A stretch of 64,000 nt of DNA, taken from assembly GCA_015039465.1 (NCBI GenBank), contig MU130497.1:1-64000 (forward strand), written 5' to 3'. The translations under genes were made by a program, and so were the position numbers. Positions 1 to 64,000 of this stretch are shown in pieces. Each line of letters begins with the position of its first letter. The stretch's first letter is position 1. This stretch comes from Phlegmacium glaucopus. Its lineage: Eukaryota; Basidiomycota; Agaricomycetes; Agaricales; Cortinariaceae. The notes under the pieces were generated by a model. The model saw nothing but the letters and a program-made list of their open reading frames with translations. It did no database searches and was not told the DNA's origin.

Positions 1-736
1 TTGTTTGCCACAGAGTTAAGTTTTTTTTTTATACAGGTGGTGAATTTTTCATAGAATTTTGACCTTTTAATCGATATATCTTATCCATTTGGCTGTAAAA
101 GGAATTTTATGAAGTAAAGGGCTTTTAATTGTACATAGGGTAAATTTAATGTCAATCATCGATAATTTACTTGAATTCAATAGGAAATTCAAGTATTTTG
201 GTCAGGTGTTCAGGCCAATGAATATTGTCCGTTCAATCCCGTGATACAAAAGGTGAAAAAAAAATTCCGACCCCTAGGTGTTGCTTCAGATCCCGGACCC
301 CTTGGAAGTTGTATCAACGAATGTTATTTTAGCAACTTACATATCGTCTTCCAATTCATCTCATTCCTCGAGCTCCCTCTATCCTGTTGATGATAGTACC
401 CATGGACATCTGCCTGTAAAATAATTTTCATCCGCTCTTTGTCGCAGAGCCGGTGCCTTGACTTCTTTGAAGATCGTGCCAGAAATGATCTCTTAAAGCC
501 AGTTTCGTCCAATGAGCTTCTTCTACCTCTGACCATGGGACACATCTCCTCTCCATCGCCTCAATCTTCCCCTATCCATAGTTGCAGGTAATCTTCGAAA
601 TTAGTGTCTCTCGCCGACACCCATTTTGGCAGCTGAACATAACATAACTTATACTCACCCTTCATGAAAATTGGACGGAGGCTCTGTTGTTACTTCAACC
701 TCGAGATGTGTAATGCGCGCCTAATTACAGCTACTA
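1..736. other. Left-edge spacer, possible exon fragment on minus strand
   Basis: No complete gene is visible. On the minus strand around 430-545 and 545-660 there are short stretches that read like protein (for example LPKWVSARDTNFEDYLQLW and EEAHWTKLALRDHFWHDLQR). They sit in different frames with no clear start or splice path. They could be exons of a gene running off the left edge, or a chance reading downstream of the RPA49 stop. The first 320 bp are AT-rich with nothing recognisable. Confidence 0.25.
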
Positions 737-2426
737 CTATTGAAATTTTCTCATCCTCGGTTTGGGGAACTCTACGGGAGCGCTTAGTACAGCCCTGTTA
801 TCGATCGCCGAGTGCTCTGAGAGTCCAAGTCTTGCCCGTTCCCGCTCGCCTAGCTTAGTGATTTTGCAACCTGAATAAGGGCAAAATCTTAGAAATAAAT
901 ACTGCACAGGTCAAAAAAGAACTGACCAAGAGATTTGAAAAGTTGATTTACTCTGCCCATAATCAGACAAAATTGATTGAATGACAATTAAACAAGCTCA
1001 CTCGGAAACTGACAAACTCAAGTCGTGGGCTATAAGTTTGGTGTTTGTAGCATAATTGTCAATTTTGAGACATAATGCGAATATGTGAGTGAGAAGACTT
1101 GTTTTTGTCGCTGATGTCGGCTGATAACTTCGCATAAAATAAATGATCAGAATATAAAGTTAATGCAACGCTAGAAATACCTGCTTGATCCTCTGGCCAT
1201 CTCTGCGAACCGGGATAAAAGGCTGTCTACTACGATGCCTGGGACGGACCCCAACCTCTCGTAAAGCTTATCCTTTTCGAGGGTCTTCTGGAACGTTGCT
1301 TGACGAAATGCCAACATCGAGGAAATGTACAGAAGAATTTTACTGTCATAAAAATGAAATAAGCAAGTGTCTGATTTCCTAGACTCAAGGAAGACGCCTA
1401 CAGTTTTTTCTTTTTGTTCTTGCCAGCAGCCTCGGTCGTAGCTGAGAGGTGGTCATTGACCCAAGTTGATTTTCGGTAAGGCAACATAGCAATTCTTTCC
1501 TTCTGATTTTGGGCGGCATCGAATTGGCTGATTGACAGCGCTTTCCATTCAGCTTCTGGTATGATATCATACAAAGGGTAAATGTCTCCCGGATCAGTGG
1601 CAGACTCGGAGAAGGGGGGTATGAGCCTATTTTTGTCGGCCACTGCTTTCGTCTCCTCTGTTGCGACATAAGTTAGACTAACGGTAACCTCAAATGCTAA
1701 TTGACGAACCTGCCGTCATGAGGCCCTCTGCACCCTTCTCGATGCTGTCCATAACATAGCCCATGACCCCTTCCATGGCGCCTACATCAATGCGATTGCG
1801 TTCTTGTGCGCGGATAGTGGCCTTTTGTTTCTTCGTCCCAAACGTTTCCCCAAGTGCATTTTTAGCTTCGAGATATTGAGTCTTCGACGGAGCAGCGGAT
1901 GAGGGTATTGATTTCAAGGCTTTGACAGTATGAGTAAATATATGAGGAGCCTTAGGTACTGGAAGGATTGAAAGAGATCCTGTTCGTTTATTATGAACAG
2001 CAAGAAGATATCTATTTCGTCATTGGCATCAACGAACGGGACTTGAGCAACGACTGAACACATACCGACAACCCGAACTCGCGGCCTTCCTGCTTTCTTC
2101 CTCATTCGATATGAACTCCACACTTTTCGTTTCTCCTACCACCATCAAGTCACCATCCTCTGCATCGTCATCGTCATTGTCTTTGATTTTATTCTTCGTT
2201 TTGGGTTTCTTTCGTGAATAGCATCTAAAAGGAGTCGACGCCGGGGCATGGAGAGTTGGATAGCTCACTATCGGATAGTCAATAACGTAGAAGATGTCAT
2301 TGTAGGCCACTTGCCGAGAAGAGGACCAATTTTTCCTGCAGTCGAAGTCGAAAGGTTGAAACGAGTGTCTGGAACAGGACTTGGGTCGCGTTTTCTCTTC
2401 TTGGAAGCAGATTTTACTGTTGACAT
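737..2426 (-). CDS. RPA49: RNA polymerase I subunit RPA49 (A49-like)
   Basis: A49 forms a heterodimer with A34.5 on RNA polymerase I and supports rRNA initiation and elongation in the nucleolus. The chosen start is the ATG at 2426, which opens a lysine/arginine-rich N-terminus (KKRKRD); the frame extends a little further upstream only through a non-ATG codon. The dimerisation region with GETKSVEFISNEEE is at about 2100-2240. The ALGETFGTKKQKATIRAQERN segment is at 1780-1860, and DIYPLYDIIPEAEWKAL is at about 1540-1610. The tandem winged-helix C-terminus runs through KILLYISSMLAFRQATF (about 1300-1350), ALCLKIDNYATNTKLIAHDL (about 1020-1080), VNQLFKSLGCKITKLGE and the final EFPKPRMRKFQ before the stop at 737-739. 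These are known A49 signatures. The exons are separated by about six short GT-AG introns. It is divergent from SET2. Confidence 0.87.
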
Positions 2427-2702
2427 AGATGTTGAGGGTTGAGTTTTGAGTCGCAATGATCAATTTTGTTTGTGTGCTTGTACCACTACATGTACTACGA
2501 AACATCTCCAAGTCACTAGGACATCTTGTCGTCTTTTATAAAGAACTGGAGTTCTTCAGTACTGACCTGTGCAACTCAATCAGGTGGCATCGTTTTCGTT
2601 GTCAAAACAGCAGGACACTGCAGAATTCGCATTGGCAGTGAATCCGAAACTTAGGCTCACCACAGCTTCAACAATACCTTGGACGCTGTATATCCACGAC
2701 AA
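2427..2702. promoter_or_regulatory. Divergent promoter between RPA49 and SET2
   Basis: There are 276 bp between the RPA49 start codon (minus) and the first in-frame ATG of SET2 (plus). The stretch has no convincing ORF and must hold both promoters and both 5' leaders. I see no clear TATA element. The split is inferred from gene layout, not from a recognised motif. Confidence 0.5.
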
Positions 2703-5700
2703 ATGATGGACATATATCCAGTGATTAAGCAGAGCCGGAGTCAGAGCCCAACCCTTGCACCGGAGTTGAGCCCGGCTACTGTTGATCTGTTCAGAGCCAA
2801 AGAAGAGTCCTTCACTGCGACTTCTTTGTCAACAACGGCAATGGACCTCGATATCAAGTCTGAATGCGATGTCAAATCCGAAGGGGATGCTTCGCCATCC
2901 CAATCACCTACCCTCGTCGCCGACATATCAACCCAAAAATTGAATATGTCATGTTATTCCACCCCCCCGCCGTCAATGACAGATGGCACGACATCCAAGT
3001 CATCGACCCCACCCTTTGTACCACCCTCTAAACCCGCTCGAAAAGCTGCTTCTGCCCCTATTCAGTTCATCAGTGACCTCCCTGTTGCAAGAGAATCAGC
3101 TTTGGGCACCTTTAATGAGATCTTCGACAACAATTACCAGTTCAAGTCTCTGGGCCGTTCCAGAGAAATTCTTGAGAGCATGTCATGCGATTGCGTTTAC
3201 GAACATGGTTAGTCGTATTTTCATTGTAAATAGCGGTTTTTTTACGAGTAGTATGGGTACTGGGTTACGGTGGTTGGTTGTACTGCCATGCGCTTGCGCC
3301 ACCATTCATTCATTGTCTTACGTGTTTTCCACAGGCGTTGATAGTACTGACAATGCCTGCGGGCCATACTCCGACTGCATCAACCGGTTAACTCAGGTCG
3401 AATGCCTTGCAGAAGATTGTCGTTGTCGGTCATACTGCCAGAATCAAAGGTCAGTGCTGTGATGGATGACTCACAAAGGTTAAAAACTGATCCTTGCTTC
3501 TCATCCCCCTAGATTTCAGCAGAAACAATATGCTAATATCGAAATTGTTCTGACTGAGAAGAAAGGATATGGGCTGAGAGCGGAAACTGACATAGCGAAG
3601 TGTGTTCAATTCTCTGACTCAAACATCAGGCTTACTTTATCGCTTATCGCAGAGATGCATTCATATATGAGTATGTTGGGGACGTTGTTAACCCTGGTTC
3701 ATTCAAGAAACGCATGCGCGAGTATGCAGAAGAGGGGATTCAGCATTTCTATTTCATGATGTTGCAAAAAGACGAGGTGCGTCTAATCCCAGATTTCAAA
3801 GCAGCAGCTTTCCTTATTATTATTTGTCGTTTTCTTTATATATATCAAGTTCATCGATGCTACGAAGAGTGGTGGGATTGGGCGCTTTGCCAATCACAGC
3901 TGCAATCCTAATTGCTATGTCGCGAAGTGGACTGTTGGGACTCATGTTCGGATGGGAATTTTTGCGAAGCGGGATGTCAAGTTACACGAGGAGTTAACAT
4001 TTAACTACAATGTTGACCGTTATGGGTGCGTCTGACCTCTTTTGCACCATTTCATGGCTGAATGATCGCATGTAGACATCAAGCTCAAGAATGCTATTGC
4101 GGAGAGCCAATGTGTGTTGGATATATTGGCGGCAAGACACAGACGGATATTGCAACAATGGATGATCTTTACCTCGACGGTTAGTCTGTTTCGATGCATT
4201 GATAATATCAGCTACCTTGAACGTCGCCTTTAGCTCTTGGAATCACGGATGAAAATGACTTGATGGAGCTTAAAGGAACCAAGAAAAAGAAGGGCAAAAA
4301 GATTGACGATCCTGATTTCATGGTTAGTTGGCGTTACCCTCTTATCTTCCTACCGGATAGTTGAATTCTCGCTGTATCAGCCAACCATGCAACCGATTCT
4401 TGAAAAAGATGTGCCAAAAGTTGTCCAAGCAATTCGTCAAACTACGAGCCGCAAAGTATTGTCAAAACTGATGATACGGATCAAGGTATATATACATCAT
4501 AACCTTGTTCATAAGAATGCTATTTGACCTTTTTTTGAATGATAGATCACAGAAGATCAAGCGGCTCTCAGACAGATCATGCGGCTACGCGGCTACAGTC
4601 TGATGACCAATGTTTTGGAGGATCATATAGCAGATCTTGAACTAGTTACTTTGGTTTGTGCGCACACATTTATCAAAAGTCTTAACACTCATGAGATTAC
4701 AGGCGCTTGAATGCATGTCTACTTGGCCTTTATTGAACCGCAACAAAGTACAAGATTCGAAAGTACATGTTCCTGTAGAGGCTTGTGCTGCCCTCGAGAA
4801 CGAAGTGGTCAAATCGCTAGCCCAAGCGGTATGTTGCTGTGATCTTTGTAGATCGCATCACACTGATTTCTCACATAGCTACTTGATCATTGGGCAACGC
4901 TTCCGGTTTATAATCGAATACCAAAACGGACCATTCATGTGGGTGATCTCTTTATTTTGCTCTAATTGCAGTCACCAACTAATCGTTTTGACAGGAGGAT
5001 GATTTGTTGGCTATGAAAACATTGGAAGAGATTACACCACCTGAGCCTCGGACCAAATTCATCAGTAGAGAGCATCTTCCAAGACCTGAATCTTATCGAA
5101 GAAAACGTCGCATTATAGAGCAATCGCAATCGCAAGAAACTTATTATAACCGATTCCCCCCTCCGTCACCTGGTGAATCGGAACGACAGACTGCTCGGTT
5201 AGAGAAAGAAAAGCTCCACCAGAAGTCGGTGCGAGAGATCATTGCCTCTGCCGCCTCAGCGGCAGCTGCAGAAGAAGCCGCAGCAATAGCAGAGGCCAAG
5301 GCCAAGGCCGATGCAGCAGCCGACAAGGCAGCTCGCAAGAAAGAAAAGTCAAATAAGAAATCTCTCACTTCGGAAGAACGTGAAGCCAATAAGGAGAAGA
5401 GGCTATTGAAACTGATTGGAGCGGTGGTTGTGAAGTGCATGTCCAAGTATTCCAAGGCTTTTGATCATGATGCGTTCAAGAAACATGCGAAAGAGGTATG
5501 AAGTTGAATTGAATTTCGTCATTTATGTTTGCTCATCTATTCATTTTTCGGCATCAAGTTAACCCAGGTGATTGCTGACAAGGAAAAGAAATCTTCCAGT
5601 TATCGTGAAGGAAAACTAGACACCCTCTCAGAAGAGAAGGTTATAAAGATTAAGAAGTTTTCGAAGGATTACATCAATAAGATCCTTCGGAGGATGGAAA

Positions 5701-6044
5701 AATCTGGCAAAAGATCAAAACCACCTTCTGTTTCGACAATGCTTCCTACTCCTTCAACTTCAATGCATACACCTAACTCTAATGACGGAGGAGGGGACAC
5801 ATCTGTGGTTTCAATGTCTGTTGAAGAAGCGATGGACATGGACCCTGACTCGGGCAGTGATGCAGAAGACGATGACGAAATGACTGATGGAGAGCGGGTT
5901 GCTGAGAAGCCAAATGATATACCTCTTTCTCAATCCCGATGGACAGCCCACGACGCAGACACTATGAACTTGGATGAATCACTTCATTCAAGAATGACCA
6001 CTGTACCTTCAGATCCTCGTCGACGTGCTCCACCAGACGATTAG
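2703..6044 (+). CDS. SET2: Histone H3 lysine-36 methyltransferase Set2
   Basis: Set2 methylates H3K36 during transcription elongation and binds the phosphorylated RNA polymerase II tail. In order: a serine/proline-rich N-terminal region (2703-3200); an AWS zinc cluster (CGPYSDC ... [12 protein letters not shown], 3358-3450); and a SET domain from about 3520 to 4030 with GYGLRAE, the binding-site motif [12 protein letters not shown] and [12 protein letters not shown] post-SET cysteine cluster [11 protein letters not shown] (about 4090-4125) follows. The central region has a helical TFIIS-N-like stretch (about 4380-5000), then an alanine-rich coiled coil (5240-5400). The C-terminal SRI domain (about 5400-5700; [17 protein letters not shown]) binds the polymerase tail. 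About ten short introns interrupt it. The reading frame is open upstream to 2679 but has no ATG there, so 2703 is preferred. An upstream exon is possible. Confidence 0.93.
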
Positions 6045-6334
6045 CCGGTATCTTTTACTTTTATTCTGCTAATTTAATGAGCAAATGGACGAGATACTTG
6101 CTCTGTTATGTCGGCGTCAATATTTAGTTGAACTTTATTCTGAAATGCGGTACACTACACCATAGGAACTTCATCAAATGTGATACTATATAGTGGTAAT
6201 GCAATGTGAATTATGTAAACAAGACAAGTTATGGTTACAAGGGTGGCAGTTCGCCTGTTGAAATGATAGGGCGCTGTTATGTACAAAGCAAATGCAAGAC
6301 TTTCGGTAAACCCAAAACAAAACAAAAGATAGAT
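6045..6334. other. Convergent 3' spacer between SET2 and the next gene
   Basis: About 290 bp of AT-rich DNA separate the Set2 stop from the stop of the minus-strand gene. It must hold both 3' untranslated regions. No further ORF or repeat is seen. Confidence 0.4.
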
Positions 6335-8618
6335 CTAGGATAGAAAATCAATGGGGTCCGGTTCGTTATCGACTACTTGGTCGCCCAAAGAATCCTTTAT
6401 TCTTTGTAAAACACTTTTTGGAAGGCCACTCTTAGATGCGACCTTAACCTGTAGTTATTAAAAGAGGGATTATATAAATAAAAGGGCAGGAAAACACTGC
6501 AGGGAGTCAGCGCACCTTCTCCTTGGAGGGTTTAGACATGGGGGGGTTCTCCTTCCGTTTCCTGAAATAATATTATTGTGAAAAAAGAAAATTAATGGTG
6601 GGGACATTTGACATACAATGCAGTAGTAGCACTATCAGAGCTTTGCTTCTTGCCTTTGCGAGCTGCCTTCGTCACCTTGGTCTTGCTTGATCTCTTTGCA
6701 ACAGGCTTCACGCCAGCCTCTTCAACGGGGATTTGGGGAGCTCGTTTGCTTTCAGATTGGCCAGCGCGTTTCCTCCGTTTAGTCCTCTTATCCACACCAT
6801 CTTCCACTCCGCTTTCGGCGTCCTCTGGATTGCGCCGCCGTTTCTTAGAAGTCATGAGGGGTGGTACTTCGCCACTTGGGTCCGAATCCTGGTGAAGAGA
6901 GGGGTCAACGTCAGGTTGTATAGTGAGCGGCTTGATGCGTTTCCGAAGAGGTTGCGAGTTTGACTCTTGAGCGACAGACGTGTTAGCTCGCTTTTTGCCC
7001 TTTGAAGAAGTAACGATAGCGTTCGAGCAATTTTCTGAAGGGGGTGTGCCTTCCTTCCCCAAGTTACCCTCTTCGTCCTCTGAAACATCGGGCAATTGAC
7101 AGGACGCTATTTCTTTGACATTTGATGCCTCTTTACCCTTCTGACTCGACGAAGACCCGCATCTTTCCGTCTTCGTAGGAGCAGTAGATGCCTTCACCTT
7201 TTCAGCGGCCAACCTTTTGGTTGGCTTGCATGGAGCGTCGTCTTCGAATGATTTCCAGATATAAGTTTGGCATTCGGGATGGATGGGGGCAGGCAAGGAC
7301 AGGACAGGACTTACCTTGCGACTTCCCTTGGCTACTAGTTACTTTGCTCTTCGACTTGGATTTGATTGGTGGGATATTATCCTCACTATCGTCATCAGAT
7401 GCGTCCAGGGACTTAAAGCTGGCAGGCCTAGCAACGACAAGCTTGTCTTTCAGTAAGCTGACTTTGACATTTTGACTAGATGGCGGCCCATCATTATACT
7501 CTTCGTCTTCCTCTGAAATGTCGGATAATTGACCAGGCGCTGTTTGTTTTAGATTTGAAAACCCTTTACCCTTCTGAGCCGACGAGGTCTTGGATTTTGC
7601 CTTTTCCAGGGGAGCAGCAGATTTCTTCACTTTATTAGTGGACGTTTTTTTCGTTGACTTAGACGCAGCATCATCATCCGATAATTCAGCATAGATAGGT
7701 TCCGCCTTTTTGCTCCGCTTAAGTCGACTGGAACTCATCACTGGTGCAGATATTGTTGCTGTAGCAACTTTGCGTCCTCTGGTCTTCGATGTACCCTTTG
7801 CTCCATCCATCCCTCCTGGTCAAATATGAACATGACTTGGAGACGAATGAACATGAGTCAGAACTTACCTTGGAGTTTTATTTCTCTAACTCTTTTGCCC
7901 TTTGGTTTCGATTTGACTAGTGGGACGTCATCCTCGTCAGCATTCGGAATAATCTTTTGTGTCGATGCCTGCAGGGACTCCGGAGGCCCGCCCCTAACTT
8001 TTGTCGTACTTTTGGGAGGAACCTTGGCCTTTGCTGAGTGATTATGTCAGTCCGATATTCTAAAATTCAAACAAACTCTACTTTGTGGGCGCGGTCTTGA
8101 GCTCTTTGACGAAGTGGCCTTTTTAATTGGCTTACTAACTTCTGACTCTGGATCGTCTACCAGATTCAAGCATAAGTAACAATCGACATCTCCAACAAAT
8201 ATATACCGTTCAGAGACTGAGGTTGCTCATCAGGCACGTCGACTGTTGTTTTTTGAGACTGCTTGCGAGGACTCCTTCGCAAGGTAGGTTTAGAGGTTTC
8301 AATACCAGTTGAAGACTTCTCTTCATCGACTCGAGATGGAGACGCTGAAGCACTCCGACGCGGTTTCTTTAATGGTGGGGCTTTTCCAAGGAGAATATCA
8401 AGTAAAGTACTTCGATTCGTTGGAACAAATAATCTGTCATATAAGAGATGGGTTATTTTTGAAGTAGTGTCAAACAAAAAGATTACTCACCCGCCTCTGT
8501 CACGAAATCGTGCTTGCTGACGCTGCAATCTCTGAGCTCTACTCTCCTCGACATTAATCGGAGTTGCCAGAATAATGGCTGGCTTAGGAGGAGGTCCATG
8601 AGGAGCTGTGGCATTCAT
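6335..8618 (-). CDS. Unknown lysine/serine-rich, probably nuclear protein with internal duplication
   Basis: I do not recognise a named family. The start at 8618 opens a proline-rich N-terminus followed by QRLQRQQARFRDRGG, then after an intron LFVPTNRSTLLDILLGKAPP (about 8380-8440), which looks like a conserved short block. The middle is low-complexity, rich in K, S, D and E with many basic clusters (KKPRR, KRSKK, RRKRAG), typical of chromatin-associated or nucleolar proteins. Two segments (about 7500-7690 and 7060-7240) are paralogous: each runs DDA..K.TK, then KVK, then S.QKGK, then QL.D.SE.DEE and PPS.N. The C-terminal exon ends GDQVVDNEPDPIDFLS at 6335. Exon structure is inferred from GT-AG sites and frame. 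It is divergent from the DUF1365 gene with only 80 bp between starts. A nuclear role is inferred from composition only. Confidence 0.6.
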
Positions 8619-8698
8619 CCAAGTACACTGGTAGACCCGTGACGGTCAACCTCGGGATCTACGAGTAGCGCACGTGATCGTAAGTCTTATCTTAACAA
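8619..8698. promoter_or_regulatory. Short divergent promoter (80 bp)
   Basis: Only 80 bp separate the start codon of the nuclear-type protein (minus) from that of the DUF1365 protein (plus). Each 5' leader or core promoter must lie in this space or overlap the opposite gene. It contains a CACGTG palindrome (8670-8675), a possible bHLH-type binding site, noted from sequence only. Confidence 0.5.
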
Positions 8699-10636
8699 AT
8701 GCCTGTACCAACGTTTCTGGTAGCGGACAGCTTAGTTGCTCTCATCTGCATTTCTTTATCCATATTTTTATACAAAAATTCTTCAAAATCCTCAAGACCA
8801 CAGGGGTATGTCCTCCAAAACCAAGTCACTCACTCTCGTCTCCTTCCTGCCGAATCAGCTCACGCATTCACATACCCCACACTTTCAATTCTCGTATCTC
8901 TCAATGCCTTGGAAGATTACTCACTAAATATTGCCTTGGGCTGGATATTTGGCTACGGCGGGATCTGGGGTCGACTTGTTGGCATTCGCCCAGACCCATA
9001 TCTCACCAACTCTTTTGGAAAAGTATGCACTATAAGGTCTAAGCTTGAAGCCATTCTAAAGGATCGGAACTATTCGAGCCCAGAGGAATATTTCCAGGAC
9101 GCATGGATGATGACTATGCCCAGTTTTCTAGGCTTTGAAGGAATTAATCCTCTAACGGTCTATTTTTGCTACGGTCTACACGGTTTGCGGTTGGTCATCT
9201 TAGAGGTAATGTAATGATGTACATTTTTGGTATTATGTTCTGACTTTAAATGCCTCTAGATTAATAATACATTTGGAGAAAAACATGTTCATGTCCTCGA
9301 AGTAAACCAAAAAGAAGATGAAATTCCATCTCGTGGGTTCGTGCCGTGTCTCTCAGACTCTTTGAATGCATTCATCTGAAAGGCATGGCATTACTGTAGT
9401 TATGACCATCAATGGACCTTTGGTCGGGAATTCCATGTTTCTCCATTCAATGACCGTTCTGGCTTCTATACAGTTTCCGTCAAAAGCCCAAGTCACCCAC
9501 CAACTGCTGCCAAAATAGATCTTCAAACGAACTTTGAATATCCACGCCCGGCTGTGCGTGTCCACCTGTACACAGCGTCGGGAGAAAATCCTTCGACCAA
9601 AGGCGTCTTGAAGTTAACGGCACTCTTGCGCCCAATCACTGCCACTCCTCTGACTTCTCTTTCTCTTCTTCGTGCCCTCGTTCAAACTCCCTTCGCTCTG
9701 CTCATGACCATGCCGCGCATTCTCTATGTCGCGTGGACATTACATTTCCGCAAACGACTTGATGCATTTCCACGCCCAGAACCATTGCCCGCCGTCAAAG
9801 ATTGGGATCCAATACCAGCACAAAAACCATTTAAGACAGGCGGTGGCGTTAAGTGGCTAGATGAAGGAATATTTGAACGATTTTCTCGACATCACGTAAC
9901 GAAATTCCTCAAGAAAAGAGCTGAAGAAGTTGGCGTTGAGATTATTCTCGTTGCACCAGATCCTTCCGTTCCGCGACTATCATTTTTATCGTCACACCCC
10001 ACAAATGACATCCTGACAATTTCATATCTGTCTTCACGAATATTCACCATATTGTTTACGAGTCCGTCAGCACAGCACGCTCTTCTTTTGGGATGTGACA
10101 CAGAGGGAATTTTTCGAACTTCATCTCGAGATCTATTCCAAAAGGTTTTTTCCTCGAATACCCAGCCTATGAATCCAACATGGCTTCAAGATCTACGGAG
10201 CCGACAGCTACCACAATTACTTAGTCTCCCAATCCCGAATTCACATTTTCTCGATGACAATTCGTTTGTCGGTATCACACAAACGGCTTTTGTCATATAC
10301 TCACTTCGCTTTCTGGATTGGCTTGAGAAAACGGTTTTCCGGCTCAGCCGTGCCCGAATTGTAGAAGGCCGAGAACCCTGGCGTCAATGGGATAGAGCTT
10401 CTGCCAAGTTTCATAATGAGGATAATCCAATAAAAAGTAATTCGCTTGGGAGCGTTCGCCATTGAATAAAATGTAGAATATGTATCTCTTTTGTTTAGCC
10501 CATAGATGACCAGAAATCATTTATTGGACTTCAGCGCCGCACCCGATTTAGTCCTTCTGCCTCATTGCCACCCTCAAATGGCTATCCGCAACCTTTGCCC
10601 TTACCCACAACATCTGATATCCTGACTCTCCTATGA
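8699..10636 (+). CDS. DUF1365 family protein (COG3496)
   Basis: This is a member of the DUF1365 family, whose biochemical role is unknown. The start at 8699 gives an N-terminal hydrophobic segment (FLVADSLVALICISLSIFLY), so a membrane anchor is likely. Family hallmarks follow: LGWIFGYGGIWGRL, GFEGINPLTVYFCYG, the NNTFGEKHVHVLE box (about 9265-9305) and, after an intron at about 9336-9400, YDHQWTFGREFHVSPFND (about 9400-9455). A single long exon covers 9554-10440 and contains a second hydrophobic stretch. A last intron ending near 10506 joins a final exon rich in proline and serine, ending TTSDILTLL. Without splicing the intron at about 9336 the frame meets a TGA, so that intron is needed. The stop overlaps the next gene's start as ATGA. 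Confidence 0.8.
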
Positions 10637-13600
10637 GCCCGCGAGTGAATTACCAAGTCGATGCCAATGGCTGGTATGGGTACAGTTATGGCAATCCTGC
10701 GACATATTATCCATCAGGCTTGCCTATACTACCACCACCGTCACAAGCGCCGCCTGTATTCCAAGCGCCTACTACTGAAGAAATAACAGGGGCCTTTTCC
10801 CAAGTGGATCAGTTCTGGAGAGGGCGACTCGCACCCCTTCCCGGATATCGGTCGCGCCCTGGCTTACTACCGGTGAAAGAAACGACACAAATCCAAATTG
10901 GAGTTCCAATTAATAATAATTCAAACACAGAGGCGAGTTCTTCTTCTATTACAAAGTGGTTCTTCCTGGATGATCTGTCATTTCAACAGAAAAAACTTGA
11001 CAAATATGTAAGCACCTATGACCCTGCTGCGTCTTCTCTCAAGATGTCGACATCGTTTTGTTCTGCAGGCAGACCCGTTCGTACAACAATATCTTAAAAA
11101 TATTCAAAAACAACTACATACTCTAGAACCTCTTTCGCCTATTCCTCTGTTCCCTTCCATAACATATCTTGAAACATATCTTACTCCCCGCTTGATCGAA
11201 GATTCTATCAGATCAGATAACCTTACTCTTCTTTCTGCTCCCCCTATTCCTTCCGGGGCGAAAGCACCTGCTCTCAGTCAGGAAACTTACCATGATCATT
11301 GGATAACCATTCTTCGCTGGGAACTTGACGCGACGGCTTCGCAAAAAGAACAGATAGTCCTATGGAAGCTTGGACTCAAAGTGGCTAACTGGAAAAATGC
11401 CGAATTTGTCATGTGTGTTCCTGGAATCCGCGAAAATTACCCTAGGTTGGAAATAGGGGATCTTGTACACATGCGCGAAGTTATTGAGGCTCAAAAACGT
11501 GGTAGTGGAAAGGCTTTTGAAGGAAGAGTTGTTACTTTGAGAAAACGAGAAGGCTTTGTCTGTGAGTTTGAATCTCTCTCAGCCATTTTCCTCATAACTA
11601 ACATACATATTGTCATAATCAATAGATATATTCAGCCCTACTCTGAAACAGCATATGCAGACCTATCTTCCCCATATCAATTTTCGCTTCGAAGATGATC
11701 TGCCTGCTTTTGGCCCTGAAGACAAAATATCTCTAGCTTTCAACGTCTCCTTCGTGATTAATGCTCGGCCTTTGTGTCTTATGGAGGTTGCTACCTCTAC
11801 CATCGCAAAGTCCCTTGTCACGAAAGGTCATAGCAAAACTCTCGCTCGACAGTGGATATTTCCAGAAGTAGACGATCTGAACGATGCGTCTGTGTTGAAT
11901 AATGGAATTATCGAGGAATCACAATGGTATGATCGGGGTCTGAACGCTGAACAGCGTGTGCGTTTCGGTTTTGTTCTCATCCAACCTTGAATGATGTTGT
12001 CGTTTACAGACGGCTGTTGCTGCCATTGCTCTTTACCAATCGCCTGTACCGCATCTTATTAGTGGCCCTCCTGGTACAGGAAAGACAAGGTGTTTAGCAT
12101 AGATTTATTTATCTTTTAACCATTCTAAAGTCGTCGTCATTACAGAACTGTCGCTGAAGCCGTACTTCAAATCTTTCGCGCCCAACCCGAGGCTTGCATC
12201 CTCGTCTGTGCACCATCCAACCCCGCGACGGATACTCTTGTCGAGCGACTTATAGTACATCTCCGCCAAGATGAAATGCTACGTCTCAATGACCAGAACA
12301 GAACATTTGCCGAAGTTTCAGATAAAATCAAACCGTATTGTTGTATGTTCTCGTTTTATTGGGAAAAAAAAAACACATTCAACTGTTCATAGATGTTGAA
12401 AATGACAAGTTTTCACTTCCCCCTTGGAAAAAGCTCATGCATTATAGGGTAGTAGTATGCTCCTGTCTCGATGCCAGTATCCTTGTGGGAGCACAGTGTA
12501 CGAACAGAGCGTTGATGATGATGGAGGAAGAAGTGACGAACATACTTCATCCCCATAAAAGAATGAAACATGTGGCCCGACCACACTGGACACATCTCCT
12601 CATTGACGAAGTAAGATTTTTTTATTGAGATTTAGCAAGCTTTGTCGAAATAGGACTCTTTATTTAAAGGCGGCTCAAGGATCCGAACCTGAACTCCTGA
12701 TTCCGATTTCAGTGCTGGACGCACAAATACACGACGACAACGACAATAGTTTCATTCCACAACTTGCGCTCTGCGGAGATATTAATCAACGTCAGTGACT
12801 TTGATATGCTACCCCTAGTCATGGACTTGCCTGACGTGTTAGAAAGTCGGTCCCATTGTCATTTCGGAGGTAGCTCGGACGGCTGAGCTCGAGATTTCAC
12901 TGCTCGAAAGACTTTTTGAACGGCCTCTATATTCCAATCATACCCAGATTGACCAAGAGGTAGCCTTGTATTTGTGTCAGCACGGGCTTCCCTTTACGAA
13001 TCTGGTGAAGGTGTGTTTCTCCACACTAAACGTTGCTCAAAGCGATGACAACATTATATGGTGTAGAATTACCGAAGTCACCCCGTCATTCTAATGCCAC
13101 CTTCTGCCATCTTTTATAACGACACTTTACTCCCCTTTGCTCAAAACGGTAAGATTCTTTGGTCAGGGATGCCTAAACCCCTCTTTCCGCTCAAGTTTAT
13201 TGGGAGCACTTCTCCTGAGGAAAGTACAGATGAGGTATAACTATCGTTTTACTTCCTTATTCTAATATGGCAATTGAATGAACTTCTTTCTAGCGAGCTT
13301 CTTGGTTCAACCCTGGAGAAATTACGGAAGTTGTGAATGTTATTAAATCGCTGCTCGCCGATGCAGAAAAATGTCAACCTCAACTCTTCGCCAAGCAGAT
13401 TGGTGTGATGGCTCCATGGCGAGAACAGGTGTGGAAAATGCGTGAACGGTTGAGAAGGGAAGGCTTGAGTGCTGTCAATGTTGGTACGGTTGAGGTCAGT
13501 GCAAGGCTGGGCTGCCTCCATCAACAAATGTTTTCTTTGACCGTCAATCCTTTGAAAAAATCATACAGGACTATCAAGGTAGTGAACGTCGGGTAGTGGT

Positions 13601-14142
13601 TATTTCTTGCGTGAGATCAAACCCGCGCTTTGTGGAAGAAGATGTTAGGAAAGGTTTAGGTCTCGTGTCGGAACGCAAGAGGTAAGATTCCCTGTACCTT
13701 TTTTTTTTCAACGCAAGTCTTAGGATAAAATTTTAATATAGAATGAATGTTGCCATTACCCGTGCTAAAGAATTGCTTGTCGTGATTGGAAATGGTGCTC
13801 TTCTCCAACGTGATCCATATTGGAAAGGTTTCCTTGCATTCGCGATCAGACATAAATTGTAAATACATTAACATATGATCCTATTTCCTGAATCTCATCC
13901 CATCCCTGATTTTCTCTGTTTCTAGATATCAAGGCCCTGTGCTTGACTTGGAGATGGATGGCAGCTATATTTCCCGTCTAGAGTTAGTGGCCTTTGTACC
14001 ATTCTTGCGCTTAGTACTTCTGTTGTTTTTTTATTGCAGATCCAATCTAGTAAACTCAGGAGCTGGAGCGCTGCAGCTTAATATCGAAGAACAGGTCGCG
14101 ATCACAGCTGGAGGGGTTGCACGGGATGCTCTCAGAGAGTGA
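10633..14142 (+). CDS. SF1 RNA helicase, SDE3/MOV10 (Upf1-like) type
   Basis: This is a superfamily 1 RNA helicase of the kind linked to RNA silencing and RNA quality control (plant SDE3, animal MOV10). The N-terminal region (10633-11990) has aromatic/proline-rich and beta-rich segments. The Walker A motif GPPGTGKT is at about 12064-12087. The DEAQ-type motif II is split by an intron: LLIDE at about 12595-12609, then AAQGSEPELLIP from about 12670. LCGDINQLGPIVISE (about 12770-12880), NYRSHP (about 13068-13085), DYQGSERRVVVISC (about 13569-13610) and MNVAITRAKELLVVIGN (about 13742-13792) supply the later helicase motifs. It ends ARDALRE at 14142. About a dozen short introns are present. The start ATG overlaps the upstream stop by four bases, so the two genes may share a transcript or this one may start inside the upstream gene. 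Confidence 0.85.
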
Positions 14143-14582
14143 AGCTTTCCTCGCTTGAAACGGTTTAATTCAAAGCACTACAGATCAATTGACAGTTTGC
14201 TGCTACTTCAAGTGGAGTAATCCTTCCTTCCTTCCTCCCTTTACATTCTTACGAACCTCACTCACGACATTGCCTGCCTGGGGTGCAGTGGCAGACGCCG
14301 TGTGGTCCTTATTCTCGAATATTCCTTTTGGTATGACGATTTGGCTGCCCCAAACTGTTCGACGCTGTGCTAATAATACCTGCATGGCTAAAATAACTCC
14401 AACAGCTAGCATGATATTTGTCAGGTAGTTTCAAATGTAAATGGCTTACAGTTGCAAACTCGAATGGATTGAATAGATATTATGAAGGTCAAGTCCAATG
14501 TAAGTGGAGAAGTAAACAATCGCACGAAGGTTCTTTACCGTCAGTCAACTACCACGTATGAGGTACAAGAGGAAAATCACAA
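14143..14582 (-). other. Convergent spacer with a doubtful small membrane ORF
   Basis: This stretch separates the helicase stop from the Trs65 stop. On the minus strand it holds readings that look protein-like: LRAIVYFSTYIGLDLHNIYS (about 14460-14520) and VILAMQVLLAQRRTVWGSQI (about 14330-14400). They are joined by a plausible intron and include a hydrophobic stretch. No good start codon is seen upstream. It could be a small uncharacterised membrane protein or a chance reading in a 3' untranslated region. Confidence 0.25.
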
Positions 14583-17500
14583 TTAATTATTAGGATCATG
14601 TACAACAATGTCTATTACAGACCTATTACAAAAGGGATCAGCAGGGAATAGGAATAACAAAAAGAGACGGATATATACCGAAGATTCATTGCAAACCCTG
14701 ACTCAGTATCAGTCAATGTAAGCGTATCAATGGAGTGAACACCAGGTAACACAGCCAAAAAGTCCATCCTGACAGACTGGCATGCAGACGGGCGTAGAGG
14801 GCTAATGACCACCAATCAAATCGTGCTTGCAGAGAAAAAATGTAAAAAAAAAACCGACCCAATCCGTACACGATTTTCCAGAGGTAATACGCCAGGGTAT
14901 CCCATCTTCCTAGCAGCCTCTCCACCCCCATCGTACACTCCCATCTCTGCACCACCTCGCCGGCGGCGCCGTCTCTCAGGACATGTCACTTCAAACCTCC
15001 TCGGCCATAAACTTTGATTAAACACAAAGATATCCAGTGTGAACACATCTAATGGGTATATCTTGCCTGGTCCAAGCATAATCTCCTTTTCTCCCATCCT
15101 CGAGTCAGGAATGGGAAGAAGGCCGACGGAAACGACGATGCTGTCGCCGCTGGCACCGGCGTTCTGTAATTTCGATAGCATCTTTTGTTCACCGAATGCA
15201 CCAGAAACAAGAGGAAGAGGTGTAGCTGGCAAAGCGTTGTTGCTTGCGTCAAGCCCTAGCCCACGTTCGCGACGGATTTCAATGCTCATTCCTACATTAC
15301 CAGAGGAGGTGATTGGGCCCTGTGACATCGGGGTAGGTGGCAATGCTGACTTTGGAGGGAAAGCAGGATATGCAGGGGTAGTTGGCATCTCCAGTCCTGT
15401 TTGACTCTCCAGAGGGCTGTCTGCATACTGCTCAGATTCTGTTGCGAGAGTTAGCTGGCCTGGCAGTTGATTTATCAGTGATACAGGAGGTGGTGGGGGA
15501 GCACTGTACGTTGTCGGCGAACGAAGGTATTGGGCATCTGAGGATGGTATTGTCGTGGGAATATGAGAAGAAAGTCGATTGTAGGGCATTGGCGATTGAC
15601 CATCACCAGGTTTGAGGAATGATCTTGTTGGAGTTAATTTTTTCAACGTTCGACCTGCAAAGTTCGTCCCTGGGTGTAAAGTGAACCGTTTGCTGCCTGC
15701 CGTAGCTGAGTACTGTGGGGTTACATCACCGTAATAGTAGGAAAGTGGACCGGTAGTATTGGCACTATATGTAAACGAAGGGAATGGAGAAGCCGGTTCC
15801 GGAAGAATGCTTGGGTAGGCACCTGAAGAATCAGCAGCGTCGAGGAGTTCGGCGGGTGGACCTTGCTGAGCGGAGAGATCAAGTACACAGTTCCAACGAG
15901 AAGAGAAGGTCTGAGTAGGGTAAGCAACATTAGCAAGGTCCGTAGCTTGTACAAGAACTTTCGTCGTCTTCACTGATGGAGGTGGGAAATAGGGCTTGCC
16001 GAACACGTTGATCGTTACGGCCCGTTGTAAATCTGGCATGCTACCATTAGAATTTGTGCCACGAGCAAACGAGAAAGCGTCCATCTCTTCGGGGGATCTC
16101 ATGAACGTAACAGCATACAATAAGTTATACTGAGCGAGAGGTCCAATCATGAGTGGAAACATGTTCTTTGCTGCGTTTGGGCTGAAAGCGTGATCACCCC
16201 AACCGATGAGTGTGGCCCTGGCACCTTCACCCCCTATACTGATATCAACTTTCTCGACTAGAAACCCTGCATTCATTCCGAGATCGCCTGAATTCTCGAT
16301 TTCCACACAAAGGACAACCGTTCGTTCTTCACTGCCGGCTTCTCTCCGTTCGCGTTCTTTTTCTTCTTCGTCTAAATCGGCGATAGTTCCTTCAGTCTCA
16401 GGTAGGAGAACATATGGGACGAAAACGGTTCGCATACGAACACGAAAACCGGAGGCCACCAAGAGCGTTTTACGGAATGATTTTCGGAGAGTAGGGTGGG
16501 CTTTGCGAACGGCGGTCATTGGAGAAGGGGTATCCGCCTTTGGAGTTGCCAAAAGAGCGGGAGGAAGAGAAAAAAGTTTCTGTCGTGATACAGTTCCAAG
16601 GCGAAGAGTAGGAAGGTTGAATTGTGATGAATCGAGCTTGCCGAATTCTGGGCCTGAAGAAGGGATGAAAAAGTGAAAGGTATGGGTGCGCGTCTACATA
16701 CCTGCCAAAAGTCCGTGGAGGAGATTAGCTTCCTCGAGTCCATCCAAAAGGGTTGCCTCCCGTTCAACAGTTGTCTCGTCTGCACTTTCTTGAAGAGGCT
16801 CTACAGACAGAAGATCATGGTTTCCTCCAACAGAGGCGAAAAATCGGGCAAGAGGATGCTTTGGTGTGGTATGTATGGGTTTCTCTCGCAATGTCGCTGA
16901 TACAGTCAAGCATAGTAATGGATCATTGAAGGTAAGTCTTAAAAAAGCTGCAGCACAATACTTTGTTTTAAGAATTGGAACATTAGAAAGAAAAATGACG
17001 CACAAACGGTGATGGCCATACAATAAATGGCGAACCAGGCCTGTTCTTCCTCTGACCACAAAAGAGCAAAGGCTTCTGAGGAGTCTTCTGCAGTACTACT
17101 GCCCCATATATTTGCAACTAACATTGTTCCCTCTGAAGTCGTATATTTACGGTCCTGATCAGCTGTCGAAGGCACGGGATTCGGAGTGCTAGGTGGAAGG
17201 ATTGAAGGATGTAGGCTATTTCTGGCACTGGGTCTCGCCATAGAACCAGTTCGTGGAGTACCTAAAAGTCGAGTTGTTGATGTTCGCGGCGCTTCAGCGA
17301 CTATTGGAACTGGTGAGATATATGTAGCCTCAAGTGATACTTGTACATGTGCCAGGGTTTCAAGCAACATTTGAGGAGGGTGCGCAGAGTCGTTCATATT
17401 TTCCAAAGCTGGATGCTTGATACGTAATAGCAAGAAAGATTGCAATTGTTCATCTGCAAATTTGTAAATGAGTTATATAGAGGCACTTGGCCAGAAGAGT

Positions 17501-17652
17501 GTCGGACCATAAAAGGCCTGTCGTCTTTCTACCCCGCTGACTTGGGCTGCTGCTAGCCATTTATCCACGGGAGCATTCGGTGGAAATTCGAGTGAAGTAT
17601 CTGGTACCAGGACATTGAGAAAGGCTGTCGAGAAAATCTGGTCAAGGGACAT
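14583..17652 (-). CDS. TRS65: TRAPPII complex subunit Trs65
   Basis: Trs65 is a fungal subunit of TRAPPII, the exchange factor complex acting on Ypt31/32 at the late Golgi. The N-terminal exon begins MSLDQIFSTAFLNVLVPDTS (ATG at 17652; another in-frame ATG lies at 17676). After introns a long exon covers about 14840-16552, with the beta-sandwich region (VLCVEIENSGDLGMNAGFLV, about 16250-16310) and a long serine/proline-rich insert (about 15300-15800). The ending is the conserved GVHSIDTLTLTDTESGFAMN followed across an intron by SVIDIVVHDPNN, with the stop at 14583. That C-terminal block is the strongest family signature. The gene is convergent with the helicase gene. The assignment rests on memory of the Trs65 family; TRAPPC13-like proteins would be the main alternative. 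Confidence 0.75.
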
Positions 17653-17849
17653 TTGCCATGGTCTGCTTGTGACCATGTGACAATTCACTGCTCATATCGT
17701 GACCTCTTATAAACAAATTGTGCTACTATGCATAATATGCCCCGAGAGGGAGTGAGTATATGTGTTTACCGATGACAATATTACCGCACTAACGCTCTTC
17801 ATGTGCGGAATAGGTCTATGTATAAATTGTTCCCTCATCGCTAGGGAGT

Positions 17850-18408
17850 TCAGTTTTCGCGCCATTGATGGGCACAGCTAACACATCTTCAAAAGTCAAT
17901 CAATAAACTAATCGGTAATAGAAATAAGAGAGAATTTCATTACCGATAAACTATGCGTTCAATGTGGGAAATTTCAAATGAGCCAAATCAAAAAAAAACT
18001 GAGGAGAATGCAAGACCCACATGTTGTCATAGGCTCGTCGGCAGAGCGTATCTGGAGTTGGTAGAAATATGCACTATTGAAATTACACTTATCGCAGGAA
18101 GCTAGTAAAGAGAGGTTTGCCGACGACGACGAAGGAGAGGCAAGTTCCATACCTTGTGTCTGATCAGCATGAGCCCACATTTCATCGCCTCCAAGAACAT
18201 CATCCACCTCTTTTCGTTTCAATCTCGTCCTTGCAGTCATCTGCGATTGAAATGTTTCAATCAGATTAAGATTTAAAAAACACTACATGATAATGTTAAC
18301 CTGTTTTGTGATTGGAAATTCATAGGCACATGTATTGCATGCCCATTTGTTGAGACCTGTTTCTGCGGATATGATGAGAAGGTTTGCACAGGTAGGACAG
18401 AATAGCAT
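17850..18408 (-). CDS. RPC11: RNA polymerase III subunit Rpc11 (RPC10), TFIIS-like
   Basis: Rpc11 is the small polymerase III subunit needed for RNA cleavage, termination and reinitiation. The start at 18408 gives MLFCPTCANLLIISAETGLN and a first zinc ribbon (CPTC ... CNTC). The second exon runs MTARTRLKRKEVDDVLGGDE, then an intron leads to ASCDKCNFNSAYFYQLQIRS and ADEPMTT. Two further tiny exons are needed: FYR (about 17940-17947), and then RCVSCAHQWREN at 17850-17886. They restore the C-terminal zinc ribbon (CDKC ... CVSC) and the WREN end expected for the family. The acidic RSADEP turn that enters the polymerase active site is intact. Without these last two exons the reading runs into unrelated sequence, so automated models may miss them. 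Confidence 0.92.
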
Positions 18409-18446
18409 GGTGAGAGATCAGAACAGGTCTAATCTAATCTCCAAAT
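18409..18446. promoter_or_regulatory. 38-bp divergent intergenic region
   Basis: Only 38 bp lie between the RPC11 start codon (minus) and the start codon of the SPRY gene (plus). No room remains for two separate core promoters, so leaders or promoters must overlap the neighbouring coding sequences. Confidence 0.55.
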
Positions 18447-19495
18447 ATGTCCTTCTTCAGATCCAAACTACGTCCAGGTCACCCCGTAGTGTCACCACCT
18501 CAATGGGCTCCAGCCCCAGAACAACCAGTAAGTAATTAACCCTATTTAAATACTAACAACCCATCGCCTTTGTTTAAAGCATGAATTCGGCAAATGGAAT
18601 GATGCTCCAGGGCATGAATACGACACCGCTGAAGATTTCTGCAACAGATATCCCTTAGACCCCCCCAAGCTCCTGTCCTCTCATATCATTGATAGGATAG
18701 ACCAGGTTGGGTGTAGGGCGTGGGGTATTGAGGTCCCCGATACACCTCGTTTTGTGGGGTGTGTACAGAATTTATATGATAATGAATCTGGTTCGAAACT
18801 TGGTGGTGGAGGAAATGGAAGTGGACTGCCGGGTGTAATCAATGTGCAGACGCAGTCAGGTTGTAAAGATGTTTGTCTATTGAGTGATTTACCAATTATG
18901 GCGGGGCTTTACGATATTCAAGGCAAGTCGGGTGTGTATTATGAGGTGCATATTGAGATGATGGATGGGATTATTGCTATTGGTATGTCAAGATTTGAAC
19001 GTTCATTTGATAACGATGAAATTAATCTTCACTTAAGGAACCGCTTGTCGTCCATATCCTGTATGGCGTCTTCCAGGTTGGAATCGAATGAGTGCGGGGT
19101 TCCATCTTGACGATTTCCGTAAATTCTTCGAAGATCCCGACGGCGGACGTGACTATACATCATCGTCCGTCATTTCCCGTATAAATTCAGGTGATACCAT
19201 CGGTTGCGGCTACGCCTTCCACACCGGAACTCTCTTCTACACATACAACGGCCAACGTCTCCCACCCGCATTCACGGGTATCTACTTGCCTCGTCATGCT
19301 AGAGATGTATTTGCGGCTATTGGCGTTGAAGGAATATGTAGGTTTCAGGTGAATTTTGGAGGAGATACCTTTAGGTGGTTGGAAGGGAATGAATGGGGGT
19401 GGAGGGTTGAGGGTCATGTTGGGAGGTTGTTGGGTGGGGGATCGTATAGGGGTGATGACGAAGAAATGCTTCCTGCGTATCAGCCGCAGGTTTGA
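18447..19495 (+). CDS. SPRY-domain protein, Ssh4/Ear1-like
   Basis: Yeast Ssh4 and Ear1 are Rsp5 ubiquitin-ligase adaptors with a SPRY domain. The start at 18447 (MSFFRSKLRPGHPVVSPPQW) is followed by an intron (about 18530-18579) and HEFGKWNDAPGHEYDTAEDF. The SPRY core includes SGVYYEVHIEMMDGIIAIG and, after an intron at about 18982-19040, CRPYPVWRLPGWNRMSAGFH, DTIGCGYAFHTGTLFYTYNG and a final VNFGGDTFRWLEGNEWGW. The CRPYP.WRLPG block matches Ssh4-type SPRY domains. The family's N-terminal membrane anchor is not evident here, and proline-rich PPQW near the start is a weak candidate WW ligand. Role as a ligase adaptor is inferred. It is divergent from RPC11 and convergent with the Hsp20 gene. 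Confidence 0.7.
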
Positions 19496-19813
19496 GTTAA
19501 TTCGGACGCGCGTCCGTTGCGACCTACTTGCGGACATGCTTGATGCAAGGAAGACACAGGGACGACGAATAATTTATAAATGTACAGACAGATGTTTTGC
19601 TAATATACATAGGAATCTTCTATAATAAAGGAAGAAACGCAAGTCAATCCGGGATTTTCAAGGTAGTGGAAATAATTCAAACTCACCTCGAGCTGCGGTG
19701 AAAGGCGACAAAAATTTAAGAATAACTGGCTAATAAATAATACAACTGCGGCCCAAACATGATCGACTAACAAAAAAAAAGGAAGGAAAGAGATAATGAA
19801 AAGGTAGATAGTC

Positions 19814-20410
19814 TTAGTTGATGGCGATCTTCTTGGGAGCGAGCTCTGGTGTAGTCTTGGGGAACACGATGTTTAAAACACCATTTTCCATAGATGCCTT
19901 AATATCCTTCTCCTATAACACAAGTTTAGCACCAATTCCAATCCCAGTTCTAACACACCAATCAAACACACCTTGACGCCCTGAGGCAACGGCAAGGTCC
20001 TCAAAAACTTCCCATACAGACGTTCCCTAACTGCATACCCATGCTCCTCTTTCTGCGTATCTTTCTTCGTCTCAGCTGCAACACTGAGCCTCCCGTTGTT
20101 AACGTCAACTTGGACGTCGTCTTTGGAGAGACCGGGGAATTCAAATATGGCCGTTACGGTGTTTTTTTCGGCGTCTTCGTGGAGGTCCATACTAGTCAAA
20201 ATTGGTTGATGAGTGAGAAGGAGGAGCGAGGATGGGTAGATGGGCTTAAGGTACCTACCGAGGCTTATGGGATCGAGGGGCACCATCGCCTTCGCCGCGA
20301 CCGATACGGCGCTGACCCTTATTCTCGCTGGGCGATTCTTGACGACCGGAGAAAGCCTCGTCGAAGAAACGCTCGATATCATAGAAAGGTTCATAAAAGA
20401 GTACGCTCAT
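19814..20410 (-). CDS. Small heat-shock protein, Hsp20/alpha-crystallin family
   Basis: This is an ATP-independent holdase chaperone. The start at 20410 gives MSVLFYEPFYDIERFFDEAF, the usual Hsp20 N-terminus, followed by an arginine/glycine-rich linker. After an intron near 20190-20255 the alpha-crystallin domain begins MDLHEDAEKNTVTAIFEFPG and continues GLSKDDVQVDVNNGRLSVAA. A second intron at about 19915-19970 leads to a last exon ending with VLNIVFPKTTPELAPKKIAI. The length of about 155-160 residues fits the family. The upstream region holds a heat-shock-element-like TTCttGAA (20451-20458) and a TATATA motif on the minus strand (about 20484-20490), fitting heat induction. Confidence 0.92.
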
Positions 20411-20618
20411 GTTGTGTTTTGCTCTTTGGTGAGATTGTCAAGTAATGGGATTCTTGAACCAAGGGTTTCATTAGCATGTTCGTTTATATAGGGCTTTGTT
20501 TGAATTGAACTATGATATCATGAGACATTCACTGCGGGCGTGTTTTGGATTTGCAGTCAATTGCCCGTTTGAGTATAGAGTTGTGGCATTGTGACATTTA
20601 TTTTGACTTTGAACTGCG
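20411..20618. promoter_or_regulatory. Divergent promoter of Hsp20 and NIC96 with HSE-like site
   Basis: This 208 bp region between start codons holds an inverted TTC/GAA pair with 2-bp spacing at 20451-20458 and a TATA-like stretch at 20483-20490 oriented for the Hsp20 gene. Further GAA/TTC triplets lie nearby without perfect spacing. Regulation by Hsf1 is inferred from the motif. Confidence 0.5.
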
Positions 20619-23600
20619 ATGACTTCCGATCTCTCGTCGCTGTTGACATCGTCTAAGAACCTCACTTCTCATCTCTCAAGACCTGACCTTCCCTCTGTAA
20701 ATCTATCCCTTGACCAGATAGAAGCTCTTTCTCGTCGTCTCATTTCTCGTCAACCTGGTACTTCAAACGACACCGATCGCGCGTTCGTTCTTATATCTTT
20801 TCCTGTTACTTGAGTTTTTATTATCATTATTATTATAGAAACTATCTCTTAGCCCAAGCCCATGTCGATGCATCAGCTCTCTCAAACTCAATAGCACATC
20901 TCAATACTTCAACCACTTTTTCACCTTTACAGCCACTCCAAGACACAGATGTCGCTGGTTATCTCCGTATCGCCCATGAACAAAACCTCATTTCAACTAT
21001 AGAGGAAGGACGGAGGGAGACTCAAGAAGAGTTCTATCGCGTCTTGGAAGAACGTAGTCAACGTGATTGGGAAGCAAAGAAAAAACGCGTCTTTGAAGAA
21101 CTTGGTGGCCGTGTTGCTGGCGGGGACCGTGCACTGTCTGAAATGAGAGGGTCTACGATTGGCAAAAGTACTTTGGCCGTGAGTCTACTTTTTTTCATGT
21201 ATAAAGTCTGAAATTGACATTATTATAGTCTTCTGTCGGCCCAAACCTTTCTCTGCACATGCAAACTAAAATGATGGCGTACGACCGCGTCGTCACAGAA
21301 TTGAACGTAGCAAGACTGAGAGGGACATCTTTTCCAATTGTTCACGCCCTCATAGAAGCGTCACTCGCTGTCGCTTCCGATGTAAGTTCATCTACTTATT
21401 CTATTCTACATACACTTACTTTTTACTCAGTCACGAGCCATTCAAATGACTCAAAACTTCCACATCCTCGCAAAAATAACCGAAGAACCACCTGCCCTCC
21501 CACCCGTCGAACACGCAAGCGCCCACATCCTCAATGCCCCACTGTTCGAACGCAAATTTGCTCGAGTTTATCTAGGTTCTCCCGAATCGCGTGAAGCCGT
21601 TGCACTTCGTCGCCAAATTGCAAAAGGGGCTAGAGAGGCTTTGGAAGAGCAGTATTGGGACATCTTGGAACGGACTATCCAAGCTAGACCTATGGAAGCC
21701 AAGTTGGGGGGTGATCCTAGTATTTCGAATCGTGTGAGAGCGTTTTTACTTGTTAGGTATTATAGGAATGGGGAGTGGGAAGATAGGATTGAGGTAAGAT
21801 TTGGCGTTCCCCCCCTTCTTTTGTTGATGAGCTAACGAACGTCGCAGCTGGTGGCTGGCCAACCGCTCTGGGCCAAACTGTTTTATCTGATTAGGACAGG
21901 ACATCTTCAAGAAGCTCTTATTGAGGCTTTACACTTCCAACAAGCTATAGAAAATCGTGAAGCCAGCTTCGTCAACCATTTCAAGACGTGGATTGAATCA
22001 CCAGATCGGAAGTGAGTCCTCAACGTTCTCAATACTTTTTTATTCCTTTTCCTCTCTGATGAAAAACTTATAGGTTGCCTAAAGCTCACCGAGACCATCT
22101 CCAAGCAGTATACAATGCGCATATGTTACATTCATTGACGGCAGATCCATTCAAGCTAGCGTTGTACAAGCTTATGGGGAAACTAGAACCATCAAGGAGG
22201 AGTGTGCCGCAAGTTACTACTACGACGGAGGACTGGCTTTGGTTCCAATTGGCAATGGTGAGTTAACTTGCATACTCAAGTTTTTTCTCTCTTTCATTGA
22301 TCTTAACATTTTCGTTTAGGTCGATGAAGATGAGGATGGTGGTCTACGTGCATTGTCTGAAGTCCTTCTTGGGTATGGTGAGCGCCACTTTGATGGCCCA
22401 CCGAATCAACCGGGGTCAAGACGTGGTGTGTGGGCCGGTGTGTTACTTATGTGTGGACAATTCGAACGGGTACGTAGTATCATCATCCTCTCTAGCGTTG
22501 GTTCGGAATTGAGTTGGTATTGGGATTAGGCTGTTGCTGCTTTATGGGAATACCAAGAAACAGAAGTTGAAGGTGTTCATTTGGCACTTGCATTGGCTTA
22601 TCATGGACTCCTCCGCATCCCCACTCGAGCTGAGACTTCAGATATGACACCCCGTACGTACCTTTTTCCTCCCTCCCCAAACAAACCATTCTCAGCCTTC
22701 CTGTATCATCTAGTATCCCTCTCCCCCAAATCCCCGCCCGCCCTAAGTGTATCCACCATAATCTGGCGATACATCCGTCAATTTGTGAAGATGGATGCGA
22801 AAGAGGCTTTACAGTACGTTTATTGCGTGACTTTATCTGCTGATCAAGGAGGGGGAGTTGGGAAGGAACAGGTGGAGATTGCTTGGGAGTTGACGAGGAG
22901 AATTATTGTGTTGGCGAATAGTGGACCTGCGTGGGAGGAATTGGTTGGGGGGATTAGAGCTGAGGGAGGGAGATTCGTGAGTTCTCTTTTTTTTTTTTTT
23001 TTTCAATGATCTTTTTTTAATGTGGATTTTCGTAGCCTGGGATTATCGAACAAGGAGCCGCTTTACTCCACCTCCAAGACACTAATGAATACCACAACCA
23101 AATCCTCATCCGCGCCGCTCGTCACGCCCAAGAAAACGACCGTACAGCCGAAGCCATTAAATTATACAACCTCGCTGAAGATTATGCTACAGTCGTGGCA
23201 TGTTTAGCCCAGGCTTTGGGGAACACTGTTGGTTTGGCTAGTCCTGATGAGAAAGCCAAAGGGATTGAGAGGACTGCGGTGGAAATTTTGAGGCATTATG
23301 AGAGAGGGAACAGGGGTGGAGGGAAGGATAGGGATGCTGTTGTTAAACTCTTGAGGATCAGAGAGGCTATGGAGGCGAAGAATGCTGGAAGGCCGGAGGT
23401 TGCTCTGGAGGTTCGTTTTCTCTTTTCTTTTTTTGAGTTGGAACAAATTGTTTTTTTTTTGGTGGATTAGGTTATGGAGTCAACCGATTTGATTCCTCTA
23501 TCAGGGGATATCGCCAAGACGACAAGACGGGCAGAAGAATTCAGAGATTTACATGAAGCTCTGCAAAAGAATTTGCAAACCTATCTTCCTCTTACGATGG

Positions 23601-23861
23601 ATGCTCTTTCTGGTGTACATCAGAGAGTGAAAACATCTATGGTAGCTGATGCTACTAAACAAATGGTGAAACGCTCTATCCTCCATTTCATAAATATTTC
23701 TAACTCGACTAACTGACTTGATTTCCTTTTTGATAAAGACGTTGGCTACTATTCGGAAAAAGTCAAGGTCACTGATGGTGTTTGCTGGCATATTGAAATA
23801 TCGTATGTCGCCGGATGTTTATTCGTACCTTGCCAGGTTGGATGTGGAGATTGCGCTTTGA
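20619..23861 (+). CDS. NIC96: Nucleoporin Nic96/Nup93
   Basis: Nic96 is the linker nucleoporin of the inner ring of the nuclear pore. The start at 20619 (MTSDLSSLLTSSKNLTSHLS) opens a helical N-terminus with a coiled-coil stretch (GRRETQEEFYRVLEERSQRD, about 21007-21066). The family's most conserved segment, GGDPSISNRVRAFLLVRYYR, is at about 21708-21765. The alpha-solenoid follows: LVAGQPLWAKLFYLIRTGHL, AVYNAHMLHSLTADPFKLAL, EDWLWFQLAMVDEDEDGG, HLALALAYHGLLRIPT and AIKLYNLAEDYATVVACL. The last exon carries SRSLMVFAGILKYRMSPDVY and stops at 23861. About eleven introns are short and canonical. Convergent with SMN. Confidence 0.93.
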
Positions 23862-24258
23862 AATCCGCAGATGATATCTGGGTAGGTGTTTTTCGTTGTG
23901 ATAATGTATCAGGCTGGAGAGGGGGGAAGACGCGATCTTTAAAGTTGTACTACCGTAATGATGATGCATATGATTGTGAAAAGCTTGAGCACTTACGGCT
24001 CACTGAGCGTAGTATACTAATCAAAATCTTGAAGCCTTGAAGTGTTATGCCAATAAGTTTTTTGATCAAAACTGAACATTTCTTCGAACGAATGTCGGAA
24101 GTCAGACAAAGGGTAAAGAGCTGCAAAAGTATATTTGAAGACACGTACACGTTTGCTCATGAGGGCAACGAATAATGTGATAAGCGCATTTTTCTAGCGG
24201 GGGCTTCCTTGGGATCCGACAAGGCTCTTCTCTCAGATGTACCATACCTACCCACTCA

Positions 24259-25228
24259 CTACCTTTGAGTTGAAATAAACCCATCATCATCTTCGTCTCC
24301 TGCGTCGAGTTCTTCGACGCCCTCGTCGTCCTCGTCTGCTATGTCATCTTCTGGGGAGGGAATGTTTGTCCTTGATAAATTTCGTTGGCACTGAAGGGGA
24401 AATAAATGTTGATGAACGGATTAGGATCAGGGGAAAATACATACATGATACATGGCTGTCCAATAGCCTCCCCAGTACATAGCGTTCAGAGCACGCGAGA
24501 ATGCTTCATCTTGGCTGACCATGGTGGCATCAGGAGCATCTTGGGCATAGTCCATGAAAGGCGCAAGTGATGATAGCTGATCGAGGGATGGATTATGAGT
24601 GGGAACGAAGGTGTCGAAGTTGATTGGCTGCGAATCATTTTCTGGACCACCTTCGGATGCAGCGGGGATGGCAGAAACCACAGGTTTTGTTGAAGATGTA
24701 GATTTTGGGGGGGATTCAAGGGGTATGTTATACCATCTTGAATATAAAAGGGTCAGTACGTAGTTTTCAGGATCAAGAGAGAGAGAGACAGATTTACAAT
24801 GGGGCTTTGTTAACGGGTTCTGACTTCCAGGCTTTTTCTGATCCATTATAAGCCTCGTATTCTTCTGTGGCAGCTTCCCATGCATTGACAAGAGCAGAGT
24901 CATCCCATATCTCTTCATGTGTCAATTCACGACTTTCTTCTTCCTCTTGATAGTCATTCGAATCTGCAAATGCCTCCTCAGATATGGTCATCTCTCTTTC
25001 CTCTTGAAATTGTGTAGAGACTGAGCCAGAGCTTCCATTTCCGTTAGAAACCCGGTTGGAATGAGCTAAGCTGGACCGACGGTCATCCCAGTGCTTTGAC
25101 TTTTGGTTGTTCCTTTTACTACGCTTTTTTGGTGGAGGTTGACGGGAATGTTGCTGATGAAAGGGGGGGTTCGTTGGTTGATATGGAAGAGTTATGTCGT
25201 CGTAGGATACCAGAGGCCTTGTCGCCAT
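24259..25228 (-). CDS. SMN1: Survival motor neuron (SMN) orthologue
   Basis: SMN with Gemin2 assembles Sm rings on spliceosomal RNAs. The start at 25228 gives MATRPLVSYDDITLPYQPTN and a basic PPPKKRSKRNN stretch. The Gemin2-binding motif is clear: EEIWDDSALVNAWEAATEEY (about 24850-24910). No Tudor domain is visible, as in Schizosaccharomyces pombe Smn1. Near the C-terminus there is a YG-box-like self-association segment, ALNAMYWGGYWTAMYH (about 24440-24487), followed after an intron by an acidic tail (EDDIADEDDEGVEELDAGDE) ending at 24259. Two introns are inferred. Fungi with few introns have often lost SMN, so keeping it fits an intron-rich genome. The assignment rests on the two end motifs and their spacing. 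Confidence 0.78.
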
Positions 25229-25656
25229 TTTCGAGGAATACTCAGTACTAGTCTCCCGTAGTCAGACTAGTAGTCTTTTTTATTTGCAACAAGATTTCAA
25301 GCTTCAGGATCACGTGAAATTTCTAAATGCAGTAATTTTCAGTCAACGATGACCTCTCCCCTCCATAACTTATTAGTGAATGAAGAATGTAATGTGCCAC
25401 TTGCGTTGTGTTTAGTCTTACCTATCGCATACCAATTGCATGCTCAACCTCTTGGCAGGAGAATAATTTCATTGGTTACAATATTTTACACTTTTGAAAG
25501 ATACCCATCCATCTGTCGGTACCTCAAGTTGTAGATATGCGGTCATTTGAAGCTAGGTCTGGAATACGACTGCGAAAACATGTCACCATTAATCGAATGT
25601 TGGCAAATTAGGCCACATACAGCATTCTAAGGTTGGAGTTGTGATAGTCATGGGAC
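25229..25656. other. Spacer between SMN and the 7TM tandem array
   Basis: The region upstream of SMN contains its promoter. From about 25,537 it joins the start of the duplicated unit, whose matching copy begins near 28,243. No gene is supported here. Confidence 0.4.
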
Positions 25657-27010
25657 TCAGACTGTTGCAGTAGTGAGGGTAGGAAGAGGTTTACGCCAAA
25701 ACATCCATACTCGTAGCATGTCCTGCCTCAAAATGAGCACAACTTTGGAACTTGATGGGGAGGTTTTAGAGAAGAGAGTGAAAGTGAAGTACTCACGTCT
25801 TGGCTGCCAAACATCATTCCTACGACCGCAGGGACTGTAAAAAAAAGCGATCCCTGGGTACATTATTTTGAATTTGAACAGACCCTTACTCACGCACGGC
25901 GAAACAAAGAGATAAAGCAATATTCAAGCGGAAAATTTCATGTATTATTCCTAACCTGTCAATATGATAAATTAATCCACCAGGACACATTGATGATTTA
26001 AGCTTGGAAACAACCCAATCGACACAATCGAAAAGAGACCAACGAGGCCGAGACGAAGAATGAGGCCCAATGGGATATTGTTACGATTCAAAAGTGCTTT
26101 GCATGCCCTCCAGTGTTTGCGACATTTGAGGATGATGCGCACTAGTCAACAGTGCAATGAATATATATCAATCAACTATTGGCAAACGATCGGCAAAAGA
26201 AATCGGTACCACCTCACCTCCCAAGATGAGGCATGCAATCACAGAACAAATGACAATAGCCGATGTGATACGTTGACTATGAAACCCGGTAGTGGATAAA
26301 AAAACAATTTTCACAACGACGAGACGCACGGTAGCCAGGTCGACAAATAACAAATAGATCCATTGGGTTCCCTCATAACAGTCGTTGGATGAAGACGGCC
26401 AAACTAGGAAGAAAAGTTACTTCCACAATATTTATAAAGCTTTCTTACTCACAGTCAGGACTTCAATAAGGATGCCAATGAAGACGGCATATGGTACCAA
26501 ATAAAACTGCCAGTCGATCAGAGACCAGCAGAATACAAGGATGGATCACTCACGATCATCATTGTCGTTCGAAAAATGGTAGATAGACCGGATATAGTGA
26601 GCAAGATCTTAGTTGCAGGAATCAGCATAACTTATCCAGGCTTCTGGAGAATTATACTCACCTCTAGCATAAATGCCACAAAGGTAAGTGCGTTTCTGTG
26701 TGCAAATTTCAGTCATGCAAAGTTGATAGCAAAAAGTCAAACGAACAAGGCGGGAAATGCATATATTAGCATGGCTTGAAACAGGCAGTGAATATGACCC
26801 GGTATGGGACCCGTTTGGTGGCCAATGATAAGGAGGTAGCCAATGCATGATAAAGCCCATGCAAAATTGAACGAATACCAGGCTGTTGATCGTCGAATGG
26901 AGGAAGAAAACCAGGCGGTGCATAAAATGGCAGAAAGGAGTATTAGCCCGAAAATATAAAGGACATCATATGCGATAATAAAACGAATATTGGGCTTGTT
27001 GTCTACCCGC
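25657..27010 (-). CDS. Seven-transmembrane receptor-like protein, copy A
   Basis: The gene resembles basidiomycete-expanded seven-transmembrane proteins. Membrane segments can be read in order on the minus strand: VLYIFGLILLSAILCTAWFS (about 26900-26960), WYSFNFAWALSCIGYLLIIG (about 26825-26885), a third around 26750-26810 ending MLIYAFPAL, STIFRTTM near 26560, FYLVPYAVFIGILIEVLTV (about 26455-26510), and one around 26215-26290 (ITSAIVICSVIACLILGGEV). The C-terminal block VPAVVGMMFGSQ ... DMLRVWMFW (about 25690-25830) closes at 25657. Introns break every segment. The true start is not clear and may lie in an upstream exon at 27010-27540. Ligand and coupling are unknown. It has a tandem paralogue (copy B). 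Confidence 0.5.
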
Positions 27011-27544
27011 CATGTATAGATAAGACATTAGATATCGAATTATTGGATTCATTGAATGACATACGTGCTTCACAAGAATGAGGTATCGAGTAATTGGATC
27101 CTTTGAAATGTCCCTTGCAAAAATCGAAATGGCTGTCAGGCATGGGTGTGACTCGTAGCGAGGGGGGGGGGATAAGTGGTGAGCTCAAATTTTGGAGGTC
27201 ATGGATCCATTATAATGTACTAGTAGGAAGCCATCTAAATATGATATATCAATGTTGGCAAGAATATAGTTGATACCTTGTCAGCGAACTCACAAAATGC
27301 TGATATGATCATCGAGGACTTTCTCCACCCAAGTATTCAGCGAACTCGAAGTTTTGAATGGGAATTACTAGTTGAAATACAACACCAGGTTCTCGGAGCG
27401 TAGCCGAAGGGGAAAAATTGGTCGAACATGGTGCAGGAACAACAATTCTAATTTCTTGAGCGGCGAGTGATTGATGGATGGGGAAGTTGGAACAATTGTG
27501 GATAATCAGAACATGCCTCTCACAGTTGACATCCATTGCATAAT

Positions 27545-28033
27545 TTAAATGACAGCAAACATTCCCATAAACTCCGGTGAAGAATCACTGCCATTGAAGA
27601 TGACTGAGTCACTCACAGCATTCAAACATTGGCCTACCTGATAGATACCCAAACCTTGAACCAAGAATTCGGTATAAAGAATGTGATCCAGTGGACAAAC
27701 TGAAACTCTATGACACGCTTGGACTACCGAGGGAAAGGTCGTGTAACGCGCATATATCAGCATTTTGTTCTGCTCAGTGAAGGAAAGAAAGTCTTCATCC
27801 ATCAGATACCAGGGTAACCTTGATTTGCCCAGTGATCCGGTTCTCCGGGGTCGAGATACTGCCATTGAGGTAACCTCAGGACATATATGATAACGGAAGG
27901 CGTATGACTCTTCGCTATCTATAGTTAATACTGTGATGACTGACGCAGCTATTAGAACGCCCGAACGACTTGCCACTGACTGCCAAGGAACTATCATTTT
28001 CAGACACGAAAAGCCCCCGATGCACGTAGCCAT
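27545..28033 (-). CDS. Unknown ORF in the duplicated unit
   Basis: An open frame of about 160 codons lies on the minus strand between the two 7TM genes. It starts with a hydrophobic run (SGVLIAASVITVLTI) and contains DSEESYAFRYHICPEV and LPWYLMDEDFLSF. I do not recognise it. The matching part of copy B (about 30240-30480) is shortened and broken, so it may be an upstream exon of a 7TM gene, a decaying gene or a chance frame. Confidence 0.25.
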   Translation of the reverse strand: MATCIGGFSCLKMIVPWQSVASRSGVLIAASVITVLTIDSEESYAFRYHICPEVTSMAVSRPRRTGSLGKSRLPWYLMDEDFLSFTEQNKMLIYARYTTFPSVVQACHRVSVCPLDHILYTEFLVQGLGIYQVGQCLNAVSDSVIFNGSDSSPEFMGMFAVI

Positions 28034-28354
28034 GCCAGTAATTCATAATGCAATCGTCAGAATAGGGGAGGTCCAAGAAAGAGCAACTGGTCGCATACAA
28101 AAGCATATATTCCAACAGTTGGCTGGGGCCCGAGTGTAGTAGTTCAAGTTACCGTTACTGTAATGAAGCTGCACAGCAACAAGAGTGGAGTCGAAGTTTC
28201 AATGAACCATATGTAGATACCATACGACACTCTGTACAGTTGTAGATATGCGGTAATTGAAGTTAAATCTGGAATACGACTGTCACCATTAATCGAATGT
28301 TGGTAAATTGGGCCACATACATCATGTTAAGGTGGAGTCTGATAGTCATGGGAC

Positions 28355-29834
28355 TCAGACTGTTGCAGTAGCGAGGGTAGGAAGAGGTGTGTGCCAAAAC
28401 ATCCATAAACGTAGTATGTCCTGTGTCACAAATGAGCACAATTTTTGGCACTTGATGGGAAGGCTTTGAAGAGAGAGTGCAAGTGAAGTGCTTACGCCTT
28501 GGCTGCCAAAAATTATTCCTACTGCTGCAGGGACTGTAAAAAAAAAAGTGATACTTAAGTACATTTTTTGAATTTAAATAGACCCTTACTCACGGACGGC
28601 CAAAGAAAGAAAAAAAGCATTGTCCCAGTTGGCCATGTCATAAAATATTCCCAACCTGTCAATATAATAAATTAATCCGCCGGGAAACTTTGATTATTTA
28701 AGCTTGAAAACAACCCAATCGACAGAATCGAACAGAGGCCAAAGAGGCCGAGACGCAGAATGAGGCCGAGTGAAGTATTGTTACGAATCAAAAGTGGTTT
28801 GCATGCCTTCCAGTGCTTGCGACATTTGAGGATGATGCGCACTAGTCAATGCAATGGATATATATCAATCAACTATTGACAAGCGATCGGCGGGAAAAAT
28901 CGGTACTATAAGGTACCACCTCACCTCCCAAGACGAGGCTTGTAATCACGGAACAAATGACGATAATCGATGTGATGCGTATCCTGTGAAACTCAGTAGT
29001 GGATAAAATAATAAGTTTCACAACTGCGAGACGCACGGTACCCAGATCGACATAACACAAAAATATCCATCAGGTGTCCGGAGAACAGTCGTTGGATTGA
29101 GGATGCCGAGCTAGGAAGAAAAGTTAAGTTCCACAAGATTTATAAAGCTTTCTTACCCACAGTCAGGACTTCAATAAGGATGCCAATGAAGACAGCATAT
29201 GGTACCAAATAAAACTGCCAGTCGATCAGAGATCGGCAGAATACGAGGACAGACCACTCACGATTATCATTGTGGTTCTGAAAATGGTAGATAGACCTGA
29301 TATCGTGAGCCAGATCTTAGTTGCAGGAATCAGTGTAATTTATCCAGGCTTCTGGAGAATTACTATACTCACCTCTAGCATAAATGCCACAAAGGTAAGT
29401 GAGTTTCTGTGTGCAAATTTCAGTCATGCATAGTTGATAGCAGGAAGTCAAACGAACAAGGCGGGAAATGCATATATTAACATGGTTTGAAACAGACAGA
29501 GAATATGATCCGGCAAGGGACCTGTTTGGTGGCCAATGATAAGGAGGTAGCCGATGCATGACAAAGCCCATGCACAATTGAACGAATACCAGGCAGTTGA
29601 TCGTCGAATGGAGGAGGAAAACCAGGCGGTGCATATTATGGCAGAAAGGAATATTAGCCCGAAAATATAAAGGACATCATGGGCGATAATAAGACGAATA
29701 TTGGGCCTGATTATGCTTTCGTCTACCCGCCATGTATACATAAGGGACGTCAGATATCGGATATTGGATTCTTTGAATGACATACCTGGTTCGTAAGAAT
29801 GAGGTATCGAATGATTGTATGCTTTGAATGCCAT
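28355..29834 (-). CDS. Seven-transmembrane receptor-like protein, copy B
   Basis: This is the paralogue of copy A, with the same order and intron positions. DVLYIFGLIFLSAIICTAWF (about 29620-29680), WYSFNCAWALSCIGYLLIIG and CLFQTMLIYAFPALFV form the first three membrane segments in one exon (29448-29834). FYLVPYAVFIGILIEVLT (about 29160-29215) and ITSIIVICSVITSLVLGGEV (about 28920-28985) follow. The last exons give PAAVGIIFGSQG and DILRLWMFWHTPLPTLATAT, with the stop at 28355. The likely start is at or above 29834. It may be functional, since no stop was found inside the long exons, but splicing was not proven. Confidence 0.5.
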
Positions 29835-30509
29835 ATGTCCCTTGCAAAAATCGAAAGGGTGGTGTGACTCGTAGCGAGAGGGGGGGAAAAGTAGTGATGA
29901 TCAAGCTTTGGAGCTCGTGGAGTCTATGATATATTAGCGTTGACAAGAGTACGGTAGATACTATGTCTGCGAACTAACAAATTGCTGATGTGATCACTTT
30001 GAACTTTCTCTGCATCGAGGTTGTGCCAGTGAATACGAATTATTTGTTGAAGGTTGCCACCAAGGTTTCGGAGGGGGGGAAATTGGCTGGGCATGTTCCA
30101 AGAATAACAATTTTTAATTTGTTGAGCGGCGAGTGATTGATGGATGATGGGGAGTCGAAGTGACCATGCGGATAATCAGTATCTCTCAAAATTGACCCAA
30201 CCTTCACACCCGTTGCATAATGATAGCAACCATTTTCATACAGTGGACAGATTGAAATTCTATAACACGCTTATTTTTGCGTGCTACTGAGGAAAAGTCG
30301 TATAACGCACATACATCAGGAAGGTGTTCATCAGATACCAGAATGTCAAACGCCTGCACGACTTGTCACCGACAGCCAGGGAACTATCATTTTCAGACGC
30401 GAAAGCTCTCCAATGCACATAGCCATGCCAGCGATTCGTGATGCGATCATCAGGATAGCAAAAGTCCAAGAAAGAGCAACTGGTTGCATACACAAGCATA
30501 TATTCCAAC

Positions 30510-31118
30510 CAAGGGGTATGCATGCACAAACTCAGCTACACGACCTTTTAAGGCTCCCAGGTTCCCCACTTGCCTAATTAGGAAGGTCACATGATTTCTA
30601 TAATTATTATTTTTTATTAATAAAATTTAAATTTAATTAATCTTTTTGTCACCACTTTTGACTCCCAACCATATACCCCACATCTTTTTGTGTTCATCAT
30701 CAGATTCATCACAGAACCAACCTCCTGTTGGTCTTCCAAGTAGTCCTTGGCATGTGAGACAATACTAAAGTGATATTCATTTAGTAAAGAAAACTAGAAG
30801 AAAATAAGAAATTTACAGTCAATTTGCAAATTTAGACTTTGACAATGCTTAGAGAGAGAGAAAGGCACTGATTTACTTAACAATGGCCTATTTTTGTTAC
30901 ATGTGACTTAGCTTTTTGATAATAATGTGCAAAATTGATATTATTTTGCTGAAAATGGGTTCATTCTAGATAAAAATGATGCAATATGTCTAATTTCTAC
31001 ATAGACTTTACCCAGGAACCACATTTTTGGCAAAAAAAAAATCCTAAAAAAAAAATGTTTAAGGGCTGACTGACCCTCCCAAGGTCATGTGCTGGAGTTT
31101 GCCAGTGCATACCCCTTG
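30510..31118. mobile_element. Non-autonomous hAT-type element with 8-bp target duplication
   Basis: The ends are inverted repeats starting CAAGGGGTATGCA and ending TGCATACCCCTTG. The element is flanked by a perfect 8-bp direct repeat ATTCCAAC (30502-30509 and 31119-31126). Unit A of the tandem duplication shows the uninterrupted site (ATTCCAACAGTTG near 28,110). An 8-bp duplication is the hallmark of hAT transposons. At 609 bp it has no transposase and is very AT-rich inside. Confidence 0.85.
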
Positions 31119-31136
31119 ATTCCAACAGTTGACAAG

Positions 31137-31709
31137 TGTTACATTCTGTTATATGTTACTCTGGTCCAGCTCCATCGGAGTTGTCTCTGGTAGTCCGTAC
31201 TCTGTTCCAGTACTTTCCCTTGTATCTGGATCTACTCATCCTACATCCAACTCCGAGACTTCTCCATATCATTCCAGCTCTTCTGACATTACTCCAAACC
31301 CATTACCACATCTTCACCACAACCACTATTTCTTTGTCATCACATTCCCACTATCAGTCAGCACACCCGCTATGGATTATTCACCCAAGAATGCAGGACT
31401 TTCCAGGAGCAGAATGCAGGACTTTATATTTATCTTTTATATTTTGGTTGCTATTCCTTTTATTATTTAAGTACTCGAAGCTTGTATGTATTCCGCAGTT
31501 TGAATATCAACTTAGTTTCCTCCTCCTATTCTTCCTCTAAGTTCCTGCAACTTCCAGTTCCACTCCATTCCGTTCTTACTCCGAAATTAGGACACAAAGG
31601 TTTTGGGTAGCACAGCATATATGCTGAGGCTGAAGTCCTTATCCATTCCGTTGTTCCATTCTGATCAAACTCCATCCGATACTCTGGAATAGAGTCCTTG
31701 AACTTAACA
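31137..31709 (+). mobile_element. Solo gypsy LTR
   Basis: This is a 573-bp LTR starting TGTTACATTC and ending CTTAACA, with the TGTTA/TAACA ends shared by all LTRs of this family in the window. Flanks ACAAG and ACGAG are a probable 5-bp target duplication with one change. Protein-like frames inside are chance readings of the LTR. Confidence 0.8.
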
Positions 31710-32499
31710 ACGAGCTGGTGCCTGAGTGTGGTTGTAGCAGTAAGGGTCAGGGTTTCAATGAACCGTCTTTCTGCATGTAAAGAATAACCATTCAGCAGAC
31801 TTCGTAAACTATCGATGATCAGTTGATGATGAGTCCATCTCCTTCATATGGAGTATGTTATATGCAACCATCAAACCTAGTCTCCTGTAGGCAGACTCCA
31901 ATGTTATGTGATGACAACTCAATCACTTCACATGGAGTCTGCTACAGGACCCCTGAATATACCCTCAGATCCCATATCCAAAAAGTCAAAAATTTTCCAA
32001 TTTTTATCTGGATGATTTTGGCCAATTTCTATCTGGATGGCAGATTTGGGATCCTATTTGGTCAATTTCTATCCAGACGCAGATATGGCATATAAATATG
32101 GCTATTTCATTTTTTTTTTGCTTGGGGGGCCCTGTGGGGCCTCAAGGGCACCTGTAGGACATTTTATAAGTAAAAAAAAGTAACTTAAATGAAAAGAGTA
32201 CAGAAATCCACTATATATGCAAATTTTCTATAAATTTAAGCTACTCCTCGTCTTCTTCAGGGGTCTTCTTCTTTCCTGCAATTATTACTAAAATTTAATG
32301 ATAACACAATAATAATAGTCTAGAGTAACTCAGTAAGGCATAAGGTACAACATAATGTTTTTCAAATACTTTACAGATTTTTTTATTGTTCCTTCTTATT
32401 TTCCATTGTTCTTTTCTTCTCGCAGCGACAACACATACTTCTTTCTTTTTATTGTTCTACATAGCCTCATCCTTAGGGTATAAATACTGCTCTTTTGTA

Positions 32500-34010
32500 C
32501 ATCAGGAAAAATGATCTTGGCCCTAGGTAGCCTTGGGTAATTTGTTAGTATCACATCACTACTCAGGACATCCCAGGACACCCCAGGACACCCCAGGACA
32601 TCCTAGAGCAGCACAGGTAAAATTTGAGTATTACACACTTATCCAAGGACACCTCAGGACAACCTAGGACAGCATAGATAAAATTTTGAGTGTCACCCAT
32701 TTTCTCAGGACACCTTTAGTGTATCCTGGTGCATTGACCATCTGGATTAAATCACATCAGGAGGCCCTGGGAGTTCCTTTGTTAAGTTTTAAAACAAAAG
32801 AGTCACGTTGGAGTAACACCGGATCGGACGGAATGGAACTGGAACAAGTAACGGAAAGGACTTTGGCCTCAGCGTATGTGCTGTGCCGCCCAGCTCCTAC
32901 AATGTCCTGATTTTGGAACCAGAAGAGAACAGAAAGACGGAAGACCTCAGTGACTTAGAGGATGAACAAGAGGAGGAAACTAAGATGATATTTGAACTGA
33001 GGAAAAACATACAAGTTTCGAGTACTTAAATATAAAAGGAATAGCAACCGAAATATAGAATATAAATATAAGTGCTGCGTTCTGCTCCCAGAAAAGGTCC
33101 TGCATTCTTGGGTGAATAATCCATGGCTGGTGTGCTGACTGATAGTGGGAAAGTGATGACAAAGAAATAGTTGTTATGGTGAAGGTGTGGTAATGGGTTT
33201 GGAGTATTGTTGGAAGAGTCAGAATGATATGGAGAAGTCTCAGAGTTGGATGTAGGAGGAGTAGAACCGGAAACAAGGGAAAGTACTGGAACGGAGTACG
33301 GACTACTGGAAACAACTCCGACAGAGTTGGACGGAGTAACGTATGACAGAATGTAACACCCTTAGAATTTATGAATTTTGCTAGAAAATCTTTAACCACC
33401 ATGTCCAGGAAAGTATTTTGCAGTTTTCTCAATAAGGAGAGCTGCTATTAATATAATTTAAACATATTCAGGGTCCTAAAACAATTCTCTACCATCTTTT
33501 TTTTTTTTAAAAATCCTTTTTTGGAATTTATGTAATCTACCCTGACCCAGCACCATATGCTCAAAATCATGCTTATCTGTGATCATGTGACCAATGGTCT
33601 GTGCACCATCCAAAAGATATATAAACCACCCACAATTTTGTTTTCTTATTTCCTACTTCCCCAGTATTATACTAGTATATTTATGTATCACTATTTTATT
33701 ATTATTTTATTACTAGTATATATGATGTTTAGAATAATTGAATATAATTTTATTATTATTATTATTATTCTGTTGTGTGAGACCACTCAAATATCTGGTT
33801 TATATACATTTTCTAGCATCAGATCCAAAGGGACTAAGGCTGCCTCAGGATGCTCTCAGGTTGCCTCAGGTTGCCCCAGGACAGCCTAAGACTTTTCATA
33901 CATAGGTAACTTGCACCCCAGGGTGACCTCTTGACCTGAGCGCCCTGAGCTGCCTGGGGCACCCCAGGACATTTCAGGACAGCCTAGGGCAGAAGTCATT
34001 TTTCCTGATG
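32500..34010. mobile_element. TIR element with CATCAGG ends and TA target duplication
   Basis: The element starts CATCAGGAAAAATGA and ends with its exact inverted repeat TCATTTTTCCTGATG. It is flanked by TA on both sides. The reverse-oriented copy of the host LTR (near 39195) shows the empty site TTTTGTACCAGG, which confirms the insertion. It carries tandem CCAGGACACC-type repeats near both ends, no transposase, and a solo gypsy LTR inside. A TA duplication suggests a Tc1/mariner-like or related superfamily. Confidence 0.75.
32779..33358 (-). mobile_element. Solo gypsy LTR inside the TIR element
   Basis: A 580-bp LTR in minus orientation runs from TGTTAAG to GTAACA, with flanks TCCTT and CCCTT (probable 5-bp target duplication with one change). 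A related empty site lies at about 35,290-35,305 in the paralogous sequence, where AGTCCTTTAGAATTTATG is uninterrupted. Confidence 0.8.
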
Positions 34011-34345
34011 TACCAGGATAGGTAGTTTTCCCCCAGTTCATCTCAATCCATTCTTACTCCCCAACAGTCATCCTCTCAGTGGAATTCCAGTGAATTCCTC
34101 CCTCTAAGTTCGCTTTTTTGGTCCTTTACTGTCAACCTACTGTCAACTACTATAGTCTTACTGAAGACTCTTTCTCATTCATCCTCATCCTCCTCATCTC
34201 TATTCTCACCCTCTACCTTTCAAGTGTGTTATAAGTCAAGGTTAAACCTTCCCTAAACAAACAACAGGGAGTCTCTTGACCTAAAGACTGGTCCACTGCT
34301 CTCTGGTTGGTTTTTTATAACAACACAAACAACAATTTATAATGT

Positions 34346-35771
34346 GGTTTGTGCTACATGTGATGGTTGGAACTCTGAAATCATGTAGCGCGGTCTGACC
34401 CCCAACCATGAAAACAGACCAACTCAGTACACTGGCAGGAATGTAATTAGCCGGGCCACTAGCTTTGTTGTTACAAGTTTACAACTATGGATGGAAAGGT
34501 CACTACGCTAGTGTAAGGAAAGGAAGGTAATAAGAAAAAATCTATATGAGCTATGCATTGGGTTCAAACTGTCGCTCCAAGGTAATCTATAATTTGTTGC
34601 CATCTGACTGCGAGTAAAACCCCATGCAGGGGGGGAAGCCCAAATGCAACTGCCATGGCTTGGCAGGTGGCAACTAGTATGAAGTGATTAAATCAGTTGT
34701 CATTGGGGAATTATACACAACTTTGAACTCACCATTAATGCTCAATAAACCATGTTTGGCAACAGGGGCAGCAGGAGGTAGTATTAGACCTGGTGGGTAT
34801 ATAAGGGGTGCACCCAGGGACAAGGTGGCATTTTGGAGTCTCATTGGGAGTAAATTTTGGCTGGGATAACATAGGATTTATCAATATTGAGTACTATAAT
34901 GGAAAAATAGATCTATGATGCTTGTAAATTCATGATTTGAATGCCCAACTGGGTGAGTTGCTGTTGCATTTGCTGTTGCATCAGGAAAAATGACTTCTGC
35001 CCATCAGGAAAAACACTTTGGCTTTAAGAGTCTCTCAGAGCAACCTCAAAAATTTAAGTGTACAAATCATTAAAAAATGCATTTGAAACATATTTATTTT
35101 TTTGAGGTTGGTCTGAGAGACTCCCAGAGTAGCTAGAGTGTCTTAGAGCTAAAGTGTTTTTCCTGATGTATCCAAGGACACCTCAGGACAACCTAGGACA
35201 GCATAGATAAAATTTTGAGTGTCACACATTTGCTCAGGACACCTTCAGTGTATCCTGGTGCATTGACCATCTGGATTAAATCACATCAGGAGTCCTTTAG
35301 AATTTATGATTTTTGCTAGACAATATTCAACCACTGTGTCCAGGAATGTATTTTGCAATTTTCTCAATAAGGAGAGCTGCTATTAATATAATTTAAACAT
35401 ATTCAGGGTCCTAAAACAATTCTTTACCATCTTTAAAAAATTTCCTTTTTTGGAATTTTATGTCATCTACCCTGACCCACCATATGCTCAAAAGCATGCT
35501 TATCTGTGATCATGTGACCAATGGTCTGTGCGCCATCCAAAAGATATATAAACCACCCACAATTTTGTTTTCTTATTTCCTACTTCCCAGTATTATAGTA
35601 CTATATAACTTTGTATCACTATTTTATTATTATTTTATTACTAGTATATATGATGTTTAGAATAATTGAATATGATTTTATTATATTATTATTATTCTGT
35701 TGTGTGAGACTATTCAAATATCTGGTTTATATATGCTCTAGCATCAGATCCAAAGGGACTAAGGCTGCCTG
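34346..35771. other. Repeat-rich stretch without genes; related CATCAGG elements
   Basis: There is no coding sequence. At 34979-35176 are two CATCAGGAAAAA ends and an inverted TTTTTCCTGATG followed by TA, so a small (about 175 bp) TIR element is nested in another relative of the 32500 element. From about 35,169 to 35,767 the DNA parallels 32,640-33,850 (without its LTR). The remaining part (34346-34900) is unrecognised. Confidence 0.55.
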
Positions 35772-36348
35772 TGTTACATTCTGTTATACATTACTCTGGT
35801 CCAGCTCCGTTGGAGTGGTCTTTGGTAGTCCATACTCTGTTCCAGTACTTTCCCTTGTTTCTGGATCTACTCCTCCTACATCCAACTCTGAGACTTCTCC
35901 ATATCATTCCGGCTCTTCCAACGTTACTCCAAGCCCATTACTACAACTTTGCCATAATAACTATTTCTTTGTCATCACTTTCCCATTATCAGTCAGCACA
36001 CCTGCTATGGATTATTCACCCAAGAATGCAGGATTTTCCGGGAGCAGAACACAGCACTTTATATTTATCCTTTATATTTTGGTTGCTATTCCTTTTATTA
36101 TTTAAGTACTCAAAACTTGTATGTATTCCTCAGTTCAAATATCAACTTAGTTTCCTCCTCTTGTTCATCCTCTAAGTCACTGAGGTCTTCTGTCTTTCCG
36201 TTCTCTTCTGGTTTCAAAATCAGGACATTATAGGAGCTGGGTGGCACAGCACATACACTGAGGCTAAAGTCCTTTCTGTTACTTGTTCTGGTTCCGTTCC
36301 GTCCATTCCGGAGTTACTCCGACGTTACCCCTTTGTCTAAACTTAACA
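35772..36348 (+). mobile_element. 5' LTR of the plus-strand gypsy element
   Basis: A 577-bp LTR runs from TGTTACATTC to CTTAACA. Unlike the solo LTRs it is directly followed by gag on the same strand. It carries a TATA-like region and polyadenylation-like AT-rich stretches. No downstream matching 3' LTR in the same orientation is seen in the window. Confidence 0.8.
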
Positions 36349-36378
36349 GTATATTCAAACTTCTCACCCACTCCTTCT

Positions 36379-37490
36379 ATGCTAACTCGTTCTAAAAAAT
36401 CCAAAACTCCATTACCAATACAAGAAAATATGTCCCATGAACACACCCCCACCAGGCAGACTCCCGTGCCTTTGATGAACCTCAGAGTACTACGGACGAA
36501 GTTGAGTCTCCATCTATTCCTTTCAATGAACTTGTTTCCAATTTGGCTGGCAGACTTAGAGAGCCTGAACCCTTCACGGGTAAGGACCCTAAGAAACTGA
36601 AAGCTTTTCTTTTCCAGTGTAGGCTCCATTTCCGGAGCTCTTCTGACACATTCCAAGATGACTCCAAGCAAGTAACTTTTGCTCTGTCCTATCTCCAGGA
36701 CATTGGTCAGGAATGGTTTGAACCTGGAATTTCCGGACTCACCAATGAACCTCTGTCTTGGCTTGAAGATTGGGACCTCTTCATGGATGAGCTCCAATCC
36801 AACTTTGGCCCTTTTGACAAATCCACCAACATAGAACACAAACTCATGACCCTCCATATGAAGGATGGCCAACGTATCTCTGAATACTTAGTCCGGTTCA
36901 ACTCTTTGGCAGTCCGCTGCTCTTGGGGCGAGTCTGCTCTAAGGTATAGGTTTTACAAAGGTTTACCTTCCCGACTCAAGGATGAAATTACCAAAGGTGA
37001 TGGCAAGCCTTGGACCATGGCCACGATGTATCAAAAAGCTCAAAATGCCAATGCTCAACACTGGGAATGTATGCAAGAATGTTCTTGGGAACCTGCTCTG
37101 CAGCAACACCAAAACCCTCCAAAGGGTCCTACTCCTTCTTCATCCTCCTCTGTACCCTCTTCCAACCCTTCTTCCAGTTCCGGAAAACAGTCTCAGCCTT
37201 CAGATCAAAAGTCCACTAAGCCTGCAGACTCCAGTAAGACTTCTTCCACTCCTCCAAAACCTAATCTAGATGGCAAGCTGGACTCGTGGGGTAGACTTAC
37301 CCAGCAAGAAAGGCAATGCCAGATGGATAATAACCTCTTTTTTGTGGCAAGGCTGGTCATTGTGTTCCTAACTGTAACCTAGCCAAGGCAAGCTCCGCTA
37401 AAGGCCAAGCCTCTACCATTTCTAATTCTGTTTCTGAGTCCATTCCAGCTAAGCCAAAGGACTCTGGTTTGGAGAAGAAAAAAGACTAAG
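36379..37490 (+). pseudogene. Gypsy Gag, degraded
   Basis: Gag of a Ty3/gypsy element. Reading begins MLTRSKKSKTPLPIQENMSH and contains a retrotransposon Gag domain (FTGKDPKKLKAFLFQCRLHF at about 36570-36630; LQDIGQEWFEPG; LMTLHMKDGQRISEYLVRFN at about 36842-36905). A serine/proline-rich linker precedes a zinc-knuckle region broken around 37,320-37,400 (CQMDNNLFFVARLVIVFL). Frame changes are needed near 36,470, so the gene is not intact. The minus-strand relative at 57,741-58,838 keeps the missing N-terminal part in a better state. Confidence 0.8.
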
Positions 37491-37599
37491 CAATTCACTG
37501 GACTCAGCACAGATGGTGAATTGCAAGAGTCCCTGTGCTGAACTTGTTGCAGTCCTAAATGCAATAATCTCTCCAGAAACCTGAGCAGTTTTTGTTTCT

Positions 37600-38010
37600 C
37601 TTCTTTGTCTTCAATTTCCAAATGTCAATTTTTTTGCTTTCATTGACAGTGGTTCCACTCACTGTTTCATGGATGAGCATTACGCGAAGTCCAATGATTT
37701 TCCTATTTTTCTGATTACTCTGATGATGCTCTGTCTTATTGATAGCTCATCTCTGGGCATGATTACCCATGCTACCATTGTTTCCGTTCAGTTCTCTTGT
37801 GGTTCCATCCACAAAATCCAGCTTTTACTAACCAAGCTGGATTCTGATTTTCCTGCTGTACTCAGGCTTGACTGGCTCACCCAACATAGTCCATTGATTG
37901 ACTGGGTCGATAGCAGTGTAACTTTCCAAGACCGTATAGTTGTCCTTCCAGTTCCTGTTTCTGTTTCCGCCAAGGCACCCATTCCGGTATCTGACATTAC
38001 CATGTCTGAT
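37600..38010 (+). pseudogene. Gypsy aspartic protease region
   Basis: The reading FAFIDSGSTH-type start is visible around 37,640-37,665 as a serine/threonine version (DSGSTHCFMDEHYAKS), followed by hydrophobic strands and LRLDWLTQHSPLIDWVDSSV (about 37860-37920). The DSG in place of the usual DTG/DSG active-site triad is acceptable for retropepsins. A solo LTR interrupts the polyprotein immediately after VSDITMSD. Confidence 0.65.
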
Positions 38011-38610
38011 TGTTAAGTTTAGAACAAAGGGAAAACGTCGGAGTAAAACGTCGGAGTAAAACCGGATTGGACAGAGTCTGATCGGAACAGAACCATGGAA
38101 CAGGAAAGGACTATAGCCTCAGCATGTGTGCTGTGCTACCCTAAACCTTCATGTCCTAATTTCGGAGTAAGAACGGAACGGAGTGGAACCGGAAGTTGCA
38201 GGAACTTAGAGAATGACTAGGAGGAGGAAACTAGGTTGATATTTGAACTAAGGGAAAACATACAAGTTTGAGTACTTTAAATATAAAAGGAATTGCAACC
38301 AAAATATAGAATATAAATATAAGTGCTGCGTTCTGCTCCCGGAAAAGGTCCTGCATTCTTGGGTGAATAATCCATGGCTGGTGTGCTGACTGATAGTGGG
38401 AAAGTGATGACAAAGGAATAGTTGTTATGACGAAGGTGTGGTAAGGGGTTTGGGATATTGTTGGAAGAGTCGGAATGATACGGAGAAGTCTCGGAGTCGG
38501 ACGTAGGAGGAGTAGAGTTGGAGACAAGGGAAAGTACTGGAACGGAGTACGTACTACTGGAAACAACTCCGACGGAGTCGGACCGGAGTAACGTGTGACG
38601 GAATGTAACA
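38011..38610 (-). mobile_element. Solo gypsy LTR with perfect target duplication
   Basis: A 600-bp LTR in minus orientation, TGTTAAG to GTAACA, sits within the polyprotein of the plus-strand element. It is flanked by perfect 5-bp repeats CTGAT (38006-38010 and 38611-38615). The polyprotein resumes right after it (SDTVSASLKVEIPSDTIPEP). Confidence 0.88.
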
Positions 38611-38840
38611 CTGATACAGTTTCCGCGAGTTTGAAGGTTGAAATACCTTCCGATACTATTCCGGAACCTCTTTCTGATATCCCGTTTGTTCTGAAACCAT
38701 TGACCACTCCTAAAATTTCCTTAGTGTCTAGTGCAGCTTTCATGAGGTCCATTTGTTCTGAAGGAGCCCAATGCTTTTCCATTTCTGTTGATGTACCTGC
38801 AGTGAGGCCCATTTGTTGTAAACCCACCAGACCGCTATAA
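38611..38840 (+). pseudogene. Gypsy polyprotein linker after the solo LTR
   Basis: The frame continues from the protease region (VEIPSDTIPEPLSDIPFVLK) up to VDVPAVRPICCKP. It then runs into the second LTR family on the minus strand. It is the spacer between protease and reverse transcriptase. Confidence 0.5.
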
Positions 38841-39430
38841 ATTGTTGTTTGTGTTGTTATAAAACACCAACCAGAGGGAACTGGACCAGACTTTAGGTCA
38901 GAATATCCCCCTGTGTTTGTTTAGGGAAGGTATAACCAGAGACTAGTAAGCACACTTGGTTAGAAGAGAGTAGAGGAGGATGAGGATGAAGATCTTGGAA
39001 GGTGAATGGGGTAGAGGACGAGGATGAGGATGAGCAAGAGAGAGTCTTCAGCAAGACTATAGCAATTGACAGTAGGGGACAGTAACAGATAAAAGGTTGA
39101 AAAAGCGAACATGAGGGAGGAATTCAACTGGAATTCCACTGAGATGATGACTGTAGGGGAGTAAGAATGAATTGAGGTGAACTACCTATCCTGGTACAAA
39201 AGAGCAGTATTTATACCCTAAGGATGAGGCTATGTAGAACAATAAAAAGAAAGAAGTACACGCTGTCAAAGGAAGAAAGATAAAGAGAGGACAGCTGCGA
39301 AAAGAAAAGAACAATGGAAAAGAAGAAGGAACAATAAAAAAATCTGTAAAGTGTCAAAGTGTGAGAGAAAAGAAAAGAAGGCAGTGTACATAGTCCAATA
39401 GCAAAAATATACCAACTCCATAGGCGTGTG
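38826..39430 (-). mobile_element. Second LTR family, minus copy
   Basis: Reverse-oriented copy of the sequence at 32340-34345, uninterrupted here. It contains the TATAAATACTGCTC motif (on the minus strand near 39,205-39,220). Ends are not precisely defined. Confidence 0.5.
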
Positions 39431-39921
39431 GTCATGTCAAAAATGTGAAAGGTCCTGAGTCAACACTTGAAAGGCGCAGCCTTGTTCCCGAGAAAACACT
39501 ACTTGCCCATGATCCCATGTCGCGCAGCCTTGATAACACTTGACACACTGCGAGAATAATCCTCTGCTGCTGATTCATCTGCAATTCCTGCTTAGTTGTG
39601 ATCCTCCTGGACTTCCTAAATTGTCATAAAGAGGGTGGGAAGGCTTCATGTACCACATGAATGATGGTTTTGGCAGTGAATGATAAGATAAGAGGTAGAT
39701 AAGGGAGGATAGGGGACTGAGTGAGATCCAAGAGCAAGGGATGGCAAGATAGATGGCTGAGGGGAAGACTTGTGGGTCCATAGCCACAACAACAATGACA
39801 AAGCCTTTTACATAATGGGAGATGTAGTTGATGTGTCCATAAAGGGGCTGTTCTTGAAATTATGGACCAAAGATACGATCAAATGCGAGCTGATGACTGA
39901 TGCGAATAGTAGATTGATTGC
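39431..39921. other. Unassigned repeat DNA
   Basis: Nothing coding is recognised. Protein-like readings are short. It lies between the second LTR family and the GGGATGTAAACACACC element, and is probably flanking or internal transposon DNA. Confidence 0.3.
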
Positions 39922-41490
39922 TGATAGACCCAGGAGACATCTAGGGATGTAAACACACCATTTTTGCGGTTTCACAACCTTCGCAGTATACTTGCAGTCA
40001 TCACCAACATTCACATTATCATTCGCAGTTGCCAGCTGTTCTCGCAATCTTTAAACACGACTCCAACAAAGGTCACTCAGGTGACTGTATTACTCATCAC
40101 CTTTATTTTTATCTTGTCTCCTTTTATTTGGCTCTTATCTCCTATGTTTCATTACCAAATTACCGGATCCATGTGACTCTGCTTTAACCCATATTTTACA
40201 TTCCTGTTTCACCTTTCTGCACTTAGCTATTGCTAGTTACTATATTATTAGCAGTAGCAAGTAGGGTAAGAGAGAACAGAGGAGAACAGACGAATTACCA
40301 CACTTTTGATCCCACCTTTGGAACGTCATGCTAAGCTACTCTTGCACTCCTTAAAAATCATCCTGCAGGCTTCGCTTTTTCTGTGCATTATCTCACACTT
40401 TAAAGTGAACCTTTGCACCTCATAAAACCTCACTATCACCTACTGAAGAGAACTACATCAACCCCACAAACTACATACTACTTGTGGTCTGTCCCCACCA
40501 CAGGTACATCATCGCTTTGTGGGATCACTAGCCAAGGGACAAATGGATGGTAGATGCTTAGGAGCATGTCGATAGTGTAAACGATGGAGAGCATAGTGTG
40601 AGACATTGAGAATATGATGAGCGATGAGGGTGATAATGTTGAATGCATGAGTTGTCGACCAGGAACACGATTCAGGGCCGCTTCCAAAATAGGTAAGTGA
40701 ATTCAAAGTCCACTTATTTTCATGATGGCGACTTTTAAGCTTTCTTCTCACACTACCAATCAGTATTGGTGCGCGATACCGCAAGTAGTACATAGTTCGT
40801 GAGGTTGATGTAGTTCTCTTCGGTAGGTGATAGTGAGGTTTTATGAGGTGCAAAGGTTCGCTTTAAAGTGTGAGATAATGCGCAGAAAAGCAAAGCCCGC
40901 AGGATGATTTTGAAGGAGTGCAAGAGTAGCTTAGTACAATGTTCTAAAGGTGGGATCAAAACTGTGGTAATTTGTCCATTCTCCTCTGTTGCTTCCCCTT
41001 ACTTGCTACTGCTAATAATATAGTAACTAGCAAATAGCTAAGTGTGGAAAGGTGAAACAGAAATGTAAAATGTGGGTTAAAGTGGAGTCACATGGATCCA
41101 GTAATTTGGTAATGAAACATAGGAGATAAGAGCCAAATAAAAGGAGACAAGATAAAAATAAAGGTGATGAGTAATACAGTCACCTGAGTGACCTTTGTTG
41201 GAGTTGTGTTTAAAGATTGCAAGAACAGCTGGTAACTGTGAATGATAATGTGAATGTTGGTGATGACTGCAAGTATCTGCAATGGTCTGCGAGTATTCTG
41301 TGATGATCTGTGAGTATGTGCAATGATCTGCAATGATCTGCAATGATCTGCAATGACCTGCAATGACCTGCAATGACCTGCAATGATCTGCAAGTATCTG
41401 CAATGATATGTGAGCATCTGCAAGTATACTGCAAAGGTTGTGAAACCGTGAAAATGGTGTGTTTACATCCCTAGATGTCTCCTGGGTCCT
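39922..41490. mobile_element. TIR element with subterminal ATCTGCAATG repeats, inserted before RT
   Basis: The ends are long inverted repeats: TAGACCCAGGAGACATCTA then GGGATGTAAACACACC at the left, and the inverse at the right (41440-41490). The right end carries an array of about a dozen 10-11 bp words of the ATCTGCAATG kind (41270-41430). A fragment of the gypsy integrase junction lies inside at about 40416-40515. No transposase is seen. The element separates the protease linker from the reverse transcriptase of the gypsy element. Confidence 0.6.
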
Positions 41491-43215
41491 ATCACTATTC
41501 ATGATCCGGTTGAGGCTGCTAGCTGTTCCACTGCAGCCTCCACCACATCTTCCAATTCCGACTTGGAAGGTGTTCTGGAAATATATCATGAATTTTCAGA
41601 CATCTTTTCAAAGGGTAAAGCTAACACTCTAGCAGCTCATTGAGAGTATGACTTAAAAATTGAAATTGATGAGTCTGCAAAACCCCCTTTGGGTCCAATT
41701 TATCCACTTTCTGAATCCAAGGTGGGAACACTCTGAGAATTCATCGATGAGCACCTAAACATGGGTTTCATTCACCCTTCAAAGTCTCCTTTCGGAGCAC
41801 CTGTCCTGTTTATCAAGAAGGACAGGTCCCTCTGGCTTTGCATCAATTTCTGAAAACTCAATGCCATCACTCGGAAAGACAAGTATCCTTTACCTCTTGT
41901 TTCTGATTAACTTGATGCTCCCTGCAAATCCGGAATTTTTACTAAAATTGACTTAAAGCATGCCTACCATCTCATCCAGATCGCTGCTGGAGACGAGTGG
42001 AAGACTGCTTTCTGTACCTGCTATGGCTCCTTTGAATGGCTTGTCATGCCATTTGGACTCACCAATGCCCCTGGCGGTTTTCAAAGGTTCCTTAACACTA
42101 TTTTTGCTGACCTTTTAGATGTGTTCATAATCATCTATCTGGACAACATCCTCATTTTCTCCATTAACAAAAAAGGTCACATCAAACATGTCTCCAAAGT
42201 CCTCTGACAGCTTCGAGATAATAATCTCTTCACCAATGGTAAGAAATGTGTTTTCCACTCCGATTCCGTCAAGTACCTGGGTCACATGATTGGTACTGAT
42301 GGCCTTTCAATGGATCCGGCAAAAGTCCAAGTCATTCAAGACTGGCCAGAACCTCAGAAAGTCAAAGATGTCCAGTCCTTCCTTGGTTTTGCTAACTTTT
42401 ACAGGTGTTTCATCCACAACTACTCCAATATTGTTGTTCTGTTGACTCGTCGTCTTACCCAGAAAAATATTCCGTGGGTTGTTGATGACAGTTGCCGCCT
42501 TGCTTTTGAGACTCTCAGGGAGGCTTTTATTTTGGCTCCGGTGTTGACACATTGGAAGCCTAACTGTCCTATCATTGTGGAAACTGACACTTCTGATTAC
42601 ACTTTAGCAGCTATCCTTTCCATCCGTGATTCTGATGGAGAAATCCATCCTGTCGCATATTGTTCCCGTACCTTTTCTGGTGCAGAACTGAATTATGACA
42701 TTCACGATAAGGAACTCCTTGCCATTTTTGAAGCTTTCAAAGCTTGGCATCACTACCTTGAAGGTGCTAGTTTCCCAATTGATGTGGTTACTGACCATAA
42801 AAATCTAGAGTATTTTGCAACCACCAAAATCTTATTCCAGCATCAAGCCCAGTGGTCGGAGTACCTGTCCGCATTCAACATGGTTATTAGATTTCACCCA
42901 GGCCGTCTTGGAACAAAGCCAGACATGCTGACTTGTCATTCTGACCTCTATCTAAAGGAGGGAGGGAAAGATTATGGTGAAGTCAATCCACATAATTTTA
43001 AACCTATCTTTTCTTCCAAACAACTTTCCACTTCTCTCCGAGCTACTTCATTACTTCCCACTGTACTCTGTGGTATCTTCACCATGGATGTTGAAGAGCT
43101 CAACAAGGGGATTCTTTCCGCTCTTTCCATGGATCCCCTTGCACAGTCCTACTTATTAGATATCAATAATCCAAAGTATGTTAGATGGTCAAAGGACACT
43201 TCTGGATTCATTGAT
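41491..43215 (+). pseudogene. Gypsy reverse transcriptase / RNase H, copy 1
   Basis: The RT domain runs from HEFSDIFSKGKANTLAAH (about 41590) through [40 protein letters not shown] and the active site IYLDNILIF (about 42130), then YLGHMIGTDGLSMDPAKV. RNase H follows, with PIIVETDTSDYTLAAILS (about 42570) and PVAYCSRTFSGAELNYDIHD. In-frame stops occur at 41641, 41734, 41851, 41908 and 42204; four of the five are TGA where arginine CGA is expected. The catalytic YLDD has become YLDN. The frame is broken after GFIDRTQETS by the next insertion. This copy is dead. Confidence 0.85.
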
Positions 43216-44060
43216 AGGACCCAGGAGACGTCTAGGGATGTAAACACACCATTTTTGCAGTTTCACAACCTTTGCAGTATACTTGCAGATGCTTGCGGAT
43301 GCTCACATATCATTGCGGATACTTGCAGATCATCGCAGGTCATCACAGATCATCACAGATCATCACACATCATCACACATCATCACACATACTCACAGAT
43401 CATTGCAGAATACTTGCAGATCACTGTACTTTACACTCTCCCACCTACTCCGTGCAGAGTCCATGTGGAGTCCGAGCTGTCCGAGCTGTCCGCGTGGACT
43501 CTTAGCATTCCACACAGATTTGTTAGGAATTAGTTAGGGTTGGGTTAAGGTTAGTGTTAAGGTTAGGGTTAGAATTAGGATAGGTATATATATTACAAAA
43601 GTTTTAAATTTTAAGGTTTAGGGTGTAAATTTTGTGCGGACAGCTCGGACTCTGCGCGGATTAGGTGGGGGAGAGTAAAGACCTCGCAGATCATCGCAGA
43701 TACTTGCAGTCATCACCAACATTTGCATTATCATTCGCAGTTGCCAGCTGTTCTCGCAATCATTAAACACGACTCCAACGAAGGTCACTCAGGTGACTGT
43801 ATTACTCATCACCTTTATTTTTATCTTGTCTCCTTTTATTTGGCTCTTATCTCCTATGTTTCATTACCAAATTACCGGATCCATGTGACTCCGCTTTAAC
43901 CCGCATTTTACATTTCTGTTTCACCTTTCCACACTTAGCTATTTGCTAGTTATTATATTATTAGCAGTAGCAAGGGGAAGCAATAGAACAGAGGAGAACG
44001 GACAAATTACCACAGTTTTGATCCCACCTTTGGAATGTCGTACTAAGCTACACTTGCACC
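43216..44060 (+). mobile_element. TIR-type insertion after RNase H, copy 1, with nested telomere-like element
   Basis: It begins TAGGACCCAGGAGACGTCTA, GGGATGTAAACACACC, with an array of ATCATCGCAG-type words (43,270-43,420). Nested at 43429-43680 is a 252-bp element with inverted ends (TTTACACTCTCCCACC and its near inverse). That nested element holds GGTTAGGGTTAG-like repeats at 43,530-43,580. Confidence 0.55.
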
Positions 44061-44087
44061 AAAAAAAAAAAAAAAAAAAAAAAAAAG
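44061..44087. other. 27-A tract at the direct-repeat junction
   Basis: A pure run of A separates the two 2.9 kb copies. It interrupts a sequence (CACTTGCACCCC) that continues normally in copy 2. Its size is close to the 25-A tract at 56837. It may be a sequencing-gap placeholder rather than real DNA. Confidence 0.55.
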
Positions 44088-47000
44088 ACAAGATAAAAAT
44101 AAAGGTGATGAGTAATACAGTCACCTGAGTGACCTTTGTTGGAGTTGTGTTTAAAGATTGCAAGAACAGCTGGTAACTGTGAATGATAATGTGAATGTTG
44201 GTGATGACTGCAAGTATCTGCAATGGTCTGCGAGTATTCTGTGATGATCTGTGAGTATGTGCAATGATCTGCAATGATCTGCAATGATCTGCAATGACCT
44301 GCAATGACCTGCAATGACCTGCAATGATCTGCAAGTATCTGCAATGATATGTGAGCATCTGCAAGTATACTGCAAAGGTTGTGAAACCGTGAAAATGGTG
44401 TGTTTACATCCCTAGATGTCTCCTGGGTCCTATCACTATTCATGATCCGGTTGAGGCTGCTAGCTGTTCCACTGCAGCCTCCACCACATCTTCCAATTCC
44501 GACTTGGAAGGTGTTCTGGAAATATATCATGAATTTTCAGACATCTTTTCAAAGGGTAAAGCTAACACTCTAGCAGCTCATTGAGAGTATGACTTAAAAA
44601 TTGAAATTGATGAGTCTGCAAAACCCCCTTTGGGTCCAATTTATCCACTTTCTGAATCCAAGGTGGGAACACTCTGAGAATTCATCGATGAGCACCTAAA
44701 CATGGGTTTCATTCACCCTTCAAAGTCTCCTTTCGGAGCACCTGTCCTGTTTATCAAGAAGGACAGGTCCCTCTGGCTTTGCATCAATTTCTGAAAACTC
44801 AATGCCATCACTCGGAAAGACAAGTATCCTTTACCTCTTGTTTCTGATTAACTTGATGCTCCCTGCAAATCCGGAATTTTTACTAAAATTGACTTAAAGC
44901 ATGCCTACCATCTCATCCAGATCGCTGCTGGAGACGAGTGGAAGACTGCTTTCTGTACCTGCTATGGCTCCTTTGAATGGCTTGTCATGCCATTTGGACT
45001 CACCAATGCCCCTGGCGGTTTTCAAAGGTTCCTTAACACTATTTTTGCTGACCTTTTAGATGTGTTCATAATCATCTATCTGGACAACATCCTCATTTTC
45101 TCCATTAACAAAAAAGGTCACATCAAACATGTCTCCAAAGTCCTCTGACAGCTTCGAGATAATAATCTCTTCACCAATGGTAAGAAATGTGTTTTCCACT
45201 CCGATTCCGTCAAGTACCTGGGTCACATGATTGGTACTGATGGCCTTTCAATGGATCCGGCAAAAGTCCAAGTCATTCAAGACTGGCCAGAACCTCAGAA
45301 AGTCAAAGATGTCCAGTCCTTCCTTGGTTTTGCTAACTTTTACAGGTGTTTCATCCACAACTACTCCAATATTGTTGTTCTGTTGACTCGTCGTCTTACC
45401 CAGAAAAATATTCCGTGGGTTGTTGATGACAGTTGCCGCCTTGCTTTTGAGACTCTCAGGGAGGCTTTTATTTTGGCTCCGGTGTTGACACATTGGAAGC
45501 CTAACTGTCCTATCATTGTGGAAACTGACACTTCTGATTACACTTTAGCAGCTATCCTTTCCATCCGTGATTCTGATGGAGAAATCCATCCTGTCGCATA
45601 TTGTTCCCGTACCTTTTCTGGTGCAGAACTGAATTATGACATTCACGATAAGGAACTCCTTGCCATTTTTGAAGCTTTCAAAGCTTGGCATCACTACCTT
45701 GAAGGTGCTAGTTTCCCAATTGATGTGGTTACTGACCATAAAAATCTAGAGTATTTTGCAACCACCAAAATCTTATTCCAGCATCAAGCCCAGTGGTCGG
45801 AGTACCTGTCCGCATTCAACATGGTTATTAGATTTCACCCAGGCCGTCTTGGAACAAAGCCAGACATGCTGACTTGTCATTCTGACCTCTATCTAAAGGA
45901 GGGAGGGAAAGATTATGGTGAAGTCAATCCACATAATTTTAAACCTATCTTTTCTTCCAAACAACTTTCCACTTCTCTCCGAGCTACTTCATTACTTCCC
46001 ACTGTACTCTGTGGTATCTTCACCATGGATGTTGAAGAGCTCAACAAGGGGATTCTTTCCGCTCTTTCCATGGATCCCCTTGCACAGTCCTACTTATTAG
46101 ATATCAATAATCCAAAGTATGTTAGATGGTCAAAGGACACTTCTGGATTCATTGATAGGACCCAGGAGACGTCTAGGGATGTAAACACACCATTTTTGCA
46201 GTTTCACAACCTTTGCAGTATACTTGCAGATGCTTGCGGATGCTCACATATCATTGCGGATACTTGCAGATCATCGCAGGTCATCACAGATCATCACAGA
46301 TCATCACACATCATCACACATCATCACACATACTCACAGATCATTGCAGAATACTTGCAGATCACTGTACTTTACACTCTCCCACCTACTCCGTGCAGAG
46401 TCCATGTGGAGTCCGAGCTGTCCGAGCTGTCCGCGTGGACTCTTAGCATTCCACACAGATTTGTTAGGAATTAGTTAGGGTTGGGTTAAGGTTAGTGTTA
46501 AGGTTAGGGTTAGAATTAGGATAGGTATATATATTACAAAAGTTTTAAATTTTAAGGTTTAGGGTGTAAATTTTGTGCGGACAGCTCGGACTCTGCGCGG
46601 ATTAGGTGGGGGAGAGTAAAGACCTCGCAGATCATCGCAGATACTTGCAGTCATCACCAACATTTGCATTATCATTCGCAGTTGCCAGCTGTTCTCGCAA
46701 TCATTAAACACGACTCCAACGAAGGTCACTCAGGTGACTGTATTACTCATCACCTTTATTTTTATCTTGTCTCCTTTTATTTGGCTCTTATCTCCTATGT
46801 TTCATTACCAAATTACCGGATCCATGTGACTCCACTTTAACCCGCATTTTACATTTCTGTTTCACCTTTCCACACTTAGCTATTTGCTAGTTATTAGCAG
46901 TAGCAAGTAAGGGGAAGCAATAGAACAGAGGAGAACGGACAAATTACCACAGTTTTGATCCCACCTTTGGAACATCGTACTAAGCTACACTTGCACCCCT
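44088..47000. repeat. Direct repeat copy 2 (about 2.9 kb)
   Basis: This is the second copy of 41147-44060, offset by 2,941 bp. It carries the same stop codons in RT and the same nested elements. Unlike copy 1 it runs on into the integrase part of the gypsy element. Confidence 0.85.
44432..46156 (+). pseudogene. Gypsy reverse transcriptase / RNase H, copy 2
   Basis: It has the same sequence as copy 1, including every in-frame stop and the YLDN active site (about 45,071). It is followed by the same insertion (46157-47110), including the 252-bp nested element at 46370-46621. It is adjacent to, and in line with, the integrase region, so this is the copy that belongs to the element body. Confidence 0.85.
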
Positions 47001-47109
47001 TCAAAATCATCCTGCAAACTTCGCTTTTTCTGCACATTGTCTCGCACTTTAAAGCGAACCTTCGCACCTCATAAAACCTCACTATCACCTACTGAAGAGA
47101 ACTACATCA

Positions 47110-48500
47110 ACCCCACGAACTATGTACTACTTGCGGTCTGTCCTCACTGCAGGTACATCATCGTCCAGATCAATCAACGGATCTATGTTCCAGATTCCGG
47201 AGATCTTCATCTCTGTGTCCTTCATTATTATCATGACCATCCTGTCTCCGGACATTTTGGTGTCAATAGGACTCTTGCAGTTATCCGTCGAGAGTATACT
47301 TGGCCCAGTATTCATGTTTTTGTCACTGACTATTGTAGGACTTGCACCACCTGTTCTCAGTCCAAAGCCAAACATCATAAACCATATGGCTTACTCCAAC
47401 AACTCCCTGTTCCATCCTGTCCCTGGGACTCCATCTCCATGGATTTCATTGAACACCTTCCAGACTCCAAAGGTTTCACTGTGGTCTTGGTCATAGTAGA
47501 CCATTTCACGAAACAATCTATTTTCATCCCCACATACAACACCATCACTTCCACTCAACCTGCTGGACTATTTGTCATCCACATGTTTTCCAAGCACGGT
47601 GTTCTGTCCCATGTAACCTCCAATCGTGGTTCCGAGTTTGTATCCCACTTCTTCAGATCCCTCGGAAAAGCCCTTGACATGAAGTTGCACTTCACCTCCG
47701 GATACCACCCAGAAGGTGACAGACAAACAGAACATGTCAACCAGACCTTGGAACAATACATCCATATCTACTGCAATTATCAGCAAGACAACTGGAGTTC
47801 ACTTCTCCTGTTAGCGGAATTCTCCTACAACAATACTCCGAGTGCCACTACCGGTGTATCTCCATTCTTTGCCAACAAAGGTTACAATCCGGCTATCACT
47901 ATCCATCTGGAGTACAACTTCATTTCCTCCCGTGCTCAAAAGTACATTATGGACCTTAACAAACTCCTTGAGGAACTCCAAAAAGCTATCCTTACCTCCC
48001 AGGAACAATACCAATGTTCCACAAACAAGTGTCGGATTCCTCCTCCGGACTTCAAGGTTGGAGATTGAGCCTTTGTCAGAGCACAATTCTTCCATATGAC
48101 CAGACCTTCAAAGAAGCTTTCCAAGAAGTATCTTGGTCTGTATGAGATTATTGCTCAGGCAGGTCCTTTGTCCTGGACCCTCCATCTTCCCAACAACTTG
48201 CGTGCCATCCATCCCGTTTTCCATGTTTCCATGCTAGAGCCCTCTGTTCCGAACACTATTCCGGATTGTACACAACCTCTGCCTCCTCCGGTCTTCATTG
48301 ATGGAGAACAGGAGTTCGAGGTCTCCAAAATTTTGGACTCTAAATTGGACAACAGACGGCGTTTATGCAAACTTCTGTACCTAGTCAAGTGGTCTGGCTA
48401 TGAAGGTACTGATGAAGAAACTTCCTGGTTGCCAGCTAATGAATTAGGACACATGTCTGAATTTGTTGCTGATTTCCACCAGAGCTACCTGGACCTCTTC
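47110..48500 (+). pseudogene. Gypsy integrase with chromodomain
   Basis: The integrase starts with the zinc-binding HHCC region (YYHDHPVSGHFGVNRTLAVI ... CRTCTTCSQSKAKHHKPYG, about 47230-47395). The catalytic core reads SISMDFIEHLPDSKGFTVVL, then HVTSNRGSEFVSHFFRSL (SNRG where SDRG is expected), and HPEGDRQTEHVNQTLEQYI with its glutamate. A single TGA at 48066-48068 breaks the frame at FKVGD. Beyond it is AFVRAQFFHMTRPSKKLSKK, then a chromodomain EFEVSKILDSKLDNRRRLCK ... LVKWSGYEGTDEETSWLPAN (about 48310-48440). The chromodomain would steer integration to marked chromatin. No 3' LTR follows. Confidence 0.87.
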
Positions 48501-48949
48501 CACTCTCTTGATTCCTTTTCCATTCCTTTCCTTGTTTTTCTGTCCCTTCCATGTTCATTTCCATTCTTTTCCTTTCTGTTATCTTACTCTTCTGTTCACA
48601 CAAAACAAAGTCAAGAAAACAATATTTTTTATAAACAAAACAAAGAAGCAACAAGAAAAAAATTATATACAAGTTATTTACTATTTCTACTCTTTTGTTT
48701 TTTTCTACTCCTTCCATCCTTCTCCACTCTTGGACGCAGACGAGTGAGGAATGAGTGCAGTGTGCAGAGTTTTTGCAATCACAAGATAACATGTCACAGT
48801 CATGTAACATTTATCATCTTTCTTTCATACCGCATAGACGCATATATAGAATCCTTACCTTTGTCCTGCTTGTTGTCAAATTATCTTAATATTCAACAAC
48901 GTTCATAATCTGACTTAACTTTCTTTCATTTGTATCTCAAATTATCGTG
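48501..48949. other. AT-rich junction without genes
   Basis: Pyrimidine-rich then AT-rich sequence follows the gypsy chromodomain. It lacks the expected 3' LTR (TGTTACATTC is absent). Another element begins before 48,950. Confidence 0.35.
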
Positions 48950-50114
48950 TATGGAGCCAGACGACTCGACAGGACTGAGAGTAGGGACAGGCCCTACCTC
49001 CGGGTCAGGAATGATGACCAGCAGCACGGACTCAGGGCAAGGATCTGAGCCCCTGTCGGATGCATTTATAGCTGTGGCAGTGGGCAGGGGTTCGAAAGGG
49101 TCAAGCTGGCGTGTCAAGGCCCCTGAAGGGTCCTCCCAGATGGAGGTTAGGAGATCTTCTCGAGTTGTGTCATCTAAAGCAAGATCGTCACAGGCGAGCA
49201 TGGTTGGGACGTCAGACCAGGCTGTTGAGGCGTTGGCAGGTGGGAAGCGCACAGTAGGGCATGTCTATTGAGTTCTCCAGCCAGTAGTTGAGGAAGGCCG
49301 GGCTATACCTGGTGTGCTGCCAGACTCATCAGGAAAGGCAGGTGGCTTTCGGGACACCACTACACCCCAGGTGAGTTTGGTGGCTGGTGGGCCAGTCTCA
49401 ACGGGTCATAAGCGTTCAGCAATGAGCGCTGCTCTTGGTTCTATTTGCCATGGACGAGAACTTACTCCACTGGCATCTGCAAGTGATTTTCCGCCGGGAC
49501 ACTTTGACGAGCCCTTCAGCGATGATTGTGTCCCTCCTATCACTGGTACATCACCAATGAGAGTTGACCAGGCCGGGAGGATCACAGCTCCCATCTTGAG
49601 CCCCATGTCCCAGAACCCTTTATTCCAGAGACCAGCAGTTGTCAGTGGGTTTACGCCTTCACCCAGGAGCCAATGTTCGGGTCATTTCCGTACACGGGAT
49701 GGCAATGTGGCGTGGGCAGCGATGGAGGGCTTGTTACCCATCCCTGATGGTTTCAAGGCAACGGGGTATGCACCAGTTGGTGGCGTTACATACAAGGTCC
49801 AGTCGCCTCATTTGCAGGATTTAGGCAGTCAAGGAAGCAGGAAGGGCAGAAGACTGTTTGAGGGGTATGAGGAAGGAGCACAGACGGGTCGCTTCGGCCA
49901 TCCTCAGGTTGCCAGGCAGGCAGGCCAGCAGATAGCCATGCAAGCGAATATGCAGGATTTCAGCCAGCAGATAGCCATGCAAGCGAATACACAGGGTGTA
50001 TGTTATTGCGACGTCTCAACCCATTCAATTTACAGCATGGTTCAGATCACAACCTCCATTCAAACGTGCAGGAGATCCTTTACTATGCTGAATCTCGGTT
50101 CTGGTGCATTTTGA
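48950..50114 (+). pseudogene. Gag-like low-complexity ORF with one nonsense codon
   Basis: From the ATG at 48950 (MEPDDSTGLRVGTGPTSGSG) the frame is open to 50114 except for a TGA at 49269-49271, where CGA would give arginine. The protein is rich in G, S, P and Q. It contains HKRSAMSAALGSICHGREL and, near its end, a doubled 12-residue unit QQIAMQAN.QDFS (49,930-50,000). It resembles the disordered N-terminal Gag-like ORFs found in Agaricomycete retroelements; this is a weak analogy. Confidence 0.4.
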
Positions 50115-50280
50115 ACGAGATCAGTAAGGCCAATCTTGACCGGCAATCGTGGACCCAGAAACTCCTTCAACAGGAACTGGTACGCACCCTGTGATTGTTC
50201 TAGTGCCACTCCTGACAAATTGACAGCTATTTATCCTATCATATGTCGGCATTGCAAATGCGATTGGGCAGACTGTTGAC

Positions 50281-51714
50281 GTGCCAATCATCGTCCGGTC
50301 GCTGGCAGACAGTATGGCAATGTTACAACAGGACGACCTCCCTATACCATTTGATCCAGAATTTCTGATGATGTTGGATATTGGGGCCCACGAAAGTGAC
50401 AACAAGAGCCGAGTGGTTGAAAAGTACAATCGTGCTTGGTGGAATGGCAGGAAGCCAAGAAGTCTTGCCATTGCCAAAATTCTGGATCATTCATGCCTTC
50501 CGAAATGCCTCCACATGCATAAAATACAACTGGCGTCTACTTGCCGGGGTGAAATTGTGGATTGTCCCCAGGTTCCAGCGAAGCCGACTATGCCGGCCGC
50601 ATTGGCGGGTGCCGGTACTGATGCCAGTGCCGGTCAATGTCAGCAATGTGTCCTGTACCGCGATATTCTTGGGGATACCCTCCGGGACTTCCTCGATGTC
50701 CACCGGTTTTCCAATACCATGTCAACCGCCTCCAAAAATCAGTGGCACCTGGATATGCGCCGGGCATCAACCTTCAACTTACTGCACGAGGCGGCTGTGA
50801 TCAAGGAATCATCAACGCCGGCCTCAGATGAACTGGCACAGCAGGTCCATGGGATCAACACTTCCACCTCGGCTTCACTACAACAGGCCTCTATCGCAGA
50901 AGTGGCAGAACAAGAGCTTCATCGACTAAGGGCATTGCCTCCAACCTCACACAAGTGGACCTGGGGTGAGAGTCTCACGGACGCCGAAGTCGTGGCCCTG
51001 CGCCGGTCGGGGACACGGCCAGCACAGGCATCCCATTCTGGGTACGACATATCATTGAGAGAGGGGAGACTTACTGGGGAGGTATCCTCCCCTTCACTTC
51101 CAACCTCTCATGGCCGATATGACAAGGTGCCGGTGGAGGTATCCCTGCCGGTTCCACTTCGGCATTCAACAGACCCACCATATTTGGCAAGGTATGGTCA
51201 CCTTGTCTATGACCCTCTCCCGAGCCCAAGCTCTGGCATGCAACTACCTCCAGCCGAACGAACTGGAGCTCAGCTGGCAGAACTCTCACCAGGTCTGCCG
51301 GGGTCACCGGCCGGCTGTGACTATCTCGTGGCTGATGATTGGTCGTCGGCCAGTGATGAGCTTCACACCGCACCGGCTGTTGCTGTCTCTGCTGACCTTG
51401 TTGCAGATAATTGGTCATCGGCCAGTGAAGATGAGCATGCCCCGGTCAAAATCTCGGCGTCGGCGTCTGGGCGTACCATCGCACATAGGTCTGAAGCTAT
51501 CGAATATGTGTCACCGGCATCAGCATCGGCACCACATGCCCTCTGGATTTCAGCCAGTGAGGATGAAGAGGAGGAGGACCCCAGGCCACATTCAGATCAG
51601 CAGGAGGATGACGTGGGGGCCGTTGCGGCACCTGAGGATTGGTCGTCTGCCAGTGAGCAGGAGACACCGGCGGCAATGTTGGCGGAAGATTGGTCATCAG
51701 AGAGTGAGCACTGA
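50281..51714 (+). CDS. Transposon-associated protein with repeated DWSSASE motifs
   Basis: There is an uninterrupted frame of 477 codons; the given start is a non-ATG codon, and the first in-frame ATG is at about 50,314. The first part (LADSMAMLQQDDLPIPFDPE, CQQCVLYRDILGDTLRDFLD) looks folded and contains CxxC pairs. The second part is acidic and disordered and repeats the unit D(D/N)WSSASE at about 51,340, 51,405, 51,635 and 51,690, with a weaker one at 51,545. I do not know the family. Codons are GC-rich compared with the gypsy DNA to the left. It lies inside the same transposon block as the Gag-like and KDZ genes. Confidence 0.4.
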   Translation: MPIIVRSLADSMAMLQQDDLPIPFDPEFLMMLDIGAHESDNKSRVVEKYNRAWWNGRKPRSLAIAKILDHSCLPKCLHMHKIQLASTCRGEIVDCPQVPAKPTMPAALAGAGTDASAGQCQQCVLYRDILGDTLRDFLDVHRFSNTMSTASKNQWHLDMRRASTFNLLHEAAVIKESSTPASDELAQQVHGINTSTSASLQQASIAEVAEQELHRLRALPPTSHKWTWGESLTDAEVVALRRSGTRPAQASHSGYDISLREGRLTGEVSSPSLPTSHGRYDKVPVEVSLPVPLRHSTDPPYLARYGHLVYDPLPSPSSGMQLPPAERTGAQLAELSPGLPGSPAGCDYLVADDWSSASDELHTAPAVAVSADLVADNWSSASEDEHAPVKISASASGRTIAHRSEAIEYVSPASASAPHALWISASEDEEEEDPRPHSDQQEDDVGAVAAPEDWSSASEQETPAAMLAEDWSSESEH

Positions 51715-52029
51715 GTCACATCTTGACCAGCCCGGCTGAGACATTGTCATCAGGCAGTGGGTCAGGCCCGGTCGATGCCGGTAGCCGGTCCAGCGGCCTC
51801 AACCCCAACTCCCAGTTTGCCATTTCACCATCCCGCATCACCCTAGATCCCTCTCATACTTGCCTCAACGACCTCGTCGTCCTTCCTAATATGTCTCCGG
51901 ACCCATTAGTATCATCCTTGGTGATCACAGGGATGCCTGTTCGTAGATATGGTCCAGAACATTTTGCCCACCTTCAAGATAACATGTTTGAGGAGGAACA
52001 ATCTGAAGAGGAAGCGGAGGATTCAGGTT
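51715..52029 (+). other. Continuation of transposon DNA, short open frame
   Basis: A frame of about 100 codons (51723-52031) starts at a non-ATG codon and ends EEEQSEEEAEDSG. It may be a further exon of the DWSSASE gene after a splice, since composition is alike. No family is recognised. Confidence 0.3.
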
Positions 52030-52974
52030 GATTTTATTTGTACAAAGTTTTTGTCTCTCGTAATGCTCTACAGTGCAGTCAAAAATGCTATCTAGTTTGA
52101 AAGATTCCAGTCACCTGCGTTTTGTACTGCCACCCTGAGTCGAACCTGGCACCGGCAACAGCAGCTGCCTGCGCCCGACTGCCGGTTTCAGATCCACCCC
52201 CGGTGTGATTACATCGGCTGGTCAACCGGCATCTATACCACTGGCACTGATAGACCGGCACATACATCGGCTGCAGACACCGGCATGCAGATTGGCATGG
52301 GCACACCGGCATACCCATCGGCTGTGTACACCGGCATACACACCGGCATGGATACACCGGCATACACCATACACATCGGCTGCATACGCCGGCATACACA
52401 CCGGCATAGGTACACCGGCATACACCATACACATCAGCTGCATACGCCAGCATACACATCGGCATGGACACACTGGCACTCATACACCGGTACACAACAC
52501 ACTGGCGCTGGTGCCCCAGGGTGCACTAGGCACCAGCACTCTTATTCCTGGCATCATGGCCGGCACCTCACATCAGCACCATCAGGGCCCTACAATGTTC
52601 TCTGGCCTCTACATGTGGGGAATGCCGGTCCTCGGAAATGTGCCTCTCGGAGGTGTCCTGCGATTTGATCAGGCCGGGAAATGTATTTCTATCATTAGTT
52701 TAGATCACCTTAGCCCCCAAGGTACATATACATGTGCATATACCAGCCCTAGGCCCTTCCTGTGGCCTAGGGATGAGAGCGGAGCCGGCAGCGGCATACA
52801 CAGTCGGCATTCTGAAGGCATTCCTTGAGTCCGTGGAGCACGGCACACTGTGTATTTCTATATATGGTAGGCGATATTCCCGGATTCGAGGTGTTCCGGG
52901 AATGCGTACCATACGGCACACTGTGGCCGTTCCAGGAATCATACCATACGACACACTGTAGTGTCCTTACCTGG
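52030..52974. repeat. Terminal-type repeat copy 1 with CACCGGCATACA minisatellite
   Basis: This block recurs at 56862-57734. The right half (52507-52974) recurs in the same orientation at 57272-57734 with only a few changes. The left half (52034-52506) recurs at 56862-57271, but in reversed base order without complement. The left half contains about ten degenerate units of CACCGGCATACA (52255-52500). The pair encloses the Gag-like and KDZ genes, so it may be a long terminal repeat. Confidence 0.65.
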
Positions 52975-54234
52975 CCAGCGGAGCCAATGTTGAACGAAAT
53001 GCAGACAATTCTGCCCCCAAGGGCCTTATCAACCCACTTGCCTTGCTCATCGATGACCAGTCGTTTGGCAGGTCCTTGGTGTTCTCTGTGGGAATGGCCT
53101 TTGCCACAGAGATAGCACCAAAAGCTGGATGATTGTTGAGAGGTGCGAAAGGAGGACGATTGAGAATGGAATCCCCCTCGGTTAGAATAGAATGTGCTTC
53201 CCCCTTGAAACCCCCACCCTCTGCCTCGCAAACCCACCACTGTTGCTATGAGACCTGCCCACTACAAATGGCAGGGAGCTCCCTGGCTGCCTGAGTTTCT
53301 CCAGGATTGTCGGTACAAGGTTCCTCATCTTGTATTGGTGATACAGCTGCTCATTGAATATCAAGCCATATGAATCATCTCTCCTTCCGACCCAGGACCC
53401 ATACGATTCGATGATATACCCCCTATAAGAGGGCCAATCCTGTGTGTAGTCGGGCCTTGTTGCAATCACGCTAAAGAATTCCGCAAACATATCTGCGCAG
53501 TCCCTAGCTCAGGCACCACCAGGACCAATGTTGTCACCCATTGCCAGGTATTTCCGCATTCCTCATATGAAGTTCTCACAAATTTCGGTGAAATCATCGG
53601 TCGTAATGTAATGGTCCTTCCCTGCTGACATTGCCTTCTGCTTCATGCTCACTACTCCCTTTTCATTCCACGTCATTTGGGTGTCGACAGATTCAGTGGA
53701 CTGAGAGGCGCTCAGGCATGCCTTGTGAGTACACATAGCCAGCGGTATGTAATTCCGGAAACCTGTCTTCAGCTCCGTAATTATGGAGATGGGCAGATCG
53801 CTCGTCGCATTTGTTATTGCATGTGAAAAATATCACCTTGTAGGTGCCGACCTGTCTCCAGTCGACCTGGGATTTGCATTTCCCGATTCCAGAAATCTGG
53901 TGAAGGCTGCCATCATCTCGGGCGTCCATGTGACTCGAGGTGCATCTGGCGGTGCATCAGATGACAAGGAAGGGGCTGGCGCATGCCTAGTTTGCTCATG
54001 GGCATCATAAGACTGGTGGTTGAACGGTAAGCTATCTGAGACCAGGGAACTCCGCTTCCTATCATGCGTGTAAGGGATGCCGTGCATCTTCGCAGCATAA
54101 GAACAATCTCCATCCCCTCGTGCAGCAGTCTGTGGGCCTGGGTTGGTGGTATTTTGTGGCCCGTGACCCCAATCAGTCCGTCGACCTCCAATGTCACTGT
54201 GTGAAGGCAAGGCTGTTTGAGGGCCCGTTCGCAT
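52960..54234 (-). pseudogene. Gag-like protein of a basidiomycete retroelement
   Basis: In minus-strand order: a disordered start with HEQTRHAPAPSLSSDAPPDA, then WTPEMMAAFTRFLESGNANP (about 53880-53940), then YIPLAMCTHKACLSASQSTE (about 53690-53750), a region around KDHYITTDDFTEICENFI broken by in-frame stops near 53,505 and 53,565, then MFAEFFSVIATRPDYTQDWP (about 53430-53490), YHQYKMRNLVPTILEKLRQP, and a cysteine/histidine region WCYLCGKGHSHREHQGPA (about 53050-53110). This layout matches Gag-like ORFs seen in many Agaricomycete repeat elements. The stops mean it is probably inactive. The family assignment is from memory and moderate. Confidence 0.5.
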
Positions 54235-54500
54235 GGCGTCCTGCGGGCCAGACTACATTCCAGTCAATATATGCGCATTTAATGGGTAAGAACGACATAC
54301 AGCGTTGTTCAGTGCTTGTGAGACTATCTGCGGGCCCATTTGCGTGGCATTCTGCAGGCCGGATGTGTCAATATATGTGCATTTAATTGGTAAGAACAAC
54401 GTACAGCGTCATTCAGCACTCGTGTGGCTATCTGCGGGCCCACTGGCATTTGTATGGCATTCTGCAGGCCTGACTATATGCAAGTCAATAAAAATATGCG
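54208..54500. repeat. Three ~110-bp tandem repeats
   Basis: Units start near 54,208, 54,318 and 54,423. Each contains GCGGGCCC...GCATGGC.TCTGCAGGCC, then a TATATG(C/T)GCATTTAAT(G/T)GGTAAGAAC stretch. They lie between the Gag-like gene and the C-terminus of the KDZ gene and may be subterminal repeats of one of them. Confidence 0.65.
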
Positions 54501-54577
54501 CATGATAAGCGGATTGTATGGGTCGGCATTGTGGATGGTGAAGAGTAATCAATCTTCATTCCACATTGGGCAAAAAT

Positions 54578-55033
54578 TTACAATGGTGATTTGTAAGCAT
54601 TATTGAGTAAGCTAAATCTCCGATCGGCTCTAACGGCCAGTTGCTGCCACATTGCCTGTTTGCGTTTGGCATATGCGGTGACCCCGGGGGTACTGCACGA
54701 ATGCATACCCCACTTTTGACGATTGTAGGCAAAAAATGCCACAGTCCACTGCATCTCATATCTAGTTAATGTAACCTCCTCCTGCCATCTCATGAGTTGG
54801 GCTCAAGCACGAAGCCAATGGACTCGTTGAACTATTGAAAAGTTAATAACGATCAAGTATAATATGACAATGACTTGCATTCCAAGACACTGTCATCGGC
54901 ACCGGCAGTCAAGTCAGCAGCTAAGCCTAGGCGATGACCTCCTGCTGTTTGCCAAATCCAGGAGAGTTTTAGTTGTGTGGATCCTGGTTCATTGGGATTG
55001 ATAATTGCCGTGCTGGCCTTCACATGGACGACT
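54578..55033 (-). pseudogene. KDZ transposase, C-terminal part in normal orientation
   Basis: Kyakuja-Dileera-Zisupton (KDZ) transposases are cut-and-paste enzymes. On the minus strand this reads VHVKASTAIINPNEPGSTQL (from 55,033), LSWIWQTAGGHR, then after an intron QRVHWLRA, a TGA in place of arginine, AQLMRWQEEVTLTRYEMQWT, VAFFAYNRQKWGMHS and AYAKRKQAMWQQLAVRAD, with the stop near 54,578. This is the conserved C-terminal helical region of the family. The remainder of the gene should lie to the right on the same strand, but there the DNA is written in reversed order (next entry). Confidence 0.72.
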
Positions 55034-56836
55034 TACCTACCTACTAGGATACGCCGTACACGGAATTATAGGTAGTGTAAGTGTCAAGGTCGACTAAGTC
55101 TCTCTGTCTACCCACATATTTACACACAAACAACGGCTACCGTTGAAGTTCCGGCTAGTACAGGCCGTCTTCTTACGTCGTCCGTTACACACCGATAGTC
55201 TCCCGTCACCCTACTAAGGTTTCTTACTCCTTATACGTAGCAAAGACTTTAGGCGTTAACTTTCCGAGTACCATACACGTAGTACTCTACCGGCCACGGC
55301 CGTAGTTACGAGTAAATAAAATAAATAAACTTTCTTCCGTGGGACACTTTTGTGTAAGTCCCGGTATTACTTGAGGAACGTCCGTAGGTTTCGTACGCTA
55401 CAGTGTCCACACCATCCGTAACGAACACGGGCCGTGCCGACAATACGTGGGTTACGGGAGCATCTGGAGAAGTTTCCCCTTGTCGTTTTCTTACATCTAA
55501 AACGGAAGGATTTTCGAGATTGCAGTTGGGCTCACCTCGGTCTCGTTCCCCATGAGGACTAAATACTATAACGGACGGTCATAAAGCAAGTAAATGTTCT
55601 GGCCTAGCCGTCGGTGGAGGGTAAGCCGGACCTTCAGCTTCGTCGGTAGCCTGAGAAGGTACAGGTACGTGTGTTTCTGCTCACAAAGAAGGCCATACGG
55701 TGGAGGAAATAGGGTCCCCGGCCACAACAACGGCCACTTTAGAACCTCAGAGAAACCAGGAGAGAGTTAAGGTAAAGTGGGTGACTTACGCACCCCCTGC
55801 CGTTGGGATCGTGTGGCCCGTCTCTACAATCTACTGGTGCGTCGGTTAAGGTTGGTGTTCTTTTACGAGCCGTACCAGTGTTGTGATACGTTTAGCTTGT
55901 CGTGTCGTTAGTTATACGAACTTGTGCGAGTTAGCATGATGGTTTTAGATTGTCAACTCCGCCCTGTCTGTCGTCACCTCTTTACCTCCTCACTATAACT
56001 CTCTCGCCTCCTCTTTGCGGGGGACCTGTAATGTCGTTACCTGTATATGCCACGCTTCAACTTGTGCGTACGTGGCCGTAAGCCGTACGACGGCCGGCCG
56101 TAGTGGCCGCCTGGAGACCCAATGACCTACCTCAATAGAGACCGACAGCTCCTCTTTGTCACTCGTTAAGAAGAGGGTAATTGTACTCGTAAAGCTACTT
56201 GTTGACAGTCCGAGGTTTAGGTTCGTTTCCAGGTTGTTAACCCGGCTCGGTGGCCTTCATGCCTGGCCGTCTGGTAGCTTTTCCTAGCCCTCCCTGATTG
56301 ACGGGAGTACGAAGTCGAGTTCGTTCGCGTCGTTCACCGTCTTCAGTATCTTTAATTACCGGTTGTTCAGTAACTGTGACTGAACACCCTGTAAACCCTA
56401 CTTTAGTAGTTACTTGGTCACGGACGGTCACTACTACGACGAGTTGCCGGACCTGGCCGTAGCCGTGACCGTGGTAGACTGTAGGTGGCCAGTGGATAGC
56501 CGGGATTAGGTTAACTCCTAGTTCATGAGTGTGATGGCAGGTTACCGTTGTGATCGCGTCACATAGCACTTGAACTCACAAGGGTAGCGTAACGTCAACG
56601 ACTTGTGGTGAACTTGGTTTAAACTTTGGAGTAACGACTCTTTTCGAAGGTCAAAAGAGTACAGTAAGCGTAAAGCGGTGCATTTCCACAATGCTGTGCT
56701 AGGTCCCGTCGTCAATTCTTTGATTTATACGTCTAACGGGATGTGACGGCTCACATAAGGGCTACGGCCCGTGCACAGAACCGGGATCCACGGCTCGGCC
56801 GCTGAGTCCGGGCCGACTCTGACGAGGCCGGACTGC
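55034..56836. other. KDZ transposase body written in reversed base order
   Basis: No normal frame codes here. Taking the plain complement of the given strand and reading left to right gives a KDZ transposase with introns: RDRWVYKCVFVADGNFKADH (about 55,100-55,160), DVTGVVGIACARHGC (55,398-55,442), YDIACQYF (55,563-55,586), GLFHVHAHKDECFFRYATSF (about 55,650-55,710), FIPGAGVVAGE, LWSSLNSISPTE, ATLAHRAEMLDDHAANSNHK (55,801-55,860). It ends ARLRLLRPD at 56,836. That end joins in sense to VHVKAST at 55,033. The reading is nearly free of stops outside plausible introns. So base order is reversed but bases are not complemented. Confidence 0.85.
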
Positions 56837-56861
56837 AAAAAAAAAAAAAAAAAAAAAAAAA
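56837..56861. other. Exactly 25 A: probable gap placeholder
   Basis: A run of 25 A lies between the two reversed segments. On its left the reversed KDZ gene stops in mid-reading; on its right begins the reversed copy of the 52,030-52,506 repeat. A padded assembly gap is the simplest reading. Confidence 0.6.
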
Positions 56862-57271
56862 CGGTCACACAGCGCATGGCCACATACTCACGGCCACACA
56901 GGTACGGCTACACATACGGCCGCATACGTCGACTACACATACCACATACGGCTTAATGGATACGGCCACACATACGGCCGCATACGTCGGCTACACATAC
57001 CACATACGGCCACATAGGTACGGCCACACATACGGCCACATAGGTACGGCCACACATACGGCCACCATATCTACGGCCAACTGGTCGACTACATTAGTGT
57101 GGCCCCCACCTAGACTTTGACCGTCAGCCCGCGTCCGTCGACGACAACGGCCACGGTCCAAGCTGAGTCCCACCGCCATGTTTTGCGTCCACTGACCTTA
57201 GAAAGTTTGATCTATCGTAAAAGCTGACGTGACATCTCGTAATGCTCTCTGTTTTTGAAACATGTTTATTT
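56862..57271. repeat. Mirror-image (reversed, not complemented) copy of 52034-52506
   Basis: Reading this segment from right to left, base by base, reproduces 52034-52506 with a few substitutions and fewer minisatellite units. For example, positions 57,181-57,240 read backwards match 52,068-52,127 at nearly every base. The reverse complement does not match. The segment is followed directly at 57,272 by the correctly oriented continuation of the same repeat. Confidence 0.9.
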
Positions 57272-57734
57272 GCTGGTGCCCCAGGGTGCACTAGGCACCA
57301 GCACTCTTATTCCTGGCATCATGGCCGGCACCTCACATCAGCACCATCAGGGCCCTACAATGTTCTCTGGCCTCTACATGTGGGGAATGCCGGTCCTCGG
57401 AAATGTGCCTCTCGGAGGTGTCCTGCGATTTGATCAGGCTGGGAAATGTATTTCTATCATTAGTTTAGATCACCTTAGCCCCCAAGGTACATATACATGT
57501 GCATATACCAGCCCTAGGCCCTTCCTGTGGCCTAGGGATGAGACCGGAGCCGGCAGCGGCATACACAGTCGGCATTCTGAAGGCATTCCTTGAGTCCGTG
57601 GAGCACGGCACACTGTGTATTTCTATATATGGTAGGCGATATTCCTGGATTCGAGGTGTTCCGGGAATGCATACCATACGGCACACTGTGGCCGTTCCGG
57701 GAATCGTACCATACAACACACTGTAGTGTCCTTA
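57272..57734. repeat. Terminal-type repeat copy 2 (normal orientation part)
   Basis: Same orientation as 52507-52974 and almost identical (for example GAGACCGG for GAGAGCGG). Both copies end at GTGTCCTTACCTG, after which they diverge: copy 1 enters the Gag-like gene and copy 2 enters a gypsy gag. Confidence 0.8.
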
Positions 57735-58838
57735 CCTGTGGCCTTTAGCGGAGCTTGCCTTGGCAAGGTTACAGTCAGGAACACGATGTCCCAGCTTGCC
57801 ACAGAAAAGAAAGAGTTTATTATCCATCCGGCGTTGCCTTTCTTGCTGGGTAAGTCTACCCCGCGAGTCCAGCTTGCCTTCTAGATTAGGTTTAGGAGGA
57901 GCAGAAGTGGAAGCCTTACCGGAGTCTGCGGGCTTAGAAGACTTTTGATCTGAAGGCCAAGACTGTTTACCGGAACTGGAAGAAGGATTGGAAGAAGAGG
58001 GTACAGAGGAGGATGAAGAAGGAGTGGAACCCTTTGGAGGGTTTTGGCGTTGCTATGGAGCAGGTTCCTGAGAACATTCTTGCATATGTTCCCAGTAGCA
58101 AGCATCGGCATTTTGAGCTTTTTGACACATCACGGTTAAGGACCGGGGCTTGCCATCACCTTTAGTAATTTCATCCTTGATTCGGGAAGGTAAACCTTCG
58201 TAAAACCAATACCTCAGAGCAGGCTCACCCCAAGTACAGCAGACTGCCAAGGAGTTGAACCGGACTAAGTAATTGGAGATACATTGGCCGTCCTTCATTT
58301 GGAGATTGGTGAGTTCGTGTTCTACGTCGGCGGACTTGTCGTAAGGACCAAAGTTGGACTGAAGTTCGCTGATGAAGAGACCCCAATTTTCAAGCCAAGA
58401 CGGAGGCTCGTTGGTGAGACCGGAAATTCCAGGTTCAAACCATTCCTGAGCAACGTCCTGGAGATAGGACAAAGCAAATGTTACTCGCTTGGAGTCATCT
58501 CGGAATGTGTTGGAAGAGCTCCGGAAATAGAGCCTGCACTAGAAAAGAAAAGCTTTTAGTTTCTTAGGATCCTTACCCATGAAGGGTTCGGGCTCTCTAA
58601 GTCTGCCAGCTGAATCAGACTTGGCTGAAGATTTCCCGAGGGAATTTAAAGCAGAAACGAGTTCATTGATATGAATAGATGAAGACTCAACTTCGTCCAT
58701 AGCCATCCGAGGTTCATTGATAAGACTAGCCTCTTCGACTGCATCGGGAATTGGAGTCTGCCTAGTAGGAGTATTTTCATGGGACATGTTTTGTTGTATT
58801 GGTAATTGAGTTTTGGAAGTTTTGGAGCGAGTTAGCAT
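57735..58838 (-). pseudogene. Gypsy Gag, minus-strand copy
   Basis: The reading starts MLTRSKTSKTQLPIQQNMSH near 58,838, with an intact N-terminal part (EPRMAMDEVESSSIHINELV) that the plus copy has lost. The retrotransposon Gag domain runs through EPEPFMGKDPKKLKAFLF, a TAG in place of glutamine near 58,556, then LQDVAQEWFEPG and LQMKDGQCISNYLVRFN. It ends in the zinc-knuckle region at the junction with the repeat at 57,735. No protease or RT follows, so this is a truncated element. Confidence 0.8.
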
Positions 58839-58865
58839 AGGAGTGGGTGAGAAGTTCAAATATAC

Positions 58866-59426
58866 TGTTAAGTTTAAAACAAGGAAGTCACGTTGGAGTT
58901 ACTCCAGAACAAGTAAGCAGAAAGGACATTGGCCTCAGCATGTGTGCTGTGCCGCCCAGCTCCTAAAGTGTCCTGATTTTGGAACTGGAAGAAGAAGGAA
59001 TAAGACGGAAGACCTTAGTGACTTAGAGGAGGAACAAGAGGAGGAAACAAAGTTGATATTCGAACTGAGGGAAAACATACAAGTTTTGAGTACTTAAATA
59101 AATAAAGGAATAGCAACCGAAATATAAAAGATAAATATAAGTGCTGCGTTCTGCTCCCGTAAAGGTCCTGCATTCTTGGGTGAATAACCCATGGTGGGTA
59201 TGCTGACTGATAGTGGGAAGGATGATGACAAAGAATAGTGGTAGTGGTGAAGAAGTGGTAATGGGTTTGGAGTATAGACAGAGGAACCGGAATGACATGG
59301 AAAAGTCTTGGAGTTGAACATAGGAAGAGTAGTTTGGGATATAAGGGAAGGCACTGTATGGAGTACGGACTACCGGAAACAGCTCCAATGGAGCTGGACC
59401 GGAGTAACATATGATGGAATGTAACA
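58866..59426 (-). mobile_element. 5' LTR of the minus-strand gypsy fragment
   Basis: A 561-bp LTR from TGTTAAG to GTAACA, adjacent to gag in the proper order. It belongs to the same family as the LTRs at 31137, 32779, 35772 and 38011. Confidence 0.85.
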
Positions 59427-59917
59427 TTTGGCTTGAAAAGTGCTGTTGATTGCACTATTTTTCTTGATTCTCCTGATTTTTTTGAGGATTTGCAAAAAAT
59501 TTGAGGGTAGAATTTTTTGTACCTCAATTTGAGGGAAATCAGCTTGTGAAAATCTACTCAAATGGTGCCTATTATGATGTTCCCATGATAAAAAGGGCCA
59601 TATATCATATTGTGACTTGTAGATCTACAGCCAAATATTTTTGTTGACTTTGTTTGTTGTGACTGTATGATGGTCATATAATGTAGGAATTAGGAATTAG
59701 GATATAAATATGAAATCATGCTAGTGCTGTCCTGTCATCCTCCAACAGCTTATCTACATAGTACCACTGAATTACTCATTGAGGCATTGAGGTCATCTGA
59801 GAGAGGGGAATCATACTTCCTGGTGGTCAATGATCAATCAGGTATCTCTGATGATTGCAATTTGTTGTCTCCTTTGTTTGGCAAGGCATGAAATCACATG
59901 TCTATTAAAATCTTATG
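59427..59917. other. Gene-free AT-rich stretch
   Basis: Nothing recognisable is coded. It ends with the 8-bp target duplication ATCTTATG (59910-59917) of the next element. Confidence 0.4.
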
Positions 59918-60445
59918 TAGTGATGGGCAGGGGTACAAGGGTAAGGGTAAGGAGGGTCAGGGTCAGGGTACAGATTTTTTGACCCTTGAAAAACCCTTAC
60001 CCTTCTGGAGGGGTCAGGGTATTTTTGGGAATTTTTATTTCTCTGATATCAGAGTGATCTAACTGTTGTGTATATATAAAATTGACTTTAAATCAGAGAA
60101 AAAGCAATCTAAAGAGGCCTCACTGCTTTCACAACAATCAGTAGCTTAAAATACTAGTCAAACCCTCTCTATTTCATTTAAAATCTATTGCTAAACACCT
60201 TTAACACCCTGAACATGTGTTAAATAATAGCTACTTTGAAGGCTCCTTTGGATTACAAAGTTTGAGGAAGGATTTGGACCAAACCCTTGCACTAAACCCT
60301 GCTGGGGTTTCTTACCCTCCAACCCCTCAGAAACCCTTACCCTTACCCTCCAAAACCCTTACCCTCAGCCAAGGGTAAGGGTTTTTGGAGGGTAAGGGTA
60401 ATGGTCAGCCTAATTCCACCCTGGGGTTACCCTTGACCATCACTA
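59918..60445. mobile_element. Non-autonomous hAT-type element rich in GGGTAA words
   Basis: The ends are TAGTGATGG and CCATCACTA inverted repeats. The flanks are a perfect 8-bp target duplication ATCTTATG (59910-59917 and 60446-60453). Subterminal regions on both sides consist of AAGGGTAAGGGT / ACCCTTACCCTT words. The element is 528 bp with no coding capacity. TAGTGATGG ends and an 8-bp duplication both point to hAT. Confidence 0.88.
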
Positions 60446-60680
60446 ATCTTATGCAGAGGACTGTAAATCCTGGGTGTCTAAGGAGTACATTATTGATTGA
60501 GGGGTGGTGATGTTGATTGATTAATGTTTTTTTTTGATAATGAGTGGAATGAGTGGGTAGGTTGTGGTGTACGATATAAAGAAAAGGATAGGGATTGTTA
60601 GAATATATACCCGGGGTCTATAGTAATTAAATATTGAAAAAGCAAAGGAATGAAAGAAAAAAAAAGGGGCAAAAGGCCGT
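60446..60680. other. Spacer after the hAT element
   Basis: AT-rich DNA just downstream of the tRNA ligase remnant (its 3' flank). No feature is seen. Confidence 0.4.
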
Positions 60681-63015
60681 TCAATTCATCAAACCTTTGA
60701 TTCTTCCATACACAATCAGATCATCCAACTTGATAGATTGGATATTATTTTCCACATTTCCATTTTTCCTCCAATCCTGGACCATCGCCTTTGCTTCTAC
60801 AGCAGGGACCTTTTCTGATTTCGTGCCCACAGTGATATGTAGCCTCTCCTGAACCTCATACGGCAACTTCGATACGAACTCATGACCCTCTTGAACTTCA
60901 TCATCGGAACCTCCAGAAGCAGAACCTTCAAGATCAAAATCTTCAACCATAATCACCATCACGTGTCCATCCCATACCACATTGCTCAATCTTCCTTTAA
61001 AGAGAGGTGTAGTCTTCATCTCATGTAGAGCAGCGCATCGATCCCATAGTTTGCGTTCTTGGTTGATAGAGTTTCTATGTACGATTGTGACATGTGGTTG
61101 TTTGGTTACTCGATTGTCAGCTTTCAGTTTCGTCCAGAAATCTGTGTTCTCGTTTGCCAGGATTGGATCTAGTAGTTCTTCTAGATCCACCTCAGGAAGT
61201 AGACCGTAGTATCGCGTGTCGAGTTTCTTCTTGTCTTTCGGATGGTCAGGCAGGAGCATAACCCTTCACTACATCCAACGCCTCCTGGATCTTCTCATCA
61301 GAAGGCATCTCCAATCCTAATACACTGACACATCCCTGCACGGCTCGTCTAACTGCATCCTCCAGCGACTCTCCGAGTTCCATCTCTACGATGTTATCAA
61401 CCTCGCTGGGAGTGAGCTCTTGGGTAGAGTTGATGAACATCCAAATGACTTCTTCGTGAGATTTGGTACATCAGAAAAAAATAACCTTGGCCTGGCTGGC
61501 TCTGGCTGCCCTGGCCTGCCCTGGCCAGCCCTGAACATCTTTGGCTAGGTTTAAAAATATGAAAAAATGCTAACAAATCACAGAAATATTTATAGCACCC
61601 AATTCCAAAAAAATTAAACAATTACATAAGACAGATGCTGAGATATTAAAGATATTAAAATAATTTAATGTCTTTAATATCTCAGCATCTGTCTTATGTA
61701 ATTGTTTAATTTTTTTGGAATTGGGTGCTATAAATATTTCTGTGCTTTGTTAGCATTTTTTCAGATTTTTAAACCTAGCCAAAGATGTTCAGGGCTGGCC
61801 AGGGCAGGCCAGGGCAGCCAGAGCCAGCCAGGCCAAGGTTATTTTTTTCTGATGTAGATGTGTCTGCACATAGAGATTGATGATTATCGCCACGTTCTTG
61901 GACACGATGGTCGAAGATCCGATGTATTGTAGCGCGGGGTAGATCAAGAGACCAATTGAGAGCGAGGAGACACATGGGGTCAGAGAATTTTGAAGTCGCA
62001 TCTCAAAGAGATTGTCTGTGTTCCTTGAGGTGGTTATTCCTATCGTAGGAGTGATATGAGTGGGAATGTAAAAAAGAAGAGATGAAAAGCATTACTTGTC
62101 TGCGATCACGACATCATGTTTGTGCAAAAGGTCAACTACTTTTTTGATGAATATTGGTGTGGCTTTTTTGGCATGGACATTGTCGCTTTGAGTATGACCG
62201 AATCCAAAAATATGAGCTAGAGCTAAAGAAACCGAGGTTTTGCCTGCTTTTAAAGGAAAGGAAAGGTAAGAAAGGTAGAAAATATATGCAAAAAAGAGAT
62301 TGAAAAAAACGCACCACATCCAGGAATGGCTACAGGTACGATGATCGTCTTGCTAAAAATTTTGTTGGCCACCACAGGTTCTCCAGCCTTCTCATCCACA
62401 GTCCCTAGCTCTTTCACACCCTGCTCTGTTTTTAAAAACTCCAAAAACTTCTCCCTAGTCGCAATAATCCCCTTCCCTTTCGAGTACTCTGTAAACGACG
62501 CTGGATCATTTAAAATCTCCTGTATAACCCATTTGACATACACCTTCGTCTCGGCTCTCTTCATCTTGGACTTAGGAAGGGTTGAAGGTGTCATTGGACC
62601 TTTGGCAGACAACAACAACTTGGTGACCTCTCACCAATTGCAATACATTATGTATGGTTCATCAAATTTGACCTTGAAGAAAAAGGAAGAACCAGGCTTG
62701 TATGGCGATGCAGCTACGTCCCCCCCCTTTCCATTCTTCGATGTGGGTGGTGCGGTGACGTGTGTGCGGACAACAAACCCTTCTACTGCTTCTCCATTCC
62801 ATTCCCCCCTCTCAGCACAACTATTTGTGAAATCTCTAACTTCTTGGATGGTGTTAAGATTTATGGTAGGAGTTTTGATAAAACCCCATTCGTCAGCAAA
62901 AATGTCTATGAGTTCGGTTGAAAGGGTTTTGAATTCCTTGGAGCGTACATTGAGACCGTGTAGATGAAGACCGGTTTTTTCAAGCGGGTATCCGAGAACG
63001 TGAACAAGCAATGAG
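60681..63015 (-). pseudogene. TRL1: tRNA ligase Trl1 copy, inactivated
   Basis: Fungal Trl1 joins tRNA halves after intron removal and has ligase, kinase and phosphodiesterase domains. Here the ligase domain starts only at LLVHVLGYPLEKTGLHLHGL (63,011); the catalytic-lysine half upstream is missing. The kinase P-loop IPGCGKTSVSLALAHIFGFG is split by a normal intron (62,250-62,315). RLLALNWSLD-like sequence lies near 61,960. The phosphodiesterase domain has two HxT-type motifs, HVTIVH (about 61,085-61,100) and RLHITVG (about 60,825-60,845), ending GRIKGLMN. Lesions: TGA at 62631-62633 and at 62003-62005 (both where CGA arginine is expected), a 386-bp element in the kinase/phosphodiesterase linker (61469-61854), and a frameshift near 61,250. 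It is a pseudogene; a working copy must exist elsewhere. Confidence 0.88.
61469..61854. mobile_element. Foldback (hairpin) element inside the tRNA ligase remnant
   Basis: The 386-bp element is an almost perfect inverted repeat: about 185 bp on each side of a centre near 61,662. It begins CATCAGAAAAAAATAACC and ends with the inverse, with TA on both sides. Removing it with one TA restores the reading CADTSTKSHEEVIWMF. The ends resemble those of the 32500-34010 element (CATCAGGAAAAATGA). Short CAGGCCAGGGCAGG words repeat near both ends. Confidence 0.9.
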
Positions 63016-64000
63016 CTACAAATTTGAAGTTGAGTTTTATTGTTGTTTACTGTGGAGTATTAAATAAAATTATGTAATCTATGGTAGTGGCGGTGATATG
63101 ATTTAAATCTGCATAAGCATGGTTTTTGCAAATTTTATCTATTATTTCAGCATGAATATTAATTAATGCACCAATAACTTGTTAATACAACTGATGATTA
63201 AACAAGGGAATTAGAGTTGTCTACCCTACAACTGGTGATTAGACCTATCACTGTGTGACTTAAATGCATATAGTTAACAACTATGGTCAAGGGAGTATTA
63301 TTTGTTATGCTACAAATTGCATGTCTGGATTAAAACCAATAAATCCATGATTATCCTTATAGACTTGGCACATGAAAAGTTAAATAGACATTATTGGGTT
63401 AGCAAATGTCATGTGGTGTGAGTGTGGAGCAACAGAATATTATTAATAAATATTCAGGGGAAGGTTGGTGCCCTAGCAACAGTAGGACTAAAAATAACCA
63501 AAGTGTGATCTGGTGGGAATAGATGATCTGAAATGATCAGGGGTGATCAGCAGGGGTAGTGATCTAAAATTATCAGAACCATGGTTTCCACAGGGGTACA
63601 GTTACCATCAAGAGGGGTGGAAACTACCTAAAACAGTGGAATGAAGCTAAAAATAGGCAACCCCTATCTTTTCAGGCACAAAGAGTGCACATGGTGCCAG
63701 AACCAAAGTAAAGGTACCAGGAACCAGTATATCTATTTTTGGACTATTGTTTATTTTTAAATATGTGAATTGTATAAAATACCCCCAGGACTTTGTAAAT
63801 AGTTAGAAAATTAGATTCTTTCTTTCCCCCCCTCATTTGCAACCTAGTACGGCTCACTGTCTTAGACATTGAGCAAGAACACTTGTTTTTGAGATTTGGG
63901 TATTGAATATTAAAATCAGTTTCTCAGTGTGTTAGTAACTAGTTGTGACTAGTTGTGAATTGTTGAACTTGTATTGAAGTCATAGCAGAAGGCTTAGAGT
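63016..64000. other. AT-rich right edge, probably LTR-like DNA
   Basis: There is no gene. The missing ligase exons are not found here. A TATA-like TGTATAAAATACCCCC (about 63,772) followed by a pyrimidine-rich stretch and GTACGGCTCACTGTCTTAGACA resembles the promoter part of an LTR, perhaps a copia-type one. No second copy is in view, so this stays tentative. Confidence 0.3.

Follow-up and report, generated by a model that had tools for sequence, protein, structure and literature searches.

Can a stretch of chromosome be written in reversed base order without being complemented, and, if it is, does such text reflect the DNA of the organism or the way in which its genome was assembled? The question is raised by a locus of the basidiomycete Phlegmacium glaucopus, located in the first 64,000 nucleotides of contig MU130497.1 (assembly GCA_015039465.1), the stretch of DNA analyzed here and referred to as the window. 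An earlier note, made by reading the sequence alone, had claimed that two segments on either side of a 25-A tract are each reversed in place, and had deemed an assembly, gap-closing, or file-handling fault the likeliest source. According to our analysis, about 2.2 kb of the window are indeed written backwards without complementing, which is almost certainly an error of gap-filling software rather than a novel form of DNA. The features of the locus are collected in Table 1.

Table 1. Features around the mirrored text in the window, with the evidence on which each assignment is based
Feature	Position	Strand	Evidence
Copy of segment 2 in normal writing	52033..52506	.	8 genome matches, including itself
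Left contig end, in normal writing, belonging to the same KDZ-type element; expected to be continued by the mirrored segment	54510..55025	.	Matches on C128 (96%) and C78 (95%) that reach exactly to 55025
Mirrored segment 1 (reversed, uncomplemented); its reverse carries a minus-strand KDZ transposase piece	55026..56836	.	PF18758 and genome matches
25-A run, most likely a rewritten 25-N gap marker	56837..56861	+	Genome-wide one-strand excess
Mirrored segment 2 (reversed, uncomplemented)	56862..57271	.	Reverse matches 52033-52506 (84%, 548 bits)
Right contig start, written normally; direct repeat of 52507-52984	57272..57754	.	97.5% identity between copies

RESULTS

Segment 2 is a mirror copy of a sequence written normally in the window

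Read backwards, segment 2 aligns with positions 52033 to 52506 in the same left-to-right sense, with 84% identity over 474 columns (BLAST; 548 bits, E = 5e-156). Its 410 bases are set against 474, so that gaps must account for no fewer than 64 of the 76 non-identical columns, which leaves room for 12 substitutions at the most; the match with few changes claimed by the earlier note, which set its start at 52034, is therefore a fair description except for absent repeat units, and a tandem-repeat stretch is present in the segment. When the whole window was compared by BLAST with its own reversed, uncomplemented text, in mirror and complement-only form, the sole matches joined 56862-57271 with 52033-52506, all in the same sense, and none was found on the other strand. 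Segment 2 is therefore a mirror copy of 52033-52506. The normally written copy has its best other genome matches on C128 (96%) and C78 (94%). As written, segment 2 had no genome match on either strand except itself, in a search that skipped very common words. This agrees with the previous claim that its reverse complement is without a match, and an ordinary inversion is rejected on these grounds.

Reversed segment 1 carries part of a KDZ transposase

The longest open stretch in segment 1 as written is 112 amino acids, and the five longest stretches scanned gave no Pfam match to any family, which is in keeping with its earlier description as noncoding in six frames. The reversed segment opens stretches of 200 and 167 amino acids. 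No Pfam match was found for the 200-amino-acid piece, while the 167-amino-acid piece matches the KDZ transposase family PF18758 with 121.7 bits, against a curated cut-off of 26.6 (E = 4.7e-35). At E ≤ 0.001, a protein search with the latter gave 848 matches, led by a 95% identical protein of Phlegmacium glaucopus itself. For a gene of the window, searched likewise, the best match is an unnamed protein with 85% identity; the named relatives found with the two queries are Agaricales. The transposase proposed from the sequence is thus present, but its reading is divided between frames 1 and 2, and a single uninterrupted open reading frame (ORF) was not found in the reversed segment; introns, decay, or long-read errors may be the cause. 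The reversed segment resembles the KDZ (Kyakuja-Dileera-Zisupton) transposons in its domain piece and in belonging to a family of many copies in the genome, and differs from them in its frame-split reading and in the lack of Pfam matches among the five longest stretches of the text as written.

Across the genome (60.5 Mb, 259 contigs), reversed segment 1 has at least 39 matches on 21 contigs, many of them diverged, and segment 1 as written has at least 7, itself included. All seven of the as-written matches found lie in blocks abutting N runs or runs of 25 or 26 A. An ordinary inversion is rejected here as well, since the text as written matches gap-edge blocks only and the reversed, uncomplemented text matches normal copies. 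Searched in reversed form, as had been proposed, segment 1 thus found KDZ proteins and segment 2 found 52033-52506, and the contrary outcome, in which neither match appears, was not seen.

Each segment is reversed in place

The start of segment 1 was refined by comparison with other copies. A copy of the mirrored text on C120 begins at the position corresponding to 55026, not 55034, which makes the segment eight bases longer than previously described, and on C128 the reverse of 56836 comes immediately after the normal flank, whose last position is 55025. When the left flank was joined to reversed segment 1, this test string aligned continuously over the join in 10 other places (C78, C224, C209, C128, C41, C228, C198, C164, C227, and C247). 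None of the 17 loci that were compared spans the join as written at 55025; they are a non-random sample, since they had been retrieved by searching with the segment in written or in reversed form (L007 was left out). On the other side, reversed segment 2 together with the right contig aligns unbroken with the second copy in the window across 52506/52507. Since both joins are unbroken after reversal, segments 1 and 2 are each reversed in place, as the earlier note had it. Its further claim that the reversed reading continues into the normal minus-strand KDZ end agrees with the 10 places listed above, with the junction at 55025 instead of 55,033.

The mirrored text can also be recognized without homology, by a k-mer mirror statistic trained on the other blocks of the window and applied to 400-bp windows with K from 3 to 6. 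The statistic is negative in all 14 of the 400-bp windows tested inside segments 1 and 2, while the 586 windows outside have means of +8.7 to +10.8, with 7 to 11% of them negative. At each K the values of the weakest windows inside the segments fall among the lowest of those outside; the strongest reach -24 to -27 (K = 3 to 5), against a lowest outside value of -7 to -9. The K = 6 model was noisier, and K = 5 was chosen for the flank tests at other loci.

Runs of exactly 25 A occur on one strand only, with a single exception

The tract between the segments, reported as 25 A, is exactly of this length. Throughout the genome, the plus strand has 157 runs of exactly 25 A and the minus strand has 1; for exactly 24 A the numbers are 0 and 1, respectively. 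Overlapping 24-mers of A, counted over all contigs, number 1,125 versus 209. Real poly-A is expected to be about balanced over the strands and to have no preferred length. The exact 25-A runs have therefore most likely arisen from gap markers of 25 N that were rewritten as A. The bias between plus and minus strands in poly-A 24-mers could be used in other assemblies as a rapid sign that N has been converted to A.

Another run, of 26 A, lies at 44061-44086 in the window and has the marker length of 25 plus one adjoining A. At this run meet the two copies of a 2.9-kb direct duplication of part of a long terminal repeat (LTR) retrotransposon: the right contig start, 44086-46997, recurs at 41145-44060 with 99.6% identity. 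LTR-retrotransposon pieces, with Pfam matches to gag, RNase H, and integrase and with a Ty3 capsid model just below the cut-off, extend over 36543-48068; we take them to be Gypsy/Ty3. By the k-mer test at K = 5, the left flank of the run is not mirrored. The tandem duplication is probably false and due to an unmerged gap extension, and it fits what such an extension would leave.

Mirrored flanks recur at other loci

The earlier note had proposed looking for mirrored text across the assembly, and such text does recur, beside 25-A runs, among the first 30 of the 157 exact 25-A loci taken in contig order, and beside N gaps. Judged against a held-out 1% k-mer null at K = 5, 14 of the 30 loci have a mirrored flank (15 of 60 flanks), and at 11 of the 30 the statistic falls below -20, the lowest of 1,390 null values being -12.3. 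A laxer null, drawn from the model's own training sequence, flags 18 of the 30, and we prefer the held-out figure. No mirrored flank was detected against the held-out null at the other 16 runs, so the fault is not universal at 25-A runs.

The longest open stretches of the flagged flanks were compared in both readings, using one flank each from 15 of the 18 loci flagged under the laxer null. The reversed reading has the longer stretch in 13 flanks, an equal one in 1, and a shorter one in 1 (at L049 the ORF as written is longer than the reversed ORF). When the longest ORFs from 10 of these loci were scanned against Pfam, two reversed flanks matched ankyrin repeats (E = 6.8e-48) and tetratricopeptide (TPR) repeats (E = 2.5e-56); these loci, L039 and L064 (C5 near 283889 and C41 near 711822), lie beside 25-A runs. 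The other 8 of the 10 reversed-flank ORFs gave no Pfam match, and none of the 10 as-written flank ORFs reached a curated cut-off, those of the ankyrin and TPR flanks included. Since these repeats appear in reversed flanks, mirroring affects more than transposons.

DISCUSSION

Origin of the mirrored text

We are all but certain that the locus is an assembly artefact, in which a gap in a KDZ element was probably filled in part by reversed long-read extensions around 25 N that would later have become A. The one-strand 25-A runs, the mirrored text at gaps, and the joins support the fault suspected by the earlier note. Starting from what is observed, namely, in-place reversal, recurrence beside gaps, and 25-A runs on one strand, the following course of events can be proposed. 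A scaffold gap inside the repeat-rich KDZ element would have been partly filled by long-read extensions from both contig ends. The two extensions, left unmerged, would have had a minimal gap of 25 N placed between them, both would have entered the sequence in reversed base order and uncomplemented, and at a later stage the 25 N would have been written as A. We infer that the gap filler was PBJelly or a similar tool, that the fault lay in the way it treats the strand of an extension, and that the change from N to A belongs to some further step.

Several published descriptions bear on this proposal. Excerpts of the PBJelly paper (English et al. 2012, PMC3504050) describe gaps of 25 or more N, the extension of flanks into unclosed gaps, and "overfilled" gaps. 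The likeness to our locus is in the 25-N threshold and in long-read extensions of contig ends that remain unjoined, with N left between them; the excerpted description mentions neither extensions written backwards nor gaps that read A, nor 25 N as the marker of an overfilled gap. The mouse lemur genome paper, likewise in excerpt, reports that PBJelly extends sequence into gaps from one or both ends (PMC5689209), and ordinary use of the tool appears in excerpts of this paper and of PMC6191289. A PBJelly utility has a default minimum gap of 25, according to an excerpt of PMC6240028. In an excerpt from a large mycorrhizal study, hybrid assemblies of the Joint Genome Institute (JGI), made for other mycorrhizal fungi, were processed with ALLPATHS-LG and then PBJelly (PMC7550596). 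Among the excerpted literature that was searched on gap filling and assembly, no documented reversal bug of this kind was found.

An origin of the mirror in a software or file step other than long-read gap filling, e.g., a polishing or submission script that reverses text at gaps, is deemed unlikely. It draws some support from the fact that longer N gaps stay N whereas 25-base gaps read A, a difference that counts against our preferred explanation and points to at least one further faulty step, and from the fact that no tool is named for the Phlegmacium glaucopus assembly in the sources used here. Against it, the mirrored blocks are up to about 2 kb long and lie between normal sequence and the gap run at the loci traced, and one unmirrored case duplicates the far contig, which fits read-based extension.

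A physical mirroring of the DNA within the organism, through a process that breaks strand polarity, is extremely improbable, even if the text is truly reversed and the same signature is found at other loci. All seven as-written copies of segment 1 found adjoin assembly gaps, the 25-A runs are one-stranded, and we know of no polymerase or recombinase that can reverse the order of bases in a strand and leave them uncomplemented; we reject this explanation on the one-strand runs and the gap association. Chance, low complexity, or the misreading of ordinary inverted or mirror repeats as a reversal, for which the tandem-repeat stretch in segment 2 and the overlap of the weakest inside k-mer windows with the lowest outside ones might be cited, has a probability next to nil and is refuted by the 548-bit mirror match, by a KDZ match present in the reversed reading only, and by the corrected join found in 10 other places.

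Implications for this and other assemblies

With reversed gap extension as the preferred reading, the 14 mirrored loci among 30, extended to the 157 exact 25-A runs, suggest by extrapolation only that some tens of 25-A gaps are affected in the genome, besides those at longer N gaps. Mirrored text may also be present in other assemblies that were produced by similar pipelines. It is conceivable, if somewhat doubtful, that a recurrent and apparently undocumented fault leaves kilobase-long mirrored stretches beside gaps in at least two public hybrid assemblies; if so, such text would miss its true relatives in alignment, and a simple k-mer mirror test would find it. What is useful in this work is a simple test by which mirrored text next to gaps can be recognized. 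The finding is a warning about data quality: it supports no biological meaning and says nothing about the polarity of DNA in the organism. Mirrored text should fail to align to reads or to relatives, and it makes false unique sequence and broken genes.
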